This document shows, piece by piece, positions 1 to 64,000 of a DNA stretch of 64,000 bases. The notes under the pieces are model-generated. The model had not been told where the DNA came from. It did no database searches and saw only the letters and a program-made list of their open reading frames with translations. The first letter of the stretch is position 1. Each line of letters opens with the position of its first letter. The translations under genes were made by a program, and so were the position numbers. The DNA is from Desulfobulbaceae bacterium (GTDB lineage: Bacteria; Desulfobacterota; Desulfobulbia; Desulfobulbales; SURF-16), in the NCBI GenBank assembly GCA_020444175.1, contig JAHLLM010000020.1, positions 1 to 64,000 of the forward strand. The letters are read 5' to 3'.

Positions 1-65
1 CTTGATTTACGAATTGGTGTCATGACAAAATCTGTCGAGGTCAGGTGTTCTGAACCTACGTCTAT

Positions 66-242
66 TTGTTTTTCATTTCGCTCATTTGCTTAAGAGTGCT
101 GTTTCATTATGCGAGGTGGATTTGGCCTCTCGTCGAATACAAAGGAAAACTTAACAACTCTCTAAAACATCGAATTATTTGGACGGGGATAATTATCGGC
201 CTTGCATCATCTATTATCTACGACTTATTGAAATTAATATGA
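66..242 (+). CDS. Small membrane protein, probable gene-cassette product (start uncertain)
   Basis: This frame is open from an in-frame stop at 51-53 to the stop at 240-242. It encodes about 58 residues with two hydrophobic stretches, an N-terminal one beginning LFFISLICLRVLF and a C-terminal one containing WTGIIIGLASSIIYDLL, separated by a basic loop. The stop lies directly before the attC-like site at 244, which is where an integron cassette gene normally ends. The first codon is unclear: TTG at 66 or GTG at 96 are possible, and the gene could be a remnant cut by a frameshift upstream. No family was recognised, and the function is unknown. Confidence 0.4.
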   Translation: MFFISLICLRVLFHYARWIWPLVEYKGKLNNSLKHRIIWTGIIIGLASSIIYDLLKLI

Positions 243-243
243 T

Positions 244-336
244 AATCGAACAAACGCTTGGAGAGGGACCGGAAGAACCGCTGCGGCGTTAGCGCGGTCA
301 AGGCTTTGGGCCGGCCCCTCAAGCGAGGCGTTGGGC
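244..336 (+). other. attC-like integron recombination site 1
   Basis: The left arm AACAAACGCTTGGAGAGGG and the right arm CCCCTCAAGCGAGGCGTT are imperfectly complementary, as in the Vibrio-repeat class of attC sites. The right end carries GTTGGGC, a perfect match to the core site GTTRRRY. The left end ATCGAAC matches the inverse core RYYYAAC at six of seven positions. The length of about 93 bp is normal for attC. It sits directly after a short cassette-like ORF and before the Fic gene. Confidence 0.72.
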
Positions 337-348
337 TGTAGAATATGT

Positions 349-1470
349 TTACCCAAGTGCACGTAAGTTTAGAGAATATTTATTATCTTCTCCAAGCTTA
401 AGAATATTTTTTTCGGTCAACTTCTTTAAATCTCGTCTGGCAGTTTGAGTCGATACTTTTCTGTAGAGGATAGAGAACGGAGACTTTTCCATCAAATCTT
501 TTAAACTGAATGGAACTTGATTGTCTAACAACAACAAGAGCAAATCTAATTGACGTCTTGTAATTCTTTTTTCTTGTTTTTCGAATGCATAAAAATCTCT
601 GAGGGTGAATTTTCTTATGAAGTAAATGATAGATCCCTTGATGCCTTGTAGACTTTCGACGGACGCCTTTAGCATAAACTCTAGAAACGGGGTAATATCT
701 TTTTTAAGCTTAATGCTTTTTGAAAATGAAATGTAATAGTCATCAACATTTCTATAATAATAATTAGAAATTTCCTTTGGTACATATTTAATATTAGAAG
801 TTTGGAGTAATAAAGCTTCTATTATTCTCGCTGTCCTCCCGTTGCCGTCTCCAAATGGATGAATAAGGCAAAAGTGGTAATGGGCAAGGGCTGCACGAAT
901 AAATGGGTTAAGTGTTATTATTTCTTTACTATTTATCCAGCTAACAAACTCAGTCATTAGGTTTTTTATGTCAGCTAGTATTTTAGGAGGGGTATATCTA
1001 CCACCATGGGCCTTGTCTCCGACATAAACCATTTCGTTGCGGTACTGCCCAGGTATATTATTTTCAAGTAGTACATTGCTGGTAATAATTTTATGTAATT
1101 CCTTGATTGTTTCTTCTGTTAAAGTAAACGGTTCATCAGCAGGCTCAATGCCGGCCAACCAATTGTAGGCATTGATTAAATTCTTAATTTCTTGTTTGTC
1201 TTTTTGGGTGTAACTAGCTATGTCCTCACCTGCAGCAATTCTTTTGACATCTTCTCCTGTGATTGCATTACCTTCAATCATAGCAGTACCAGATATTGAG
1301 CTATACATAATGTCTGGCTCTAAGTGTGATGAGAGCTCAGGTAAAATTGGCAGGTCAACAACTGTTTCGTTGAGTACAATGGCTCTCATAAGTAGGTTGT
1401 TAATTTGGGTTTCATCGTAAATATCACACAAATAAAACTTACCAGACTTAAAAGTCATAATTTCTTTCAT
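349..1470 (-). CDS. Fic family protein (Fic/DOC AMPylator-type) with C-terminal helix-turn-helix
   Basis: Fic enzymes transfer AMP or related groups from nucleotides to target-protein hydroxyls. The catalytic signature HPFGDGNGRTAR is present and complete (His, phosphate-binding GNGR). An N-terminal segment with SSxAxIEGN (near SGTAMIEGN) matches the inhibitory-helix motif of Fic_N proteins, suggesting autoinhibition. The C-terminal part (RRQLDLLLLLLDN... TARRDLKKLTEKNIL) looks like a winged-helix domain, common in this Fic architecture. The start at 1470 (MKEIMTFKSG) is chosen over upstream extensions that read as non-protein; 1458 is an alternative. It lies between two attC-like sites and is transcribed against the cassette direction, so it presumably has its own promoter. 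It could act as a toxin or as a regulator of a host protein. Confidence 0.85.
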   Translation of the reverse strand: MKEIMTFKSGKFYLCDIYDETQINNLLMRAIVLNETVVDLPILPELSSHLEPDIMYSSISGTAMIEGNAITGEDVKRIAAGEDIASYTQKDKQEIKNLINAYNWLAGIEPADEPFTLTEETIKELHKIITSNVLLENNIPGQYRNEMVYVGDKAHGGRYTPPKILADIKNLMTEFVSWINSKEIITLNPFIRAALAHYHFCLIHPFGDGNGRTARIIEALLLQTSNIKYVPKEISNYYYRNVDDYYISFSKSIKLKKDITPFLEFMLKASVESLQGIKGSIIYFIRKFTLRDFYAFEKQEKRITRRQLDLLLLLLDNQVPFSLKDLMEKSPFSILYRKVSTQTARRDLKKLTEKNILKLGEDNKYSLNLRALG

Positions 1471-1958
1471 TGTTTTTTTCTCAAATATGATACGGAAAAT
1501 GTAACACGCATACAATGTAAATTCAAATAGTTAAATAGATACTCTTGAAAATAATGTAACACAAATTGTAGCATAAGAAAATACAATTTTAAATAGAAAA
1601 GCCCAACATCTATATGGCCTTCGGTTGCCAAGGAATAAAATACCCCGTTGGGACGAGAAGTAGGCAAAAAATAAAACTTTGTCCATTTAACTTGGATTTC
1701 TTGACAACCAACGCGTTTGCAACTGCTTGCGTCTTCAATCGTGAGCGTCAGACAGAGTAAAAACGTGTCTGCACCAAACATCTATAGAGATTCACTGTAT
1801 AGCCAAATTGATCTTTGACTTACAGACGGGTTACAGACGGGGTCGGGCCACGCCAACTAGCTGGAAACATAGAAAATCATGATCAAAAACAGGCCGTTTC
1901 AGGGGCTATAATGACGATTTTGGTATCAAAAACGAAAATATAGGTAATCAACTACGTC
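1471..1958. other. Gene-free stretch between Fic and RAYT genes
   Basis: AT-rich sequence that should contain the Fic promoter (minus strand) and the promoter of the transposase (plus strand). I see no attC-like site in it, and the open frame on the minus strand at 1467-1781 has no coding character. A near-duplicated segment ACAGACGGGTTACAGACGGGG lies at about 1823-1843 and its role is unknown. Confidence 0.5.
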
Positions 1959-2539
1959 ATGGCCAGAGCAAAACGACATTATATTCCTGGACAAATATGG
2001 CACATAACTCATCGGTGCCACAAAAGAGAATTTCTTCTCAAATTAATAAAGGACCGCCGAAAATGGCTTCAATGGCTTTTTGAGGCTAAAAGACGCTACG
2101 GTTTAATCATACTGAATTATATTGTGACCTCACATAACATATTCACTTGCTTGTACTGGATGAAAAGGGAAGAGATGTCATACCTCAATCAATCAAATTG
2201 GTTGCCGGAAGAACAGCTCAAGAATACAATTTGAGAAAAAAGAGGAAAGGGGCTTTCTGGGAAGACCGTTATCATGCGACTGCTGTGGAATCGGAAGACC
2301 ATCTACTCAGGTGTCTTGTGTATATAGACTTGAATATGGTGCGTGCTGGTGTAGTCTCACATCCGTCGGAATGGTCTTTTGGAGGTTATGGAGAGATTCA
2401 GAAACCACGAAGGAAGTCGGTGTTGATCGCATACCAAAAACTTGCTGAATTAGCAGGGGTTGCAACGTATGATGCATTTCAAAAATATCACAAAGAGTGG
2501 GTGCGTGAAGCTCTGGTGGATGGTGCCGACTTCAGTTAA
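1959..2539 (+). pseudogene. Frameshifted REP-associated IS200-like tyrosine transposase (RAYT)
   Basis: The N-terminal frame starts MARAKRHYIPGQIWHITHRCHKREF and ends out of frame; the remainder continues from about 2138 in another frame with HIHLLVLDEKGRDV. The H-hydrophobic-H pair of the HUH nuclease is the HIH at about 2138-2146, exactly where the frame breaks: AAC and CAT share one base, so one base appears lost. The C-terminal part has KGAFWEDRYHATAVE and YIDLNMVRAGVV, both typical of the Y1 transposase / RAYT family. RAYTs are single-copy domesticated transposases that act on short palindromic REP/REPIN repeats, and an element with inverted ends begins 12 bp downstream. As it stands the protein should be inactive. 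Confidence 0.85.
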
Positions 2540-2550
2540 AAGTAATATAT

Positions 2551-2746
2551 GATTACCAACGAATTTCAGCCAGCATAAAGAGAACTCTTAGTTTTTCCTG
2601 TCATTTCGAACGGATGTGAGAAATCTTTATTACGGTGGAGTCAGATTTCTCCCGTTGGTCGAAATGACACAATTTGCATTTTATGTCTACAAATCAACCT
2701 GTTAATGAGCCAATAATATATCATTGGTTGAAATACGTTGGTAATC
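2551..2746 (+). repeat. REPIN-like palindromic element, copy 1 (196 bp)
   Basis: It begins GATTACCAACGAATTTCAG and ends in the near-perfect reverse complement (last bases GAAATACGTTGGTAATC), giving terminal inverted repeats of about 22 bp. A second copy lies at 17408-17625 in the opposite orientation, sharing the internal segments around CACATCCGTT, TGACAGGAAAAACTAAG and CATAAAATGCAAAT. There is no ORF inside. Adjacency to the RAYT pseudogene suggests this is the repeat that transposase once mobilised; that is inference. Confidence 0.8.
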
Positions 2747-2766
2747 ACTAAGTAATATTCCGTCCA

Positions 2767-2802
2767 TTGACATATAGTCTTAATATGGTACCATATTAAG
2801 AC
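2767..2802 (+). promoter_or_regulatory. Promoter with 26-bp perfect palindromic operator of the YefM/RelE operon
   Basis: TTGACA (-35 like) lies at 2767-2772. Bases 2777-2802 form a perfect palindrome with half-site GTCTTAATATGGT, which would cover the spacer and -10 region. The antitoxin start codon is at 2816, after AGGAGG. Autorepression by antitoxin or antitoxin-toxin complex at such palindromes is the rule for YefM/Phd systems. Confidence 0.75.
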
Positions 2803-2815
2803 AGGAGGTGTCACC

Positions 2816-3097
2816 ATGAACATATCATCTGATATCAAGCCAGTCTCTTTTCTTAAATCCCACGCGGCAGAAATTTTAAAACAAATTAACGACACTCATC
2901 GCCCTATTGTTATTACGCAGAATGGAGAACCAAAGGGAGTTCTGCAAGACCCTGAGAGTTATGACAATATGCGAAAAGCGATTGGCTTGCTTAAGCTCAT
3001 TTCACAGGGAGAAGAGGACATAAAACAGGGGAACACAAAAACACAAAGTAAAGTCTTCAAAGACATCGACAAACTGTTGGCGAACAAAGAGAAATGA
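2816..3097 (+). CDS. Phd/YefM family antitoxin
   Basis: 93 residues starting MNISSDIKPVSFLKSHAAEIL, with the Phd/YefM fold signature: an N-terminal DNA-binding part followed by PIVITQNGEPKGVLQDPESY, the characteristic strand-turn of this family. The C-terminal tail is charged and probably disordered until it binds the toxin. It overlaps the toxin gene by 4 bp (stop of one within start of the next), so the two are translationally coupled. The AGGAGG Shine-Dalgarno lies 7 bp before ATG. It should bind the palindrome immediately upstream. Located in a probable integron cassette, where such modules stabilise the array. Confidence 0.93.
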   Translation: MNISSDIKPVSFLKSHAAEILKQINDTHRPIVITQNGEPKGVLQDPESYDNMRKAIGLLKLISQGEEDIKQGNTKTQSKVFKDIDKLLANKEK

Positions 3098-3420
3098 GTA
3101 TACCATTCAAAGTTCACTGGGCAGGAATCGCCGAAGACGACCTAAAAAACATAATTCTGTATATTGCAGAAGACAGCCCTACATACGCTAGAAATATTTT
3201 TGAGAGAATCAAAGAAACGGCATCAAGCCTAACTCATTTTCCTGAAAGGGGCCGCATAGTCCCAGAGCTGCATGACCAGGGTATATTCCTTTATAGGGAA
3301 CTGATATCGGCACCATGGAGAATTGTATACCGGGTTTCAGACAAGAAGGGTTACGTATTGTCAGTAATAGATTCACGCCAAAACGTTGAAGATATCCTAC
3401 TGAAACGACTAGTAAAATAG
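3094..3420 (+). CDS. RelE/ParE superfamily toxin
   Basis: 108 residues. It matches the RelE/ParE fold: W-A-xx-A-xxDL near the N-terminus (HWAGIAEDDLKNIILYIAED), the mid-segment LTHFPERGRIVPEL, then ELISAPWRIVYRV and a C-terminal VIDSRQNVEDIL. The last motif (SRQ/hR) is typical of the mRNA-cleaving or gyrase-directed members; sequence alone does not tell which target applies. It overlaps the antitoxin by 4 bp. The attC-like site follows 9 bp after its stop, so the pair occupies the last cassette of the array. Confidence 0.92.
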   Translation: MSIPFKVHWAGIAEDDLKNIILYIAEDSPTYARNIFERIKETASSLTHFPERGRIVPELHDQGIFLYRELISAPWRIVYRVSDKKGYVLSVIDSRQNVEDILLKRLVK

Positions 3421-3429
3421 AAAAAACTG

Positions 3430-3547
3430 TTAATCAAAGCATCAAGAGGGACCGGCGAGCACCCCATTCTATTGAGCGACGTCTAGCTGGTAGTTCCCGG
3501 AAACAAGTAGCCAAGGTTCGGCTGGCCCTTTATGCTCGACGTTCAGT
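3430..3547 (+). other. attC-like integron recombination site 2 (degenerate, end of array)
   Basis: The left arm AAAGCATCAAGAGGGACC resembles the left arm of site 1 and of Vibrio repeats. The right arm CTGGCCCTTTATGCTCGACG is imperfectly complementary to it. The core site reads GTTCAGT, one position off the consensus GTTRRRY. Nothing cassette-like follows, so it probably marks the distal end of the integron. Confidence 0.58.
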
Positions 3548-3753
3548 CCTTGAGATTGCCACATCAAGCCACAGGAATTTCTCAATTTATCCCAGGTGAT
3601 CTTATTACTGTGGAGTGTAACTGCCGAGCAATTTATGATTTCTCCTATTAGTCTTCAGTTGTCAGGTTTGGTTAACACTTCCCTTGGAAGATTGTCAGAT
3701 CGGATCGGAGTTTTTACACTTTTACTCAATTTTTTATACTTCATAGAGCGACT

Positions 3754-5412
3754 ATGGATTTTCTGCATACCGCAACCTTTATAAACAGTGTCTGGATAGG
3801 CAGCGCCTTTCTCCTGGGCTTTGGCTTCAAGCGATTCAACCTGCCGCCCATGCTGGGTTTTCTCCTGTCCGGCTTTCTCATGAATTTTCTGGGCCTGACC
3901 GATGGGTCGCTTGCCCTGGGACAGATTGCGGATCTTGGAATTATCCTGCTGCTGTTCACCATCGGCCTGAAGCTGGACCTCAAAGGGCTGGCAAAGCCGG
4001 AGATATGGGGAGGGGCCACCATCCATGCACTGGTCACTATTTTTTTCCTGGCCGCACTCATTATGGCCGGATCGGCTTTTGGTCTGAATCAGTTTATCGG
4101 CTTGAATATGACGCAGGCGGCGCTCATCGGTTTTGCCTTAAGTTTTTCCAGTACGGTTTTTGCCGTCAAGTTTCTTGAAGAAAAGGGTGAAATGAACGCC
4201 CTGCACGGGCGGGCTTCCATTGGCATTCTCATTATGCAGGATCTGATGGCTGTTTTTTTTCTCACCATCTCCAAAGGTGAGTTTCCTTCCATATGGGCCT
4301 TGGCGCTTCCCCTTGTCTTATTTGCGGCCCGGCCCCTGCTGCTGCACATCATTGACCATATAGGCCATGGCGAGCTTCTCCCCATGGCCGGTCTCTTTAT
4401 CGCCCTTGTCATCGGCACCACCAGTTTTTCCCTGGTGGGACTCAAGCCTGATCTCGGAGCCTTGATTATCGGTATGCTGGTTGGGTCCCATCCGCGTTCT
4501 CACGAGCTGTCGAGCTCGCTTTACAGTTTCAAGGATCTCTTTCTGGTTGGCTTCTTTTTTCAGATTGGCCTGACCGGTATGCCGCAAATGGAGCATGTGT
4601 TCATTGCCCTGGGTCTGATTGCGGCACTGACTGTCAAGTCCTTTGTTTATTTCCTGGTGCTGACCCGTTTTCGTCTTCGAGCCCGAACAAGTCTGCTGGC
4701 CTCCCTGACGCTTTCCAACTATTCAGAATTCGGCCTGCTGGTTGCGGCCATTGCCGCCAAAAAGGGCTGGTTGGGTCCGGAATGGCTTATCATTGCCGCA
4801 CTGGCCCTGACTTTTTCTTTTCTTGTCGCTGCACCCTTAAACAGCAAGGCAAATATTGTTTATGATCGGCTTGCCGATTTTCTGCGTCGCTTTGAAAGCA
4901 AAACCCGCCATCCTGATGATTTTGAAATTGATCTCGGCCAGGCCGAGGTCCTTATTTTCGGCATGGGGCCTTTCGGAAGCATGGCCTATGACACCACCCG
5001 GCAAAGGCAGGGGGACAAGGTGCTTGCCGTTGACCACAATAAAAAAATAGTGGAAAAGCATCAGCGTGCAGGTTGCAGCATTATCTGGGGTGATGCCACT
5101 GATTATGACTTCTGGCACAAGATTGATCTCGGTAAAATAAAACTTATCATGTTAACCATGACCAGTCATCAGGCAAATATTCTGGCCCTGCAGGAGATTA
5201 AATCCGCCGGCTTTAAGGGGCCAATATCTGCAGCGGCTCAGTTTGAGGATAATCGTCTGGAACTGGAGAAGGCCGGAGCCACTGCGGCCTATAACATATA
5301 TGCCGAGGCTGGGGCCGGCTACGCCGACCATGTGTGCAAGGCCACCGGTTTGGTCTGCAAGACGGAATTTGTTGTCTCAGCCACTGAAATACCGGTGCTG
5401 AAAACAAAATGA
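3754..5412 (+). CDS. CPA2-family monovalent cation:proton antiporter with TrkA-N domain (KefB/YbaL-like)
   Basis: 552 residues. Residues 1 to about 370 form 11-13 hydrophobic segments of a Na+/H+ exchanger domain, with the CPA2-type GFxLSGFLMNFLGLTDGS and LPxMLGF elements. Residues from about 395 form a Rossmann RCK/TrkA-N domain: VLIFGMGPFGSMAYD is the nucleotide-binding glycine motif, followed by VLAVDHNKK and IIWGDATD. This resembles KefB/KefC/YbaL K+ or Na+ efflux proteins in which nucleotide binding gates transport. No TrkA-C domain follows. The ribosome-binding site is weak. It stands alone, starting about 200 bp past the integron end, and so is probably the chromosomal flank of the array. 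Confidence 0.9.
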   Translation: MDFLHTATFINSVWIGSAFLLGFGFKRFNLPPMLGFLLSGFLMNFLGLTDGSLALGQIADLGIILLLFTIGLKLDLKGLAKPEIWGGATIHALVTIFFLAALIMAGSAFGLNQFIGLNMTQAALIGFALSFSSTVFAVKFLEEKGEMNALHGRASIGILIMQDLMAVFFLTISKGEFPSIWALALPLVLFAARPLLLHIIDHIGHGELLPMAGLFIALVIGTTSFSLVGLKPDLGALIIGMLVGSHPRSHELSSSLYSFKDLFLVGFFFQIGLTGMPQMEHVFIALGLIAALTVKSFVYFLVLTRFRLRARTSLLASLTLSNYSEFGLLVAAIAAKKGWLGPEWLIIAALALTFSFLVAAPLNSKANIVYDRLADFLRRFESKTRHPDDFEIDLGQAEVLIFGMGPFGSMAYDTTRQRQGDKVLAVDHNKKIVEKHQRAGCSIIWGDATDYDFWHKIDLGKIKLIMLTMTSHQANILALQEIKSAGFKGPISAAAQFEDNRLELEKAGATAAYNIYAEAGAGYADHVCKATGLVCKTEFVVSATEIPVLKTK

Positions 5413-5549
5413 AATCACTCTTTTTTTTTGATCTGAACACACGAAGAATTTTCAATTGAAAAACCGCGGGAACCTTGCTGCACAATGAGCGACCCGTACT
5501 CCATGCACTTTTTTTGAGTGCTGCATAAATTGACGAACGGAGGGAAAAC

Positions 5550-6176
5550 ATGATCAAGAAAATCCTGTATCTCGTAGTTGGTGTATCTCTTTCAGTGCTG
5601 CTTGCCACCTGCGGAACCAAAAAAGTTCCTCTTATCATTGATTCGGGCAGTGTTTCCCCGGGAAGCCAGGTAACACGAAAAGGCGCGAAATTATCTTTAA
5701 CAGGCACGGCCATCGCTATCGGTCAGCGTTTACCTGTCACGGATCTTGTCGATGCGCGTTCCATGAGTTCTGTTGATCTTCATGCTTCTCAGGGCAACGT
5801 TCTTTTCCTCAGTATCGTCCCGTCAATCGATACCAAAGTGTGTGAAGAACAGACCCATTATCTGGGCGAGGAGGGCGACAGGCTGCCTGCAGATGTCAGA
5901 CGGATAACCATAAGCCGCGACACTCCTTTTGCCCAGAAACGTTTTAGCGAAGAGGCAAAATTAGAGGACATCCAGTACCTGTCAGACTACAAGGATGGAT
6001 CATTCGGTCGCTCTGTTGGTTTGCTTATTGATGATGTGATGCTGCTTGCCCGGGCAGTCATACTTGTTGATAAGGAGGGCATTGTGCAATACATCCAGGT
6101 GGTGCCTGAAATCACAAATCTTCCTGACATGGAAAAGGCCTTTGACAAGGCTGTTTCACTTGCCGGCCAACAGTAA
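5550..6176 (+). CDS. Envelope thiol peroxidase (Tpx-like) lacking the resolving cysteine
   Basis: 208 residues. The peroxiredoxin motif PSIDTKVCEEQT gives peroxidatic Cys98, and RISITISRDTPFAQ-type sequence follows in the form ITISRDTPFAQKRF. In atypical 2-Cys Tpx the next residue after RF is the resolving Cys; here it is Ser133 (codon AGC), so the enzyme should act as a 1-Cys peroxidase or need another thiol partner. The N-terminus (MIKKILYLVVGVSLSVLLATC) is an export signal with a near-lipobox ending in Cys21, suggesting a periplasmic lipoprotein, whereas Tpx is usually cytoplasmic in enterics. Residues 22-50 are a linker. GGAGG lies 8 bp before ATG. It is convergent with the next gene. Confidence 0.88.
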   Translation: MIKKILYLVVGVSLSVLLATCGTKKVPLIIDSGSVSPGSQVTRKGAKLSLTGTAIAIGQRLPVTDLVDARSMSSVDLHASQGNVLFLSIVPSIDTKVCEEQTHYLGEEGDRLPADVRRITISRDTPFAQKRFSEEAKLEDIQYLSDYKDGSFGRSVGLLIDDVMLLARAVILVDKEGIVQYIQVVPEITNLPDMEKAFDKAVSLAGQQ

Positions 6177-6189
6177 AGGTGAGCAGTTG

Positions 6190-7668
6190 CTATTTTCGGC
6201 GGGTTAGCAGCAGGTAGGCAAAAAAAGCCAGAAAGGCGATGATAACGGAGGTTGCCAGCACCATGACCTTGCTTGCTGTCAGGGCCAGAGCGGGGAGCCA
6301 CTCAGGGTGGCGCGGATTATATCCGCTGGCCAGATAGTCGTGCATACCGGCAAAAAGGCTGATAATGCCAAGAATGGTGATAAAGGTCAGGATGCGCTGG
6401 ATTTTATTCTGATTATCCTGGTTGATGGACTCTGTTGAAGCGGCAATAAGATCCTCCAGCAGGGTCAGTTTACTGGTTAAACCGTCCAGCAGGCTTTCAA
6501 GACGCCATGATGCATAGTACTGCTGTAAGGACTTGTATCCTTCACCGTTTGAGCGGACCATGAGGTCAAAATAGTCGTTACGCAGGATATGCAGGGCCTG
6601 TTTCATGTTCTGGGTGTCATTCTGTACTCTGTAATGCTTGCGTCCCTCGGCTGCGGTGCGTTGTCTGGCTATGCCCAGGGGCAGGGCCGTATCGGCGATG
6701 TCGATACAGGTATAGTAGTACTGACTGATGCACAGGGCATCAAGCCACTGGTCTCCGAATTTTTTTTCGGCAAGGACGGTTGATGCACCCCATCCGTAGA
6801 CATTGTCATCGAGGTTGTGTGAAGTGTCCTGTTCGAGACCCAGCCATATTTTCACTTCGGGCCGGTTAACCTGGGCAAACAATCGAGTAAACTGCTCAGC
6901 CACCTGTGCCAGGGTCTCTTTTTCCTCAGGGCTAAAGACATAGACGCAGTGTGACCAGAGAAGATGGTATTCCTGTGAGTCGGTCTGGGGAAGGGGATAG
7001 ATCGGCGAATGATCGTGAATAAAAAATTCCTTTGACTGGTCGACGAGCAGCAGTTTCTTTTTTGCAAAAGGCGCGATGAGATGCTCCCGTCCCCACCGGC
7101 AGTTCTGGTTCAATTTTGCTGTCTGTTGCCGCAGCACCTTTTCGCCCCAGTGATTGCCGAATTCAATGAAGTGTGTTTTCTCGCCATGGCTTTTATGCTG
7201 TTTGAGATAGTCAATAAACGCCTCAATGGCAATGTCGGCATTGAGGATGAGGACAGCTACTGTATTGTCAATAATCCGGCATTGCCACCAGCAGGAGATG
7301 CTTTGCGAAAACAGATCGCCTAAGGCTGGATCCTTGGGAAAGAGGCCAAAATTCTCTATCGGGAATGTCTCACCAAAGCGCAGGGTGTAATAGTCGCGGA
7401 AAAACCAGGTGGGGTCCTCGATGCCCTCTTCACCGTGGACACGCTCGGGGTGATGATCTTCCATTTGCTTCTGTCTGTTTTCCTCGCTCTCGTCTGTGCC
7501 GTGCAGTCTGTTGAGCAGCCCCCAGCCGTAGTTGCCCAGAACCGTGCCGGGCAGGGTGTTCTTCCGGGCCTGTTCAAAGAGAGAAACCCAGGTGGAATAA
7601 TGGGCCAGAAGTGTGTCTTTGGGGAGATTGAAAGACAGGCGGAAAGGTGTTGTATAGGTTATGCGCAT
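6190..7668 (-). CDS. Large membrane-anchored protein, CorA-like C-terminal topology
   Basis: 492 residues with a long soluble N-terminal part and two hydrophobic helices at the extreme C-terminus (ILTFITILGIISLFAG and ALTASKVMVLATSVIIAFLAFFAYLL). They are preceded by a long predicted helix, the arrangement seen in CorA metal-ion channels. The loop reads FAGMHDYLASGYNPRHPEW where CorA has YGMNF...MPE, so the selectivity GMN is GMH here. The N-terminal region has no motif I recognise. It may be a divergent CorA-superfamily transporter or a membrane sensor with a similar topology. No good Shine-Dalgarno is visible. It ends 14 bp from the convergent Tpx gene. Confidence 0.6.
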   Translation of the reverse strand: MRITYTTPFRLSFNLPKDTLLAHYSTWVSLFEQARKNTLPGTVLGNYGWGLLNRLHGTDESEENRQKQMEDHHPERVHGEEGIEDPTWFFRDYYTLRFGETFPIENFGLFPKDPALGDLFSQSISCWWQCRIIDNTVAVLILNADIAIEAFIDYLKQHKSHGEKTHFIEFGNHWGEKVLRQQTAKLNQNCRWGREHLIAPFAKKKLLLVDQSKEFFIHDHSPIYPLPQTDSQEYHLLWSHCVYVFSPEEKETLAQVAEQFTRLFAQVNRPEVKIWLGLEQDTSHNLDDNVYGWGASTVLAEKKFGDQWLDALCISQYYYTCIDIADTALPLGIARQRTAAEGRKHYRVQNDTQNMKQALHILRNDYFDLMVRSNGEGYKSLQQYYASWRLESLLDGLTSKLTLLEDLIAASTESINQDNQNKIQRILTFITILGIISLFAGMHDYLASGYNPRHPEWLPALALTASKVMVLATSVIIAFLAFFAYLLLTRRK

Positions 7669-7801
7669 ATTTTTTAAGGAGCAGGTTGTGGATATTGTTA
7701 AGTTGCCGTTAATTAATTAAGCAGTTACAAATATAGTAAAGCACAGTTAACGATGAATCTCCACCTCTCTATGAACTTTCAACAACAGCGGAAAAGAACC
7801 C

Positions 7802-8920
7802 ATGAAAAGAACTTTATTCCATAGAATGAAAGTTGCTATTAAGGCAAAAATACGTTTTTTGTTCTTTGCTCTTTTTTCTCTGGCGGTCGTTTTTTTCTCA
7901 GCAGCATGCAACAACACTGCTCCCTTACCCATTGCGGTGTTTACCGGAGAATGGAGTCCGTACATAAGTCAATCCTCAGACGGTATTTCATCCGGTGCAG
8001 GCGGGGCCTATGGTATTACAAGCGACGTTGTCACCGCAACGCTACGTGAAATGAACTATGAACCAGATTACCAGTTCAGGCAATGGTCGGTTATTGAGAA
8101 CCTGATTAACGAGAAGAAAATTCACAGCGCCTTTCCCTTTGTAAAAGCAGTCAGCCGGGAGGATTCCTTTTGTTTTTCGGAACCAATCGGCCAGAGCGTT
8201 GAGGTCCTGTTTTACAACAAACAAAATGGTGACGACAATATTGAATCAATAGGGGCCAGGCACCTTGGAGTTGTTCAGGGGTACGAATATGATCAGTTCG
8301 TAAACAGCACTTTTGCACGAAGAACCTCTTTCCCGAATGAAACTGAGGCATTCCGCGCTTTGATTAAGGGTGAAATCGATCTGTTGCCGGCTGACAGACA
8401 GGTGGCGTTCCAGATTCTTGAGCATCATTTTTTGAAGGATAAGCACAGGGTCGGTATCATTTCCGGATTTGAAAAAGCAAACGACTTATATCTGGTTATG
8501 CCAAGCAAAGGACCAAAGGGCAAGCAGGGCAGATGCGATATCGATTTTTTGGACAGGTTCAATGCCGCCCTGAAAACCATTGATGAAAAAGGCATTCTGA
8601 GCAGCATACAAAATCGTTACCAGCGGCACTTTGAAAGCAACAGGCAGGTTCAATTAATGGCCGCGCCCGGTTTTCCGTTTATTATCGGGGTAACTGAGGA
8701 ATACCAGCATGCTGATATCCGAGACAAAGAAACTCCCACGTTTATCATCCCCCAGGGAACCCGGGCAGTTGTGGTTGAGTGGAATGACCGTTTTTTTAAT
8801 AGCGGTCAGTTTGGGATTGACGAAGAGATTCAGGGCAAAACAAAGGTGCGCATCCTGGAAGGGCCTTTAAAGGATCGCGTGGTGTGGGTGCCGAATATTT
8901 TCGTTACAATGGCGAGGTAG
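7802..8920 (+). CDS. Periplasmic solute-binding lipoprotein (SBP_bac_3 type) with SH3-like tail
   Basis: 372 residues. The N-terminus is a long signal ending in the lipobox FSAAC (Cys36), so it is probably a lipoprotein. Residues about 45-285 follow the family-3 amino-acid/signal-binding fold: IAVFTGEWSPYIS, GITSDVVTATLREMNYEPDYQF, SAFPFVKAVSREDSFCFSEPI, LGVVQGYEYDQF and a C-terminal DRFNAALKTIDEKGILSSIQNRY. The last 65 residues (GTRAVVVEWN... TKVRILEGPLKDRVVWVPN) look like an SH3b-type domain, unusual for this family. No permease genes are nearby, so it may be an orphan sensor rather than part of an ABC importer. A start at 7829 (MKVAIKAKIRF) is also possible. Confidence 0.82.
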   Translation: MKRTLFHRMKVAIKAKIRFLFFALFSLAVVFFSAACNNTAPLPIAVFTGEWSPYISQSSDGISSGAGGAYGITSDVVTATLREMNYEPDYQFRQWSVIENLINEKKIHSAFPFVKAVSREDSFCFSEPIGQSVEVLFYNKQNGDDNIESIGARHLGVVQGYEYDQFVNSTFARRTSFPNETEAFRALIKGEIDLLPADRQVAFQILEHHFLKDKHRVGIISGFEKANDLYLVMPSKGPKGKQGRCDIDFLDRFNAALKTIDEKGILSSIQNRYQRHFESNRQVQLMAAPGFPFIIGVTEEYQHADIRDKETPTFIIPQGTRAVVVEWNDRFFNSGQFGIDEEIQGKTKVRILEGPLKDRVVWVPNIFVTMAR

Positions 8921-9017
8921 GGCGTCTTTTTGTACGCTGGTGTGAATATGAAGAGGGTGAAGGGAAAGCCAAGGCGATTGACCGGCCTTGTTGGGAGAAA
9001 ATAAATAAGGAGTGAAA

Positions 9018-9533
9018 ATGCAGAGAATATGCAGCTGGTGTGAAGCCGAATTAAAGCCTTATGAAATGAATAAGGTGGAAAATCAATTTATTACCAATGG
9101 TCTGTGCTCAGTCTGTGCTGAGAATATTTTCAAGGGAAACGATTCTGCCGCTCTTTGTCGCTTTTTAGATAATATCGATGCTCCTGTTCTGCTCCTGCAG
9201 CACAAACCAAGGTTAGTCCGCAGTGCAAACCAGAAAGCTCGAAACTTGTTTGGCAAGGACATTGCGGAAATTGAAGGAAAAAGAGGCGGGGATGTTTTCA
9301 GCTGCATCCATGCCTTCAGTAAAGAAGGCTGCGGTGAGGCCAAACCGTGTGAAAAGTGTAAAATTAAAAATTCGGTCATCGAAACCCTTACAACGGGCAC
9401 TTCTTTTGAGTATGTATTTACCTTCCTGGATATCAAAAAGCAGCATGCCGTGACAACCTATAAGCTTCAGGTTTCAACGGAAAGAGTCGGCAATCATGCA
9501 CTGCTGCGCATTGATCAGTTCGAGAAAAAATGA
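9018..9533 (+). CDS. PAS-domain protein with N-terminal Zn-ribbon-like CxxC pairs
   Basis: 171 residues from ATG at 9018. AAGGAG lies 6 bp upstream, which rules out the GTG at 9012 that would overlap it. Residues 4-35 carry CSWC and CSVC, a probable zinc or iron knuckle. Residues 45-165 form a PAS-like domain (VLLLQHKPRLVRSANQKARNLFGKDIAEIEGKRGGDVFSCIHA) containing a further Cys cluster GCGEAKPCEKCKIKNSV, a pattern seen in PAS domains of anaerobic delta-proteobacterial sensors. It has no output domain of its own. Function unknown; possibly a redox or metal sensor. Confidence 0.75.
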   Translation: MQRICSWCEAELKPYEMNKVENQFITNGLCSVCAENIFKGNDSAALCRFLDNIDAPVLLLQHKPRLVRSANQKARNLFGKDIAEIEGKRGGDVFSCIHAFSKEGCGEAKPCEKCKIKNSVIETLTTGTSFEYVFTFLDIKKQHAVTTYKLQVSTERVGNHALLRIDQFEKK

Positions 9534-9626
9534 GTGAGTCAATGGAGACTCTTGCCTTCGACAGTTGAGGCTTTGTGGTGTGCTGATCCCTTTGAGAGAC
9601 AAAAAAGAGAGTTGCGGAGGAGCAAA

Positions 9627-10481
9627 ATGCATTTAGGATTTATTGGACTTGGGCATCTTGGTAAAGCAATTGCGGGAAGACTCCTTGATTGCGGACATAC
9701 ACTGACGGTGTGGAATCGAACTCCAGAGAAAGCAGAGGATTTGCAGGTTGAAGTTGCTTCTTCTCCTCTTTCGGTTGCACAGAAAGCCGATGTTTTATTT
9801 TTGTGCATGTTTGATAGCAATGCCGTCCGTTCCGTTATGACCTGTGAGAGTGGTCTTCTTGACGGTGACGTGTCAGGAAAAATCATTGTGGATTTATCCA
9901 CAAATCATTTCAAAGATGTATTGGAGTTTCACTCGCTTTGTGAGAAAGGGGGGGCTGTTTATTTGGAAGCACCGGTGCTGGGCAGTGTCATTCCCGCCTC
10001 GCAAGGAGCTCTTACCGTTCTTGTCAGCGGCGATAAGGAAGGGTTTGCACGGGCTAAGCCTGTTCTGGAAAATATTGGCAAGCACGTTTTTTATCTTGAG
10101 CAGCCCGCTCTTGCAACCAAAATGAAGCTGATCAACAACCTTGCCCTGGGCAGTTTTATGGCAACCATTGCTGAGGCCCTGTCACTTGGTGAAGACATCG
10201 GCATTGAAAAGAAAGAAATCCTTGAGATATTATCCGTGGGAGGTGGCAATTCTCTGGTACTTAATGCCAAAAAAAATAAATTGCTGGAAGAAGACTTTTC
10301 AACCCATTTTTCCAGTGCCCTGATTTACAAAGATCTCCATTGCCTCCAGGACCTCGCCTATGAACAGAAAAAAACTCTTTTTACCGGCGCAGTTATAAAA
10401 GAGCTTTACGCCGGAACCTTTGAGCAAGGGATAGCGGAGGAAGATTTTTCGGCAGTTTATAAATTATTCAAAAAGAGCTGA
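9627..10481 (+). CDS. NAD(P)-binding beta-hydroxyacid dehydrogenase (3-hydroxyisobutyrate/6-phosphogluconate type)
   Basis: 284 residues starting MHLGFIGLGHLGKAIAGRLL, the GxGxxG dinucleotide site. Other family motifs are VWNRTPEKA, DLSTNHFKD (the DxST substrate motif), EAPVLGSVIPASQGALTVLVSGD (substrate loop), and catalytic lysine in KLINNLALGSFMATIAEAL. It belongs to the 3-hydroxyisobutyrate/tartronate-semialdehyde/glyoxylate-reductase group. The exact substrate cannot be read from sequence. The start at 9627 is chosen because GGAGG lies just upstream; the longer frame to 9534 has no RBS. It stands alone between the PAS gene and a convergent kinase. Confidence 0.88.
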   Translation: MHLGFIGLGHLGKAIAGRLLDCGHTLTVWNRTPEKAEDLQVEVASSPLSVAQKADVLFLCMFDSNAVRSVMTCESGLLDGDVSGKIIVDLSTNHFKDVLEFHSLCEKGGAVYLEAPVLGSVIPASQGALTVLVSGDKEGFARAKPVLENIGKHVFYLEQPALATKMKLINNLALGSFMATIAEALSLGEDIGIEKKEILEILSVGGGNSLVLNAKKNKLLEEDFSTHFSSALIYKDLHCLQDLAYEQKKTLFTGAVIKELYAGTFEQGIAEEDFSAVYKLFKKS

Positions 10482-10611
10482 TTCAATTGGCTATCGCTAA
10501 AAGATATTCTTTTACGGCACCGCGTTGGGCACGGAAAAAGGTTGAGGGGCTTTTGCCGGCAAGATCATCGGTTCGGTGTGATGAAAAGCCCTGAAGCCCT
10601 TGTTTCCCGCC

Positions 10612-12081
10612 CTATGCCGCCGGAAAGACCAGGGTGAATGTCGTTCCCTTGTCAGGCTGGGAATCGCATTGCATTTCGGCGCCATGGTCCTGGACGATTT
10701 TTCTGGAAATGGCAAGTCCGAGCCCTGTACCTTCCTTTTTTGTGGTGAAAAAAGGCTCAAAAATGCGAGTCCTTACCTCTTCGCTCATCCCTGGCCCTTC
10801 GTCTTTTATTATAAGGGCCACACCTTTTTCAACGTGAGGAGTGGTCTTCACTGTGACGCATCCTTCTGTTTCCATGGCCTCAATGGCATTGCGAACGAGA
10901 TTGATAATCACCTGCTCCATTCGTTCAACGTCAATGGATACGTGGGGGAGATTTGAGTCGAAGGACGTAATAAGGTTGATATTCTTCGGAGTGATGTTGT
11001 CAAATTTTGCCATTACTGCATTCAGCAGGGCGTTAAGTGAGCAGACTTTAGTTTGCAGCCGAATCGGTTTTGAGAAGTCTGTAATCTGTTTCAGCATGTT
11101 TTCAAGTTTGTCGACTTCCTGAAATATGATATCGGCTTTTTTGCGGGTCTCTTCTGCATCATCTGCCCTTTTGCTGATTGATCTGGCCAAACCGCCAAGC
11201 ACAACTAGACGATTTTTAATCTCATGTGCTATCTGGGCAACTGTGTTGCCGATGGCGGCAAGATGATTGGCCTGCAGAAGTTCGTGTTTACTGTTTTCAA
11301 GGTCTGAACGTGTTTCCGAGACCTCTGTCATGAACATTTTCAAACCCCTGACCAGGGTGTCGAGATCATCCTGATGAGTGTTCCCTTGTCCTGCTGCATG
11401 TTTTTCGAAAAGAGGAAAGTCCTTGATCTCTCTGGCCATTTTTTTTAGCGGGAAAAAAATTTTATGAAAAAGCATCCAGACGAGGCCCAAGCCGAGTGAA
11501 AAGGTGAGAAATATGCTGACACCAACCAGAATGCTGAAATATTGTGACTCGCTTTCGCTCCACTGCAATGCCTCCACGATGTCATGCTTTTTCTGCTGAA
11601 CAAGCTCATCGCATTTCTCCGTGCAGGCTGTGTAGAGTGTTGTAAGATCATTTATGGCTAATTGCCGGGCACCAACTTGATTGCCGCTTTTGTAGAGCTC
11701 AATAATTTTATTGCGTAAAGAGTTGTATCTGGTGAACGCCCTATGGAGAGAAAGATGCGTATCGCTTTCCTTCTCCCTTTCTATGTTTTGATGGAAATGC
11801 ACCAGAATATCCTTTGAAACCGGTTCAAGATTCTCAAGTTCCTTAATCCACTGTTGATCATTGGTGGTGAGCATGTGCAGCATTAAATAATTTCTTTGTC
11901 TCTGCAGAGCTATATCAAGTTCAGCAGCGTAGAGCATCTCCTTGGCATCCTTTAATACGTAATCGTCCAGGGTGTGTCTCATCTTCCAGGCAAACATCAA
12001 GGCGACAATGGATGTTGTCATGGCAATGATGATAACCCCTGTCAGCCAGAAAAGAGTCTTTGTGGAAAATTTCAATTTCAT
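10612..12081 (-). CDS. Membrane-bound sensor histidine kinase
   Basis: 489 residues. There is a TM helix at about 10-32, a periplasmic four-helix-bundle-like sensor (residues 33-180), a second TM at about 183-208, then a HAMP-like linker and coiled coil. The HisKA box is HEIKNRL (phosphorylated His), the N-box NLVRNAIEAM, G1 DEGPGMS, and the F/G2 region EPFFTTKKEGTGLGLAI. The kinase is therefore complete. No response regulator is adjacent. The sigma-54 activator about 1 kb upstream (13117-14904) has no receiver domain, so a partner must be elsewhere. AAGGT lies about 7 bp before ATG. Confidence 0.93.
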   Translation of the reverse strand: MKLKFSTKTLFWLTGVIIIAMTTSIVALMFAWKMRHTLDDYVLKDAKEMLYAAELDIALQRQRNYLMLHMLTTNDQQWIKELENLEPVSKDILVHFHQNIEREKESDTHLSLHRAFTRYNSLRNKIIELYKSGNQVGARQLAINDLTTLYTACTEKCDELVQQKKHDIVEALQWSESESQYFSILVGVSIFLTFSLGLGLVWMLFHKIFFPLKKMAREIKDFPLFEKHAAGQGNTHQDDLDTLVRGLKMFMTEVSETRSDLENSKHELLQANHLAAIGNTVAQIAHEIKNRLVVLGGLARSISKRADDAEETRKKADIIFQEVDKLENMLKQITDFSKPIRLQTKVCSLNALLNAVMAKFDNITPKNINLITSFDSNLPHVSIDVERMEQVIINLVRNAIEAMETEGCVTVKTTPHVEKGVALIIKDEGPGMSEEVRTRIFEPFFTTKKEGTGLGLAISRKIVQDHGAEMQCDSQPDKGTTFTLVFPAA

Positions 12082-12153
12082 GGGATGTACCTTGGTTGTA
12101 AAAAATCAGGCAATATTCTTTTCGAGAGTATCATGTTATTTCTGTTAAATGGT

Positions 12154-12332
12154 TGTATCTATTCAGCGAGGGCTCGAAATGGGCCTCAACTTCAGTTCGT
12201 AACTATTCAGATGTGCCTTAGATTTGGACAAGCAGGCCTGCGAGGCAGGTAAGCGAGCTTGCGAGACTCCGATAGCCCGTCTATGTGAGCAGGCCTGATC
12301 GTTCAAAGATGAGGTGCAGCTGAATGGTTACA
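12154..12332 (+). repeat. Palindrome-ended repeat element A, copy 1 (179 bp)
   Basis: It starts TGTATCTATTCAGC and ends GCTGAATGGTTACA, near-perfect inverted ends of 14 bp. A copy with only a few differences lies at 62233-62410 in the same orientation. No ORF inside. It carries one copy of the mini-repeat of about 25 bp at 12248-12272. Size and ends fit a MITE. Confidence 0.88.
12248..12272 (+). repeat. 25-bp mini-repeat, copy a (inside element A)
   Basis: Begins GGTAAGCGAGCTTGCGAG and continues ACTCCGA. It contains the internal direct repeat GCGAG-CTT-GCGAG. Further copies are at 17548, 18711 (minus), 18774, 49421 (minus, shortened) and 62326. Confidence 0.85.
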
Positions 12333-12886
12333 AATGGTTTTTGAACAAAGAGACTATAACCTATCCATTTGTTGTGACTTTTGCAATGGGTATCAATACA
12401 GAGTTGCAGTGTTTAACGTCCTGATTGTGTTGCAAAAAAGAGACAGGGGCTGCGATGTGACACCAGCAAATGGCCCTGAGATATTTCTCCTGAGGAGAGA
12501 GCCGAGATGGCCTGTTCATTGATCAATGTCCGGAATCTTGATTCAAAATAAGAGTGAAAAAAGCGAAATGTATGGGAGTAGAACACTGGCATGTCGTGGA
12601 TATACCCTTGCTGAAACTGAAAGGGCTATCCTGGTCGAAGCCGGATTGCGGAGAATTGAGAAAAGAAATTGCAATGAACCGGTAAAATTGGCATACGGTA
12701 TTGTTTCCTTTTTTCTGAGAAATATGTAAAACAGGCTGTAATGCGAGTGAGATGCGAATCCATCAAGTTGTATAAGCGAATTCACTGTTTCTTGTTTTTA
12801 ATACCCCTCAATGGGTATTAAAAGGGTGACTCTTTTTCAGGAGTATGGCACTTGAGAATTTTCATGGACTGCCGGAGGCTTTTCTT

Positions 12887-13051
12887 ATGAACTCATCTTC
12901 ATCCTTAATATGCTATTGCTACAATTATTCTGCGGAAGATATTCTGCAGGATGTAAGGGAATATGGTTACTCGAAGATCATGGAAAAAATCATGGCTTCG
13001 AAAAAATCAGGCAACTGCAACTGTGCCAAGCTCAACCCGTCAGGACGCTGA
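12887..13051 (+). CDS. Small BFD-like [2Fe-2S]-binding protein
   Basis: 54 residues from ATG at 12887, with GGAGG 8 bp upstream; the upstream ATG at 12845 has its AGGAG only 1 bp away and is unlikely. The protein has CYCYNYSAEDILQDV near the N-terminus and GNCNCAKLNPSGR at the C-terminus: two CxC pairs flanking two helices, as in the bacterioferritin-associated-ferredoxin-like (Fer2_BFD) fold. Such stand-alone small proteins are usually annotated as (2Fe-2S)-binding or metallochaperone-like. The role is unknown; an electron-transfer or Fe-S-sensing partner for the adjacent sigma-54 activator is possible but unsupported. It ends 65 bp from the convergent regulator. Confidence 0.78.
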   Translation: MNSSSSLICYCYNYSAEDILQDVREYGYSKIMEKIMASKKSGNCNCAKLNPSGR

Positions 13052-13116
13052 TGTCTGTCAGACGTCCGCCGGGTGGTGGAAGAGGGGATGAGACAGTAAG
13101 GGCAGATTGACTGCGC

Positions 13117-14904
13117 TTAAGCAAGCGGTACCCGATGTTCTTCATTCTCGTAACTCGAATAATGAGGAGTTTCCTGCAAGCGTGAGGGCTCCTGCTCCTC
13201 CGGGATCTCCTTATCTTCAAGCTTATATTTTTCTATTTTTCTTCTCAGGGTATCTTTTGAGATACCCAATTCTCTGCAGGTAGCCATACGTTTCCAGCTA
13301 TTCCTTTCAAGCGCCATATAAATGGCCAGTCTTTCAATTTCTTCAAGGGTCTGCGCCTTGTTAACCGTTGCCTCTTCTTTGCCGGCTTCACCTGTTTTTC
13401 CAGAATGTGTAAACGGTTCAGGGAGATGCTCCGGCATAATGAAACCGGCATCGCAGAGAATAAAAGCATATTCGATAATATTTTCGAGTTCTCTGATATT
13501 ACCGGGGTAATCATATCGCATGAGAATATTCAAGGCGGATGTTGCAATGCCGACAATGTCCTTTCCTTGCTGGGCACTGTATTGCTTAATGAAATGATCA
13601 GTTAAAACAGGAATATCCTCCATTCGTTCACGGAGTGGTGGGAGATGAATTTTCACAACATTGAGTCGATAAAAAAGATCTTCCCTGAACAGCTCTTTAT
13701 GAACCAGATCCTGTAAATCCCTGTTGGTGGCGGTTATGATGCGGACATCAGCTTTAACCGGTGTATTTGAACCAAGTGGTTCGTAAACTCTGTTCTGTAA
13801 TACTCTGAGAAGTTTTACTTGCAGGGACTGGGGGATATCTCCGATTTCATCGAGAAACAGGGTTCCGCCTTCAGCCGCTGCGAAACGCCCCTTTTTATCC
13901 TGCTTTGCATCGGTAAAGGCGCCTGCCTTATAGCCGAAAAGTTCTGATTCGAGCAGGGTATCCGGCAGTGCGCCGCAGTTGACGGCAACAAACGGTTTAT
14001 CACTTCTGTCGCTGGCGTGATAGATTGCCCGGGCCACCAGCTCTTTTCCTGTACCGCTTTCTCCGGTGATGAGGACATTGCTTGGGCTGCGCGATATTTC
14101 CGGGAGAATGCTGAAAATTCGCTGCATGGAGGCGCTTTTACTGATGATTTCGTCAAAAGTATAGCTTTTTGCCAGTTTTTTCTGCAGCAGGGTGAGGGCG
14201 GAAAGATCACGGAATGTTTCAACGCCGCCTATGATGTTGCCGTCGCAGTCCGTCAGTGGTGAGGCACAGATGCTGATTGGTATCCGTTTGCCATCAATGT
14301 GGCCGATTGTGATAGAGCGGTTTGATACCGGTTTTCCGCTGTAAAGACTTTGGGCTATTGCACAATTTTTCCCGCAAATACTTGAGTGAAAGACATCTCC
14401 ACAAAATTTTCCAATGGCATCGGCCCTTTTCCAGCCGGTAATGGCTTCAGCGGCCCTGTTAAACGATGTTATTTTCCAGTTGCGGTCAACTGTGAAAACG
14501 CCGTCAGCAATGCTGTCAATAATCCGGTGATTGCACATGGAGGTTGAAGATGCGTTCTGGAAAACAACGATAGCACCTGCCGGATTGCCTTTCTGGTCAG
14601 GAATCGGCACTGCTGTGGCGAGAACAGGTGTGAGGTCTTTTCGGCTGGGATTTTCGATAACCAGATTAAAATCCGTGACCATCTTTCCTGCCGAAATGGA
14701 TGGACAAAGAGCTGAAAAGAGTTCTTCAAATCTCTTGTCTTTTCCGAAGATGTCATGGCAGTTTTTACCGATAACGCTGTTGGCCTTCAAGTCAAAGAGA
14801 TCTTCTGCAGCTTTGTTAAACGATGTGATTTCCCAATTGTGGTTCACGGTGAAGATTGCATCCGTCGACTGCCGGCAATCAGCTTTTTTAGGCAGGGCTA
14901 CCAT
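13117..14904 (-). CDS. Sigma-54-dependent transcriptional activator with two PAS domains
   Basis: 595 residues. PAS domains span about 12-110 and 130-235 ([25 protein letters not shown]), the second with a Cys-rich loop ([13 protein letters not shown]). The AAA+ domain spans about 260-490: Walker [16 protein letters not shown], Walker [13 protein letters not shown], and the sigma-54 contact loop reads GAFTDA instead of the usual GAFTGA, a substitution I believe occurs in related regulators. A Fis-type HTH ([20 protein letters not shown]) ends the protein. AAGGAGG precedes ATG. It has no receiver domain, so it senses through PAS. A sigma-54 promoter lies at 19894 in this window; a link to this regulator is speculative. 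Confidence 0.94.
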
Positions 14905-15429
14905 ACGAGCCTCCTTGGTTGAAGTCGTACTTTGTGGGCAAGAAATGCGTCCTCTTTCTTTTTAGCATATTTATATGATGCTTGGGATGTGGTAAATTGT
15001 CGCACTGGGCTCAATGTGAGCCCAAAAAATGAAGGGGTGAGCACCAGCAGGGGCTTTTTTATTAATAGCGGAGCTGGGGATGATGACAAAAAAATGTCAT
15101 GGAATTGATCAATGACTAACGTATTGGAACAACAAGTTGGAGAAGTTGGGGGCCGGGTACGGTGTATTGCGGGCCGTCAGAGTCACACAAAGGTATTCTG
15201 AGAATTATTAAGTGACTCCATATGTTCCAGGGATGATGGCCCATCCCAATTTACTGTATAAAACATTACAATTGCGGTATAATTTATTCACTTTTTTTAC
15301 TGTCTGGATGTTTGTGATATTGCAGCACCACAGTTGAGTAGACCTCAATCAAGCTGGTTGTGGTGAGGATACGTTGACATGTTTCATGTCAATTGCTAAT
15401 TGAGTCCGAATGAGACGGGGAGCAAAGAA
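14905..15429. other. Intergenic region between the sigma-54 activator and DUF4126 gene
   Basis: About 525 bp holding the divergent promoters of both neighbours. The only clear structure is the short palindrome TGGGCTCAATGTGAGCCCA at 15006-15024. A TATAAT sequence is at 15278-15283 without a convincing -35 at normal spacing. Nothing else is recognised. Confidence 0.5.
15006..15024. promoter_or_regulatory. Perfect 8-bp-arm palindrome
   Basis: TGGGCTCAATGTGAGCCCA has arms TGGGCTCA and TGAGCCCA around ATG. It is followed by AAAAAA on this strand. It lies about 100 bp upstream of the sigma-54 activator start, so it is either an operator or a terminator for transcription on the minus strand coming from further right. 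Confidence 0.4.
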
Positions 15430-16101
15430 ATGGATGAAATGAATCAGATCATAAATACGATTTCTCTCAGCATGGGAGCCGCCTGGGCAAGTGGGATCAA
15501 TCTCTATGCCACCTTGCTTACTCTCGGGATTATGGGAGCGACAGGCAATATGGCTCTTCCTCCTGATTTACAGATTCTGACAAATCCCCTGGTCATTGGA
15601 GCTGCAGGCCTTATGTTTGTTGTTGAATTTGTTGCTGACAAGATGCCCGGAGTAGATACGGGCTGGGACTCTATCCATACCTTTGTCCGTATTCCGGCAG
15701 GTGCCATGCTGGCCGCCGGCAGTGTGGGGGAAACAAATACCGCAATTATGCTTTCCGCAGCAATCCTCGGCGGATCGCTTGCTGCTGGAAGCCATGCAAC
15801 CAAAGCCGGAAGCAGGGTTTTGATCAATACCTCTCCGGAGCCATTTACCAACTGGTTTGCTTCCCTTGGTGAAGATGTTGCCGTCATTGTCGGGGTATGG
15901 GCAGCTCTTACTCACCCTTATGTATTTCTTGTTTTTCTCATTCTTTTTATCGCTCTGGCAATCTGGTTTCTGCCCAAACTGTGGCATGGAATTAAAAAGG
16001 TCTTTTCATTCCTGGGACGCTTATTTGCTGGCGGCAACGGAAGCAGCCAGGATGAAAAAGCTCCACCGGCTCCGCATCAGGAGAATCCTCCCGGCAGATG
16101 A
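15430..16101 (+). CDS. DUF4126 domain membrane protein
   Basis: 223 residues from ATG at 15430, with GGGGAGC about 9 bp upstream; the in-frame TTG at 15400 is less likely. Features typical of DUF4126 are NLYATLLTLGIMG near the N-terminus, FVADKMPGVDTGWDSIHTFVRIPAGAMLAAGS, and GSHATKAGSRVLINTSPEPFTNW. Five to six hydrophobic segments predict an inner-membrane protein; the C-terminal 30 residues are polar and Pro-rich. The function of this family is not established. It is convergent with the outer-membrane barrel gene, 5 bp apart. Confidence 0.88.
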   Translation: MDEMNQIINTISLSMGAAWASGINLYATLLTLGIMGATGNMALPPDLQILTNPLVIGAAGLMFVVEFVADKMPGVDTGWDSIHTFVRIPAGAMLAAGSVGETNTAIMLSAAILGGSLAAGSHATKAGSRVLINTSPEPFTNWFASLGEDVAVIVGVWAALTHPYVFLVFLILFIALAIWFLPKLWHGIKKVFSFLGRLFAGGNGSSQDEKAPPAPHQENPPGR

Positions 16102-16106
16102 TTGAG

Positions 16107-16781
16107 TTAAAAACTGTACTCAAGCAAGAGCGTTTGCGCATCGATTCCATCTTTATCCTCTATTCCGTAAAAACGCTCCCATTCTAGGCGGAGCTTTACA
16201 TTGCCAAAGAATGAATTGTCTGTGAACGGTCCAAATTCGCAGCCGAAACCATAAAGTAAATCATTGCCATCACTGTCGTCCGTGATGTTTATCGATACTC
16301 CTGAAACCCTGGATTTTATCTTTAGTTCATGGTCCCAGTGATGCAGACCTAGTTTGCCATATATCCCAAGCCAGGACAGAACAGGATATCTGCAGAGGGC
16401 AGCAAGAGAAACTGTCCAGTACTCAGATTCAAGGGTTCCGCTAATACTTGTCGGGTCGGGATTGAGAATAATTGCATTGAAATGTCCATCTGTATCGCCC
16501 AGATCCTGATAAGCCCCTTCCACAAGAAAATAGTCATTAAAGCGGTAGCCCGCCCGTAAAGAGAAACTATGGGAATCATCATTTTCACTTCCTGCTGCGG
16601 TGCTGACAGTAAGTCCTGAATTTTCCAGATTTTTCATGATAATTTTACTTCGGTCATGGCCGAAGACTTCGGCTTCGGTTATTCCTGCTCCTGCTCCCAG
16701 GTACCAGTTACTCTTTTCACCAGCCTGTACCAAGCTCGCTGGAATGCAGAGAAAAAGTGCTGTCAGTATGCTTTTTTTCAT
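16107..16781 (-). CDS. Outer-membrane beta-barrel protein (OmpA/Opa-like, 8-stranded)
   Basis: 224 residues. The signal peptide MKKSILTALFLCIPASLVQAG is cleaved after QAG. The mature part is about 200 residues of alternating polar/aromatic strands (NWYLGAGAGITEAEVFG, SFSLRAGYRFNDYFLVEGAYQDLGDTDG, YGKLGLHHWD) ending in aromatic F (LLLEYSF), the C-terminal signature for outer-membrane insertion by the BAM complex. The length fits a small 8-stranded barrel. GGGAGGA lies 6 bp before ATG. No enzyme motif is visible, so a structural or adhesin-like role is possible. Confidence 0.85.
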   Translation of the reverse strand: MKKSILTALFLCIPASLVQAGEKSNWYLGAGAGITEAEVFGHDRSKIIMKNLENSGLTVSTAAGSENDDSHSFSLRAGYRFNDYFLVEGAYQDLGDTDGHFNAIILNPDPTSISGTLESEYWTVSLAALCRYPVLSWLGIYGKLGLHHWDHELKIKSRVSGVSINITDDSDGNDLLYGFGCEFGPFTDNSFFGNVKLRLEWERFYGIEDKDGIDAQTLLLEYSF

Positions 16782-16867
16782 CAGTTCCTCCCTTGCATCA
16801 TTTGTTCGCTGTGTTGTTTGTAAAGTGTTTTAATTTAACTTTACCTGGAATGGGGTTGTCAATTTTT

Positions 16868-17014
16868 TAGCAGGCTGTTGAAAAACTACTGCGCTTGCTG
16901 ATACTGCGTCAAAATTCGGCTCAAAATGCTCATTTACTCCATGTAAACTGTGCTTTTTCGCCTCATTTTTCCTTGTCTCCGCTACGCTCGCTACATTTTT
17001 CAACAGCCTGTTAG
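16868..17014. repeat. Palindrome-ended repeat element B (CAGGCTGTTGAAAAA type)
   Basis: The left end AGCAGGCTGTTGAAAAAC and the right end TTTTTCAACAGCCTGTTAG are inverted copies. There is a GC-rich centre with TCCGCTACGCTCGCTAC. The 147-bp length and ends match a MITE-like repeat type that is widespread in delta-proteobacterial genomes. No ORF inside. Confidence 0.8.
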
Positions 17015-17407
17015 AGTTTAACTGGTTTTCTTGAACGGAATGGGAGTATCCGCCCTGTCAATTGTGAGAAAAGAAATTGGATTTTTGATGTCTCTTTTGT
17101 GGATATAATCACTATCTATTTTGTATTTATTATTTTACTATTTAGTCTGGCTGTAGGATAGTGGTATCACTTAAAAAAGGACTTTGTTTGCTCTGTATCA
17201 GGTCTGGAATCATTGGTTTCTGACAGATTGACCTTGCAAGCAGGAAAAAGTGAGGATATCGGCGTGCAATTCATGGTGCCGTTTTCAGATTCTGCGCCTG
17301 GTCTTATTTTCCAGGGTATCGCAGATAAAATCGCCAGGAAATATGCTGAAATTTGATCAGAGCTCCTTGGGGATTCATCATAATAAATGGTTGGTATTTT
17401 GTTTTAT

Positions 17408-17625
17408 GATTACCAACGAATTTCAGCCAATGATATATTATTGGCTCATTAACAGGTTGATTTGTAGACATAAAATGCAAATGGTGTCATTTCGACCAAC
17501 GGGAGAAATCTGTCACCACAGATATTAAGATTTTTCACATCCGTTCCGGTAAGCGAGCTTGTGAGACACCGAGGTGACAGGAAAAACTAAGAAGTCTCTT
17601 TGTGCTGGCTGAAATACGAAGGTAG
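17408..17625 (-). repeat. REPIN-like palindromic element, copy 2 (about 218 bp)
   Basis: It is the reverse-orientation copy of 2551-2746. It begins GATTACCAACGAATTTCAG and ends GGCTGAAATACGAAGGTA. Compared with copy 1 it carries an extra 26 bp at 17548-17573, which is the mini-repeat. Its right end abuts the Shine-Dalgarno of the kinase-like gene. Confidence 0.82.
17548..17573 (+). repeat. 25-bp mini-repeat, copy b (insertion in REPIN copy 2)
   Basis: GGTAAGCGAGCTTGTGAG followed by ACACCGAG. In copy 1 of the host element only CGAAA stands between CACATCCGTT and TGACAGG; here this mini-repeat replaces it. This is a clean insertion difference between two otherwise similar copies. Confidence 0.85.
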
Positions 17626-17640
17626 GGAGGAAGTCAAGCT

Positions 17641-18630
17641 ATGTCCGAAAATGCCTTTTCTGAGAATTCCATCCGTGACCGTATCGGCAGCCGTTTTGGC
17701 TCTGAACGCATTCCGAAAAAATTTCAAATTATAAGGGATACAAGTGACTTTTTCCGGGTCGAATATAATGATGTTATTATTCTCGGCGAGAAACCCTTCT
17801 GGGTAAAACGGTATGAAAAGGAGGGGCGTTTCGGACTGGATGATGAGCCGAAATACTGGGTTCGGCGTGCCGTGGATATAGAGGATGGGTCAACGAAAAT
17901 ATTGAAACTTGTTTTCCATGAAAGGTTTGATACCAAGATCGGGAACATCACCATCGAATGCTACCGGAGTCCGAAAAAAGAAGCACGTATCCTTGATCTT
18001 GTGGCAGGTCATGAGAATTTTATGCATGGCCACTGGGTTCTGGATAGCGCCGGAAACATTATTCGTATTCTCGATTTTATTCCGGGACGCCAAATTGATA
18101 AAATAATCGTGGAATATGGCAATGATCATGAGGACTACTTTTATAATTATTTCCCCAGTGTCCTGGATACATATATAGAAATGGTTCTGGCCATCAAGTT
18201 TCTCCATGATAATGAAGAAAAACACGGTGATATCCGACGGGACCACATTCTCTGGGACAGGGAAAGGAAAATATACCGCTGGATTGATTTTGATTATAAC
18301 TACCGGCATGGCGAGTCTATGTTCAGTTTTGATATACAGGGGCTGGGTAATATTCTCATCTTTCTCGTTGGTCGGGGTGACGTCCTGGTCCCGGAATTGT
18401 ATGCAAAACAGCGTGATCTTTTTGACAGCCTGTGGGGTGAGGACCTGAATATTTCGTACAAAAACAGGGTGGCAAATCTCAAAAAGATTTTTCCGTATAT
18501 CCCGGATTCATTGAATCGTGTACTCCAACATTTTTCCTGGGGAGCACAGATATTCTATGAAAATACCGAACAGATGCTTGATGATCTTTATAAGGCCAAA
18601 ACCGATGTTATTGCACTCAGTGGCAGTTAG
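17641..18630 (+). CDS. Protein-kinase-like (atypical Ser/Thr or small-molecule kinase) protein
   Basis: 329 residues. A kinase-like core can be read: the beta-3 lysine candidate in KILKLVF (Lys89), a helix-C glutamate candidate in KKEARIL, the catalytic loop HGDIRRDHIL (His195, Asp197) and the metal motif IDFD (Asp216). In the canonical loop the residue five after the catalytic Asp is Asn; here it is His202. The fold could be a eukaryotic-like kinase or an aminoglycoside-phosphotransferase relative. Its neighbour, 236 bp downstream with a repeat in between, is a universal stress protein. The GGGAGG Shine-Dalgarno sits at the very edge of the upstream repeat element. Confidence 0.72.
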   Translation: MSENAFSENSIRDRIGSRFGSERIPKKFQIIRDTSDFFRVEYNDVIILGEKPFWVKRYEKEGRFGLDDEPKYWVRRAVDIEDGSTKILKLVFHERFDTKIGNITIECYRSPKKEARILDLVAGHENFMHGHWVLDSAGNIIRILDFIPGRQIDKIIVEYGNDHEDYFYNYFPSVLDTYIEMVLAIKFLHDNEEKHGDIRRDHILWDRERKIYRWIDFDYNYRHGESMFSFDIQGLGNILIFLVGRGDVLVPELYAKQRDLFDSLWGEDLNISYKNRVANLKKIFPYIPDSLNRVLQHFSWGAQIFYENTEQMLDDLYKAKTDVIALSGS

Positions 18631-18710
18631 AGAGTGTCTGTCCATAAATGGTCATTTTGTTCGAGATCAAGGATTGCGCAAAAAATTACCGGAGGCATAT
18701 ATACGATATC

Positions 18711-18735
18711 TCGGAGTCTCGCAAGCTCGCTTACC
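18711..18735 (-). repeat. 25-bp mini-repeat, copy c (inside element C)
   Basis: Reads TCGGAGTCTCGCAAGCTCGC then TTACC on the plus strand, the exact reverse complement of copy a. Confidence 0.85.
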
Positions 18736-18773
18736 GGAGGATAATTTTTTAAGCATGACGCAGATATCGGTCA

Positions 18774-18798
18774 GGTAAGCGAGCCCGCGAGACTCCGA
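18774..18798 (+). repeat. 25-bp mini-repeat, copy d (inside element C)
   Basis: Reads GGTAAGCGAGCCCGCGAG then ACTCCGA; it differs from copy a at two central bases. It is inverted relative to copy c 38 bp away. Confidence 0.82.
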
Positions 18799-18866
18799 AA
18801 GGGCCATTTATGGACAGGCACTAGAGAGAAATGATCCAGTAATAATGCAGGGAGAAGGAGGAAATT

Positions 18867-19355
18867 ATGAGTGAGCAGACGTTGCACGATAAAGCACGCA
18901 GGGCTGCCGAGAGGCATCTTTTGGCCGCAGTGGATGAGTCCGATAATTCGAAAAGAGCTGTCATGTATCTGGCGGATTTTTTTGGGCAGGATAAGAATGT
19001 CTTTATCACACTGCTTTCAATTATTCCCGAACCCTCAGAGGATTATTTTGCCAAAGAAGAGGAGAGGGTTGCCTGGCTTGGTGAAAAAAAGCAATTCATG
19101 GAGAAAGTACTTGCCGGTTACAAGGATATTCTTCTTGGAGCAGGTTTTGGTGAAAAGCAGCTTGAAACAAGACTCTCCATACGTAAGTGCCGTTCCATCG
19201 GCGATGCAATTCTTGAAGAACAGGAAAGATTAAAGTGCTGTATTGTGGTTGTTGGAAGGAGAGGGATCTCCCATAATGAAGAATTCATATTCGGTTCTAC
19301 CTCCAACAAGATCCTGCATCACGCAACCAATTGTGCCGTCATGGTGATTGAATAA
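18867..19355 (+). CDS. Universal stress protein (UspA family)
   Basis: 162 residues with the Usp alpha/beta fold: HLLAAVDESDNSKRAVMYLADFF at the N-terminus and the ATP-binding signature VVVGRRGISHNEEFIFGSTSNKIL (G-2x-G-9x-G-S/T) near the C-terminus, ending CAVMVIE. The signature is complete, so it is probably an ATP-binding member. GGAGAAGGAGG precedes ATG at 18867. It follows the kinase-like gene, but element C with its strong hairpin lies between, so co-transcription is uncertain. Confidence 0.93.
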   Translation: MSEQTLHDKARRAAERHLLAAVDESDNSKRAVMYLADFFGQDKNVFITLLSIIPEPSEDYFAKEEERVAWLGEKKQFMEKVLAGYKDILLGAGFGEKQLETRLSIRKCRSIGDAILEEQERLKCCIVVVGRRGISHNEEFIFGSTSNKILHHATNCAVMVIE

Positions 19356-19430
19356 TTGATGGATTCACCAAAATCATAAAGCTGACCAGTTCAGCGCGCC
19401 TCATGCAATAAGATAGAGATTTAACCGTGA

Positions 19431-19473
19431 CGGTCTCGCGTTTTTGATTCAAAGGGCTCAAAACGCGAGACCG
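19431..19473 (+). terminator. Inverted repeat, probable terminator after the Usp gene
   Basis: Arms CGGTCTCGCGTTTTTGA and TCAAAACGCGAGACCG form a 16-bp stem with a 10-nt loop. No T-run follows on either side, so it could terminate poorly or serve as a binding site. Confidence 0.5.
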
Positions 19474-19893
19474 CCAAATCCCGCAATTTCTCACTCCAAT
19501 TCCTTGTCTCCATTATAAAGTATTCGTCCTTTTGTGCCGTCCGTAAATTTTTTCCTTTCTCAACTCGTTTTCAAAGCACACCTTTAAAAAAAATTCAACA
19601 TTTGTCTTTGTGAAGAAAATCCTATTTTCAACTCCGCAACATTTTTTTGTTGTCTGAATGACATGGTTTACCACGCAGTGGTAGCGTAACTTCCCCACAT
19701 TGTTATATAAAATGTGACTGGTGCGACAAAATGCCGCACCAGTTTCTGGCGGCTGATTGGTCAGGAACTGGAGACTCGTCAAATTAAAATGCTAAAAAAA
19801 ATTTATGAAACTGGCAGGGTTTCAAATAAAAACATGAATGAAATCAATTGGGTGTAAATACCCAATGGTGATTTTTGAAAATAAAATGCAGTG

Positions 19894-19909
19894 TGGCACC
19901 AAGGTTGCT
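19894..19909 (+). promoter_or_regulatory. Sigma-54 (RpoN) promoter
   Basis: TGGCACCAAGGTTGCT matches the -24/-12 consensus TGGCAC-N5-TTGCW, with exactly 10 bases between GG and GC. Transcription would start at about 19921, giving a leader of about 107 nt before the ATG at 20028. An RpoN activator gene is present 5 kb to the left. Confidence 0.78.
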
Positions 19910-20027
19910 CATAGCCTCAAAGCATGAATGCGCAAGGCAACTGCCTGAAATAATTTGGAATGGCCAATCCCAATAAATAGAATAAACCGAAAAAATCACA
20001 CATGAGCCCAAAAAGGAGTGCAAAAAA

Positions 20028-21218
20028 ATGAAAAAGACAATTTTGATCAGTGCAGCTTTTGGAGTACTTGCGGCCGGTATTGCCCAGGCTGGAGTTATCG
20101 ATGGATGGGACAAATCACTTGTTGTAACAGATGCAGAACCTGTTGGCGGTTACGTTGATTATACTACCTACAACAGCATCATCTATCTTGATGACTCCAT
20201 GACAACAACAAACGGAAGAATAGTCTGGAAACACGGCGACGTTCAGCCTGACGGCCTCAAGGTAGTGAATGGCGATGATGTTGATGGTACAAACTGTCTT
20301 ATGACAACTGGATACAATCCTTATGACCTCAGTGACAAACAGTGTTCTGACCCCCTGCAGTCAAGTAAAAGGACAAAAGTAAAAAATACTGTAAGTGCCC
20401 CCCTTGATGTTGATTTTACTGTAAGTCCCGGTCCAACCACCTCTTACCGCATGCTCCAGAAACTGACCGATGCCACAGTGGCTGATCGCTGGTCAGGGTT
20501 CACCATTCAGCTTGGAACCAGGGATGCGGATGGTACTTTCGTTGCCTCAGCAAATGGCGACGGACTTGGCTTTTCTGATAACAAAGGAAATATCTGGTCA
20601 ACAACTGTAACCACCGATACCCAGAAAGACCTGATTTTTTCAGCTAATTTTGCCCAGGGGCTTGCCGGTCCTGCTGATAAATATCATCCTGTACCAGGCT
20701 ATTTTAATCCATTTGCCCGGATGATTTTCTCCATGGCAGCCAACGAGAATACCATCACAAGCACTGGAATTTCAGCAACTTATTCAGATGTTTTCGGACA
20801 GTGGGTCAACAGTGCCGGTGCACCGATTGCCATTTTTTACGATGATGACGGAGACATCAATTCAGACAACATTCTCACAGCCAACTGTGCTGATTCCGCC
20901 AATCTCGGTCATGTCGGAACCCATACCGGTGACGATATAACCGGTTTGACCTGCAACGGAACCTGGGTAACCTTCCGCGGAAGCAACCTCGGCACACCCG
21001 AGGTAATCGCCGATTTGGAAGCAGAGTTAGGGCAGACTGTTTACACAAGCGTTACAGAAGCTATTGCCGCTGTTGCAGCCGGCGAGGTAACGAATCCCAT
21101 GTACATGGATTACATTGAGGATGCAGCCAATCTCGGTCTGAACTTCTGGATCACAGTGGAAGATTCTTTTGCCAGTGATAATATTGTAATACGCTACACC
21201 CCTGTTGTTGCCCAGTAA
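20028..21218 (+). CDS. Secreted protein, choice-of-anchor-F-like
   Basis: 396 residues. The signal peptide MKKTILISAAFGVLAAGIAQA is cleaved before GVIDGW. The mature protein is rich in Thr, Asp, Gly and aromatic residues, with four to six scattered cysteines (for example NCLMTTGYNP, KQCSDPL, NCADSANL, LTCNGTW) that could form disulphides, and Asp-rich YDDDGDINSDN like a calcium loop. It resembles secreted proteins named choice-of-anchor F, but no sorting tail is visible at the C-terminus (IRYTPVVAQ). AAGGAG precedes ATG, and a clear terminator follows, so it is a single-gene unit driven by sigma-54. Its role is unknown; an abundant surface or exported structural protein is plausible. Confidence 0.75.
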   Translation: MKKTILISAAFGVLAAGIAQAGVIDGWDKSLVVTDAEPVGGYVDYTTYNSIIYLDDSMTTTNGRIVWKHGDVQPDGLKVVNGDDVDGTNCLMTTGYNPYDLSDKQCSDPLQSSKRTKVKNTVSAPLDVDFTVSPGPTTSYRMLQKLTDATVADRWSGFTIQLGTRDADGTFVASANGDGLGFSDNKGNIWSTTVTTDTQKDLIFSANFAQGLAGPADKYHPVPGYFNPFARMIFSMAANENTITSTGISATYSDVFGQWVNSAGAPIAIFYDDDGDINSDNILTANCADSANLGHVGTHTGDDITGLTCNGTWVTFRGSNLGTPEVIADLEAELGQTVYTSVTEAIAAVAAGEVTNPMYMDYIEDAANLGLNFWITVEDSFASDNIVIRYTPVVAQ

Positions 21219-21266
21219 CAGCAGATTGTTTCATATCGCTTGATACCTTTTTTTCTTCTTATGAGA

Positions 21267-21293
21267 GCCGGGACCTTGTGTCCCGGCTTTTTT
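21267..21293 (+). terminator. Rho-independent terminator
   Basis: GCCGGGAC-CTTGT-GTCCCGGC followed by TTTTTT: an 8-bp GC-rich stem with a U-run, 48 bp after the secreted-protein stop. Confidence 0.95.
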
Positions 21294-21327
21294 AGTATGT
21301 GAGATGAAGGGAGGTATTTTTTTGAGA

Positions 21328-22230
21328 TTAGTCAATGGTCAGGAGGTTTCTTCCCGCATTTTTGCTCTTAAATAAAAGGGAATCCGCCCTTTTTATCAGT
21401 GAGTCAATTGTGTCGTTGTCTTTGGCAATTGTTGCTCCGATGGAGATGGTAATCTGCAGTTTTTGGTTTTTATGGACAATGTACGAATTTTCTATGAGCA
21501 GTCGAATCCGGTTGCCCAGTTTTTCCAGATCCTCTCTGTCGATATTGGGAATAATCCCGATGAATTCTTCGCCGCCCCAACGTCCGTACAGGTCAAATGG
21601 TCTTGAGTTCGTCTCAAAATTCCGGGCAACAAATTTAAGCACTTCATCCCCCACATTATGACCATACATGTCGTTAAATTCTTTAAAATGATCAATATCG
21701 ATGAAAAAGAGCCCAAAGGGGACTTTGTGCCGTTGGCCTTCGGCAAATCTGGCCTGCAGTTCCTGGGTGATGTAATTTCTGTTGGCAAGTTGGGTGAGAT
21801 TATCAAGAAGAGCCAGTTTTTCCAGCTCCTTAATCCGAACCTCGTTAAATTCCTGACTGCTTATATCGGAAAAGAGTTCAATGCCGCCGACAATGCGGCC
21901 ATCAGTGTCAATTAATGGCGTTACTCGGATGGAAACGAGAATCCTGTGTCCATCCTTGTGGTGCATATATACTTGTGATTCACGGGGCGTCTGGTCTGCA
22001 AGAGTTGCGGCCAGAGGACACATGTCCCAACAGAGGTTGTTGCCTTCCCTGTCCACATGGGTGAGAATATTGTCGGAGCAGGATTTGCCAAGAACATCGT
22101 CAGCGGAAAAGCCGGAAATGCGTTCTGCGGCTTTGTTCCAAAACGTTATTGTTCTGTTTTTATCAACAAAATATAAACCGTCATGCAGATTTTCGATAAT
22201 TCGGACATATGTCGCTTTATCAAGATCCAT
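21328..22230 (-). CDS. PAS-GGDEF diguanylate cyclase
   Basis: 300 residues. The PAS domain (about 5-125) has DGLYFVDKNRTITFWNKAAERISGF and a Cys-containing loop NLCWDMCPLAATL. The GGDEF domain (about 140-300) has LDNLTQLANRNYI, FFIDIDHFKEFNDMYGHNVGD and the active-site GGEEF, so c-di-GMP synthesis is likely. An RxxD inhibitory site is not obvious. AAGGAT lies before ATG. It is convergent with the secreted-protein gene across the terminator at 21267. Confidence 0.94.
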   Translation of the reverse strand: MDLDKATYVRIIENLHDGLYFVDKNRTITFWNKAAERISGFSADDVLGKSCSDNILTHVDREGNNLCWDMCPLAATLADQTPRESQVYMHHKDGHRILVSIRVTPLIDTDGRIVGGIELFSDISSQEFNEVRIKELEKLALLDNLTQLANRNYITQELQARFAEGQRHKVPFGLFFIDIDHFKEFNDMYGHNVGDEVLKFVARNFETNSRPFDLYGRWGGEEFIGIIPNIDREDLEKLGNRIRLLIENSYIVHKNQKLQITISIGATIAKDNDTIDSLIKRADSLLFKSKNAGRNLLTID

Positions 22231-22372
22231 AGAATATCCTTGTCATTTTACTTTGATCTGCAACAGCAGTTGAACGGCTTGTCCCTTTTTTCGACTGTTC
22301 TCTCTATCTTATGGGGAATGTTTTCTTAAGACAAGGTTATTGTTGGTCATTTGTCCAATGAAATGGGAAAAA

Positions 22373-22798
22373 TCAATCATCCCAGGAGAAATTTCCAGAT
22401 CTTTTCTTTTTGATAACACTTCGTTGTTTTTTTCGCGCTAAGCGTTTTCTGGCCACAGACCTTGGTGTTTTTGTTTTTTTTCTCGGTTTGATTTCTTTTA
22501 TAGCCTCTGCCAAGAGTTCTGTAAATTTGTCAACCGTTGCTTTTCTATTCTGTCCCTGGGTGCGGTACCTGTATGAAACCACCTGCATATTGCCGTTTTT
22601 GTCAATTCGCCTAGCAAGTCGTTCGAAAATGAGCTGTCGTTGTCTCGCGGTCAAACTGGGAGAATGGGCAACATCAAAACGGAGAGTGGCCTTTGTCGCA
22701 ACTTTGTTGACGTTCTGGCCGCCTGGACTGCTGCTGCGCGAGAATGTAAAAAAAAGTTCGTTTTCAGGAATTGAAAGTTTTTCTGTAATAAAAATCAT
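22373..22798 (-). CDS. arfB: Alternative ribosome-rescue factor ArfB (YaeJ type)
   Basis: 141 residues from MIFITEKLSIPENEL. It has the peptidyl-tRNA hydrolase motif SRSSSPGGQNVNKVATKATL (GGQ) and a Lys/Arg-rich C-terminal tail (KPRKKTKTPRSVARKRLARKKQR) that enters the empty mRNA channel. It hydrolyses peptidyl-tRNA on stalled ribosomes. The start at 22798 fits the family; the in-frame codon 48 bp upstream adds an unrelated basic stretch. It is a single gene. Confidence 0.93.
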   Translation of the reverse strand: MIFITEKLSIPENELFFTFSRSSSPGGQNVNKVATKATLRFDVAHSPSLTARQRQLIFERLARRIDKNGNMQVVSYRYRTQGQNRKATVDKFTELLAEAIKEIKPRKKTKTPRSVARKRLARKKQRSVIKKKRSGNFSWDD

Positions 22799-23202
22799 TG
22801 GTTTTATCGTTTTTTTAGGGGGCAAACAGCGATATTGACCCTGCACCAGGTATCATTTGCATAAAATTTGTGCTATGGTGCCTGCAAATTTAAACAAATC
22901 ATGAATACGTGTCTGTCCCAGGATGATCTTGAGGGCCAATCTCTGCATCTTGTTCAAAAAGCTATGTTCAGGATATTCTCCACTTCATGCCTGTGGTAAT
23001 TTTTTTTGCAGTCCCAAGAAAAGCCGCATTTGTGAGCAGACACTAACTCATCTTTCAGGCTTTGTATATCTTTTCGATTGCGTGATTTTTTACGCGATCC
23101 TCCTCCAAAAGCGTCTTGCCGGCATAGTGGAGGTTGCAGAAGCAAAAAGGCTGAATTGTAAACTTTAAACTTCCAGATAAAAATGTATTAAAGGAGAAAA
23201 AA

Positions 23203-23631
23203 ATGTCTCAGGCAAAAAATGGCGATAATGTCAAAATTCATTATAAAGGAACCCTCCAGGACGGAACAGTCTTTGACAGTTCTGAAGGTCGAGATCCCTT
23301 GGGATTTACCATTGGCGGCGGACAGGTTATTCCTGGTTTTGAAGAAGCTGTAATCGGTATGACGCAGGGTGATTCAAAAAACGTAACCATCCCCTGTGAC
23401 AAGGCATATGGACCACGTAATGATGAATTGATTATGCCTGTTCCTCTCACCCAGGTTCCGGCAGATATTAAACCTGAAATCGGTCTGCAGCTGCAGATGA
23501 GCGGTCCGGGCGGGCAACCGGTTGTTGTTTCTGTTGTGGATATTACAGAGGAGCACATCATGCTCGACGCCAACCCGCCTCTGGCTGGTAAGGATTTGAC
23601 TTTTGATATTGAGCTGGTTGAAATAGCATAA
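23203..23631 (+). CDS. FKBP-type peptidyl-prolyl isomerase (SlyD-like, without metal-binding tail)
   Basis: 142 residues: NGDNVKIHYKGTLQDGTVFDSSEGRDPLGFTIGGGQVIPGFEEAVIGM is the FKBP half. An insert-in-flap segment (KAYGPRNDELIMPVPLTQVP... VDITEEHIMLDANPPLAGKDLTFDIELVEI) follows as in SlyD. The His-rich C-terminal tail of E. coli SlyD is absent. No signal peptide, so cytoplasmic folding helper. AAGGAG precedes ATG. A two-stem terminator follows. Confidence 0.94.
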   Translation: MSQAKNGDNVKIHYKGTLQDGTVFDSSEGRDPLGFTIGGGQVIPGFEEAVIGMTQGDSKNVTIPCDKAYGPRNDELIMPVPLTQVPADIKPEIGLQLQMSGPGGQPVVVSVVDITEEHIMLDANPPLAGKDLTFDIELVEIA

Positions 23632-23659
23632 CAGCCCTTTTGTCAAGTCGACTATCCAT

Positions 23660-23720
23660 CACTGCGAACACGGCTGGCTGATTCGTTAGCCAGCCGTGTT
23701 TCCTCTTTGTGTTCGCAGTG
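23660..23720 (+). terminator. Nested hairpin/terminator after the FKBP gene
   Basis: Inner arms AACACGGCTGGCT (23667) and AGCCAGCCGTGTT (23688) form a 13-bp stem followed by TCCTCTTT. Outer arms CACTGCGAACAC (23660) and GTGTTCGCAGTG (23709) form a 12-bp stem enclosing it; the two share only a few bases. It may serve as a terminator for both strands. Confidence 0.8.
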
Positions 23721-23864
23721 CTCGCCATGAGGCTGAATAATGCTGAGCCCGGCTTTCTCCAGTATCTGCTGACATAAAGAGCATTTTCCAATTCAAGCAT
23801 CGTCAATAAGTCTGTTGCCCTTGCTGCACTGCCGATAATGTGGAAGATGTTTTGGGAAATGGTG

Positions 23865-24731
23865 CTAAAGCGTGTCCAGCATTCCTTGTTTGAGCTTTTC
23901 TATCAGGTCAAGGTTGCGGTTAAATTCTTCTTCAAAAAAGACCCGGTTCTGCACCGAGTCCTCGGCCAGACTGTATCTTTCCTGTTCTCCTGTCTCTTTT
24001 TCAAGAATATCCAAAATTTTTTTTAATGAATTTTGTTGGGCAATATGGGCAATATCGCGGCCCAGAAGACGCGCACCGGCTTTTTCAAGATCATAATCCT
24101 CCTCTTCCAGCAAAGAGGCTTCATTCCCGTACAGACGGTTTTCATTACCCACCTCGGCATATTTGCAGAGGATAAGAGCAAGATCCTGTGCGTCTTTGAG
24201 CCTTTCCGTACTTTCCCGATCATTCCAGGAAATTATCTTGAGCAGAGTCCAGCCCACAGGAGAAACGAAATGAATTTCAAAAAGAGGGTCGGTATTCAGG
24301 CGTATGAGCAGTGCATGGACAAAAGACTCTTCAAAACCGATGAGATCAAGTTCAATGTCATGCCTCGGAGGCCAGGCAATGGATTGATTCTCGCCGGATA
24401 TGCCGCCAAAGGGAACAATGTCGAGCGGCAGGCCGTTTTGATAGAAAAAACGTTGTGGAGAGCTGCTTGTTTTAAATTTTCCAGTTGCTGTGAGACCTTC
24501 TGACAGTTTGCGAAATTGGCCCCAGTCAGCCACCTTAACGCCAAGATCAACGTCCCGTGTTGCCCGAGGCGGTTGTATCCCGTATCCGCATTCAAGAACA
24601 ATATCCCGGGCTGTTGCCCCGATTACAAAGAAATCGATGCCTTCCGAGGCGGCAACTTTGGAAATATCACTCAAAATTTCCACGAGAAAGGCATCAATCT
24701 TTCCCGATAAATCCAATGATGTTCTTGTCAT
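23865..24731 (-). CDS. AbiEii-like nucleotidyltransferase, probable type IV toxin
   Basis: 288 residues from MTRTSLDLSGKIDAF. The nucleotidyltransferase core is visible: FFVIGATARDIVLE, then ATRDVDLGVKV with the DxD metal pair, and LPLDIVPFGG with a third acidic residue. This is the MNT/AbiEii layout. It overlaps the upstream gene by 38 bp, so translation is coupled with the AbiEi-like antitoxin, which is the usual order. By analogy the toxin modifies tRNA or other nucleotide targets; here the substrate is unknown. The frame can extend further upstream, but that part lies within the antitoxin gene. Confidence 0.78.
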   Translation of the reverse strand: MTRTSLDLSGKIDAFLVEILSDISKVAASEGIDFFVIGATARDIVLECGYGIQPPRATRDVDLGVKVADWGQFRKLSEGLTATGKFKTSSSPQRFFYQNGLPLDIVPFGGISGENQSIAWPPRHDIELDLIGFEESFVHALLIRLNTDPLFEIHFVSPVGWTLLKIISWNDRESTERLKDAQDLALILCKYAEVGNENRLYGNEASLLEEEDYDLEKAGARLLGRDIAHIAQQNSLKKILDILEKETGEQERYSLAEDSVQNRVFFEEEFNRNLDLIEKLKQGMLDTL

Positions 24732-25737
24732 AAATGAGTTTCGCTGTCTCAATATTTCTTGGATTTCCTGTGGCAAGCAGGTCTGCGTACACGAGAAGTG
24801 GAGGGGCAAGGTCTGGAAATTCTGTTTTAACATCACCGAAATCCCAGAATGCTTTGAGGATTTCAATGTCTCCGTCCGCGGCTTTTTTCAGCTTATTCCC
24901 GATGATCAGTTTCCCTGGCTGGTCATGCATATACAGAGTTGCAATCTGGGGTTTAAGATATTCGGTTGCCTTGGCGGCGGCAATTTCACCGCCCCAGAAA
25001 CCATGAAAAGCACGGATGTCGGTTTCCTGCCACCAGTTGTGGTTTTGTGCTGTAAAGCGGCCGATCGTCAGTTTTTGACGCAGCTGCTCGGGGTAGGCTG
25101 TCACCCATCGTTCAAGCAGATTTTCCTTTTTGGTCAGACGCCGGCCTCTTTTGCCCATATCAACGAGATAGCCCATTTCCTTCAGGTCTTTCATGACTAA
25201 GCCCACTGTTCCCAAGGCCACAAGCGCAAGGCGGGCTATCTGCCTGAAAGGTGCATTTTCAAGCCCTTTATTGCACAGAAGGGCAAAAATGACCTGCAGG
25301 CCGGCAGGCCGAAAGGCTCTGTTCATGGGCTCCGGGCGGCGCAATTCCGGAAGTTTATTGCCTTTGATATAGATGAAAAGGGGCAGGGTATTTAAAAATG
25401 CATTGCCTGCTGCATCTATAAACTGGATGTTCATTTTACGGAGTTCTTCGGCGATGGGCGGAGTGACATAGGTGGTCACCAGGATGCCCCTTTCTTGAAA
25501 CTGACCGAGCCTCTGTATTGCAAAGCCGAGGCTTGCCCTGTTCAGGATATTAATGACCTCCACGGCAAACTGCCGTGCTCCCTCCATTCCCGGTATGGCA
25601 ATCTTCAGGGCAGCATCCGGCCCATACTTATCAGCAAGGGCTGGAGGGTGGACAATCTCAAGAAGGAGACCCGTTGCTCCGGCCAGGGCATTCACTGCCT
25701 GTTGGAGAACTGCCTGCTCGGCTATCCTTTTGTTCAT
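24694..25737 (-). CDS. AbiEi-like type IV antitoxin / transcriptional repressor
   Basis: 347 residues from MNKRIAEQAVLQQAV. AGGAAG lies 6 bp upstream; the further in-frame codons to 25773 run through the repeats of the operator and are unlikely. The centre has a winged-helix-like part (RPAGLQVIFALLCNKGLENAPFRQIARLALVALGTVGLVMKDLKEMGYLV), then an AbiEi-like C-terminal part including FHGFWGGEIAAAKATEYLKP. Proteins of this family repress their own operon and neutralise the adjacent nucleotidyltransferase. Repeated GTGTACA and GAACATGG motifs upstream fit autoregulation. Confidence 0.8.
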   Translation of the reverse strand: MNKRIAEQAVLQQAVNALAGATGLLLEIVHPPALADKYGPDAALKIAIPGMEGARQFAVEVINILNRASLGFAIQRLGQFQERGILVTTYVTPPIAEELRKMNIQFIDAAGNAFLNTLPLFIYIKGNKLPELRRPEPMNRAFRPAGLQVIFALLCNKGLENAPFRQIARLALVALGTVGLVMKDLKEMGYLVDMGKRGRRLTKKENLLERWVTAYPEQLRQKLTIGRFTAQNHNWWQETDIRAFHGFWGGEIAAAKATEYLKPQIATLYMHDQPGKLIIGNKLKKAADGDIEILKAFWDFGDVKTEFPDLAPPLLVYADLLATGNPRNIETAKLIYDKNIIGFIGKD

Positions 25738-26114
25738 TGTGGCTTCCTGTGTACACTCATCAAGTGTGTACATTTATTGTGAACGGTGGAAAAAAGTGAA
25801 CAAGTTTTTGTTACTACTTGATTATAAAGTAATTTTTTTGTTTTATGTCTTGATGTGACATCGTTCTTGTTCAATATAATACCATGTTCATTTTTTGTGT
25901 ACATGAAAAAAAATGAACATGGAGATAGCAATCCAGAAATTTTTCAGATGAGAGATATGAAAAACAGCCAGGGTTTCAGTTTTGATAAATTTGCTTGTTA
26001 AGCAAATGAACTTATTGACTTAATTGGCAAAGGACGTGCCTTACACCCGTTTTGCGGGTATAAGAATCCTTCCTGCAAGGTTCAATTTTTTCATTTTTCT
26101 GGAGATCGGATGTA
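25738..26114. other. Operator/promoter region between the AbiE-like operon and the esterase gene
   Basis: About 375 bp. GTGTACA occurs at 25751 and 25767, and a 41-bp palindrome at 25882-25922. A small hairpin CTTACACCCG-TTTTG-CGGGTATAAG is at 26040-26064. AT-rich between; no gene. Confidence 0.6.
25882..25922. promoter_or_regulatory. Palindrome with 15-bp arms, candidate AbiEi operator
   Basis: Arms CCATGTTCATTTTTT and the matching AAAAAATGAACATGG enclose GTGTACATG-like sequence. The same GTGTACA word recurs twice near 25751-25773, immediately before the antitoxin start. AbiEi-type antitoxins bind inverted repeats upstream of their operon. Confidence 0.6.
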
Positions 26115-26594
26115 ATGGATAACACTCTTTTTCTGCACGGACTTGACTCTTCCAGCCATGGTTATAAAGGCCGCTACTTTGCTGAGCATTTTCCCGGGAT
26201 GGTTATTCCTGATTTTGTTGGAGATCTGTCCAAGCGACTTGGAGATCTGGAGAAGGTCTGCCACGGAGGAGAGGATTTTGTTCTCGTTGGCTCAAGCTTT
26301 GGCGGCTTAATGGCAACCTGTTTTGCAATCTCAAATCCTGCCAGGGTAAAAAAGCTTATTCTCCTGGCACCTGCCTTGAATTTTCCTGGGTTTGCAGTAC
26401 CTGAGCAGAAAATACTTACCCCAACTGAAGTCATCATTGGTGACCTGGACACGATCACTCCACCGGATAAGGTTATCCCTCTTGCCCGTCAAACCTTTGA
26501 GAATTTGAAAATTTCCCGCTTTGACGATGACCACTTCCTGCATAAAGCTTTTGGTACTCTGAACTGGAGGGACCTTTTGCAAAAAAGCGGGTGA
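26115..26594 (+). CDS. YqiA/YcfP-like alpha/beta-hydrolase (esterase)
   Basis: 159 residues. The catalytic triad can be read: nucleophile in LVGSSFGG (Ser), acid in GDLDTITP (Asp) and His in DDDHFLH. It starts LFLHGLDSSSHGYKGRYF, the oxyanion HG motif. The small size matches YqiA/UPF0227-type esterases. Substrate unknown, cytoplasmic. It ends 9 bp from the convergent Nudix gene. Confidence 0.87.
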   Translation: MDNTLFLHGLDSSSHGYKGRYFAEHFPGMVIPDFVGDLSKRLGDLEKVCHGGEDFVLVGSSFGGLMATCFAISNPARVKKLILLAPALNFPGFAVPEQKILTPTEVIIGDLDTITPPDKVIPLARQTFENLKISRFDDDHFLHKAFGTLNWRDLLQKSG

Positions 26595-26603
26595 AGGTGA
26601 GTT

Positions 26604-27107
26604 TTATTGTTTGTTTGCAATGATTTTACGGAGAATATCAAGTCCATCAGGACAGAAGGGGTGCTCCTGGGCCATACTCAATATACTGCCGACTTCCATG
26701 AATTCGCCGCTTTCCACCTCTTCTGCCTGCAGGTGCATGGGGCCGTCGTGGATACAGGAAAAAATACGTCCCCAGACCCGATTGCTTCCGTCATCATGGT
26801 AGTGGTCAAAGAGAAAGGTCAGCTCCTCTTTGTCAATGCCAAGCTCTTCCTTGAGTTCGCGTTTTGCTGAAAGTTCATAACTTTCACCAGCCAGAACCAC
26901 GCCGCCTGCGGCAATTTCATAATAACCTGGATAAATGTCTTTACTCTCTGTCCGTTTTTGAACAAAGAGCTGCCCCTTGCTGTTATAGACAAGGATATAG
27001 GTCGCTCGGTGAATGAGATTCCTGGCGCGCATTTCGGCACGGGGAACCTGACCGGTTTCATTGTTTTTCTCATCAACAACAGTGATGATTTCCCTACTTG
27101 AATCCAT
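26604..27107 (-). CDS. Nudix hydrolase (YfcD-like)
   Basis: 167 residues. The Nudix box GGVVLAGESYELSAKRELKEELGI is complete (G-x5-E-x7-REUxEExGU). The preceding EIITVVDEKNNETGQVPRAEMRARNLIHRATYILVYNSKGQLFVQKR resembles YfcD/isopentenyl-diphosphate isomerase-like members. It hydrolyses a nucleoside-diphosphate derivative, identity unknown. Confidence 0.93.
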   Translation of the reverse strand: MDSSREIITVVDEKNNETGQVPRAEMRARNLIHRATYILVYNSKGQLFVQKRTESKDIYPGYYEIAAGGVVLAGESYELSAKRELKEELGIDKEELTFLFDHYHDDGSNRVWGRIFSCIHDGPMHLQAEEVESGEFMEVGSILSMAQEHPFCPDGLDILRKIIANKQ

Positions 27108-27123
27108 GGTATATGTTAATGTG

Positions 27124-27597
27124 TTACTGGTTGCCTGAGAGCATGATAATCCCGAAGAAAATTGCTGATAAAAACGGTAGGATCATAGTTGTGGCGAAAG
27201 TGCCGCGAATTGAATAATTAAAATCAAATAATCTGAAACAGCACAGCGATGCCAGCAGGGTCAGAAGTGGAAGAAGTGTTGCAAAACCCAGGTCCTTCCA
27301 CATTATTATTCCCATGTCGGCATAAAGCAGCATTGCCCCGAAAGTCACTGTGCAGACTGCTGCCTGGCTTATTTCAAAAGCAAATTTGACAATAAACATC
27401 ATAAGGGAATGAAGGCCAAGAACATCAAAGAGATACGTAAGCCCTATAAGGCAGAGGCAGACAAGAAAAATCCAGCCTCCGATAACTCCCTGATGGTTGG
27501 CCAGGTATTCGGTGATGAGATTGTATGAGGGTTCAAACTCTGGATTTACCCGCAGTAAAAACCAGAGTACACCTACAAATGCGCAGTATCTAAGCAT
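27124..27597 (-). CDS. Hypothetical multi-pass membrane protein
   Basis: 157 residues with four to five hydrophobic helices (for example YCAFVGVLWFLLRV, GGWIFLVCLCLIGLTYLF, LLPLLTLLASLCCF, TTMILPFLSAIFFGIIML). Not recognised as a known family. It ends 17 bp from the Nudix gene on the same strand, so the two may be co-transcribed. Confidence 0.65.
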   Translation of the reverse strand: MLRYCAFVGVLWFLLRVNPEFEPSYNLITEYLANHQGVIGGWIFLVCLCLIGLTYLFDVLGLHSLMMFIVKFAFEISQAAVCTVTFGAMLLYADMGIIMWKDLGFATLLPLLTLLASLCCFRLFDFNYSIRGTFATTMILPFLSAIFFGIIMLSGNQ

Positions 27598-27626
27598 GGT
27601 CGTTTCTTGGTTTTACAGAAATTATA

Positions 27627-27938
27627 TTATAAAAATCCAACGGCCTTGTCGATTTTATGGATAAAGGCAAATCCTTTACCCTTTTCATTCAAATGCCCTG
27701 CCTTGATAACAGTATCAAAAACCCTATGCACCTCGGGCTCTTTGCTGACGATCAAAATAATTTCTTTTTCAGGCTTTATGAGCCTGCCCAGAAAACCAAG
27801 TTTTTCTCTTACTCCCCGTCCTCGACCGTAGTAGATGGTTGCGCCTTGGGCACCTGATTTGAGGGCCTCATCGACAACCTTGTCCGCTTCACCCCTCTGG
27901 ACAATGCAGGTAATAAGACTGAGCTTTTCATCTCCCAT
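27627..27938 (-). CDS. P-II-like small signalling protein
   Basis: 103 residues from MGDEKLSLIT, with AGGAG 9 bp upstream, which decides the start against 31 extra residues. GATIYYGRGRGVREKLGFLGRLIKPEKEIILIVSKE is a GlnB-like segment. The T-loop is short and lacks the classical uridylylated Tyr region, so it is a diverged member of the P-II (PII-like) fold family that usually binds nucleotides near a transporter or enzyme. The partner is unknown; the next gene upstream is a metallo-hydrolase. Confidence 0.8.
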   Translation of the reverse strand: MGDEKLSLITCIVQRGEADKVVDEALKSGAQGATIYYGRGRGVREKLGFLGRLIKPEKEIILIVSKEPEVHRVFDTVIKAGHLNEKGKGFAFIHKIDKAVGFL

Positions 27939-28182
27939 ATTTGTTCTCCTCAGAGCATTCTGATGATTTTTCTGAACCCATGACGTTTCAAGTATAAAGT
28001 GAACTGGTTGGTTTTGATCCTGTTGCCACAAAAAAATGGGGCATCAGTTCAAACGATGAAGCCGCCTAGATGGCCACAAAGGCATAATACGAGACTGTCA
28101 AGAAACAGTATGGCACAATTAAAATGGATCTTCCAGCCAATAGTTATCAGAAAAAAGGAGAGATTAAATACACGGCGGGTTT

Positions 28183-28935
28183 TTAGCCGATTGTATCTAT
28201 TGAAGCAAATTCAGGTTCATGTAAGGGAAGAAGAATCTCTGCCCGGTCTCTGACCATAAGCATGAGATCATAGGCTTCGTAGGTGTTGGTACTTGTTCCC
28301 GGAGGGATGACTTCCATTTCCATGGCCTTGACAGCCACCGGCGGCTCGAAATTTTCCTTAATTACACAGAAACCTGTTATAGCAGCCTGGCCCTTTTCTG
28401 TGTCGATGAGGATTGTCAAGCCGCCAGGTGTATGGGCCGGAGTATGGAGAACGCGAATACCCGGTACGACCTCTGTCTCCTCACTGCCTCGCAGGACTTC
28501 AATTTGTTTGGCCTCCTCGATTTCATAGATGTAGTCTTCCACATAGCGGAAATCGAGCGGGTGGGGATCGTGTATGGTTTTCAGTTCATTCTCATGGATG
28601 TAAAATCTGGCATTGCTGCATTTGTAGTCGTTTTCGCAATGATCTGCATGGAGATGGGTGTGGATGACAATATCGATATCTTCCGGCGACAGGCCCCATT
28701 TGGCAAGCCCATCTTCAAATGTGTAGATTTTGCCGCCGATATTCTTTTCCCGATCCTCAGACTGAATGGGGCGCATTTCCCCGGTATCAATCAGGATCTT
28801 TTTGTTGCCACCTTCGATATACCAGCAATAAATAGGAATGGTATAGGGAGTGCCGTAGTCATGCTGGTAGGTCATCATGCCTTTATCAAAAACTTTTGTT
28901 CCCATGACGATGGGGTGAATTTTATATGTTGCCAT
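28183..28935 (-). CDS. Metallo-beta-lactamase-fold hydrolase (AHL-lactonase-like family)
   Basis: 250 residues. The zinc motif HTHLHADHCEND (HxHxDH) is complete, with further ligands in LHTPAHTPGGLTILID (His) and ITGFCVI. It starts MATYKIHPIVMGTKVFDKGMMTY, with a YCWYIEGGNKKILIDTGE strand typical of the N-acyl-homoserine-lactonase family. Many such proteins are not true lactonases. AAGGAGG precedes ATG, which fixes the start. Confidence 0.9.
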   Translation of the reverse strand: MATYKIHPIVMGTKVFDKGMMTYQHDYGTPYTIPIYCWYIEGGNKKILIDTGEMRPIQSEDREKNIGGKIYTFEDGLAKWGLSPEDIDIVIHTHLHADHCENDYKCSNARFYIHENELKTIHDPHPLDFRYVEDYIYEIEEAKQIEVLRGSEETEVVPGIRVLHTPAHTPGGLTILIDTEKGQAAITGFCVIKENFEPPVAVKAMEMEVIPPGTSTNTYEAYDLMLMVRDRAEILLPLHEPEFASIDTIG

Positions 28936-29263
28936 GCTGTCCTCCTTGATTGAGTTTCGATATGAGAAGGGAAAATTGTTATGATCATATACACAATACT
29001 CATTTTTCCCGGTATTGCAATATGCTTCAACGTCGACCAGGGGGTATCAACTGTATAAAGATCGATTGGTCAATGTGAATGATTTGGCAAAAAATGAGGG
29101 CATTTTTTTGCCGCGAAACCTACGGATAAGGCAGAATTTTTTACTTTTCCAAGAAATTTTCGCAGGCTTCGGGGCAACTATGTTCCTTCAGTGGATTCCC
29201 GCCTCAGCGGGAATGACGAGAGAAAGGGTGGAGATGAGGGGCAAGCTGATTTTCAAAAATGGC
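28936..29263. other. Intergenic region with GGGAATGAC-type hairpin
   Basis: About 330 bp between the lactonase-like and nitroreductase genes, both on the minus strand. The only recognisable item is the small repeat at 29192-29217. The long open frame on the plus strand is antisense to the nitroreductase and is not a gene. Confidence 0.5.
29192..29217. repeat. Short interspersed palindrome (ATTCCCGC...GCGGGAAT)
   Basis: GGATTCCCGC-CTCA-GCGGGAATGAC is an imperfect hairpin of the widespread GGATTCCCGCnnnnGCGGGAATGAC class of bacterial intergenic repeats. It lies 47 bp past the nitroreductase stop on that gene's strand and may act as its transcript end. Confidence 0.75.
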
Positions 29264-29782
29264 TCACCATTTTTCCAGGTGCACGGATTTTTCATTAAAA
29301 CGGGTACGGGCCGCAGGCTGATCAGCCGGCCATCCGATGGCAATAGCACACATGGGAATAATGCCCTCCGGCAGATCAAAAAGAGTACAGATGCCGTTCA
29401 TCCGCTCCTCACGAGGATGGACGCCGAGCCAGCATGTCCCCAGTCCCAGGGCATTTGCGGCAAGAAGAATATTTTCCACCGCTGCACTGAGATCCTGCAG
29501 CATATAGGATTCCTTTTGGTCATGGGCTCTGTTGATATCACCGCAGACGACAAACGCGGCTGTGGCCTGGCCCAGCATCTTACCATGGGGCAGCAGGTCT
29601 TTAAGTTTGTCAATGGTTGCCCTTTTCCGGAGCACGATAAAATGCCATGGATCTTTTGCTACAGCAGATGGTGCGGCCATGGCAGCTTCCAGAAGATCGT
29701 GAAGCATATCCTGGGGCACTTCCTTATCTTCATATTTGCGGACACTGCGCCGGGAAAAAATAAAGTCTAATTTTGGGTTCAT
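29264..29782 (-). CDS. Nitroreductase family protein
   Basis: 172 residues starting MNPKLDFIFSRRSVRKYEDKEV, the FMN-binding RRSxRxY motif. Other features are APSAVAKDPWHFIVLR and the C-terminal GLGTCWLGVHPREER with IAIGWPAD. It fits an FMN-dependent NAD(P)H oxidoreductase of the NfsB/FRP group; substrate unknown. AAGGAG precedes ATG. Confidence 0.93.
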   Translation of the reverse strand: MNPKLDFIFSRRSVRKYEDKEVPQDMLHDLLEAAMAAPSAVAKDPWHFIVLRKRATIDKLKDLLPHGKMLGQATAAFVVCGDINRAHDQKESYMLQDLSAAVENILLAANALGLGTCWLGVHPREERMNGICTLFDLPEGIIPMCAIAIGWPADQPAARTRFNEKSVHLEKW

Positions 29783-29803
29783 GAGTCATCTCCTTCCGCT
29801 TTT

Positions 29804-29868
29804 CTCATTCCTCTGACTTCTTTAACTTCCATACCTTCTCTACCTTCTTTTTAACTTCTGCCTTTCAA
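29804..29868. repeat. Pyrimidine-rich ACTTCTT-type degenerate repeat
   Basis: A run of CTTCTTTAACTTCC-like words (about 29808-29868) resembles the longer block at 54129-54250. Such degenerate repeats are often seen between genes in delta-proteobacteria. Function unknown. Confidence 0.5.
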
Positions 29869-30072
29869 TAAAAAAAGCGCCTTGGCAATGAGCAGAAACC
29901 AGGGCGTACCGTGGAGGAAAAAGTCAAACCAGTCCAGTGGACGGACGAGCTCGCCCTTAAAGAGCATCTGCAATTTTTCCCAGATATGGGGAGGGTGAAA
30001 GGGAGCAAGGCCAATGGTCAGACAGGCTATTAGAAGTACGGCCCAGGGGATATCGGCGAGTAATTTTTCCAT
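29851..30072 (-). CDS. Small two-helix membrane protein (PPHI.EKL type, sometimes called RND-associated)
   Basis: 73 residues from MEKLLADIPW at 30072. Two hydrophobic helices (AVLLIACLTIGLAPF and WFLLIAKALFLL) flank HPPHIWEKLQMLFKGELVRPLDWFDFFLHG. The PPHI-WEKL-ML..GELxxPLDWFDxxxHGxPW pattern is a conserved small family, annotated as RND-transporter-like in some databases. No RND gene is adjacent. The longer frame upstream has no coding look. Confidence 0.75.
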   Translation of the reverse strand: MEKLLADIPWAVLLIACLTIGLAPFHPPHIWEKLQMLFKGELVRPLDWFDFFLHGTPWFLLIAKALFLLKGRS

Positions 30073-30190
30073 GACGTTGTTATTTCTGGTAAAGTTGAAA
30101 ATTGTTTTTAAGCACTTTACAGTTATTCTAACGATACTATGTGAAAGAACACCCCGATTGTAAAAAGTTTCAAATTTTTCAATATTTATC

Positions 30191-31369
30191 ATGGATGCAT
30201 ATTTTTTCTGGCTTGCTGCCATCACCTTGTTTTTTCTGCTCGTCTGCGGACTTGAGGGGCTTCGAGGGGCGCGTAAAATTGCCTGGCTTGACTCGGTCTC
30301 ACCTTTAGAAGGAAAAGATCTTCCACTGGTTTCCGTCATCATCCCAGCCCTGAATGAAGAAGAAAATATAAGGGAGGCTCTAAGTTCGGTGCTTGCTCTG
30401 GATTATCCAAATCTTGAGATACTTGCCGTTAATGACCGTTCTACAGACAGCACTGGTGACATTCTTGACGAGATGGCCCATCACTATCCACGCCTTAAAG
30501 TCATTCACCTGAAAACCCTGCCCCCCGGTTGGTTGGGTAAAAGCCATGCTCTGTACCGCGGAGCACAGCAGGCCGGTGGCCGGTACCTGCTCTTCACCGA
30601 TGCCGATGTGGTCATGGAGAGATCAACTCTGCGCAGGGCCTTAAAGCGCATGCTTGAGCAAAATGCTGATCATCTCACTCTTTTTTTCAAGGCAGTGCTT
30701 CCTTCCAGCATATTGCAGATGGTTGTCATCGAGTTTGGTGCTGCCCTTGTGAGTTTTCTTAAGCCCTGGAAAGCTGCGGACCCGAAGTCCGCCTGTTCCA
30801 TCGGCATAGGTGCCTTCAATCTGGTACGCGCGGAAGCATACCGGAATGCCGGCGGTCATGAACGCATCCGTCTGTGTCCGCTTGACGATATCATGCTCGG
30901 CAGACTCCTGAAGGATCAGGGAGGCCGACAGGAATGCCTCTATGGCTACCATTTTATTTCTGTAAAGTGGTACGGGTCATTGTCTGAAATGACCAGGGGA
31001 CTCATGAAAAATACCTTTGCCGCTCTGGAGTATAGTTTTTTGCGTCTTTGTATTTTAACGATCATTCAGTTGGCTGTCAGTATTTGGCCCGTTTGGGCTC
31101 TTCTGGTGACGGATGGAGCCGTCTTTTTAATAAATTTGCTTATCGTCTTGCTGCAAGGTCTCTTTTTTGTCATTGCAGCTCTTTTTGCTGGTATCAGCCC
31201 TTTTCATGCCGTTTGGTTCCCCATTACCCCGTACATTCTTCTCTATATGACCTGGAAGGCCGTTCTCTCTACCTTGTTCCACGGCGGTATCGTCTGGCGT
31301 GATACCTTTTATCCTTTGACGGATCTCAAAGCCGAGCGCTACTTACCGAAAGTTCCATCAAAAAGATAA
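30191..31369 (+). CDS. Membrane glycosyltransferase family 2 (HpnB-like)
   Basis: 392 residues. There is one N-terminal TM helix, then a GT-A domain: LVSVIIPALNEEENI, LEILAVNDRSTDSTGDIL, FTDADVVM (DxD metal site), PLDDIMLGRLLKDQGGR and EMTRGLMKNTFAAL (Q/RxxRW-like region). Three to four C-terminal TM helices follow. The architecture is like hopene-associated glycosyltransferase HpnB and carotenoid-type GT2 proteins, so the acceptor is probably a lipid; this is inference. No hopanoid gene is adjacent. Confidence 0.88.
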   Translation: MDAYFFWLAAITLFFLLVCGLEGLRGARKIAWLDSVSPLEGKDLPLVSVIIPALNEEENIREALSSVLALDYPNLEILAVNDRSTDSTGDILDEMAHHYPRLKVIHLKTLPPGWLGKSHALYRGAQQAGGRYLLFTDADVVMERSTLRRALKRMLEQNADHLTLFFKAVLPSSILQMVVIEFGAALVSFLKPWKAADPKSACSIGIGAFNLVRAEAYRNAGGHERIRLCPLDDIMLGRLLKDQGGRQECLYGYHFISVKWYGSLSEMTRGLMKNTFAALEYSFLRLCILTIIQLAVSIWPVWALLVTDGAVFLINLLIVLLQGLFFVIAALFAGISPFHAVWFPITPYILLYMTWKAVLSTLFHGGIVWRDTFYPLTDLKAERYLPKVPSKR

Positions 31370-31377
31370 GTTGCATG

Positions 31378-31448
31378 CAACGTAATATCAACAAGTTGCA
31401 TATGTGTCGGCGGCGGGTGAGTGGTTTTTTAAGAACCGGTCAAATTTT
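31378..31448 (+). repeat. Repeat element D, diverged/truncated copy 3
   Basis: Shares CAACGTAATATCAACAAG, a following GGCGGCGGG-like run, GGTTTTTT and ACCGGTCAAATTT with the copies at 58430-58561 and 63555-63683. It lacks the CCCTGAAGGGCAT centre present in both others. Confidence 0.65.
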
Positions 31449-31663
31449 GAAAGAGATGTTTTGGGCAGAAAAAATATTTTTGGAAACATGCACTACAAGA
31501 GTTGCTGCTTTCTTGCCTGACAAATTCCCTGTCATGCTATCGGTCTGACTTTACGTCTTTCTTTTTTGTTTCTTTGGCGAGAATAATTCTTTTTCTCTAA
31601 CAAAATTGCCTTGTTAGATCATGCTTAGATTTAAAAAATATACCACTATGTGGTAATTTTTTA

Positions 31664-31693
31664 TTGACATTGTTTTTGTCATTGCCTAAGAAT
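31664..31693 (+). promoter_or_regulatory. Candidate sigma-70 promoter of the cytochrome operon
   Basis: TTGACA at 31664-31669 and TAAGAAT at 31687-31693 with 17-bp spacing. It lies 194 bp upstream of the first cytochrome start. The palindrome CCACTATGTGG (31643-31653) sits just before the -35 and could be an activator site. Confidence 0.5.
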
Positions 31694-31886
31694 GAAGCAA
31701 ATTTTCTAGGTATTTTCTCTCATGCTACAATGTGGTGTTTTGCCGGTCGGCGTGAGAAATTATGACTGAAATGCCTGGCTTAAAAAAATAGCTGCAAAAT
31801 GAAAAAAGAGATCGATCTCGTTCGACAGATCAAAAGTGACATAACGTTATCTGACTGAAATTGATATTGTTTTCGAGCAAATACAT

Positions 31887-32813
31887 TTGAAAAAACGTAA
31901 AAAGGCAGCATTTATCATCTTTCTTGCCGTGAGCAGTGCGGCGTATGCATCCAAAGGGCCACCCGGGGAAATGTCCTTTGTGAACCATGGAGTGACCCCG
32001 GACACAAACATTCATTTTAACGAAGAATTCTGCACAGAATGTCATCTTGAAATTCCCGGCAAAGGGCAAAAGCTCTTATTGAGATTTGCTGATTTTACCC
32101 AAACCTGCCGCTGCCACGGTTATACACCTGAAAATTACACTCATCCTCTGGGCACCAAGCTTTCCCCTGAAGACAAAAGAAAGATTCCCAAAGGATTTCC
32201 TCTTGCGGAAGACACTATCACCTGCAACACCTGCCATGATTTGACATTGCAATGTGATGCACAAGGGAAGGCAAACCATCGCAACGGGAATTTTCTCAGA
32301 GTAAATTCCCTTCAGCCCAGGAGCGCTCTCTGCTATCAATGTCATGACATTTCCAGTTATCAAAGACTCAGCCCGCACCAACAGTTGGATTCATCCGGAA
32401 AGATTATAAAAGCCAAATGTCTGTATTGTCACAGGATGAAACCGGACGAAAAAAAAGCAACCCTGAAAAAACAGCGCAGCGGTGCAGCGGGCACTGTGGA
32501 GTTTGTAGAGGAATTTAATACGCTCTGTTTCAGATGCCACTACAGGCAGACCAGGCAGCATATCATCAACGCCAACCATCTCAAGCCGCCTCCGGCCAAA
32601 ATTCTTGCCAATATAGCGAATTCGGAAAAAAGACTTGGTGTCATTTTTCCCTTGGATGGCAAGGGGGCCGTTGCCTGTCCAACCTGCCATAATCCTCATC
32701 AGCGGGGGATTATTCCTCCTGAACTGCCGGGTGCCAAGGGAGCAGGGGAAAGAAAGAGACTCCGGGTGACAAAGCAGGGCCACAAGATCTGCGTGGCCTG
32801 CCACAATTATTAA
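31887..32813 (+). CDS. Multiheme cytochrome c (seven CxxCH plus one CxCH)
   Basis: 308 residues. The TTG start gives MKKRKKAAFIIFLAVSSAAYAS, a good Sec signal. Heme motifs in order are CTECH, CNTCH, CYQCH, CLYCH, CFRCH, CPTCH and CVACH; between the first and second is TCRCHG, a CxCH of non-standard spacing. Pairing with PH/H residues resembles the doubled-CXXCH cytochromes. It is first of eight co-directional genes; the next starts 22 bp later. It probably serves as periplasmic electron carrier or as subunit of the DsrO/DsrP-like complex. The Shine-Dalgarno is weak. Confidence 0.9.
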   Translation: MKKRKKAAFIIFLAVSSAAYASKGPPGEMSFVNHGVTPDTNIHFNEEFCTECHLEIPGKGQKLLLRFADFTQTCRCHGYTPENYTHPLGTKLSPEDKRKIPKGFPLAEDTITCNTCHDLTLQCDAQGKANHRNGNFLRVNSLQPRSALCYQCHDISSYQRLSPHQQLDSSGKIIKAKCLYCHRMKPDEKKATLKKQRSGAAGTVEFVEEFNTLCFRCHYRQTRQHIINANHLKPPPAKILANIANSEKRLGVIFPLDGKGAVACPTCHNPHQRGIIPPELPGAKGAGERKRLRVTKQGHKICVACHNY

Positions 32814-32835
32814 ACAAAGAAGCGATGGAGAACAC

Positions 32836-33525
32836 ATGCCGAATTTGACTACCGAGATTGGTCGCCAGAGACCGATCAGTAAAATTTATCCGTATGGAAT
32901 GGCGGTGATTTTATTTTTTTTCTTTCTTTGTATTCCCACCGCAGGCATGTCGGAAACAGAAGGAGCTGAACATGTCCCACTGCCAATTGACGAACAGGCC
33001 GCAAAATCAACTGACAAGGAAAGCGAGCAGTATTCGGTGCCGCCTCCACTTGTCTATCAAGGGCTCTTTCCGTGCCAGGCCTGTCACAGGCGGGATGTGA
33101 GAGGGGTAAGCAGTCAACTGGAAAAGGGCAATGAATTTCTGGGCAAGTACATTCGAAAGCCCGACCCCAAACCGCGCATACTGGTCAAAATGCACAGGAA
33201 CATCAATCTCAGACATGCGGAATGGCACTGGTGCCTGAACTGCCATGATCAGGATGAAAGAAACTATCTCCGGCTCATAACCGGCGAAAAAATCCCTTTT
33301 GAAAAATCATACAGATTATGCGGCCAATGCCACGGCAGCATATACAGAGACTGGAAGATAGGCATACATGGCAGGAGAGTGGGCAACTGGAAGGGGAAGA
33401 AATTATATCTGCTCTGCTCTCACTGTCATGACCCGCACAGTCCGAAGTTCAGAAAACTTCCGGCTGAAGATCCTCCCAGGCCTCCTCATTATGGCCGTTG
33501 GGATGTCGTGGAGCATGAGGAATAA
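32836..33525 (+). CDS. Tetraheme cytochrome c with N-terminal membrane anchor or signal
   Basis: 229 residues with one hydrophobic segment (YGMAVILFFFFLCIPTAGMS, about 20-39), which is a signal or anchor, then a Pro/acidic linker and four heme sites: CQACH, CLNCH, CGQCH and CSHCH. Spacing between motifs is irregular, with HRNINLRHAEWHW before the second. It does not look like the NapC/NrfH type. The C-terminal end is proline-rich. It is second gene of the operon; the 125-bp gap to the next gene contains no clear promoter. Confidence 0.88.
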   Translation: MPNLTTEIGRQRPISKIYPYGMAVILFFFFLCIPTAGMSETEGAEHVPLPIDEQAAKSTDKESEQYSVPPPLVYQGLFPCQACHRRDVRGVSSQLEKGNEFLGKYIRKPDPKPRILVKMHRNINLRHAEWHWCLNCHDQDERNYLRLITGEKIPFEKSYRLCGQCHGSIYRDWKIGIHGRRVGNWKGKKLYLLCSHCHDPHSPKFRKLPAEDPPRPPHYGRWDVVEHEE

Positions 33526-33650
33526 CATGGCGTACTTTGGTGACAATCCGGGCAATCTCTGCTTTTTTTGCCTACGTTCACAGGACAAATAACTGCTAAA
33601 AGCGCATCGTCTCAAGACGGTTGTCGTAACTTGGAACTGGATAAATAAAA

Positions 33651-34520
33651 ATGGACAGGCGAAATTTTATAAAAGGAGCCGCTTCAACACTTGCGGCACT
33701 GGCACTTGCCGGGTGCAACGAACAGGTTGAGGAGTATCTGCAGCAGCACTTTGTGGAAATGAGCAAAGAAGAACTGGATGAGGCCAGGGAGCGACTGAAA
33801 AAGAAATACCGGCAGAAATTCGGGGTGGATTTCAAGATCGGTGCAGAGCCCGCTCTGCCGGAAGTGCTTTTTTCCTATGGACTCGACCTTTCACGGTGCA
33901 TCGGCTGCCGGCGCTGTGTCTATGCCTGTGTCCAGGAAAACAATCAGAGCCGCAAACCACAGATCCAATGGATTCGGGTCGTGCGTATGGAGAACGGCTC
34001 CATGGATCTGGAAGAATCCGACCACTATTACGAGGGCGGCATGGTGCCAAAGGAAGGATATTACACCATGCCGATTCAGTGCCAGCAGTGCGAAAATCCT
34101 CCCTGCGTCAAAGTTTGTCCAACAAAGGCAACCTGGCAGGAGCCGGACGGAATTGTGGTGGTGGATTACAACTGGTGCATCGGCTGCCGTTACTGCATGG
34201 CGGCATGCCCCTATTGGGCACGTCGGTTCAACTTCTCAGAACCCCATATTCCCAAGGAGGAAATCAATCCGAACACACATTACCTGGGAAACCGGCCGCG
34301 CATGAGAGGGGTGGTGGAAAAATGCACCTTCTGCATACAGCGTACCCGGAAGGGACGTTACCCGGCCTGCGTGGAAGCCTGTCCGGTGGGGGCACGTAAG
34401 TTCGGCAACATACTCGATCCTGACAGCGAGATAAGCAAGGTCATTGAGACGAAAAGGGTGTTCCGCCTCAAATCGGAACTGAATACACAACCTAAATTTT
34501 ACTATTTCTTTTCCATTTAA
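33651..34520 (+). CDS. Tat-exported lipoprotein with four [4Fe-4S] clusters (DsrO/NrfC family)
   Basis: 289 residues. MDRRNFIKGAASTLAALALAGC is a twin-arginine signal (RRNFIK) running into a lipobox (LAGC), so it is a periplasmic lipoprotein. Sixteen cysteines make four ferredoxin motifs: CIGCRRCVYAC, CQQCENPPCVKVC, CIGCRYCMAAC and CTFCIQRTRKGRYPACVEAC. This is the DsrO/TtrB/NrfC layout. It passes electrons between the NrfD-like subunit (next gene, 11 bp downstream) and the cytochromes. AAAAGGAGC appears before the second codons rather than before the ATG, so the RBS for the ATG at 33651 is weak. Confidence 0.94.
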   Translation: MDRRNFIKGAASTLAALALAGCNEQVEEYLQQHFVEMSKEELDEARERLKKKYRQKFGVDFKIGAEPALPEVLFSYGLDLSRCIGCRRCVYACVQENNQSRKPQIQWIRVVRMENGSMDLEESDHYYEGGMVPKEGYYTMPIQCQQCENPPCVKVCPTKATWQEPDGIVVVDYNWCIGCRYCMAACPYWARRFNFSEPHIPKEEINPNTHYLGNRPRMRGVVEKCTFCIQRTRKGRYPACVEACPVGARKFGNILDPDSEISKVIETKRVFRLKSELNTQPKFYYFFSI

Positions 34521-34531
34521 GGAGTTGATGC

Positions 34532-35818
34532 ATGCAAAAAGAGTACGTTGCTGATTTTTTTGCGCAGCTCAGGCATTTTCTGTCCCAGGCTGCGCAACGT
34601 CTCATCAAGGGACCGCCCATATATTATGGCTGGCTGTCCTTCCTGCTTCTCATTGTGGGAGCGGGAGTTTACGCTTACACCTATCAGTTTGAGCAGGGGC
34701 TTAATATTACCGGCATGACGGATCAGGTTTCCTGGGGGCTCTACATCTCGAATTTTACCTTTCTTGTCGGTGTAGCCGCCGCCGCGGTTCTGCTTATTAT
34801 ACCGGCCTATGTTTATAATTTCGGGCCTATAAAGGAGATCACTATTCTCGGCGAGATTCTTGCCGTCTGCGCCATTCTCATGTGCATGATGTTCGTTACC
34901 CTCGATCTGGGAAGACCGGAAAGAATGTGGCATCTCATGCCCATCATCGGCCGGCCGAATTTCCCTTCATCCATTCTTGACTGGGATGTTCTGGTGCTTA
35001 ACGGCTACCTTTATCTCAACCTCTTTGTGTCCATTTATCTCCTGTCAACCATGTATTTCAAGAGGAAGGTAAACTACCGCCTTATCCTGCCCTTTATTTT
35101 CTTGTCCATTCCCTGGGCGGTCAGCATCCATACGGTTACCGCCTATCTTTACAATGGTCTTGGTGCAAGGCCCTTCTGGAACTCGGCCATTCTTGCCCCC
35201 CGATTTCTGGCATCGGCATTCTGTTCCGGTCCTGCCCTGTGCATTATCATTTTTCAAGTGGTCAGAAAGTTCACCAATTTCAATGTTTCCGACAAGGCGA
35301 TTTTCAAGATTGGCGAGATGATATGCATTGCCATGGGCATCAATCTTCTGCTGCTGGGGGCGGAGGTCTTTAAGGAGCTGTACACGGATAGTGTCCACAA
35401 GGCGCCTATTGTCTATCTTTTTGTCGGTCTTCATGGCCATGACTCCCTGGTGAAATGGATCTGGACGGCCATGGCCTTTAATATCACAAGCTTTTTCCTC
35501 TTTCTCATTCCTAAAACCAGAAAGAAATATATCACCTTGAACATTGCATGCGTCCTCATTGTTGTCGGTGTCTGGATCGAAAAAGGAATGGGATTGGTTA
35601 TACCTGGTTTTATCCCAAGCCCTCTGGGGGAAATCTGGGAATACTCGCCAAGGCTGTATGAATCCATGATCACGGTGGGAGTATGGGCATTGGGCATGAT
35701 TCTTTATACCCTGGCCTTGAAGATTGCCATCCCCATCGAGCTGGGTGAAATGCATATGCTTGAAAAAGAGACACCCCTGCCTGATGACGAAGCGATCAAC
35801 GTCGAATACTTCAATTGA
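34532..35818 (+). CDS. NrfD/DsrP-like quinone-interacting membrane subunit
   Basis: 428 residues with about ten TM helices. It resembles DsrP in VSWGLYISNFTFLVGVAAAAVLL, VLVLNGYLYLN, IHTVTAYLYNGLGARPFW and ILAPRFLASAFCSGPA. In DsrMKJOP and Qrc-type complexes the NrfD subunit is thought to react with menaquinone. AAGGAG lies before ATG. It forms a pair with the Fe-S lipoprotein gene before it. The cytochromes around it are not DsrJ (triheme), and no DsrMK genes are in view, so it is a related, separate complex. Confidence 0.93.
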   Translation: MQKEYVADFFAQLRHFLSQAAQRLIKGPPIYYGWLSFLLLIVGAGVYAYTYQFEQGLNITGMTDQVSWGLYISNFTFLVGVAAAAVLLIIPAYVYNFGPIKEITILGEILAVCAILMCMMFVTLDLGRPERMWHLMPIIGRPNFPSSILDWDVLVLNGYLYLNLFVSIYLLSTMYFKRKVNYRLILPFIFLSIPWAVSIHTVTAYLYNGLGARPFWNSAILAPRFLASAFCSGPALCIIIFQVVRKFTNFNVSDKAIFKIGEMICIAMGINLLLLGAEVFKELYTDSVHKAPIVYLFVGLHGHDSLVKWIWTAMAFNITSFFLFLIPKTRKKYITLNIACVLIVVGVWIEKGMGLVIPGFIPSPLGEIWEYSPRLYESMITVGVWALGMILYTLALKIAIPIELGEMHMLEKETPLPDDEAINVEYFN

Positions 35819-35935
35819 CCTGCAGTACTGGGCCAGGGATGCCATGCCCAATGAGGGAGGAAGATTTTGAACTCCGCAGTACCTGGAATTTGTTGCTCCA
35901 CCGTAACCTTTAAGTGAAAAAAAGCAGGGAGAGTT

Positions 35936-37315
35936 ATGACAGACAAACGATATCCGCAGCAGATGATTCTTGTATTGACAGTGGTGCTCCTTTTTTGGGC
36001 GGGCAAGGCCTGCGCCTACTATGTGGAGCCGGAAAAATACGGCTCTCCCATTGGCGAGGTCTGTGTGCAGTGTCACAAGGAGGCCACCCCGGGAATTTAT
36101 AATCAGTGGAAAGAGAGTGCCATGGGCCAGGCTGGTGTTAATTGCTATGATTGCCACCGGGCCGAAGAAGGAGATGCTGACGCCTTTGAGCATAAAGAGT
36201 TGATCGCCATCGTCGTCACGCCCAAGGACTGCGCCCGCTGTCATGAAAAGGAGTTCAAGGAATTCCAGGCCTCCCGTCATGCAGATGCCGTGGCGGCACT
36301 GGAAAGAACCGGCAGTCCGGAAGGGCATATTGCCTGGGGACCGGAACATGAACTGACAGGCTGCGCTTCGTGCCATGGTTCTGTGTTGGAGGTCAGGGAA
36401 GGCGGCATGCTGTCGCCAGAAAGCTGGCCTAATACAGGTATCGGCCGCATTAATCCGGATAAGAGCAAGGGATCGTGCACCGCCTGCCATACCCGTCATA
36501 TGTTTTCCCGCGAGCAGGCCAGAAGACCGGAAACCTGCGGCAGGTGCCACTCCGGCGCGGAGTATCCCCAGAAAGAGGCGTACAGCGGCAGCAAACACGG
36601 CATCATGTACCAGGCCTACCGGGATGACATGAATATGGACAGGAGAAGATGGCTGGCCGGCCAGGATTATTTTCAGGGTCCCACCTGTGTGAGCTGTCAT
36701 ATGGGGGCCATGCCTCCTCAGATGGATGTAAAAAACGCAGATGAGAGGATTGATCAGGCCCTGCGTTCGGTGCTTAAAGGAGATGAGAGAGAATTCAAGG
36801 CCCTGCTTGCCCCGACCAGGGTATCAAAAAGAAACTACGGAGTTACCCATGATGTGAGTTCCAGACTGTCGTGGGATTTTAAGCCTGCTGTGTCGGAGAA
36901 GAGAGAGGACTGGCAGATGAAAAGAGAGATGATGCAGGCGGTGTGCAAGCAATGCCATGGCGATCATTTTGTTGGGCAGCATTTCATGCAGCTTGATCAT
37001 CTTGTGGAACGATACAACAACAAATTTGCCGAGCCTGCCACGGCTATCCGCAAGGCCCTGATTCGCGAAGGCAAACTCTCATCAGATGAATACGATGACA
37101 AGTTGGATAAGATTTACTGGAGTATTGTCAATGAAGAGGGAAGAAAGGCCAGAAACGGTGCAGCCATGATGAATCCCGGATATGCATGGGACAAGGGGAT
37201 GAAGGAGCTGGCGAAACGTTTTGATGAGGAATTTATCCCTGAAGTACGTGCCCTGATGGGACGTAAAACTGATTCATTATTAGAGAAATACGGCTATGCA
37301 GACTTACATCATTAA
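35936..37315 (+). CDS. Octaheme cytochrome c of the hydroxylamine-oxidoreductase (HAO) superfamily
   Basis: 459 residues with signal (LTVVLLFWAGKACA) and eight CxxCH sites: CVQCH, CYDCH, CARCH, CASCH, CTACH, CGRCH, CVSCH and CKQCH. The helical C-terminal half after the last heme (LDHLVERYNNKFAEPATAIRKAL... MMNPGYAWDKG) is typical of the HAO-type octahemes, which form trimers. Whether the cross-linking tyrosine of true HAO is present cannot be decided here. In anaerobes these proteins are often reductases of nitrite or hydroxylamine, or electron conduits. It overlaps the next gene by 20 bp. Confidence 0.87.
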   Translation: MTDKRYPQQMILVLTVVLLFWAGKACAYYVEPEKYGSPIGEVCVQCHKEATPGIYNQWKESAMGQAGVNCYDCHRAEEGDADAFEHKELIAIVVTPKDCARCHEKEFKEFQASRHADAVAALERTGSPEGHIAWGPEHELTGCASCHGSVLEVREGGMLSPESWPNTGIGRINPDKSKGSCTACHTRHMFSREQARRPETCGRCHSGAEYPQKEAYSGSKHGIMYQAYRDDMNMDRRRWLAGQDYFQGPTCVSCHMGAMPPQMDVKNADERIDQALRSVLKGDEREFKALLAPTRVSKRNYGVTHDVSSRLSWDFKPAVSEKREDWQMKREMMQAVCKQCHGDHFVGQHFMQLDHLVERYNNKFAEPATAIRKALIREGKLSSDEYDDKLDKIYWSIVNEEGRKARNGAAMMNPGYAWDKGMKELAKRFDEEFIPEVRALMGRKTDSLLEKYGYADLHH

Positions 37316-38315
37316 TACACATGTCTGGCCGGACTTAAGCCCGGCCGGACACAACAAGGGATTAAGATTTCCTGCTCCGGCATGGCTGCGCTTGGCGTTC
37401 CGCTTGAGCTTTCATGCAACCAGAGTTCTGTTTATCTTCGCGGTGCTGACACCGATTACGGTTCTGGTCACACTGCAGATGGCCCATGGCCAGAACTATT
37501 CGAGCCGGCTGGTCAACGGCCTGTTCAAGTTGGGATATCCGCTTGATCGGCAATCCGTCATAGCGCTTGATAAAATCAGCATGCGTTTTAACGCTCCAAA
37601 CCGTATTGATGTGCTGAACAGGATTCTGGGCGACAGGCACAAAATTCATAGTATGGAAGAAGGAGAGCATTTCATTAAAACACAGGTTGTCTGCGATGCC
37701 CTGCGTCTTCTTGATGAACTGGATCTGCCTGTAACCCGCGATATAGTTGAAAAGCTTGTCGGTGAGAAGGGCTGGGAAGAGAAAGAGCGCCGGATTCTGT
37801 CCTACATGGCAGCCAAAAGAGATATCGATTTTGAAACAAATATCCAATATTTGATCCGTGCCATGCCGCGCCAGGGTGCTGATCTGCAGGAAGAGTGGGA
37901 TGGCGAGATCTCTCTTGCCATCATGGATATCTGCGATAACCTCTCTTATTTGGCGGAACTTTTTGTCTTGAGGGGTGACCCTGCCATTCTCAATGCCTTG
38001 GTCAATTATGCCGGACAGGCCTATGGCTATCCCAAGGAGCATCTCTCCTACATGTTTGTCGAAACGCTTCTGGCCAGACCGCATCTCTTTGTCGCTATCC
38101 TGTCGGCAAGAGATGAAGTCAGTGTGCGTCAGGTGGTGAAATCTCTGTTCTTTGCCAGGTGGACAAACAATGTGCGCGAGAAGATAGAGGCTCTTCTTGA
38201 CAATGATTTCGCCGGAAGCGGGTACTCTGACAATGAATTTGTAACAATGATGCGCCGGCGGCTTGCCCGTTTTCCTGGAAACAGCCAGGATTTACATGAT
38301 ATTGCAGAACATTGA
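37296..38315 (+). CDS. Unrecognised one-TM protein in the cytochrome operon
   Basis: 339 residues. One hydrophobic helix at about 42-64 (TRVLFIFAVLTPITVLVTLQMA) separates a short N-terminal part from a predicted all-helical domain with HEAT/TPR-like heptads (DALRLLDELDLPVTRDIVEKLVGEKGWEEKERRILSYM). No Cys pairs and no heme motifs. It overlaps the octaheme gene by 20 bp and lies 3 bp before the NHL gene, so it is clearly part of the same unit. Possibly a scaffold or assembly factor anchored in the inner membrane facing the periplasm. Family not recognised. Confidence 0.75.
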   Translation: MQTYIINTHVWPDLSPAGHNKGLRFPAPAWLRLAFRLSFHATRVLFIFAVLTPITVLVTLQMAHGQNYSSRLVNGLFKLGYPLDRQSVIALDKISMRFNAPNRIDVLNRILGDRHKIHSMEEGEHFIKTQVVCDALRLLDELDLPVTRDIVEKLVGEKGWEEKERRILSYMAAKRDIDFETNIQYLIRAMPRQGADLQEEWDGEISLAIMDICDNLSYLAELFVLRGDPAILNALVNYAGQAYGYPKEHLSYMFVETLLARPHLFVAILSARDEVSVRQVVKSLFFARWTNNVREKIEALLDNDFAGSGYSDNEFVTMMRRRLARFPGNSQDLHDIAEH

Positions 38316-38318
38316 TCC

Positions 38319-39269
38319 ATGAGAAAGGTTATGAATTCCACACGGTTTCTGCTGGTTTTCTGGCTTGCTGTCATCATGCTGCACAGCCTGAATATCCCAG
38401 CCCCATGCAGCCAGGATGAACTCAAATACCTGCCGGTCAGGCATGTGGGCGATATTGCAGGCCACTTCAATCAACCAACAGAGGTTGCTGTTGCCCCTTC
38501 AGGCAGGATCTACATCCTTGATGGAGCAAATAATACAATCGAGGTTTTTGACCAACAGGGGCGAAAGGTATTTTCTTTTGGCAAGGCCGGCAAAGGGAAG
38601 GGAGAATTTTCCCAGCCGGTTGGAATGGATATTGACAGTGAGGAAAATATTTATGTCGCCGATACCGGCAACAGGCGGGTGCAGATTTTTAACAGCAAGG
38701 GGCGCTTCACCTCTGCAATAGATCTGCGAAGTAAAAAGGCGCGGCCTGTAGAGGTCAAAAAAGAGACTGGGTCGGACAGGATCTATATCAGTGATACCGA
38801 TAATCACCAGATACTCTGCTTCAAACAGGACGGCAGCTTTGTTTCCTCATGGGGTGGTTATGGAAACAAAACAGGCCAGTTTATGTATCCCGGCATGGCG
38901 GATGCGGATGCCGCCGGTAATCTGCATATTGTGGATATCTTAAACGGCAGGGTGCAGGTATTTGATACCTCCGGTAAAAAAATCAGACAGATCGGCGCCT
39001 TCGGTATCACGGCAGGCACTTTGTTCCGTCCGAAAGGGGTCATAATTGATTCGCAAAACAATGTCTATGTTTCAGACAGTTATACAGGTGTTATCCAGTG
39101 TTTTGACAGCACCGGCAATCTGCTGGGCATTCTGTCTGAGGACAGCAGGGAGCCACTCCGGCTGACGACTCCTCTGGGCATGGCAATAGATGGTAAGCAG
39201 AATCTTCTCTATGTTGTCCAGGGACAATTAAACAAGGTCAGTATTTTTGCGCTTCAGGGTGGGATATGA
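38319..39269 (+). CDS. Secreted NHL-repeat beta-propeller
   Basis: 316 residues. Signal peptide to about residue 30 (FLLVFWLAVIMLHSLNIPAPCSQ). Six NHL blades follow, for example FNQPTEVAVAPSGRIYILDGANNTIEVFD, FSQPVGMDIDSEENIYVADTGNRRVQIF and FMYPGMADADAAGNLHIVDILNGRVQVF. It has no catalytic motif. NHL propellers commonly bind partner proteins or polymers. Its stop overlaps the start of the 22-heme cytochrome (ATGA-type, 4 bp), which means translational coupling and suggests a stoichiometric partnership. Confidence 0.93.
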   Translation: MRKVMNSTRFLLVFWLAVIMLHSLNIPAPCSQDELKYLPVRHVGDIAGHFNQPTEVAVAPSGRIYILDGANNTIEVFDQQGRKVFSFGKAGKGKGEFSQPVGMDIDSEENIYVADTGNRRVQIFNSKGRFTSAIDLRSKKARPVEVKKETGSDRIYISDTDNHQILCFKQDGSFVSSWGGYGNKTGQFMYPGMADADAAGNLHIVDILNGRVQVFDTSGKKIRQIGAFGITAGTLFRPKGVIIDSQNNVYVSDSYTGVIQCFDSTGNLLGILSEDSREPLRLTTPLGMAIDGKQNLLYVVQGQLNKVSIFALQGGI

Positions 39270-42124
39270 AAATGAGATCAGTCGTTTTCCCCATCTTCTT
39301 TTTTCTTTTCTGTACCACCTTCATTCCTCGGGCTGAAGCACTGGTCAAGAGTTCTAAAAAGGCTGAATGCACTGTCTGTCACGTTCTGTCGATGGATACC
39401 TTTCTTACCGACCGGCCAACGTTGCTGGAATCCACCCAGACCAATATTGTCATTGCCGGATCAGTGGGACTCTCCTCATCAGAGAGGATCTGCGACAGTT
39501 GCCACGACGGTTATATAAAGGATAGCAGAAATGCCATCAACCCGGATAACAGGCACCATCAGTTAAGGAAAGTGCCGGACTGGCTGGAGTTGCCCGAAGT
39601 TCTCAGGCTAGACATTAATAATGAGATTTACTGCGGCACCTGCCACGGCTTCCATGATGTGCGTGGCAGGGGTGAAGTGGGCAGTACGCCCTTCATGCGT
39701 ATGGATAATACCCGCTCGGAAATGTGCATGGCCTGTCATAAGGACAAGACGGGCGAACTCGGACTGAGCAATCATCCGCTTAACAAAAAGAGTGACATCA
39801 TCCCCAGGGAGGCAGTGGAAAACCTGGGCGGTAAGCTTGGTCCAGATGGAGAAGTTATCTGCCAGTCATGCCATATTTCCCACAAAAAGCCGACGCTGCT
39901 TGCTGATCTCAAAGGTTCGGAAATATGTGTGGTTTGTCACAGCAACAAGAAAAGCATATTTGCCTCTGATCACAACATGTCACTCTCCTACCCAACAATG
40001 AAAAACAGTGCGGGCAGTGATGCCAGCGAAACCGGCCCATGCAGCAGTTGTCATCTGCCCCATAAAGGCAACGGCAAGCGCATGTGGGCCAGGAAAATTG
40101 ACAAGGGGAATCCTGCCAGCCAGGCCTGTCTGTCCTGCCACAACCTGGAGATGTGGATAAAAACCATTGGCACCCATTCGCATCCCGTGGACGTGAAAAC
40201 AAAAAAGAAAGAGGGGCTGCCGCTTTTTTCAGCCCAGGGAGGAGAGGATAAAAACGGCACGGTTCAATGTGCAACCTGCCATGATGCACATACATGGGCT
40301 GCCAGCGGTTCGGTTTATGTAAAGGGCATGGAAGGCAGGGCGGAAAACAGTTTTTTGCGTATTACAAATACATCATCAACGTTGTGCATCACCTGTCATG
40401 ATGACAAGGGGACCATTATCGGCACAGATCACGACCTGCGCCTCACCGCGCCTGATGTTACCAACAGGTTTGGGCTGTCCGCGGATATTGCCGGTCCTTG
40501 CGGTTCCTGTCACATGCCCCACAAGGCTGCGGGTGCCAAGTTGTGGGCCGGAAGGGCAACGCCGGGAAATCCTGCCTCGCAAATGTGCTTATCCTGTCAT
40601 GGAAAAGAAACCCCTCATATACAAAAAACCATTGGCGAATACTCCCATCCCATCAATGTCACGACTTCAAAGGCGAGACACGCGAAAAACAGTCTGCCGC
40701 TTTTTGCCGATAATGGTGCCCCGAGTGCATCCGGCAGCCTGCAGTGCGCTACCTGCCATAATCCCCATAGGTGGAACCCCGAATCTGCCGATGACCGGCC
40801 GGGCAGGAATATAGAGGGTGATTCTTCAAACAGTTTCCTGCGTGTGAAAAATTCAAGTGAGTCAGCCCTTTGCCAGCAATGTCACGGGGATAAAAAACAG
40901 GTGATTGCCTCTGACCATAACCTGAGCGTAACAGCACCAGATGAAAAGAACAGCATGGGCATGACGGCAGCGCGGTCAGGTCCCTGCGGAGCCTGTCATG
41001 TTCCCCATAATGCAGAAGCCAAAAGGCTCTGGGCAAAGAAGGTTGAAAAAAGAAAGGATCTTATCAGCGGTCTCTGCCTGAGTTGCCATGATGAAAATGG
41101 TGCAGCTCGCCGGAAAAAAATCACAGGCAACTCCCATCCGGTCAATGTCACACTGTCCCGGATTAAGTCGGCAAACGACGTCGCAGATATTTTCCCTCTT
41201 TACAAAGATGAAGGCGACAGCGAACAGGAGGGCAAAGTTGTCTGCAGCACCTGCCACGATCCCCATACCTGGTCACCGGAGGATGCCTCTTCCGGAAAAG
41301 TGAAGCCCCTGCAAAAGAACATTGAAGGCGACGCATCGAACAGTTTTCTGCGCAAAGCTAACTTTCCGGATTCAAACCTGTGCAAGACATGTCATACGAC
41401 CCAGGCCCTGGTGGCCGGAACTCCCCATGATTTGAGTACATCCGCTCCGGAGGCACAAAATATTCTCGGCCAGACTGTAAGGGAGTCGGGACAATGCGCG
41501 GTCTGTCATCTTGTCCACAACAGCCCTAACAGCCTGAAATTGTGGGCAAGGCCCTATGGCCCGGTCAAGAAATATGAAAACAGGATGATAGGTCTCTGCA
41601 CCAGTTGCCATGCCAGAGGCCGGGTGGCGGAAAACAAGGTGCAGGAGATAGCCAATCATCCCAAGGGAATTCTGACAAGTTTTGAGCAGGGATTTATCAA
41701 GGTTGTATACGATGATACGGGATATAAGAAAGTAGTCGAGGCTTGTGGTCCGTCAGATGAACCAACCGTTCGCTATACCCCCATCCTTGTCAATAATGTG
41801 GTTGGCTTCAGCAGTGGCAACAACTATACTCCGCTCTTCAGCAACAGGGGCAGGGAGGTTAATGTCGGCACAATATCATGCCCTTCCTGTCACGACGTTC
41901 ATGTCTGGAACCGGCAGCAAAAAGAGAGTAATGGCGGTGAAAATGCCGATGGGCCGGCAGGTGTCAAATTTTTGCGGACAGAGAGTTCTCGTCTTGTTTG
42001 CATAGAGTGCCACGGACCGGACGCACTGTTTCGCTATCTCTATTTCCATTCTCCGTCAAGCAGAACAAGAGATGGAAACCGGCACCAGGATCAAGCCAAC
42101 CGGTTTGTTGATTCTTTGGACTGA
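39266..42124 (+). CDS. 22-heme cytochrome c with four internal repeats
   Basis: 952 residues with signal (VVFPIFFFLFCTTFIPRAEA). There are 22 CxxCH sites: six in the N-terminal 225 residues, then four repeat units starting at about residues 257, 410, 572 and 742, each with four sites. The unit reads GPCxxCHxPH, CLSCH, (H)PV.V, LPLF, QCATCHxxHxW, EG..xNSFLR, LCxxCH, DHxL. This is the doubled-CXXCH type (PF09699-like). It has no membrane anchor, so it is periplasmic or exported; with a length like this it could span a large distance as a heme wire. Last gene of the operon; a convergent kinase gene ends 45 bp away. Confidence 0.94.
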   Translation: MKMRSVVFPIFFFLFCTTFIPRAEALVKSSKKAECTVCHVLSMDTFLTDRPTLLESTQTNIVIAGSVGLSSSERICDSCHDGYIKDSRNAINPDNRHHQLRKVPDWLELPEVLRLDINNEIYCGTCHGFHDVRGRGEVGSTPFMRMDNTRSEMCMACHKDKTGELGLSNHPLNKKSDIIPREAVENLGGKLGPDGEVICQSCHISHKKPTLLADLKGSEICVVCHSNKKSIFASDHNMSLSYPTMKNSAGSDASETGPCSSCHLPHKGNGKRMWARKIDKGNPASQACLSCHNLEMWIKTIGTHSHPVDVKTKKKEGLPLFSAQGGEDKNGTVQCATCHDAHTWAASGSVYVKGMEGRAENSFLRITNTSSTLCITCHDDKGTIIGTDHDLRLTAPDVTNRFGLSADIAGPCGSCHMPHKAAGAKLWAGRATPGNPASQMCLSCHGKETPHIQKTIGEYSHPINVTTSKARHAKNSLPLFADNGAPSASGSLQCATCHNPHRWNPESADDRPGRNIEGDSSNSFLRVKNSSESALCQQCHGDKKQVIASDHNLSVTAPDEKNSMGMTAARSGPCGACHVPHNAEAKRLWAKKVEKRKDLISGLCLSCHDENGAARRKKITGNSHPVNVTLSRIKSANDVADIFPLYKDEGDSEQEGKVVCSTCHDPHTWSPEDASSGKVKPLQKNIEGDASNSFLRKANFPDSNLCKTCHTTQALVAGTPHDLSTSAPEAQNILGQTVRESGQCAVCHLVHNSPNSLKLWARPYGPVKKYENRMIGLCTSCHARGRVAENKVQEIANHPKGILTSFEQGFIKVVYDDTGYKKVVEACGPSDEPTVRYTPILVNNVVGFSSGNNYTPLFSNRGREVNVGTISCPSCHDVHVWNRQQKESNGGENADGPAGVKFLRTESSRLVCIECHGPDALFRYLYFHSPSSRTRDGNRHQDQANRFVDSLD

Positions 42125-42168
42125 GAGCATTCAGGGCCGGCACGTATAAAAAAAATTTCTAAAGGAAA

Positions 42169-45150
42169 TTACTCATCTAAAACGGATCGCACAGTCTTTG
42201 CTAATTGATTGTAGGAGATCGGTTTTAAAACAAATTCTGTTATTCCTAACTGTGTTGCCTTTTCTCGATTGATAGTTTCGCTAAAGCCGGTGCAAAGGAT
42301 TATTTTCATGTCAGGCCTGATTTCCAGTATTTTTTTGGCTAATTCTTTTCCTGACATGTTCGGCATTGCCATATCTGTAATTACCAGGTTGAATTTATCA
42401 GGTTGTGCCAGGAAATATTCCAATGCCTCAACACTCCTTGTCTTCATCAGAACATGGTAACCCAGCCTTTCAAGATATTGTTTCCCTAGTTTGGCTATGG
42501 GCTCTTCGTCATCAACAAATAAAATTGATTCCGTGCCTCCTGTGATTTGCTCTTTTATTGTTTTGCCTTCACTTGATATCTGGTCATGTCTGGGGAAGAA
42601 AACAGTAAAGCGTGTCCCTTTATGTAATTTACTTTGAGCAAATATGTTGCCGCCTATACTGCTGACAATGCCATGTACAACAGAGAGGCCGAGTCCGGTA
42701 CCTTCCCCTTGTTTTTTGGTTGTAAAATACGGTTCAAACATCCTTTCCACAATTTTCTTGTCCATGCCGATGCCAGTATCGCTGACTTGCAGCATCAAAT
42801 AAGCACCTGGCATGATATCAAAGTTTTTGTTGAATTCATCCAACTCTGCGATATCAATATTTGACAATGTTACAGTTAATGTGCCGCCAGTATCGCGCAT
42901 GGCGTGATGCGCATTTGTGCATAGATTCATGACGACTTGATGAAGCTGTGTCGGGTCGGCAAGAACCATACCTGCACGAGGATCAATTTCCTGCTTGATT
43001 TCAATTGTCGATGGTATGCTTGCTCTGAGAAGCTTAAGCGCTTCCTTGACAAGCTGGGTCATCTGGATAGGTTTGAGATCCTGTTCTGCTTGTCTGCTGA
43101 AGGTAAGAATCTGAGCAACGAGATCCTTTGCCCTGTTTCCAGCTTTAATAACCTGCTCAAGGTTATGGGAGGCGTCACTCTCTCCCGGTAAATCCAGTTG
43201 CACAATTTCCGAGTATCCTAGAATGGCTGTCAGAATATTATTAAAATCATGGGCAATACCTCCAGCCAAAGTACCAAGGGCCTGCATCTTCTGTGTCTGT
43301 TGAACCTGAATCTGCAGTTTTTTTCGTTCAGTGATATCTCGGACGGTTTCAATACCTCCTATTATCTCACCGCTGCCGTCACGAATAGGGCTGGCTGAAA
43401 CTTCCATATAGAGTGTTCCTTCATCGGTCTGTGCATTTGCCTCCCTTCTGTGCACTTGACCGTCTTTGAAACAAAGCTCAAGAAGACATCCTTCACAAAT
43501 GTGGTCTTTGCCTTGATATGCTCTGAAGCACAATTCACCCCTGTGGTCTCCTTGTTTGTCTTTGTGGATTTTATTTTGGTAGAGAATCCTGAAGGATTTA
43601 TCCTGCATGGTGAGTCCGTCACCTAAAGCAGACATGACGGCTTCAAGTTTGTTTTTTTCCTTGGCAAGAGCATTTTCCGCTTTTTTTCGTTCTGTTATAT
43701 CACGACAAACAGCTACGATATAATCCCTTTGGTTATGGGTAATGAGAGTGGCATTTACTTCAAGCGGGATGAGATTGCCGCTTTTGTGTTTTTGAGCAGT
43801 TTCAAATATGAGGTTTTTGTTTTCATAAATATTTTCCAGAAAATTTTTCCATTCAGCCTGAGACTGGACATTTGCAGAAAACTCAAAGACTTTTTTGCTG
43901 CTCAGTTCAGTGGTGCTATAACCGAGAACTGCCGCCGCCTTTGAGTTGACATGTAATAAGGACGCATCATCAGGATTAATTACGAAGATAGAATCATTTG
44001 ACTGATTTATCAGGGTATGGAAAAGTTTCATCTCTTCTTCTGCGAAACGTTTCTCGGTTACATCGTTTACAAAAACAATCTGGCACGCTCTATCCCTGTA
44101 TTTAATTTCGTGGGCTATGATATCAACCAGGACAGTCGTACCGTCTTTTTTGACATGCTGCTGAAGACCTGCAGGCCGAAGTTGTATATCTTCTGCCAAC
44201 AATGGATTTTTCTCAGATGCTGGTATTGCTGCGGGAGCGCAGATATCTTGGAGTGTCATTGAGAAAAATTCGTCACTGCTATAACCGTAGTACTCCATTG
44301 CTTTATCATTTATTGCCATAAACGTGAGGGTTTCAAGATCATAAATCCACATTATCTGCGGGTTGTTCTCGAACAGATTTTTATAGCGTTCCTCAGAGCG
44401 CTTAACCGCATCAAAGGCAAATTTCTGTTTAAGGGCTATGGCATACAGGTCAGCTAATCTTTCCAGTAAATCAAGATCTTCTTCTGTATAGTCCCTCGTG
44501 GAGTTTGCCAATGCTATTTGTCCAACAAGCGTATCAGTTAAAAGGGCAGGGACCGACAGAAAACGCTTGATTGGGAGATGACCATTTGGGGTTCCTGCCG
44601 AACGGGGATCTTTTGGCGGGCTATTTGTAAGGATGGGCTTTTTATGATTCAGTACCCAACCGAAGAGACCTTTAAATTCATGAAAAACATTATCTTTGTC
44701 CGGAACTTGACATCTGTCCCAGATGTCTTTGGTCATTGTGGTAGCCACCAAGGCCCCTGAGTCCTGATCAATATGGCCCACAAAACCAAATTCGCTTTGT
44801 GTCAATTCCTTCGCTGTATCAAGAACAATATCAGAGACCTGATAGATGGTTGATTCTGCAAGAAGTGCTTTACTCAGGTTGGCCATTGTTTTGCTTTTAT
44901 GTACAGCAGCCTTACTGAGAACATTTTGGGTGTTGAAAGGTTTATAAATAAAAAAATAAAATGCCGGAGCGATAAAAAGCAGCAGAAGTGAAGAATCAAT
45001 TAACGCTTCCAGGAGAGGTCCGATTTTGAGGATGGAGACGATGAACATCGAAACCATTTCTCCAAGAAAAATTATAACTCCAATCAGTGCTATTCCCTGG
45101 ATAATATTGAGTGGAGCACTTGGGGAGAGAATTTTATCAGATAATTTCAT
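42169..45150 (-). CDS. Hybrid sensor histidine kinase/response regulator (GAF-PAS-PAS-PAS)
   Basis: 993 residues. Two TM helices at the N-terminus (about 18-72); GAF domain (about 110-255); three PAS domains, the last Cys-rich (CEGCLLELCF); HisKA with HDFNNILTAILGYSEI (His); HATPase with NLCTNAHHAM, DTGIGMD and KQGEGTGLGLSVVHG; C-terminal receiver ILFVDDEEPIAKLGK with VITDMAMPNMSGKEL (phospho-Asp). Complete and probably active. Convergent with the cytochrome operon. It may sense redox or small ligands in the cytoplasm via PAS/GAF; a link to the operon is only positional. Confidence 0.93.
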   Translation of the reverse strand: MKLSDKILSPSAPLNIIQGIALIGVIIFLGEMVSMFIVSILKIGPLLEALIDSSLLLLFIAPAFYFFIYKPFNTQNVLSKAAVHKSKTMANLSKALLAESTIYQVSDIVLDTAKELTQSEFGFVGHIDQDSGALVATTMTKDIWDRCQVPDKDNVFHEFKGLFGWVLNHKKPILTNSPPKDPRSAGTPNGHLPIKRFLSVPALLTDTLVGQIALANSTRDYTEEDLDLLERLADLYAIALKQKFAFDAVKRSEERYKNLFENNPQIMWIYDLETLTFMAINDKAMEYYGYSSDEFFSMTLQDICAPAAIPASEKNPLLAEDIQLRPAGLQQHVKKDGTTVLVDIIAHEIKYRDRACQIVFVNDVTEKRFAEEEMKLFHTLINQSNDSIFVINPDDASLLHVNSKAAAVLGYSTTELSSKKVFEFSANVQSQAEWKNFLENIYENKNLIFETAQKHKSGNLIPLEVNATLITHNQRDYIVAVCRDITERKKAENALAKEKNKLEAVMSALGDGLTMQDKSFRILYQNKIHKDKQGDHRGELCFRAYQGKDHICEGCLLELCFKDGQVHRREANAQTDEGTLYMEVSASPIRDGSGEIIGGIETVRDITERKKLQIQVQQTQKMQALGTLAGGIAHDFNNILTAILGYSEIVQLDLPGESDASHNLEQVIKAGNRAKDLVAQILTFSRQAEQDLKPIQMTQLVKEALKLLRASIPSTIEIKQEIDPRAGMVLADPTQLHQVVMNLCTNAHHAMRDTGGTLTVTLSNIDIAELDEFNKNFDIMPGAYLMLQVSDTGIGMDKKIVERMFEPYFTTKKQGEGTGLGLSVVHGIVSSIGGNIFAQSKLHKGTRFTVFFPRHDQISSEGKTIKEQITGGTESILFVDDEEPIAKLGKQYLERLGYHVLMKTRSVEALEYFLAQPDKFNLVITDMAMPNMSGKELAKKILEIRPDMKIILCTGFSETINREKATQLGITEFVLKPISYNQLAKTVRSVLDE

Positions 45151-45565
45151 GGCTTTGTCTCATGTCGGGGCGCTTATGAATTGTCGGGCACTTGTATGTC
45201 TCGCATTGTTTTAATCATCGATTTGACCAAGTAGCAACGCCCATGACATGTTGAGATTATTAAAGAGATACTGGTGCACTGGGGGTGATCCGTTTTACCC
45301 ACTCAGACAAACAAAATTGCTTTGCCAGTTGCTTATTTTTAAATCAATTATAGTGCTTCTAGGATTTGTTCCTCTGGGAATTGTGCAAGGGAAACAGAGT
45401 CTTACTGCCTGAAATTCTCTATAACAACATCAAATTGCTCTGTATGAATCAGTGGGGCAGTGTCGGGAAAGTATACATAATTTTGCTGCAGGATGTCGAA
45501 TTTTATTTTGATATAAAGCAATAATATTGAATGGTTATTTGTCTTTTTTAGTTAAAAAAAGTTCC

Positions 45566-45588
45566 CTCCGGCAATCTTTGTGCCGGAG
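45566..45588 (+). promoter_or_regulatory. GC-rich hairpin in the leader
   Basis: CTCCGGCA-ATCTTTG-TGCCGGAG: 8-bp perfect stem, 7-nt loop, with no T-run. It lies about 430 bp before the reductase start and could be part of a leader RNA. Confidence 0.5.
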
Positions 45589-45641
45589 ATATCCTCGTCA
45601 ATTTGAGAGCAGTTGCAACGCTGGTGGTTGCTGGAACAAAG

Positions 45642-45664
45642 GTGACTACAGGGTACGTAGTTAC
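45642..45664 (+). promoter_or_regulatory. Second hairpin in the leader
   Basis: GTGACTAC-AGGGTAC-GTAGTTAC: imperfect 8-bp stem. It follows the hairpin at 45566 by 53 bp. Together they suggest a structured 5' region, but no known riboswitch class was recognised. Confidence 0.4.
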
Positions 45665-46019
45665 TTTAACGCAACTGTTCGTTCGGTTGGAGTCAGATTT
45701 TCACTTCGCTCTTCTTTTCCAGTTGTTCTTTGGCCGAAACTTTCCATGCGTCAACGAGTAAGCTTCCTGTTATTTGTTCCGTTTTGTGTTTTCTCTTTAT
45801 AGGTTTATTCGATCCTGTTTTTTTGAAACTTCAATATTACCTATTGGATTAACGGAGATGCAACAAGTATATATTCTCATTAACCCCTGCAAAGAAGAGC
45901 ACGCCAGAGTTTGTGGTGATTCTTTGCTGTTGACCATGTTGTTTTCTGGTCAGCAAGTTCCAAATTTCAACAGACAAATGCTTCGACTCAAAAAAGGAAA
46001 AATCAGAATGGAGGGAAAA

Positions 46020-47315
46020 ATGACAGCGCAGCCATTTGAAGTAAAGCCGTATCCCGAAATGTGGGAAAGCCTGGACATGGATGTCCCCAGGTTCGAAAAA
46101 TCCAGACAGATGCTTGGTGAGGTGTATACCAACATGTATCTCTCACAAACGAACCGACCCGCCAAGATGCAGTATTTTGATGATATGGTTTCCGAGATTT
46201 TTGGTGGACGTATCCAGGAGATGCTTGAGGTGAAAAAGACAGGGAAACCGATTGTCGGGACCTTTTGCGTTTATATCCCGGAAGAGGTGGTTGTTGCTGC
46301 CGGAGGAGTGTGTGTTGGTTTGTGCGGCGGCTCCCAGGGATCTGTTCCGGATGCTGAAAAAATCCTGCCAAGAAATATCTGTCCCATGGTCAAATCAGCT
46401 TACGGTTTCAAGGCCGGCAGGATCTGTCCCTATTTCCAGACTGTTGACTTTGTCTATGGCGAGACAACCTGTGATGCCAAGAAGAAAACATGGGAGATTC
46501 TGGACCGCCTCGTTCCCACCCATGTCATGGAAATTCCCCAGATGAAAAATAAAAGGGATAAGACCCTGTGGCTGGAAGAGGTTCACGATTTCAAGGCAAA
46601 GGTCGAAGACGTCTGCGGAGAAGAAATTACCACTGAAAAATTAGCCCAGGCAATACGGGTCATCAATAACAAGCGCAAGGCCTTACAGCGCCTCACTGCC
46701 TTGCGGGCGCATAATCCGGCGCCCATAAGCGGCAAAGATGCTCTTTTGCTGGAACAGATTGCCTTTTATGACGAGCCGGTCCGATTTGCCGAAAAGGTCA
46801 ACGAGCTCTGCGATGAGCTTGAGGAGAGAGTGAAAAACGACGATGGGGTTGCTGATAAATCCGCACCACGCGTCATGGTTTCAGGAACTCCCATGGCCCT
46901 GCCGAACTGGAAGGTGCATAATCTGATCGAAACGGCAGGAGCCGTGGTTGTCAATGAAGAGAGCTGCATCGGTACCCGTTATTTCAAGGATCTCATTGAT
47001 GAAAACAAATCCACCATGGATGAACAGCTCTCTGTTTTGACTGACCGCTATATGCAGATCGACTGTTCCTGTTTTACCCCCAATGATGATCGCGTTGATC
47101 AGGTCTTAAAAGAATACAGGGATTCCAATGCCCAGGGTATTCTGCATTACTCCCTGCAGTTCTGTCATACTTATAACATTGAAGAAATTAAGATCAGGGA
47201 AGCCTGTGAAAAAGAGGGCATCCCCTATCTTTCAATCGAATCCGATTATTCGCCGGAGGATGTTGGCCAGCTGCAGACACGCATAGAAGCATTTCTTGAG
47301 CAGATAAGGGAGTGA
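46020..47315 (+). CDS. Double-cubane-cluster-containing anaerobic reductase (HgdB/BadDE-related, YjiM-like)
   Basis: 431 residues from MTAQPFEVKPYPEMW. GGAGG lies 6 bp upstream of ATG 46020, so this start is preferred to 46008 or further upstream. The 2-hydroxyglutaryl-CoA dehydratase D-component-like family is shown by GRIQEMLEVKKTGKPIVGTFCVYIPEEVV, NICPMVKSAYG, CPYFQTVDFVYGETTCDAKKKTWEIL, EESCIGTRYF and QFCHTYNIEEIKIREACEKEGIPYLSIESDYS. Conserved Cys residues bind the unusual double-cubane [8Fe-9S] cluster. It catalyses a low-potential reduction of a small substrate, still unknown, powered by the ATP-dependent activase encoded 7 bp downstream. Confidence 0.92.
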   Translation: MTAQPFEVKPYPEMWESLDMDVPRFEKSRQMLGEVYTNMYLSQTNRPAKMQYFDDMVSEIFGGRIQEMLEVKKTGKPIVGTFCVYIPEEVVVAAGGVCVGLCGGSQGSVPDAEKILPRNICPMVKSAYGFKAGRICPYFQTVDFVYGETTCDAKKKTWEILDRLVPTHVMEIPQMKNKRDKTLWLEEVHDFKAKVEDVCGEEITTEKLAQAIRVINNKRKALQRLTALRAHNPAPISGKDALLLEQIAFYDEPVRFAEKVNELCDELEERVKNDDGVADKSAPRVMVSGTPMALPNWKVHNLIETAGAVVVNEESCIGTRYFKDLIDENKSTMDEQLSVLTDRYMQIDCSCFTPNDDRVDQVLKEYRDSNAQGILHYSLQFCHTYNIEEIKIREACEKEGIPYLSIESDYSPEDVGQLQTRIEAFLEQIRE

Positions 47316-47322
47316 CCATGCC

Positions 47323-48084
47323 ATGCGTGTTGGAATAGATTTAGGATCTCGCACAATCAAGGTAGCTACGCTTGTCGATGGCGTGCTGCAGGATTTCCGG
47401 GTGGAAGAGAGCGGCTTTGAACCGCATCGTCAGGCCCTGGAGATGGTGGGGAGCTATAAGCCTGGCAAAATAACTGCCACAGGCTATGGACGCCATCTTG
47501 CCCATAAGCATTTTGCCCAGGACGTCATCACGGAAATTAAGGCACATGCCCTGGGTGCCAGGCATTATTATCCTGATTGCATGACCATTCTTGATGTTGG
47601 CGGACAGGACTGCAAGGTCATTGTTTTAAATCAGTCCGGCAAGGTTGCCAATTTTCAGATGAACGATAAATGCGCCGCAGGTACTGGACGCTTCCTGGAA
47701 ATAATGGCTGCCTCCCTCGGGTATACCATAAAGGAATTCGGCGAGGCGGCCATGACTTCCCATCAGGATGTTGTCATAAACAGCATGTGTACCGTGTTTG
47801 CCGAATCCGAGGTGATTTCCATGAAGAATTCCGGGATCAAGCCCGCTGACATTGCCAGGGCCGTGCACCTGTCGGTTACGAGCCGCCTGGTCGGCATGCT
47901 GAACAGAATCGGTTACAAGGAGAAGGTCGTTTTTTCCGGAGGTGTAGCCAATAATCCATGCATCGTGAAAATGCTGGAAGAGAGGCTGCAGATTCCGGTG
48001 TTTATTCCGGAGACGCCTGATATTGTCGGAGCCCTGGGGGCCGCCATTCATGCGGGGAAAAACGAAAATGATACTTTGTCATAG
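47323..48084 (+). CDS. ATP-dependent activase of the double-cubane reductase (BadF/BadG/HgdC family)
   Basis: 253 residues. ASKHA nucleotide-binding motifs MRVGIDLGSRTIKVATL, ILDVGGQDCKVIVLN and the end VFSGGVANN. Cysteine in NDKCAAGTGRFLE and in NSMCTVFAESEVIS bridge a [4Fe-4S] cluster at the dimer interface. It transfers single electrons at very low potential, driven by ATP hydrolysis. GGGAGTG precedes the start. It forms an operon with the reductase. Confidence 0.95.
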   Translation: MRVGIDLGSRTIKVATLVDGVLQDFRVEESGFEPHRQALEMVGSYKPGKITATGYGRHLAHKHFAQDVITEIKAHALGARHYYPDCMTILDVGGQDCKVIVLNQSGKVANFQMNDKCAAGTGRFLEIMAASLGYTIKEFGEAAMTSHQDVVINSMCTVFAESEVISMKNSGIKPADIARAVHLSVTSRLVGMLNRIGYKEKVVFSGGVANNPCIVKMLEERLQIPVFIPETPDIVGALGAAIHAGKNENDTLS

Positions 48085-48093
48085 GTTCTCAAC

Positions 48094-48360
48094 ATGCCCA
48101 CCTGGAAACTGAAAACCGAAAACGAGCTTCTCTTTTATCATCTCTGTTCAGGGTGCAATGAAAACTCCGCAGAGGCCCTGATCAAGGCGGGATGGAGCAA
48201 GATCCGTGACGGAGAGCCGGTGTCGTGCAATGAGTGCACACGAAAGTGTGCACTTACTTCAAAAGGTCTCTGGGGTGATGAAGATGAAATCAGATATGAG
48301 GAGTGTAAAATCTGCCCTGATTATGAAGTCTGTCCGCTGAAAGGGCGATATTATTGTTAA
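48094..48360 (+). CDS. Small Cys-rich protein of unknown family
   Basis: 88 residues with nine cysteines at 18, 21, 45, 48, 52, 71, 74, 80 and 88, in the patterns LCSGC, SCNECTRKC and CKICPDYEVC. This suggests zinc or Fe-S binding. It starts 9 bp after the activase stop, so it is probably co-transcribed and may be an accessory of the reductase system (for example an electron carrier or cluster protein). Not recognised otherwise. Confidence 0.68.
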   Translation: MPTWKLKTENELLFYHLCSGCNENSAEALIKAGWSKIRDGEPVSCNECTRKCALTSKGLWGDEDEIRYEECKICPDYEVCPLKGRYYC

Positions 48361-48994
48361 AAAAGGTCCCTTCCTCTTGCCGTGGATCAGTTCCGCTTTG
48401 TAGCCCGATTTAGCTCTATAACTTGTCATGAACGCCTTTCACTTACCAGATAGGTCTTTTGAAGATAATCAGCAATACAACGCAAAGTGGCAAGGCTTAC
48501 CAGTTTTTTGAAACCACATCTTTCAGCATCCGATTATCAAGTGTTAATTCAGCAACTATTTTTTTGAGCTCAGTATTTTTTTTCAATTGAGCGTAAACGT
48601 TTGGCATCTGAGACTTCCATGCCCCCATATCTGTTTCGACAAGGATAAATGAATGATAAATGATAAGAAATCGCTTTTTAAGCGGATGGGGCGAGAGAGA
48701 AAAACCACCTTTCACCCCCTGCTTGCCGCTCAAAAAACGCGCCCAAAATCCCAAAATAGAGGTTGACGATATAGGGTTCCTGAACCATTTTTAACTCGAG
48801 CCGGCTACCTATCACTACAAAATCGAACATTCACCCATAATCCCTGAAAATCCTATCAAAACCATTACTGTCTTTCGCAAAAGGTGTCAACCTTTTGGTA
48901 CATTTGCCGATGTCAGGCCAACTTAGGAATGGTGTAAACTTTTTAACAGTTGACGGAAATATGGCCGCACTTCCCCTGTTTGGCGTCCTATGGA
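48361..48994. other. Intergenic region with insertion-sequence debris
   Basis: About 630 bp. It includes the IS3-type fragment at 48497-48607 (minus strand). Otherwise no gene. Probably a degraded mobile-element landing area, as the next genes are a broken IS91-like transposase. Confidence 0.6.
48497..48607 (-). pseudogene. IS3-family transposase OrfA remnant (C-terminal end)
   Basis: The last 36 codons read MPNVYAQLKKNTELKKIVAELTLDNRMLKDVVSKNW, matching the C-terminal leucine-zipper-like end of IS3 orfA (LKxLVAELTLDNxMLKxVLxKK). No orfB or upstream orfA part remains. Confidence 0.72.
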
Positions 48995-50321
48995 CTAATT
49001 GACCGTAATATAAGGCTCTTCATAAACCGGCCAGCCGTCATCAAAAGGTTCGTGTTCCTGCTCTTTAATTTCCACAATTACCTCTGCAAGCGGACTCGCC
49101 TTGTTTGGAGGCCCTCTCTTCGTTTCCCGCCAGAGATCAAGGTGCTTCAGGATCTTTCTGACGACCGGCTTCTCGGTTATGAAACTGATGATCTTCATCT
49201 CCCCATGGCACTTTGGGCACTCCAAGGGGTCTACTTCCCATATTTTCTTAATGCATTCTCGCCACTTCGGCGATGGAATACGCCGGGGTTTATAATTGGA
49301 GACATCAAGAACCGTTATTTCATCGGGAGCCTCCTTCTCTGTCGATAAAGCCTTTTAAATTCCTGGGCAGTGTAGATGGAAAAATTTTTCTTTCCTCCCT
49401 TTATCTTGCGATGGGTCATCTCGGAGTCTGCGCTTACCTCGATTTATATATCACCATCCCGGTGCTGCTGGTATATGTGATTTTCCCAGACGAAAACGGA
49501 CTCCGGAGGATATACTGAGCCACCGCAGTCTGCCCCTTCCGGTCATCTTTGGCAATGCGCACGCTATTGTCAACACTGAATCCGGATGTGAACCGCCATT
49601 TCATAATCATCGCTATAAAAGCATCATCTATCAGACCTTCCTTTTGAAGCATTTTCAGCACTTCCGCCCGGAAGAGTTCAACCAGCGGCCTTATGGAGAT
49701 CTTTGGCATGACATGAAAGACGCCGTTTGGCAGAAAGAGCCCATCAGCTGTTATCGAATGTATATGAGGATGCCATCTGGCATAATCCCCAAATGTCTGG
49801 ATGGTCATGACTGAACCAAGTACTCCGTCCTCAAGTCCAAGGGCAATGCGAAAAAAGGACAGTAAACTTTTTTGAGCACAGATGCATAATTTTGACAGCA
49901 GTTTACGGTTGTAGAGGAAAAATTTACGCAGGATTATCGGGATTGAAAAGACATATTGACGATGCGGCACGGGATAGAGGATATTTTCCCGAAGCAGTTC
50001 ACCAAACTGCACGACCTTCTTGGCATGGCATGTAGGACAGAACCAGCGACCGCGACAGGAGAATGCAAGAAGAAATTCATGATGGCATTCTGGACAGCGC
50101 ACTCTGGCGAAACCTTGCTTCAGATCGCCGCATTTCAGATAATCATTGACGACATCCGTTATGACTGGTCTGTAAAAGCCATACTCTTTGGAAAATTTTC
50201 GGTCATATTCCTGAACAAATCCGGCAAAATGTTCACTCAAAAGTTTCCATAAGGAAGAATCTTCCGGTGTCCTCGGATGATAGTGTTCCGCCTGTGATGC
50301 CCATTTCTCCGCATGTTCCAT
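48995..50321 (-). pseudogene. Broken IS91-like (Y2 HUH) transposase
   Basis: The 5' part (50321 down to 49434) starts MEHAEKWASQAEHYHPRTPEDSS, has the Zn-binding N-terminal domain (RCPECHHEF, CRGRWFCPTCHAKK) and the HUH motif HPHIHSITADGLF, and ends at ITYTSSTGMVIYKSR. Continuation is found in other frames: MTHRKIKGGKKNFSIYTAQEF, then EITVLDVSNYKPRRIPSPKWRECIKK and finally ECPKCHGEMKIISFITEKPVVRKIL to 48995. At least two frame changes. The first lesion coincides with a shortened mini-repeat at 49421-49438. Confidence 0.85.
49421..49438 (-). repeat. Mini-repeat, shortened copy e inside the IS91 pseudogene
   Basis: TCGGAGTCTGCGCTTACC on the plus strand equals the 25-bp repeat minus 7 central bases. 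It interrupts the transposase right after IYKSR, where family members continue with MTHGK-like sequence. Confidence 0.72.
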
Positions 50322-50462
50322 GCAAGAGATTCATGGCATAAATCGTGCCTGACTTCAGGTTTACGTCAACCAGCTTATAATACAAGAAATTTGCGACAGA
50401 GCGGGTGGATCTTGAATCATACAGCATAAAAAATTTTTCAGGATTTGTGATTGAAAAAACCG

Positions 50463-50491
50463 TTGCGTTACCTATATGGTAACATTATAGT
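50463..50491 (+). promoter_or_regulatory. HigBA promoter with palindromic operator
   Basis: TTGCGT (50463-50468) and TATAGT (50486-50491) with 17-bp spacing. GTTACCTATATGGTAAC (50467-50483) is a perfect palindrome between them. Transcription from this -10 would start at about 50498, the toxin ATG itself. Confidence 0.68.
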
Positions 50492-50497
50492 GTTGGT

Positions 50498-50800
50498 ATG
50501 AGGATAATCGCAAAAAGCCGATTGCGGCAATACTGGGAAAAAGCAGGTAATGAAAAATCACAGCCATACTTGAATGAATGGTATCATTTTTGGGTAAAGC
50601 AGAACTGGTCAAGTCCGCAGGATGTAAAAGACACTTTCAGACATGCTTCTTTTGTAGGGAACCATCGAGTAGTTTTTAATGTAAAAGGAAATGATTACCG
50701 TATTGTCTGTGCTATGGATTACCCCAGACAGGCAATGTATATTAAATTTGTAGGCACCCACAAGGAATATGATTCGATAGAGGTTAAGGAGGTGCACTGA
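50498..50800 (+). CDS. higB: HigB-type toxin (RelE superfamily mRNA interferase)
   Basis: 100 residues. HigB signature: MRIIAKSRLRQYWEK, WYHFWVKQNWSSPQDVKDTFRHASFVGNHRVVFNVKGNDYRIVCAMDY, and IKFVGTHKEYDSI. The C-terminal H-K-E-Y motif is typical. It cleaves mRNA at the ribosome in known HigB proteins. The antitoxin gene follows after 2 bp (HigBA order: toxin first). AAGGAGG for the antitoxin lies within its end. Confidence 0.93.
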   Translation: MRIIAKSRLRQYWEKAGNEKSQPYLNEWYHFWVKQNWSSPQDVKDTFRHASFVGNHRVVFNVKGNDYRIVCAMDYPRQAMYIKFVGTHKEYDSIEVKEVH

Positions 50801-50802
50801 TT

Positions 50803-51165
50803 ATGATTAAACCAATTCGAGACGAGAAGACATATAATCAAACTCTTAAAAGAATTGAAAAACTGTGGGGTGCGGAAATCGGGACGCCTGATGGTGATGA
50901 ACTGGATGTACTCCTGACACTCGTGGAGGTTTACGAGGAAAAACATTACCCCATGCCCCCATCCGACCCGGTGGAAGCCATACTTTTCTGCATGGACCAA
51001 AAGGGTTTGTCGCGGAAAGACCTTGAAACATTTCTTGGACCAAAGAGCAGAGTCAGTGATGTTCTCAACCGGAAACGATCACTTTCAATGAAACAAATTG
51101 TTAATCTGCATCGTGGCATGGGGATTCCATATGAAAGTTTGATTGATGCGAGCCAAGTTAGTTGA
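50803..51165 (+). CDS. higA: HigA-type antitoxin with HTH domain
   Basis: 120 residues: MIKPIRDEKTYNQTLKRIEKLWG at the N-terminus; HTH_XRE-like GLSRKDLETFLGPKSRVSDVLNRKRSLSMKQIVNLHRGMGIPYESLI, a DNA-binding fold. It neutralises HigB and represses the operon at the palindrome upstream. ATG 50803 is 9 bp after AAGGAGG. Confidence 0.93.
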   Translation: MIKPIRDEKTYNQTLKRIEKLWGAEIGTPDGDELDVLLTLVEVYEEKHYPMPPSDPVEAILFCMDQKGLSRKDLETFLGPKSRVSDVLNRKRSLSMKQIVNLHRGMGIPYESLIDASQVS

Positions 51166-51312
51166 GGTGAAGATTATTGAATCCGGGTTGTTCAAAAATA
51201 GTGCACCCAAAAATGTCCTGAAGTAAGAAATGAATGCAAGATTATTCTCTAGTCTGATGCAGAACTTGATCTTGCCATTGCGAAGTTATCAGCGGTGACA
51301 AACTGCCCACGA

Positions 51313-51330
51313 TTGACATGTTCTGCGACA
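51313..51330 (+). repeat. 18-bp direct repeat, left copy
   Basis: TTGACATGTTCTGCGACA; an identical copy is at 52012-52029. The two bracket the addiction-module pair below. Confidence 0.75.
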
Positions 51331-51457
51331 GGAATAAATATCAGTAATTTCGAAGATGTAGCTAGGTTTTTTGAGGATATAAAAAATATTGTGTGCAGGT
51401 TTCCAGTTGTAAGATAGAATATAAATATTACATTCATCCAGTAGTAGGAGGAAAAAA

Positions 51458-51685
51458 ATGGAACCAGCAAAAATTGCTCAAGAGATCAGCAAATTAACTT
51501 TGCCACAAAAATTACTTCTGGCTCAAGACATTTGGGATTCAATCAGTCGAGAAAGCGGCAAGTTGACGATGCCTGAATGGCAAAAAAATGAACTTGAAGA
51601 AAGGTACGAACCGTATAAACAGGGGAAAATGAAACTGCACGACTGGCAGGATGTTCATAGCGAATTGCGACAAAGATATAAATGA
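51458..51685 (+). CDS. Addiction-module antitoxin component (TIGR02574-like)
   Basis: 75 residues: MEPAKIAQEISKLTLPQKLLLAQDIWDSIS and PEWQKNELEERYEPYKQGKMKLHDWQDV match the RelB-like addiction-module component family. The start follows AGGAGG closely. It overlaps the toxin start (ATGA). As the toxin is interrupted, the antitoxin is now probably an orphan. Confidence 0.88.
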   Translation: MEPAKIAQEISKLTLPQKLLLAQDIWDSISRESGKLTMPEWQKNELEERYEPYKQGKMKLHDWQDVHSELRQRYK

Positions 51686-51963
51686 AACTTCGCTACACAG
51701 ACAGAGCCAGGCTTGATCTTGAAATTGCCTTTACATGGTATGAAAATCAGTGACGTGGATTAGGGTTTGAATTTCTTGACTGTCTGGAAGCCGCACTTGA
51801 TACTGTCATGCAGATGCCCAGATTGTATGCAATGCATCATGAAAATTTCAGGCGGGTCCTAACACGCCGCTTTCCTTTCTCAATTTTTTACACGATTGAA
51901 AAAAAGGAAATAGTTGTACACGCTATTTTCGATAACAGGCAAGATCCAGCACAATTACCCTGA
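51682..51963 (+). pseudogene. RelE/ParE-type toxin with an in-frame TGA (nonsense mutant)
   Basis: The reading frame from ATG 51682 to stop 51961 is intact except for TGA at 51751-51753 (codon 24). It reads MKLRYTDRARLDLEIAFTWYENQ, stop, RGLGFEFLDCLEAALDTVMQMP, ending in VLTRRFPFSIFYTIEKKEIVVHAIFDNRQDP, a typical RelE/ParE C-terminus. A single C-to-T change (CGA to TGA) would explain it. No frameshift is seen. Confidence 0.9.
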
Positions 51964-52011
51964 GTTCAGATTGCCAAATCCAAGCACGCAACCATTGAGA
52001 CTATTCGAAAT

Positions 52012-52029
52012 TTGACATGTTCTGCGACA
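52012..52029 (+). repeat. 18-bp direct repeat, right copy
   Basis: TTGACATGTTCTGCGACA, identical to 51313-51330; 699 bp between starts. It may mark the boundaries of an inserted toxin-antitoxin segment. Confidence 0.75.
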
Positions 52030-52203
52030 ACCTCGGATTTGAATATGGCTGGTAATTTTTGAAAATTGCCTGCCACTTTTATTTGATCTACCATTGGCCA
52101 ATCTCAACCGGAAGAATGCCTTCCTAAACTTAATAGACTGTATATGTCCGGTAGACAATCTATGGACTGCCTCATAAAAAATCAGGAGCCAGTTTGTCCA
52201 AAG

Positions 52204-52998
52204 TCAAGGTTGTAACTCCTTGTTGCCTTCAGAAGGAGAGAGAGATAGCTTGATGGGTGACTCATTCGCCCCAAGTTTCTTTTTAAAATTAATTTCCGCC
52301 TCAGAGGCCCGGACGTAGATAGGCACGGCACTTGCCGTATCGAGAAAGTTTTTTTCCTCCCAGAGGGAAAGAGCCAAAAAGCCTATGCTTGCAGCCCGGG
52401 CAAAGTAAAGTTGGGGCGGGGCAAACAGGGCTTTTTCCCCTAGTTTTTCTTTGAGAAGATTTTCATATATCTCTGTTCCGTCACCCACAAAAAGCGTGGG
52501 CTCATCTATCTGCTCGCAGAGTTTTTCCGGTGCTGTAACCAGGTAATTGCTTTCACGGTTGATTTCTCCTCTTGAATCGGCACGAAAGAGAGCGGTGTAG
52601 ACCTCTTTTTTTCTGGCATCAAGAATGGGGCAGATTGGCATGGTAACAAAGCCGAACTGACTGGCAAGGGCATCCAGGCTCGAAACTCCGATCAGTGGAG
52701 TCCCGGTTGCCATGGCAAGGCCTTTTACCGTACTTAAGCCGATGCGTAGTCCGGTAAAACTTCCCGGGCCGAGACTGATGGCGATGGCGTCAAGTTGTTC
52801 CCATTTTATTTCACTCTCTGCCATAACCTGTTCAATTGAACCAAGCAGTCTTTTGGAGTGGGTCAGTCTGGAAAAGAGACTCTGTTCGGCAATACACTGT
52901 GTGCCGCTGACAACGGCAATGCTGCCGCACATGCCGGAGTTCTCAACGGCAAGAATGAGCGGCGGTTTGGGTGGAATGTCTTTCTTGGTAAGGGCCAT
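52204..52998 (-). CDS. tsaB: tRNA threonylcarbamoyladenosine biosynthesis protein TsaB
   Basis: 264 residues from MALTKKDIPPKPP. It has the ASKHA-like core ILAVENSGMCGSIAVV, and LDAIAISLGPGSFTGLRIGLSTVKGLAMATGTPLIGVSSLDALA, the TsaB hallmark. It works with TsaD and TsaE to make t6A37 in ANN-decoding tRNAs. The start is ATG 52998, not the TTG at 53004. Last gene of the minus-strand block that begins at rpsB; it lies 41 bp after rseP. Confidence 0.95.
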   Translation of the reverse strand: MALTKKDIPPKPPLILAVENSGMCGSIAVVSGTQCIAEQSLFSRLTHSKRLLGSIEQVMAESEIKWEQLDAIAISLGPGSFTGLRIGLSTVKGLAMATGTPLIGVSSLDALASQFGFVTMPICPILDARKKEVYTALFRADSRGEINRESNYLVTAPEKLCEQIDEPTLFVGDGTEIYENLLKEKLGEKALFAPPQLYFARAASIGFLALSLWEEKNFLDTASAVPIYVRASEAEINFKKKLGANESPIKLSLSPSEGNKELQP

Positions 52999-53039
52999 TA
53001 TCAATTATCCATTGTTACGTATCAATTCTTGCAAAGCCC

Positions 53040-54116
53040 TTACCCTTTGCTGAATATTCTGAGGATGTCATTGTAAAATACAAATATCATGAGACTGCCC
53101 AGGAGGAGGATACCGAGTTGCTGCAGCTTTATCATGGTCTGCTCTTCAAGGGGTTTGCGCCTGATAGCCTCGATGGTGTAAAGGGCAAGATGGCCTCCGT
53201 CCAGTATGGGGATTGGAAAGAGATTGAGAATCCCGAGGTTGACGCTGAGGAGGCCGACAAAATAAGCAAGATTTATCCATCCTGCCTCCATTTGCTGCCC
53301 CGCCATCTGGGCGATAAGGATCGGACCGCCCAGTTCTGAGGCAGGAACCACCTGCTGGATGATTTTGACAATGCCCATGACGGTGAGATAGATAAAGGTC
53401 CATGTTTGATTGATACCGGCAACAAATGCTGCAGGAAGTGATGCGTCTTCATAGATAACTTCAGTGCTGCGGGAAATGCCCAGCATGTATCTTTCGTCAA
53501 CAGCCTCTCCAAAAAGGTTTTTCACATCCTGTTTCTCAGGTTTGCCGGTCAGAACCAACTCTTCCCCGTCCCGGGCAATTGACATGACAACCTCTTCGCC
53601 CCCAGAGTTGCGTATCAGTCTGGAAACATCGTTCCAGTCCTTTGTTTCTTCGCCGTTAATGGTCAAAATGATGTCGCCGGCTTTCATTCCCGCGGCTTCT
53701 GCGGGAGAGTTCTGGGTGACAGCACCAATTTCCGTACCTGCTTTAGGAGTCGGAAGACCTGCTATTGAAAAGATGAAAAAGAAGACCAGAATAGCAAAGA
53801 AGAGGTTAAATGCCGGACCGGCCAGGACAATGAGAAAACGTTTCCAGATCGGTTTGTGGGCAAAGGAGTAGGGGATTTCTTTGTCGTCTACCTCCTCTTC
53901 TATACTTTCGCCGTACATTTTCACGTAGCCTCCCAAGGGAAAGGCACTGATCAGATATTCCGTTTCACCGTAGGTTCTGCTGAACATTTTTGGTCCGAAA
54001 CCAAGTGAGAACTTGAGTACCCTGACTCCAAAAAGCTTGGCAAAGAGAAAGTGGCCAAACTCATGAACAAAGATGAGGAGGCCGAGAACAATGATGAATG
54101 AGAGAATGGAATGCAT
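53040..54116 (-). CDS. rseP: Site-2 zinc metalloprotease RseP
   Basis: 358 residues. Active site HEFGH near the N-terminus (LLIFVHEFGHFLFAK), PDZ domain in the middle (AGMKAGDIILTINGEETKDWNDV), and second ligand segment NLFPIPILDGGHL. Three to four TM helices. It performs regulated intramembrane proteolysis of anti-sigma factors (sigma-E-type response). It lies between dxr and tsaB, a conserved order. Confidence 0.96.
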   Translation of the reverse strand: MHSILSFIIVLGLLIFVHEFGHFLFAKLFGVRVLKFSLGFGPKMFSRTYGETEYLISAFPLGGYVKMYGESIEEEVDDKEIPYSFAHKPIWKRFLIVLAGPAFNLFFAILVFFFIFSIAGLPTPKAGTEIGAVTQNSPAEAAGMKAGDIILTINGEETKDWNDVSRLIRNSGGEEVVMSIARDGEELVLTGKPEKQDVKNLFGEAVDERYMLGISRSTEVIYEDASLPAAFVAGINQTWTFIYLTVMGIVKIIQQVVPASELGGPILIAQMAGQQMEAGWINLAYFVGLLSVNLGILNLFPIPILDGGHLALYTIEAIRRKPLEEQTMIKLQQLGILLLGSLMIFVFYNDILRIFSKG

Positions 54117-54128
54117 GTTTTTTTATAA

Positions 54129-54250
54129 AGAAGTTGTCGAAGTTATGGAAGTTAAAGAAGTGAAAGAATGTAAAGAAGTGAGAGGAGTGGACGAATAAAA
54201 AACAAGGGGAAGACATCATTCTCTAACTTCATTGACTTCTCTTACTTCTG
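54129..54250. repeat. Purine-rich/pyrimidine-rich inverted region between rseP and dxr
   Basis: The left half is a run of GAAGTTAAAGAAGTGAAAGA-like words and the right half (CTCTAACTTCATTGACTTCT) is the complement type, so the RNA could form a long imperfect hairpin. A similar word series is at 29804-29868. It could be a processing or attenuation site within the operon. Confidence 0.5.
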
Positions 54251-55486
54251 TAAATTCCGTGTATTAACTCTTTCAGGCAGTTCAGGGGTGTCAATTTCCT
54301 GTCCTGTCATTTGTTTAAATTTTATGTGCAGCGCTTCAACGATTGATTCCGCCTGCATTCGTGCAGCAAGATCGGCATCAAGAACAGTACTTATATCCTT
54401 GATGCTCTTTTGAGGCAAACGGTTCAATGTTTCTGCGACAACCAGAGAAATTTCCGGAAACCTGATTTTCCTATTCAGGAATGCCTGGACTGCGATTTCA
54501 TTTGAAGCATTGAGAATTGCAGGAAATGTTCCTCCCTTCTTACATGCCTGGTAAGCAAGTTTCAAGGCCGGAAACCTGTTGAAATCAGGGGGGAAAAAAT
54601 TAAGGTCCATGCATTGGGCAAGATTCAGCCTCGAAAGGCCGGTTTTTAATCTTTCCGGCCAGGAGAGAGCATAGGTGATGGGGATACGCATATCCGGTAT
54701 CCCCATCTGGGCAATGACAGAGCCGTCAATATATTCAACAAGGGAGTGCACGATGCTTTGCGGGTGCACGAGTACTTCAATGTTTTCAACATCAATGTCA
54801 AAGAGCCAGCGCGCCTCAATCACCTCCAGACCTTTATTCATCAGAGTGGCTGAGTCAATGGAAATTTTATTTCCCATATCCCAGTTCGGATGATTGAGCG
54901 CCTCTTCCGGTGTGACGTCCCACAGGTTCCTTTCATCCTTTTCCCTGAAAGGTCCGCCTGAAGCAGTGAGAATTATTTTGTGCACGTCTTCTTTTCTGCC
55001 TGCGGCAAGGGCCTGGAAGATAGCGTTATGTTCACTGTCGATGGGCAGCAGTTCAACCTTGTTGCGACGTGCCTCCCGCATGACGAGGTCTCCGGCCATG
55101 ACAAGGGTTTCCTTATTGGCCAGGGCAATATTTTTACCGGCCTGGATGGCGGCCAGGGTCGGCATGAGACCCGCTCCTCCAACTATGGAAGAAACCACCG
55201 TGTCTGCCTGGGGCAGAGTTGCAACCCGAATATTCCCTTCCTGGCCCCAGAGAATTTTTTCATTCCAGCCGGCTGGCAGCATTCCAATAAGTTCAGCGGC
55301 CAGTTCTCGGGTGGCAACGGAGACAAGCTGGGGATGAAACGCCTCGATCTGATCACGCAGAAGTTGAATGTTCTTGCCGGCCGCCAGACCGACGATGTGA
55401 AAACGTCCTGGAAACTGGCGCACTACCTTTGTGACATTTCTGCCGATTGAACCTGTTGAGCCAAGTAGAGAGATATTTTTTTGCAT
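54242..55486 (-). CDS. dxr: 1-deoxy-D-xylulose 5-phosphate reductoisomerase
   Basis: 414 residues. NADPH site ISLLGSTGSIGRNV; catalytic motifs ALANKETLVMAGDLV, LLPIDSEHNAIFQAL, TASGGPFRE, NWDMGNKISIDSATLMNKGLEVIEARWLFD and VHPQSIVHSLVEYIDGSVIAQMG. First committed enzyme of the MEP isoprenoid pathway. It begins 7 bp after the cdsA stop. Confidence 0.98.
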   Translation of the reverse strand: MQKNISLLGSTGSIGRNVTKVVRQFPGRFHIVGLAAGKNIQLLRDQIEAFHPQLVSVATRELAAELIGMLPAGWNEKILWGQEGNIRVATLPQADTVVSSIVGGAGLMPTLAAIQAGKNIALANKETLVMAGDLVMREARRNKVELLPIDSEHNAIFQALAAGRKEDVHKIILTASGGPFREKDERNLWDVTPEEALNHPNWDMGNKISIDSATLMNKGLEVIEARWLFDIDVENIEVLVHPQSIVHSLVEYIDGSVIAQMGIPDMRIPITYALSWPERLKTGLSRLNLAQCMDLNFFPPDFNRFPALKLAYQACKKGGTFPAILNASNEIAVQAFLNRKIRFPEISLVVAETLNRLPQKSIKDISTVLDADLAARMQAESIVEALHIKFKQMTGQEIDTPELPERVNTRNLQK

Positions 55487-55492
55487 GTCCTG

Positions 55493-56290
55493 TTATCCCA
55501 GCAGATTAAAAATAACCATGAAATATAAGAGTGGCGCCGTGAGCAGGAGGGAATCAACCCGGTCAAGAATGCCTCCGTGACCTGGCAGAATGGATCCTGA
55601 ATCCTTGGCGCCCATGCTCCTTTTCAAAAGAGACTCAACAAGATCACCGATAACTCCGAGTGCTGATAGGAGCACGGCGGTTCCAGCAAGAAGAGGGACG
55701 TTCGGGCCATCCAGAAAAATAAATGCAACAAGAAGAGCGCACGCACTGCCGCAGAACAGACCTCCTATAAATCCTTCTCTTGTTTTGCCTGGGCTTATTG
55801 AGGGACAGAGTTTTTTCCTGCCCAGTGATTTACCGAAAAAATAAGCACCGGTATCTGAAGCAGCAGTAATGGTGGTAAGGAATAAAAGCCAGAATACTCC
55901 CTGGGGCAATGCCATGAAAAGGACAAGAAAGGCCGGGAAGAAACCAAGATAAATTGAACCAAAACTTGCCTTCAAAAGAAGATCAAAAGGATTCTTCAGA
56001 ATTGATGCAGAAAAAACAACAAGACAGGCATTGACAAGAAGGGAGAGGACGAGCAGGGCATATATCACGTCCGGCGCCTTGAAGTATGAGGCAAGAAGAG
56101 GGGCCAGGGCTGAAGCAATGAACATGAAGCGAAGTTGTTTTCCCTCTTTGTCCAGGCAGATTGTAAAATATTCATGCAGACCCAACAGACTGATTATGGA
56201 AACCGCCAGCCAGAAAAGGAGAAACGACTGTGAATAGAGGAGGGAAAGCCAGCCGGCAATGACAAGCAGTCCTGTTATAAAGCGTTTCAT
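55493..56290 (-). CDS. cdsA: Phosphatidate cytidylyltransferase
   Basis: 265 residues with seven to eight TM helices and the CdsA signature SISPGKTREGFIGGLF and the C-terminal LVESLLKRSMGAKDSGSILPGHGGILDRVDSLL. It makes CDP-diacylglycerol for phospholipid synthesis. AGGA before ATG. Confidence 0.97.
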   Translation of the reverse strand: MKRFITGLLVIAGWLSLLYSQSFLLFWLAVSIISLLGLHEYFTICLDKEGKQLRFMFIASALAPLLASYFKAPDVIYALLVLSLLVNACLVVFSASILKNPFDLLLKASFGSIYLGFFPAFLVLFMALPQGVFWLLFLTTITAASDTGAYFFGKSLGRKKLCPSISPGKTREGFIGGLFCGSACALLVAFIFLDGPNVPLLAGTAVLLSALGVIGDLVESLLKRSMGAKDSGSILPGHGGILDRVDSLLLTAPLLYFMVIFNLLG

Positions 56291-56355
56291 GTTTTCCTGA
56301 TCTCTTTTCTGAAAAACGGCATGATTTTTTAAGAACTTTCTATCCGCTTGAAAGA

Positions 56356-57120
56356 TTATCCCGTGGCAGGAAGATTTCCTTTGGACACCTGATCTCCTGT
56401 TTTACCAAAACGCCGTTGTCTTTGCTGGAAATCTGCAATGATAGACTTCAGGTTATCCGGAGTGAAATCAGGCCATTTCGTCTCTGTGATAAAAATTTCA
56501 GCATAAGAAGCCTGCCAGAGCAGAAAGTTACTTAAACGGAATTCGCCTCCTGTCCGTATGAGAATGTCAGGGTCCGGGAGTCCTGCGGAATAAAGATGAT
56601 CTGCAAACACCTCATCGGTTATATCTTCAGGGGCTAATTTTTTTTCCAGACATAAGCGGGCTATTTTACGTGTTGCCCTGACGATTTCGTCCCGTCCTCC
56701 ATAGCTCAAGGCCAGATTGAGAACAAGTCCGGTGTGTGACGCTGTTCTTTCCATCGAATTGTGCAGGGTTTCCTGCACTTCCCGGGGTAAATTTTCTTTT
56801 CTGCCCATGCATCGCAACTGAATATTGTTTTTCAGCATTTCGGAAAGTTCGCTTTCAAGATAATTTTTTAAAAGCGACATGAGGCCGGAAACCTCTTTGG
56901 GGGGCCTTTTCCAGTTTTCCGAGGAAAAGGCATACAGGGTGAGAACTTCAATGCCAAGATCACTGGCTGCTCTGACTATGTTCTGGACAGTTTTGACCCC
57001 GGCTTTGTGGCCCAGAAGACGCATTAAACCTCGCCTCTGAGCCCAACGGCCATTCCCGTCCATGATAATTGCCACATGCCGGGGGAGTTTTGTACTGTCA
57101 AGTTCCAAGGGAGATGCCAC
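56356..57120 (-). CDS. uppS: Isoprenyl (undecaprenyl) diphosphate synthase
   Basis: 254 residues from a GTG start (MASPLELDSTKLPRHVAIIMDG). Motifs HVAIIMDGNGRWAQ, RGLMRLLGHKAG, LTLYAFSSENWKRP, LNLALSYGGRDEI and DILIRTGGEFRLSNFLLWQASYAEIFITETKWPDF. It elongates FPP to the C55 carrier lipid used for peptidoglycan and LPS. The GTG start, 8 bp after the frr stop, lacks a clear Shine-Dalgarno. Confidence 0.97.
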   Translation of the reverse strand: MASPLELDSTKLPRHVAIIMDGNGRWAQRRGLMRLLGHKAGVKTVQNIVRAASDLGIEVLTLYAFSSENWKRPPKEVSGLMSLLKNYLESELSEMLKNNIQLRCMGRKENLPREVQETLHNSMERTASHTGLVLNLALSYGGRDEIVRATRKIARLCLEKKLAPEDITDEVFADHLYSAGLPDPDILIRTGGEFRLSNFLLWQASYAEIFITETKWPDFTPDNLKSIIADFQQRQRRFGKTGDQVSKGNLPATG

Positions 57121-57128
57121 CAGGGGGA

Positions 57129-57683
57129 TTAAACCTCCATGACCTCTTTTTCTTTTTCCACAAGTGTTGCGTCAATTTTTTTGATAAAGGCGTCGGTTTC
57201 TTTCTGCGCTTCATCCTGGAATTTAAAAAGATCGTCTTCGGAGATTTCCTTGTCCTTTTTCTGTTTTTTCAAAAGATCAATGGCGTCCCGGCGGCAGTTC
57301 CGGACGGCAACACGGTATTCTTCCCCTGTTTTTTTAACCTGTTTGACAAGTTCTTTACGGCGCTCTTCTGTAAGCTGGGGGATAGAAATACGGATCATTT
57401 TTCCATCGTTTGCCGGTGTCAGGCCGATATTGGCGGCAAGAATAGCCTTTTCAATAGCCGGCAGCACCTGGGGATCCCATGGTTGAATAACGATAAGCCT
57501 GCTTTCCGGAATGGTCAAAGATGCGACCTGGTTAAGGGGCATCTTTGAGCCGTAGGAATCAACCTTGACACCATCCAGAAGTGATAATGAGGCAACTCCC
57601 GTGCGGACCTTGGAAAGGTCGCGACGAAAGGCCTCCAGGCTTTTTTCCATTTTGTCGCTCATTGTTAACAAGATTTCACTCAT
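57129..57683 (-). CDS. frr: Ribosome recycling factor
   Basis: 184 residues from MSEILLTMSDKMEKSL. GGAG lies 8 bp upstream of 57683, so the 4-residue longer start is rejected. Features KVRTGVASLSLLDGVKVDSYGSKMPLNQVA and KEISEDDLFKFQDEAQKETD are typical. It overlaps the pyrH stop by 8 bp. Confidence 0.97.
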   Translation of the reverse strand: MSEILLTMSDKMEKSLEAFRRDLSKVRTGVASLSLLDGVKVDSYGSKMPLNQVASLTIPESRLIVIQPWDPQVLPAIEKAILAANIGLTPANDGKMIRISIPQLTEERRKELVKQVKKTGEEYRVAVRNCRRDAIDLLKKQKKDKEISEDDLFKFQDEAQKETDAFIKKIDATLVEKEKEVMEV

Positions 57684-58404
57684 TTTTATCTCCACTTATC
57701 AATGTGCCTATTTTCTCCCCGCAAATAGCTTTTTTGATGTTGCCGGGAATATTCATGTCAAAAACCAGTATTGTTTTGTCATTATCCATGGCCAGAGAAA
57801 TTGCTGCCGAGTCCATCACCTTTAAACGCCTTTTTAAGACTTCGTCAAAGTTGAGACTGTCAAATTTGACTGCATCGTCATGGGCAAGGGGATCTTTGTC
57901 ATAAACGCCGTCAACCCTTGTCGCTTTGCAGATAATGTCAGCGTTAATCTCCAGTCCTCGGAGTACTGCCGCTGTGTCAGTGGTAAAATAGGGATTTCCG
58001 GTGCCTGCGGCAAAAATAACAACTTTGCCGTGGGACAGATGCTTGAGGGCCATACGTCGGGAATAGGGTTCACAGACAGTTTCCATTGGAATGGCTGATA
58101 AAACCGTGGAAGGCGTTCCGTTCTGGTCCAGAATGTCATTAATTGCCAGGGCATTCATGACAGTGGCCAGCATACCCATATTGTCTGCGGCAGCACGGTC
58201 CATACCGGATGATGCTCCGGCAACACCGCGAAAGATATTGCCGGCACCGATAACGATGGCGACTTCGGAACCAAGTCCCCGCAGTTCCTTAATTTCATCG
58301 GCCACGTAGGAAAGAACTTCGTTGCTTATACCAAAAGCGGCGTCGCCCATGAGGGCTTCACCGCTTAACTTGAGGAGAACTCTTTTGTATTTGCCGGTAG
58401 CCAC
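57676..58404 (-). CDS. pyrH: UMP kinase
   Basis: 242 residues from a GTG start (MATGKYKRVLLKLSGEAL). Motifs VLLKLSGEALMGDAAFGI, VIGAGNIFRG, RAAADNMGMLATVMNALA, and TGNPYFTTDTAAVLRGLEI. It phosphorylates UMP, part of pyrimidine nucleotide synthesis. AAGGA is before the GTG. It overlaps frr by 8 bp. Confidence 0.97.
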   Translation of the reverse strand: MATGKYKRVLLKLSGEALMGDAAFGISNEVLSYVADEIKELRGLGSEVAIVIGAGNIFRGVAGASSGMDRAAADNMGMLATVMNALAINDILDQNGTPSTVLSAIPMETVCEPYSRRMALKHLSHGKVVIFAAGTGNPYFTTDTAAVLRGLEINADIICKATRVDGVYDKDPLAHDDAVKFDSLNFDEVLKRRLKVMDSAAISLAMDNDKTILVFDMNIPGNIKKAICGEKIGTLISGDKNE

Positions 58405-58429
58405 GTTACTTCATCCTTTTCATAAAATG

Positions 58430-58561
58430 AAATTTGACAGTCTTGAAAAAAGTTCTGAAACTGACCATCCGCCAACACAATATAAACAAGTTACCCACGT
58501 TCCGGTGGCGGTTGATCGGTTTTTTACCCTGAAGGGCATAAATGAGAAACCGTCAAATTTG
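58430..58561 (+). repeat. Repeat element D, copy 1 (132 bp)
   Basis: Starts AATTTGACAGTCTTG and ends AAACCGTCAAATTT, inverted ends of roughly 12 bp. It includes ACCCTGAAGGGCAT and AACAAG. A copy in reverse orientation lies at 63555-63683 and a truncated one at 31378. It occupies the tsf-pyrH gap. Confidence 0.82.
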
Positions 58562-58618
58562 TAAAATGTGCACGTTTTCCGTCAGCCCTGCTCACTTGGG
58601 TTGCACAAGCTTCCGGAT

Positions 58619-59212
58619 TTATGCGCCAACCTGGAAACGGGCAAATCGCTTGATGGAAATGTTCTCTCCAAGAGAGGCGATGATTTCGTTCAGAAGATCC
58701 TGAATGGAAAGATCGGGGTTTTTGACATATTTTTGTTCAAGCAGACAGATTTCCGAATAGAACTTGTCAATTTTACCGCTCACTATCTTTTCAACAATAT
58801 TTTCAGGTTTGCCTGAGTCAAGGGCCTGTTTTGTGTAGATCTCTGTTTCCCGTTTGATCAGATCGGCGGGAACCTCTTCACGGGTAAGTGAAACCGGATT
58901 TGCCGCAGCAATATGCATGGCAACGTTTCTGGCAAATTCAATAAAAGAGTCGGTCTTGGCAACAAAATCAGTCTCGCAGCCGACTTCCACCATAACACCG
59001 AGTTTGCCGCCTGCATGGATATATGTATCGACAACTCCCTCACTTGTGGCGCGGTCAGCTCTTTTGGCTGCTACTGCCAGACCTTTCTGACGAAGATAGT
59101 CAATAGATTTTTCCATGTCGCCATCATGTTCGACAAGTGCCTTTTTACAGTCCATCATACCCGCATTCGTTTTGTCGCGGAGCTCTTTGACCATTTGACT
59201 GGTAATTTTCAT
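58619..59212 (-). CDS. tsf: Elongation factor Ts (short type)
   Basis: 197 residues starting MKITSQMVKELRDKTNAGMMDCKKAL, the EF-Ts N-terminal motif, then DYLRQKGLAVAAKRADRATSEG and VEVGCETDFVAKTDSF. It is short against about 283 residues in E. coli, with one core subdomain, as in Thermus. It exchanges GDP on EF-Tu. AAGGAT before ATG. Confidence 0.97.
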   Translation of the reverse strand: MKITSQMVKELRDKTNAGMMDCKKALVEHDGDMEKSIDYLRQKGLAVAAKRADRATSEGVVDTYIHAGGKLGVMVEVGCETDFVAKTDSFIEFARNVAMHIAAANPVSLTREEVPADLIKRETEIYTKQALDSGKPENIVEKIVSGKIDKFYSEICLLEQKYVKNPDLSIQDLLNEIIASLGENISIKRFARFQVGA

Positions 59213-59371
59213 GGTATCATCCTTATTTGTGGCGGGGAAAACCCACCCTACGTGCCTTTTAAATCAAAGTAAAAAAATAAATCTCTTAAAAAAAGGAGCC
59301 ACAGTCATCATGCCATCTGCAAAAAAAATTCTATGCCGGAAATGAATTCTGTGGCCTTGTTTCTTATATTA

Positions 59372-60157
59372 TTATTCTGCAGCAGCTTGCGTATCAGCAG
59401 GGGCGGCTTCACCGCTTTCATTAGCGGCAGCCATGGCCTGGGCTATGGACTCATCTGTTTCAACAGCCTCACCACGTTTAGCCTTGCCGGCCAGAACAGC
59501 ATCCGCCATTTTAGAGGTAATCAGTTTGATGGAACGAATTGCATCATCGTTGCCGGGAATCAAGTAATCAAGACCATCCGGATCGCAGTTGGTGTCGGCA
59601 ATGGCAACAACCGGAATACCAAGGCGGTTGGCTTCGTCAATGGCAATATTTTCACGTTTGGGGTCAACGACAAAAATAACAGAGGGTAAACCTTTCATGT
59701 CCCTGATGCCACCAAGGTTGCGCTCCAGTTTTACCAGCTCTTTTTCCATGCCCAGAGCTTCTTTTTTCTTATAGCGACTGATTGAACCGTCTTCCACCAT
59801 GGACTGGATTGATTTCATGCGGTCTACGGATTTTTTGATTGTCTGGAAGTTTGTCAGCATGCCGCCGAGCCAGCGATGGTTGATGTAAAACATGCCACAA
59901 CGCTGCGCCTCTTCTTTAATGATGTCCTGGGCCTGACGTTTTGTTCCGACAAAAAGGATCGTGCCGCCTTTGGTAACAGCGTCAACAACATATTCATACG
60001 CTTTGTTGAAAAGGGGCAGAGTCTTATCAAGATTGATAATATAAATTTTGCTGCGGGCTCCAAAGATGTATGGTTTCATCTTTGGATTCCAGCGGCGGGT
60101 TTGGTGACCGAAGTGCATTCCGGCAACCAGCATTTCTTTCATTGTAATGTAAGCCAT
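59372..60157 (-). CDS. rpsB: 30S ribosomal protein S2
   Basis: 261 residues from [32 protein letters not shown] lies 9 bp upstream, excluding the 19-residue longer start. Motifs [45 protein letters not shown] and [28 protein letters not shown]. The C-terminal tail is Ala/Glu-rich. First gene of the nine-gene minus-strand block. Confidence 0.98.
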
Positions 60158-60593
60158 GATAAATCTCCTGTTTTGGTTAAACTTCCATCCCGTTTTCCCA
60201 ACCCGTATGGGCACCAGAGGGGTTTTTCAGGGATGTGTTTTGGGATACCCGTAAAAAAGGGTCTTTTTTATTGCTATCCGTTTCCTCGAAACCAAGTCTT
60301 TTACCATCCAATACTTTTTTTTGCAAGACGAATAGCTGAATGAATGGATAAAAAACTTGACACTGAAAGGAAAAATAAGCAGAGTAATTCCCCTTTATAG
60401 ACTTCCTGTTGCATGATGAATGTCGAACAGGTCATATTGCATATCGACGTGATGTCTTTTAATCGATTAATTTACTACTGCCCGTCCATAAATGGCCCTT
60501 TTACCCTATTTGTGGACAGACACGAACTACCAATTCATAATTGGACATTTCCTGTTCAACATTCGATATAAATTAAGTGGTGCACCGGTCATT
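60158..60593. other. Divergent promoter region between rpsB and the heptosyltransferase gene
   Basis: About 435 bp. Contains the minimal element C copy (60477-60523). The rpsB promoter and possible S2 autoregulatory leader should be on the minus strand here; I cannot resolve them. Confidence 0.5.
60477..60523. repeat. Repeat element C, minimal copy (47 bp, ends only)
   Basis: ACTGCCCGTCCATAAATGG and, after about 10 bases, CTATTTGTGGACAGACAC. These are the two inverted ends of element C with virtually no interior, in contrast to the 190-bp copy at 18633. Confidence 0.75.
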
Positions 60594-61628
60594 ATGAAAA
60601 AATCGTTAAGGGAGTTCCAGCCCCGAAAAATACTTGTCCGTTCGACAAACTGGATCGGCGATGCCATCATGACAACTCCGGCTGTCAGAACCATAAGAGA
60701 GAATTTCCCCACTGCGGAAATAACGCTTCTCGCCCAGCCCTGGGTGGCTGATGTCTTTGCTGCCGGCCCCCACGTTGATAAAATCATTCATTATCACAAG
60801 AAAACAAATCATAAGGGCATATCAGGTATGCTGCGCTTAAGCCGTGATTTGCGTAAAGAACATTTTGACATGGCAATTTTGCTGCAGAATGCCTTTGAGG
60901 CGGCCCTTATTGCAAAAATGGCCGGTATTCCCGTGCGGGCCGGCTATAAACGCGATGGGCGTTCTCTGCTTCTCACCCATGGGGTGAAAATACGGGATGA
61001 GATTCGCAAAAAACATCAGGTCTACTATTATCAGGCCTTGATGCGGGACCTTGGCCTTACCCCTGGAGCGGATGAGCTTTTCCTGCAACTGTCCGATGAA
61101 GATATGGCTTTTGCCCGGAAATTGAAACACGATTTGACCCCGGGGCCAGTACTTGGGATAAATCCCGGAGCGGCATTCGGACCCGCCAAATGCTGGCCTT
61201 CCGAAAGATATGGAGAGCTGGCAGCCCTTCTTCATAAAGAAAAAGGTGTTCAGGCACTGGTCTTCGGCACTGCGGCAGATCAGCAAACCATTGAGACAAT
61301 AACAGGTTCCGGGCCGGATTTTATTCATGGTCTGGCCGGCAAAACAACCCTTGCCCAGGCCATGGCTCTCATCTCTGTCTGTGATGCCTTTGTAACAAAC
61401 GATTCCGGACTCATGCATGTCGGTGCTGCCACCAAAACACCCATGGTGGCCATTTTCGGTTCCACTGATGCCGTGGCAACCGGGCCGTTTTCAGAGCAGG
61501 CCATGGTTTTGGAGAAAGACCTTGAGTGTCGGCCCTGTCTGAAAAAAGAATGTCCCAGAGGCTTTGAATGTATGCTGCATATTTCCGTTGAAGAAGTTGC
61601 AGAAGAAGTACGGAAGATATTGGATTAA
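60594..61628 (+). CDS. waaF: Lipopolysaccharide heptosyltransferase II-like (GT9)
   Basis: 344 residues from MKKSLREFQPRKILVRSTNWIGDAIMTTPAVRTIR, the GT9 N-terminal motif of WaaF. Then LLAQPWVADVF, FDMAILLQNAFEAALIAKMAGIPVRAGY, LGINPGAAFGPAKCWPSERYGELA and FVTNDSGLMHVGAATKTPMVAIFGSTD. It adds heptose to the inner core of LPS from ADP-heptose. The upstream 34 codons are excluded because they lie in the repeat region. It is 20 bp before gmhB, in the same operon. Confidence 0.92.
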   Translation: MKKSLREFQPRKILVRSTNWIGDAIMTTPAVRTIRENFPTAEITLLAQPWVADVFAAGPHVDKIIHYHKKTNHKGISGMLRLSRDLRKEHFDMAILLQNAFEAALIAKMAGIPVRAGYKRDGRSLLLTHGVKIRDEIRKKHQVYYYQALMRDLGLTPGADELFLQLSDEDMAFARKLKHDLTPGPVLGINPGAAFGPAKCWPSERYGELAALLHKEKGVQALVFGTAADQQTIETITGSGPDFIHGLAGKTTLAQAMALISVCDAFVTNDSGLMHVGAATKTPMVAIFGSTDAVATGPFSEQAMVLEKDLECRPCLKKECPRGFECMLHISVEEVAEEVRKILD

Positions 61629-61648
61629 AAAGTGTAAGGGTAATTATT

Positions 61649-62227
61649 ATGAAACCGGCAGTATTTCTGGATAGAGACGGCACTGTCAATGAGCAGATGG
61701 GCTACATCAATCATATTGATCGCTTTATTCTGTTGCCCGGAGTGGCAGCGGCCATTAAAAAACTAAACGACCGGGAAATCCCTGTTGTGGTTGTTACCAA
61801 TCAATCGGGTCTGGCCCGTGGATATTTCCCCGAATCCCTGCTTGGTGAGGTTCATCAGAAGATGGAGCAGCAGCTGGCTGAGGGAGGCGCCCATGTGGAC
61901 GGCATTTATATATGCCCCCACCATCCTGAAGCAAAGGAAGAAAAATTTCGTTTGAACTGCAATTGCCGGAAACCGAAAAACGGGCTTTTTGTTGATGCCG
62001 CAAAGGATCTGGGCATTGATTTGACTCGCTCCTATGTTGTCGGAGACCGTTGGTCAGACCTCAAAGCCGCCAATCAGTGCAGGGCCAAAGGAATACTTGT
62101 GCTCACAGGCTATGGCCGGGGGGATTATCTCTATATTGGGCCAGAGCAACAGGTTCAACCCCATTTCGTTGCCGAAGATCTCGTTGAGGCCGTTGACTGG
62201 ATACTGGCTGATTTAAACAACCGTTAA
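61649..62227 (+). CDS. gmhB: D-glycero-beta-D-manno-heptose 1,7-bisphosphate 7-phosphatase
   Basis: 192 residues. HAD motif FLDRDGTVNEQMGYI (nucleophile Asp), VVTNQSGLARGYF, the zinc-ligand segment YICPHHPEAKEEKFRLNCNCRKPKNGL, and VVGDRWSDLKAAN. It acts in ADP-heptose synthesis, matching the upstream heptosyltransferase. AAGGG before ATG. Repeat element A starts 5 bp after its stop. Confidence 0.95.
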   Translation: MKPAVFLDRDGTVNEQMGYINHIDRFILLPGVAAAIKKLNDREIPVVVVTNQSGLARGYFPESLLGEVHQKMEQQLAEGGAHVDGIYICPHHPEAKEEKFRLNCNCRKPKNGLFVDAAKDLGIDLTRSYVVGDRWSDLKAANQCRAKGILVLTGYGRGDYLYIGPEQQVQPHFVAEDLVEAVDWILADLNNR

Positions 62228-62232
62228 TTTTG

Positions 62233-62410
62233 TGTATCTATTCAGCGAGGGCTCGAAATGGGCCTCAACTCCAGGCGTAACTATTCAGATGTGCCTTAGA
62301 TTTGGACAAGCAGGCCTGCGAGGCAGGTAAGCGAGCTTGCGAGACTCCGATAGCCCGTCTATGTGAGCAGGCCTGATCGTTCGAAGATGAGGTGCAGCTG
62401 AATAGTTACA
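62233..62410 (+). repeat. Palindrome-ended repeat element A, copy 2 (178 bp)
   Basis: TGTATCTATTCAGC ... GCTGAATAGTTACA; nearly identical to 12154-12332 over its whole length and in the same orientation, about 50 kb apart. It includes mini-repeat copy f at 62326-62350. Confidence 0.88.
62326..62350 (+). repeat. 25-bp mini-repeat, copy f (inside element A copy 2)
   Basis: GGTAAGCGAGCTTGCGAG followed by ACTCCGA, identical to copy a. Confidence 0.85.
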
Positions 62411-62466
62411 ATTTTGTTAAATTGGCTGATTGGTTATATGGTTATACATTAACGGGGGGAGAAGAC

Positions 62467-63222
62467 ATGCAGAAAACGGTTTTTATCACCGGTGCTACTT
62501 CAGGGTTTGGTTTGGCTTGCGCCAGACGTTTTGCAGCAGAAGGGCAGCGTATAATTATTTGCGGTCGCCGTTCAGAGAGACTCGCTGCCCTTGAAGAGGA
62601 GTTGAAAGCTCTGGTGCCTGTTCTCAGCCTGATTCTGGATGTTCGTGACCGTCAGTCTGTGGCAGCGACCATTGCCGATCTTCCAACTGACTTTAATGAG
62701 GTGGATGTCCTGGTGAATAACGCAGGACTCGCCCTTGGACTGGAGCCGGCCCATCAGGCGAATCTGGATGACTGGGAAAACATGGTCGATACCAATATCA
62801 AGGGCCTGCTTTACTGTACCAGGCTTCTGCTGCCGGGTATGGTTGAGCGGGAAAAGGGGCATATCATCAATATTGGATCAGTCGCCGGCAACTGGCCCTA
62901 TCCCGGGGGGAATACATATGGCGCCACAAAGGCTTTTGTTCGCCAGTTTTCACTCAACCTGCGAGCGGATCTTATTGGTACTCCGATTCGGGTCACAAAT
63001 ATTGAACCCGGTATAGCGGATACGGAATTTTCAGTTGTTCGTTTTAAGGGAGATGAAGCAAAGGCCGCAAAAGTCTATGAGGGGACAAAAGCGCTGACAG
63101 CGGATGATATTGCCGATATTGTCGTGTGGGTGAATTCGGTTCCTGACCATGTCAATATCAATACCCTGGAAGTCATGCCGACCCTGCAGAGCTGGGGACC
63201 TTTCGCCATCCATCGGGAATAG
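62467..63222 (+). CDS. SDR-family NADP-dependent oxidoreductase (YdfG-like)
   Basis: 251 residues from MQKTVFITGATSGFG (TGxxxGxG cofactor motif), LVNNAGLALG (NNAG), INIGSVAGNWPYPGGNTYGATKAFVRQF (catalytic Ser-Tyr-x3-Lys) and RVTNIEPGIADTEFSVVRFKGDEAKAAKVYEG. It matches the YdfG-type 3-hydroxy-acid/serine dehydrogenases. GGGGGGAGAAGAC precedes ATG. The longer start upstream runs into repeat element A and is excluded. Confidence 0.93.
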   Translation: MQKTVFITGATSGFGLACARRFAAEGQRIIICGRRSERLAALEEELKALVPVLSLILDVRDRQSVAATIADLPTDFNEVDVLVNNAGLALGLEPAHQANLDDWENMVDTNIKGLLYCTRLLLPGMVEREKGHIINIGSVAGNWPYPGGNTYGATKAFVRQFSLNLRADLIGTPIRVTNIEPGIADTEFSVVRFKGDEAKAAKVYEGTKALTADDIADIVVWVNSVPDHVNINTLEVMPTLQSWGPFAIHRE

Positions 63223-63531
63223 CTATTTGAACTCAAAGACAACTTCGTTCTTTTTCTGCAGCTTGTATTGGCCGCGAGCCACCTCTTCAAGGTATGCCGG
63301 GTCATTCTGGATTCTGTCTATTTTTGTTCTGAGGAGCTGGTTTTCTTCCTGAAGGCGCTGATTCTCCGCTTTAACGAGATCGACCTGTTTTTTCAGCTCA
63401 CGGTATTTGAGTATTCCACTGGCTGAAAAAAGAAGCCAGCCCGTGAGAATACAGGTCGAAATAAGGCTTATGAAAAAAAATAACCTCTTTTCTCTCTGGT
63501 TTAATTTCCTGAATATTTTTAAAAGCCCCAT
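63223..63531 (-). CDS. ftsB: FtsB/DivIC-like septum initiator
   Basis: 102 residues from MGLLKIFRKLNQREKRLFFF; GGAG lies 5 bp upstream of 63531. One TM helix (RLFFFISLISTCILTGWLLFSAS) then a coiled coil (YRELKKQVDLVKAENQRLQEENQLLRTKIDRIQNDPAYLEEVARGQYKL). This is the FtsB/DivIC layout, a cell-division protein forming a complex with FtsL and FtsQ. Its stop is directly adjacent to the SDR stop (convergent). Confidence 0.88.
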   Translation of the reverse strand: MGLLKIFRKLNQREKRLFFFISLISTCILTGWLLFSASGILKYRELKKQVDLVKAENQRLQEENQLLRTKIDRIQNDPAYLEEVARGQYKLQKKNEVVFEFK

Positions 63532-63554
63532 ACCACTCCAACGTCTCACTTCGT

Positions 63555-63683
63555 ATTTGACGGTTTCGCATTGATGCCCTTCAGGGTAAAAAAAACGCTC
63601 TATTGCCGCCGTAACGTGTGCACCTTGTTGATATTACGTTAGCGGAAGGTCAGTTTTAGGACTTTTTGCGAGATTGTCGATAT
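63555..63683 (-). repeat. Repeat element D, copy 2 (reverse orientation)
   Basis: Reverse complement of 58430-58561 with about 25-30% differences; shares TTTGACGGTTTC, ATGCCCTTCAGGGTAAAAA, CTTGTTGATATT and GGTCAGTTTTAG. It lies between ftsB and the DUF523 gene. Confidence 0.82.
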
Positions 63684-63699
63684 TTCAAAGGAAAAAGAA

Positions 63700-64000
63700 A
63701 TGGTAATCCATAGCCGGCAAAAGGAAAAGACAAATTTCAGCAGGGAGCCAGGGCTTTATCTGGTAAGCACCTGCCTGCTTGGTTTAAGGACCAGATATGA
63801 CGGAAAGATAAAACCCTGTGCTTCCTGCCGGGAATTTCTGCGGGACAGGATATGGATTCCTTTTTGTCCGGAGCAGCTCGGGGGACTCCCGACCCCCCGT
63901 GCGGCAGCAGATATTAATGACGGAGACGGCTTTGATGTTCTTAACGGAAAAGCAAGGGTGATGACAAAGTCGGGACTTGATGTAACCGCCAATTTTATTG
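63700..64000 (+). CDS. DUF523-family protein (start only; runs past the window)
   Basis: About 100 residues are visible from ATG 63700 without a stop. Residues around LYLVSTCLLGLRTRYDGKIKPCASCREFL and IPFCPEQLGGLPTPRAAADI are the DUF523 N-terminal motifs. In many members the segment is CLLG-x-x-CRYDG, here CLLGLRTRYDG. The function of DUF523 is not established. AAGGAAAAAG is upstream. Partial. Confidence 0.88.
   Translation, partial: MVIHSRQKEKTNFSREPGLYLVSTCLLGLRTRYDGKIKPCASCREFLRDRIWIPFCPEQLGGLPTPRAAADINDGDGFDVLNGKARVMTKSGLDVTANFI

Follow-up and report, generated by a model that had tools for sequence, protein, structure and literature searches.

Eight genes, all on the plus strand, lie between positions 31887 and 42124 of the window, i.e., the whole stretch of DNA that was analyzed (64,000 nucleotides; the genome assembly to which it belongs amounts to 5.4 Mb in 90 contigs). 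One genome scan for relatives of the last of them, the giant cytochrome gene, yielded 77 named loci, in Nitrospirota, Desulfobacterota, Gammaproteobacteria and other groups.

31887-32813, plus strand: seven-haem cytochrome (cytA), with relatives in 41 of the 77 loci
32836-33525, plus strand: four-haem cytochrome with an N-terminal hydrophobic segment
33651-34520, plus strand: TAT-exported 4Fe-4S protein, DsrO-like (194 bits, cut-off 200)
34532-35818, plus strand: NrfD/DsrP-like quinone-interacting membrane subunit (NF045798, 423 bits, cut-off 350)
35936-37315, plus strand: octahaem cytochrome of the HAO family (best PDB match 4qo5)
37296-38315, plus strand: 339-residue protein with no assigned family, confined to the operon type of the window
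38319-39269, plus strand: NHL beta-propeller protein, with a homologue in 71 of the 77 loci, most often as the gene immediately preceding the giant cytochrome
39266-42124, plus strand: 22-haem cytochrome of 952 residues (open reading frame and CxxCH count)

The last gene encodes a giant cytochrome in which the sequence-only reading had seen 22 haems, six of them N-terminal and the others in four tandem four-haem modules starting at residues 257, 410, 572 and 742. The count is exact, with 22 CxxCH motifs in 952 residues for an expectation of 0.11-0.13 (from composition or shuffling), the inter-haem gaps follow the same layout, and GPC or GQC is found at each of the four starts. Indeed, while the gaps between haems 1 to 6 are 41, 47, 31, 45 and 22 residues, every module is entered by a gap of 38 residues and continues with internal gaps of 29, 47 and 39 (M1), 29, 53 and 42 (M2), 30, 56 and 46 (M3) and 34, 94 and 40 (M4). 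The parts of the gene are as follows.

39266-39340, plus strand: Sec-type signal peptide, residues 1-25 (...PRAEA/LVKSS), without a lipobox, as read from the sequence
39341-40033, plus strand: N-terminal six-haem part, with haems 1-2 followed by C-D type half-modules (haems 3-4 and 5-6)
40034-40492, plus strand: module M1, four haems, residues 257-409
40493-40978, plus strand: module M2, four haems, residues 410-571, a probable duplicate of M1 by the module tree
40979-41488, plus strand: module M3, four haems, residues 572-741, counterpart of M2 of 18-haem relatives
41489-42121, plus strand: terminal module M4, four haems, residues 742-952, in the clade of terminal modules
41612-41878, plus strand: linker between the second and third haems of M4, with a gap of 94 residues, about 40 more than in M1-M3
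40400-41404, plus strand: two units in OmcE phase (HDL-A-B-C-D twice), folded separately by AlphaFold (pLDDT 85.6, pTM 0.81)

Two details of the earlier description needed correction. The haem-site variants it had quoted (GPCxxCH, CLSCH, QCATCH and LCxxCH) hold for units 1 and 2 but have drifted in units 3 and 4 to VCSTCH, LCTSCH, SCPSCH and VCIECH. Regarding the insertion noticed in the last unit, it is present (a gap of 94 residues versus 47-56) but measures about 40 residues and not 60; the terminal modules of relatives are generally longer as well (gap mostly 54-65), so that the excess specific to M4 of the window is about 30-40 residues. The modules are related to each other well beyond their haem-binding sites: when everything except the CxxCH motifs was shuffled, the similarity of all module pairs reached z values of 10.4 to 28.3 and none of the 500 shuffles attained the observed score. 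M1 and M2 share 50% identity, M1 and M3 45%, M2 and M3 44%, and the pairs involving M4 30-40%.

The N-terminal part had been described as a six-haem head. Six haems do precede the modules, but they do not form a separate domain since haems 3-6 are two half-modules of the module type. Indeed, the profile scores against the C-D half of the module are 78 for haems 3-4 and 87 for haems 5-6, an unrelated six-haem family scoring at most 32, and this homology is already apparent within the window sequence alone (z mostly 4.8-13.6). A degenerate A-B half was considered for haems 1-2 but is not supported (shuffle z of -0.8; profile score of 36 versus 32 for the control, which is marginal). With haems 3-6 of C-D type and haems 1-2 showing no detectable A-B kinship, the architecture, as judged from sequence comparison, is that of a two-haem cap, a pair of C-D half-modules and then the four full modules.

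When a profile of the unit was compared with the PDB, the first match was OmcE of Geobacter sulfurreducens (7tfs, E 7.4e-8) and the second 9yuq (1.3e-7), the next matches being at 4.5e-4, while a profile of the whole family retrieved 9yuq (4e-11), OmcE (1e-10) and MtrA (7e-7). OmcE is reached only with profiles, the single window protein giving no PDB match by phmmer. A neighboring six-haem cytochrome, searched as a single sequence and not as a profile, did not return OmcE either, which indicates that OmcE is not a generic top match for multihaem proteins here. Moreover, stand-alone OmcE-like genes occur inside the fetched region of 11 of the 77 loci, and the one that was checked is an OmcE homologue (E 2.8e-24). 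The unit profile aligns with the profile of these stand-alone proteins with a score of 136 over 141 columns, covering unit positions 4-165 of 166, compared with 25-33 for unrelated controls and 84 for the seven-haem neighbor, which is itself partly related. In this alignment HDL, CxxCHxPH...LW, CxSCH, HPV, CxxCHxxH, LR and LCxxCH are in register, and the four CxxCH motifs and four distal histidines are collinear with OmcE across its length.

Structural models are consistent with this relationship. In the two-unit AlphaFold model, unit 1 (residues 10-163) aligns to the whole OmcE chain (30-231) over 124 residues with an rmsd of 2.7 Å and a Z of 7.1, the next row being at 4.4; middling matches also give Z values of this order, which are suggestive only. 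The full-length model (pLDDT 73.3, pTM 0.66), whose confidence is low over mature residues 1-72 and over the linker of M4, has OmcE and MtrA as best rows, and a stretch of ten consecutive haems in it (residues 122-502) matches residues 62-333 of MtrA with a Z of 5.6. In Foldseek searches of the PDB, the full model had no match and the two-unit model none that is meaningful; OmcE and OmcS themselves match only their own close homologues in structure searches (PMC9473688). It is thus from the sequence evidence that we take every module to be a homologue, over its full length, of the tetrahaem nanowire subunit OmcE. Modular multihaem wires are already known, and what is new here is the identity of the module: no prior description of an OmcE-type protomer in this role was found in the literature searched, which included few subscription papers.

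The distal ligands offer a clue to how such units might be joined. Conserved distal histidines number four per module and, provided that the distal ligands are the conserved histidines, total one fewer than the haems in three groups of relatives (17 for 18, 17 for 18 and 23 for 24). The 22-haem group of 6+4+12 architecture has 22 conserved histidines, two of them adjacent and one perhaps spare. At the first haem, CHxxW is found where the modules carry CHxxH. In OmcS, 11 of 12 ligands are intrasubunit and one comes from the neighboring subunit (PMC6584659), and OmcE has the same interface ligation, one haem per subunit being ligated by a histidine of the neighbor subunit (PMC9473688, PMC12954529). 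We propose that this intersubunit ligation would have turned intrachain in the giant cytochrome, the neighbor-type histidine being supplied by the following module within the polypeptide. With no unit before it, the first unit would have lost its donor histidine. From the CHxxW at the first haem and the deficit of one histidine, we infer a capped N-terminus and one open C-terminal haem; one haem of the last unit would lack its usual donor and depend on a partner to complete or contact it, the choice of this haem being itself a deduction.

An open C-terminal haem might also be expected if the protein were an extracellular base, tip or joint of OmcE-type filaments, and the 11 loci with stand-alone OmcE-like genes, some accompanied by beta-barrel and PPIase genes, would suit such a role. 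We nevertheless judge it unlikely. Most loci have neither an OmcE-like nor a barrel gene nearby, the window operon has neither, the N-terminal cap has no histidine to donate to a preceding subunit, and lipobox-like motifs are rare in the family (4 of 88 members have one ahead of the first haem). The Sec signal without lipobox, together with the neighboring genes, rather points to a periplasmic location.

The number of units had been proposed as a test of growth by module duplication, and it does vary, the homologues having 18, 20, 22, 24, 28, 32, 38 or 49 haems. In the 77-locus scan, complete genes mostly encode 18, 20, 22, 24 or 28 haems, and wider sampling adds 32 (L146), 38 (L145) and 49 (L144). 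A common grammar is followed with a few irregular cases: a six-haem head, none to two half-modules (entry gap of about 47-53 residues, internal gap of about 24-27) and three to five full modules (38, then 29-32, 46-58 and 41-45). Two-haem half-modules are added as well, beyond the whole modules that had been invoked. The longest protein, L144, contains internal copies of a half-module plus modules. Relatives from Desulfobulbales have 18-, 20- and 22-haem forms, and 22 haems have been reached by two routes, 6+4x4 in the window and 6+2+2+3x4 in the 22-haem Desulfobulbales forms, which are many.

The growth claim is also supported by locus L057, an 18-haem homologue in the same operon type that is exactly one module shorter than the window protein, and by a tree of 264 modules. 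In this tree, terminal modules constitute one clade (82 of 82, support 1.0) that includes M4 of the window, M3 groups with M2 of the 18-haem relatives, and M1 and M2 both fall within the M1 clade of these relatives (support 0.984); the window protein would thus possess a second copy of module 1. Pairwise module identities are consistent with these placements. Relative to the 18-haem relatives, the extra module would be a copy of module 1, reflecting either a gain in the window or a loss elsewhere. In L039, which has the same architecture as the window protein, the duplicate copies pair with each other (FastTree support 0.859), and a FastTree-based reading makes this duplication likely to be an event separate from that of the window; a more careful tree did not reject a grouping of the two copies of the window (p-AU 0.6). 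The gene of G027, the closest operon relative, runs into a contig end, and its remainder was not found on another contig.

Such variation might simply reflect unequal recombination between repeats, neutral and with no effect on the reach of the protein. We regard this as a substantial possibility, albeit not the favored one: the two routes to 22 haems, the range of 18-49 haems in one family and copies of recent appearance, such as the two modules of L145 that are 86% identical, are all compatible with it, but several clades hold one number despite wide divergence (e.g., many 18-haem Nitrospirota) and the spacing within modules is nearly invariant.

Regarding the genomic context, the operon type of the window is rare. 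A search of 258 genomes of the order gave the 339-residue protein in 2, and the same operon type is present in L057, with identities to the window of 59% for the four-haem cytochrome, 75% for the FeS protein, 73% for NrfD, 60% for the HAO-like protein, 39% for the 339-residue protein and 53% for the NHL protein. In 53-58 of the 77 loci, the giant gene is found near genes for a six-haem cytochrome c, a b561-type cytochrome and a three-haem cytochrome c, the last two being fused in L099, which form a putative quinone-oxidizing set. In the window, the four-haem cytochrome, the DsrO/DsrP-like pair, the HAO-type octahaem cytochrome and the 339-residue protein replace this set, and the cytochrome b module of relatives was not found in the window genome (a weak negative). 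Since the giant cytochrome occurs with two different quinone-linked modules, a general conductor fits better than a dedicated partner. It is very improbable that the protein is not a general wire but donates electrons specifically to the HAO-like octahaem protein: HAO-like and NrfD-type genes do share an operon in the window, L057 and L150, but an HAO-like gene is present in only 1 of the 77 loci (L057), the usual partners being NHL and the cytochrome b set.

Several known systems resemble the giant cytochrome in part. OmcE has the same four haems per unit and the same motif order (HDL, CxxCHxPH, CxSCH, HP, CxxCHxxH, LCxxCH), but consists of separate extracellular subunits that polymerize, whereas the units of the window protein are fused, set in length, modified in the first unit and longer in the last. 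The dodecahaem GSU1996 and GSU2210, the "nanowires of hemes" of Geobacter (PMC10138318), are likewise single-chain periplasmic wires, with tandem domains joined by short linkers in GSU1996. Each GSU1996 domain, however, has three haems, one of them His-Met (PMC10138318), while the window modules bind four haems each, with as many conserved distal histidines, and the unit number varies in the family. Four-haem modules and two-haem half-modules rule out a tandem three-haem protein of the GSU1996 type. PCC3 (PMC5566968, PMC10734462) also comprises large repeat-containing cytochromes, with 21-27 haems in the periplasmic one, which has been proposed to span the periplasm; as compared by description, it differs by its porin and extracellular cytochrome, neither a porin nor an extracellular multihaem cytochrome being found among the eight genes at 31887-42124 with Pfam and NCBIfam. 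Compared in the same way, the OetABI/propeller operon of ANME-partner bacteria (PMC5539420, PMC10553843) also has a propeller, six-bladed in that case, and large cytochromes of 16 and 26 haems, but its core contains a PPIase as well, and a porin is part of the Oet conduit. The window operon has the propeller and no peptidyl-prolyl isomerase (rotamase domain), though one is present in some relatives, e.g., L110. The MtrA/DmsE decahaem (TIGR03508; PDB 6r2q) is a linear haem wire with which ten haems of the model align; membership in this family was rejected (68.8 bits, cut-off 192.2), as was that in the 16-haem HmcA family, the window protein having no match to the equivalog model NF045713.

A related proposal made for the 12-haem GSU1996 (PMC10138318) suggests that the giant cytochrome might be mainly an electron store, a soluble periplasmic buffer whose module number sets capacity and not reach. 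Added modules would increase capacity as well as length and the window operon has no porin gene, but homology of the modules to a filament-forming protomer and the in-register ligands point to a linear chain. We hence find it improbable that storage is the main function, although a linear chain could store charge too and the two roles are not exclusive.

On balance, the protein is probably a covalent concatemer of OmcE-type protomers, that is, a haem wire of fixed length in a single polypeptide. Its haems would be stacked in sequence order in one unbroken chain, at about 8.5 Å per haem, for which the superposition of a predicted unit on the OmcE chain (rmsd 2.7 Å) offers indirect support. In OmcE the rise is 34 Å per four-haem subunit (PMC12954529); if packed likewise, each module would add about 34 Å and the 22 haems would extend over about 190 Å. 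Lengthening by a fixed step per module is plausible by analogy, since the module is homologous to the protomer of OmcE. The likely role of such a wire would be to carry electrons across the periplasm from an inner-membrane quinone module to a distant partner, the number of units setting its reach. By the same calculation, the 49-haem relative would be about 420 Å long, which exceeds the usual periplasm and speaks against the wire reading. More tentatively, and with less than even confidence, the family as a whole may represent widespread length-coded nanowires made of fused OmcE-type protomers, in which the gene sets the reach of the wire, N-capped, completed at the C-terminus by a partner and matched to the distance between quinone module and partner.

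Cytochrome nanowires have been studied as filaments of undefined length, making their conductance per length and their physiological role hard to test. If the proposal is correct, natural concatemers of 18-49 haems would be monodisperse wires of defined length built from one protomer type, and the length dependence of electron transfer would become directly measurable. Moreover, large cytochromes, the origin of which is seldom addressed, would be connected with the protomers of extracellular nanowires, and the family would be a clear example of the growth of respiratory wires, both by entire modules and by half-modules.

In the longest family member related to the giant cytochrome (49 haems, locus L144), repeated blocks are found, each combining a two-haem half-module with four-haem modules.

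L144:3659-9928 (-), 49-haem family member, 2090 aa
L145:3778-8694 (+), 38-haem family member, 1639 aa
L146:8502-12545 (-), 32-haem family member, 1348 aa

Stand-alone OmcE-like four-haem genes lie near the giant cytochrome gene in L084, L096, L105, L108, L110 and other loci, accompanied in some giant-cytochrome loci by a barrel-like protein and a PPIase. In L099, a b561-type and a three-haem cytochrome are fused in one gene, whereas they are encoded separately in other loci.

L084:4228-4848, stand-alone OmcE-like gene
L099:7285-8877, b561-type/three-haem cytochrome fusion

Paired_CXXCH_1 has 85 matches in the genome holding the window, whose contigs C10, C19 and C22 carry many additional doubled-CxxCH cytochromes. 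Elsewhere in the window, two gene pairs resemble a HigB/HigA-type toxin-antitoxin pair (two small adjacent genes, 50498-51165) and a 2-hydroxyacyl-CoA dehydratase-type subunit with its ATP-dependent activator (45774-48084), as judged solely by reading the sequence.

Regarding the window operon, its type, in which a DsrO/DsrP-like quinone module adjoins an octahaem HAO-family protein (top PDB match 4qo5, E 1.2e-36), is rare. The 339-aa protein, with no match in Pfam or NCBIfam, was found outside the window only alongside this operon type (G027, the closest operon relative, and L057). In L057, the 4-haem/FeS/NrfD/HAO-like set, as in the window, sits between two 18-haem copies.

window 33651-37315, DsrO/DsrP-like module and HAO-family protein
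window 37296-38315, 339-aa protein
L057:1017-3320, 18-haem giant-cytochrome copy, own NHL gene
L057:9989-12331, second 18-haem copy, own NHL gene

Together, the DsrO/DsrP-like module and the HAO-family protein may possibly constitute a quinone-linked nitrogen-compound reductase.
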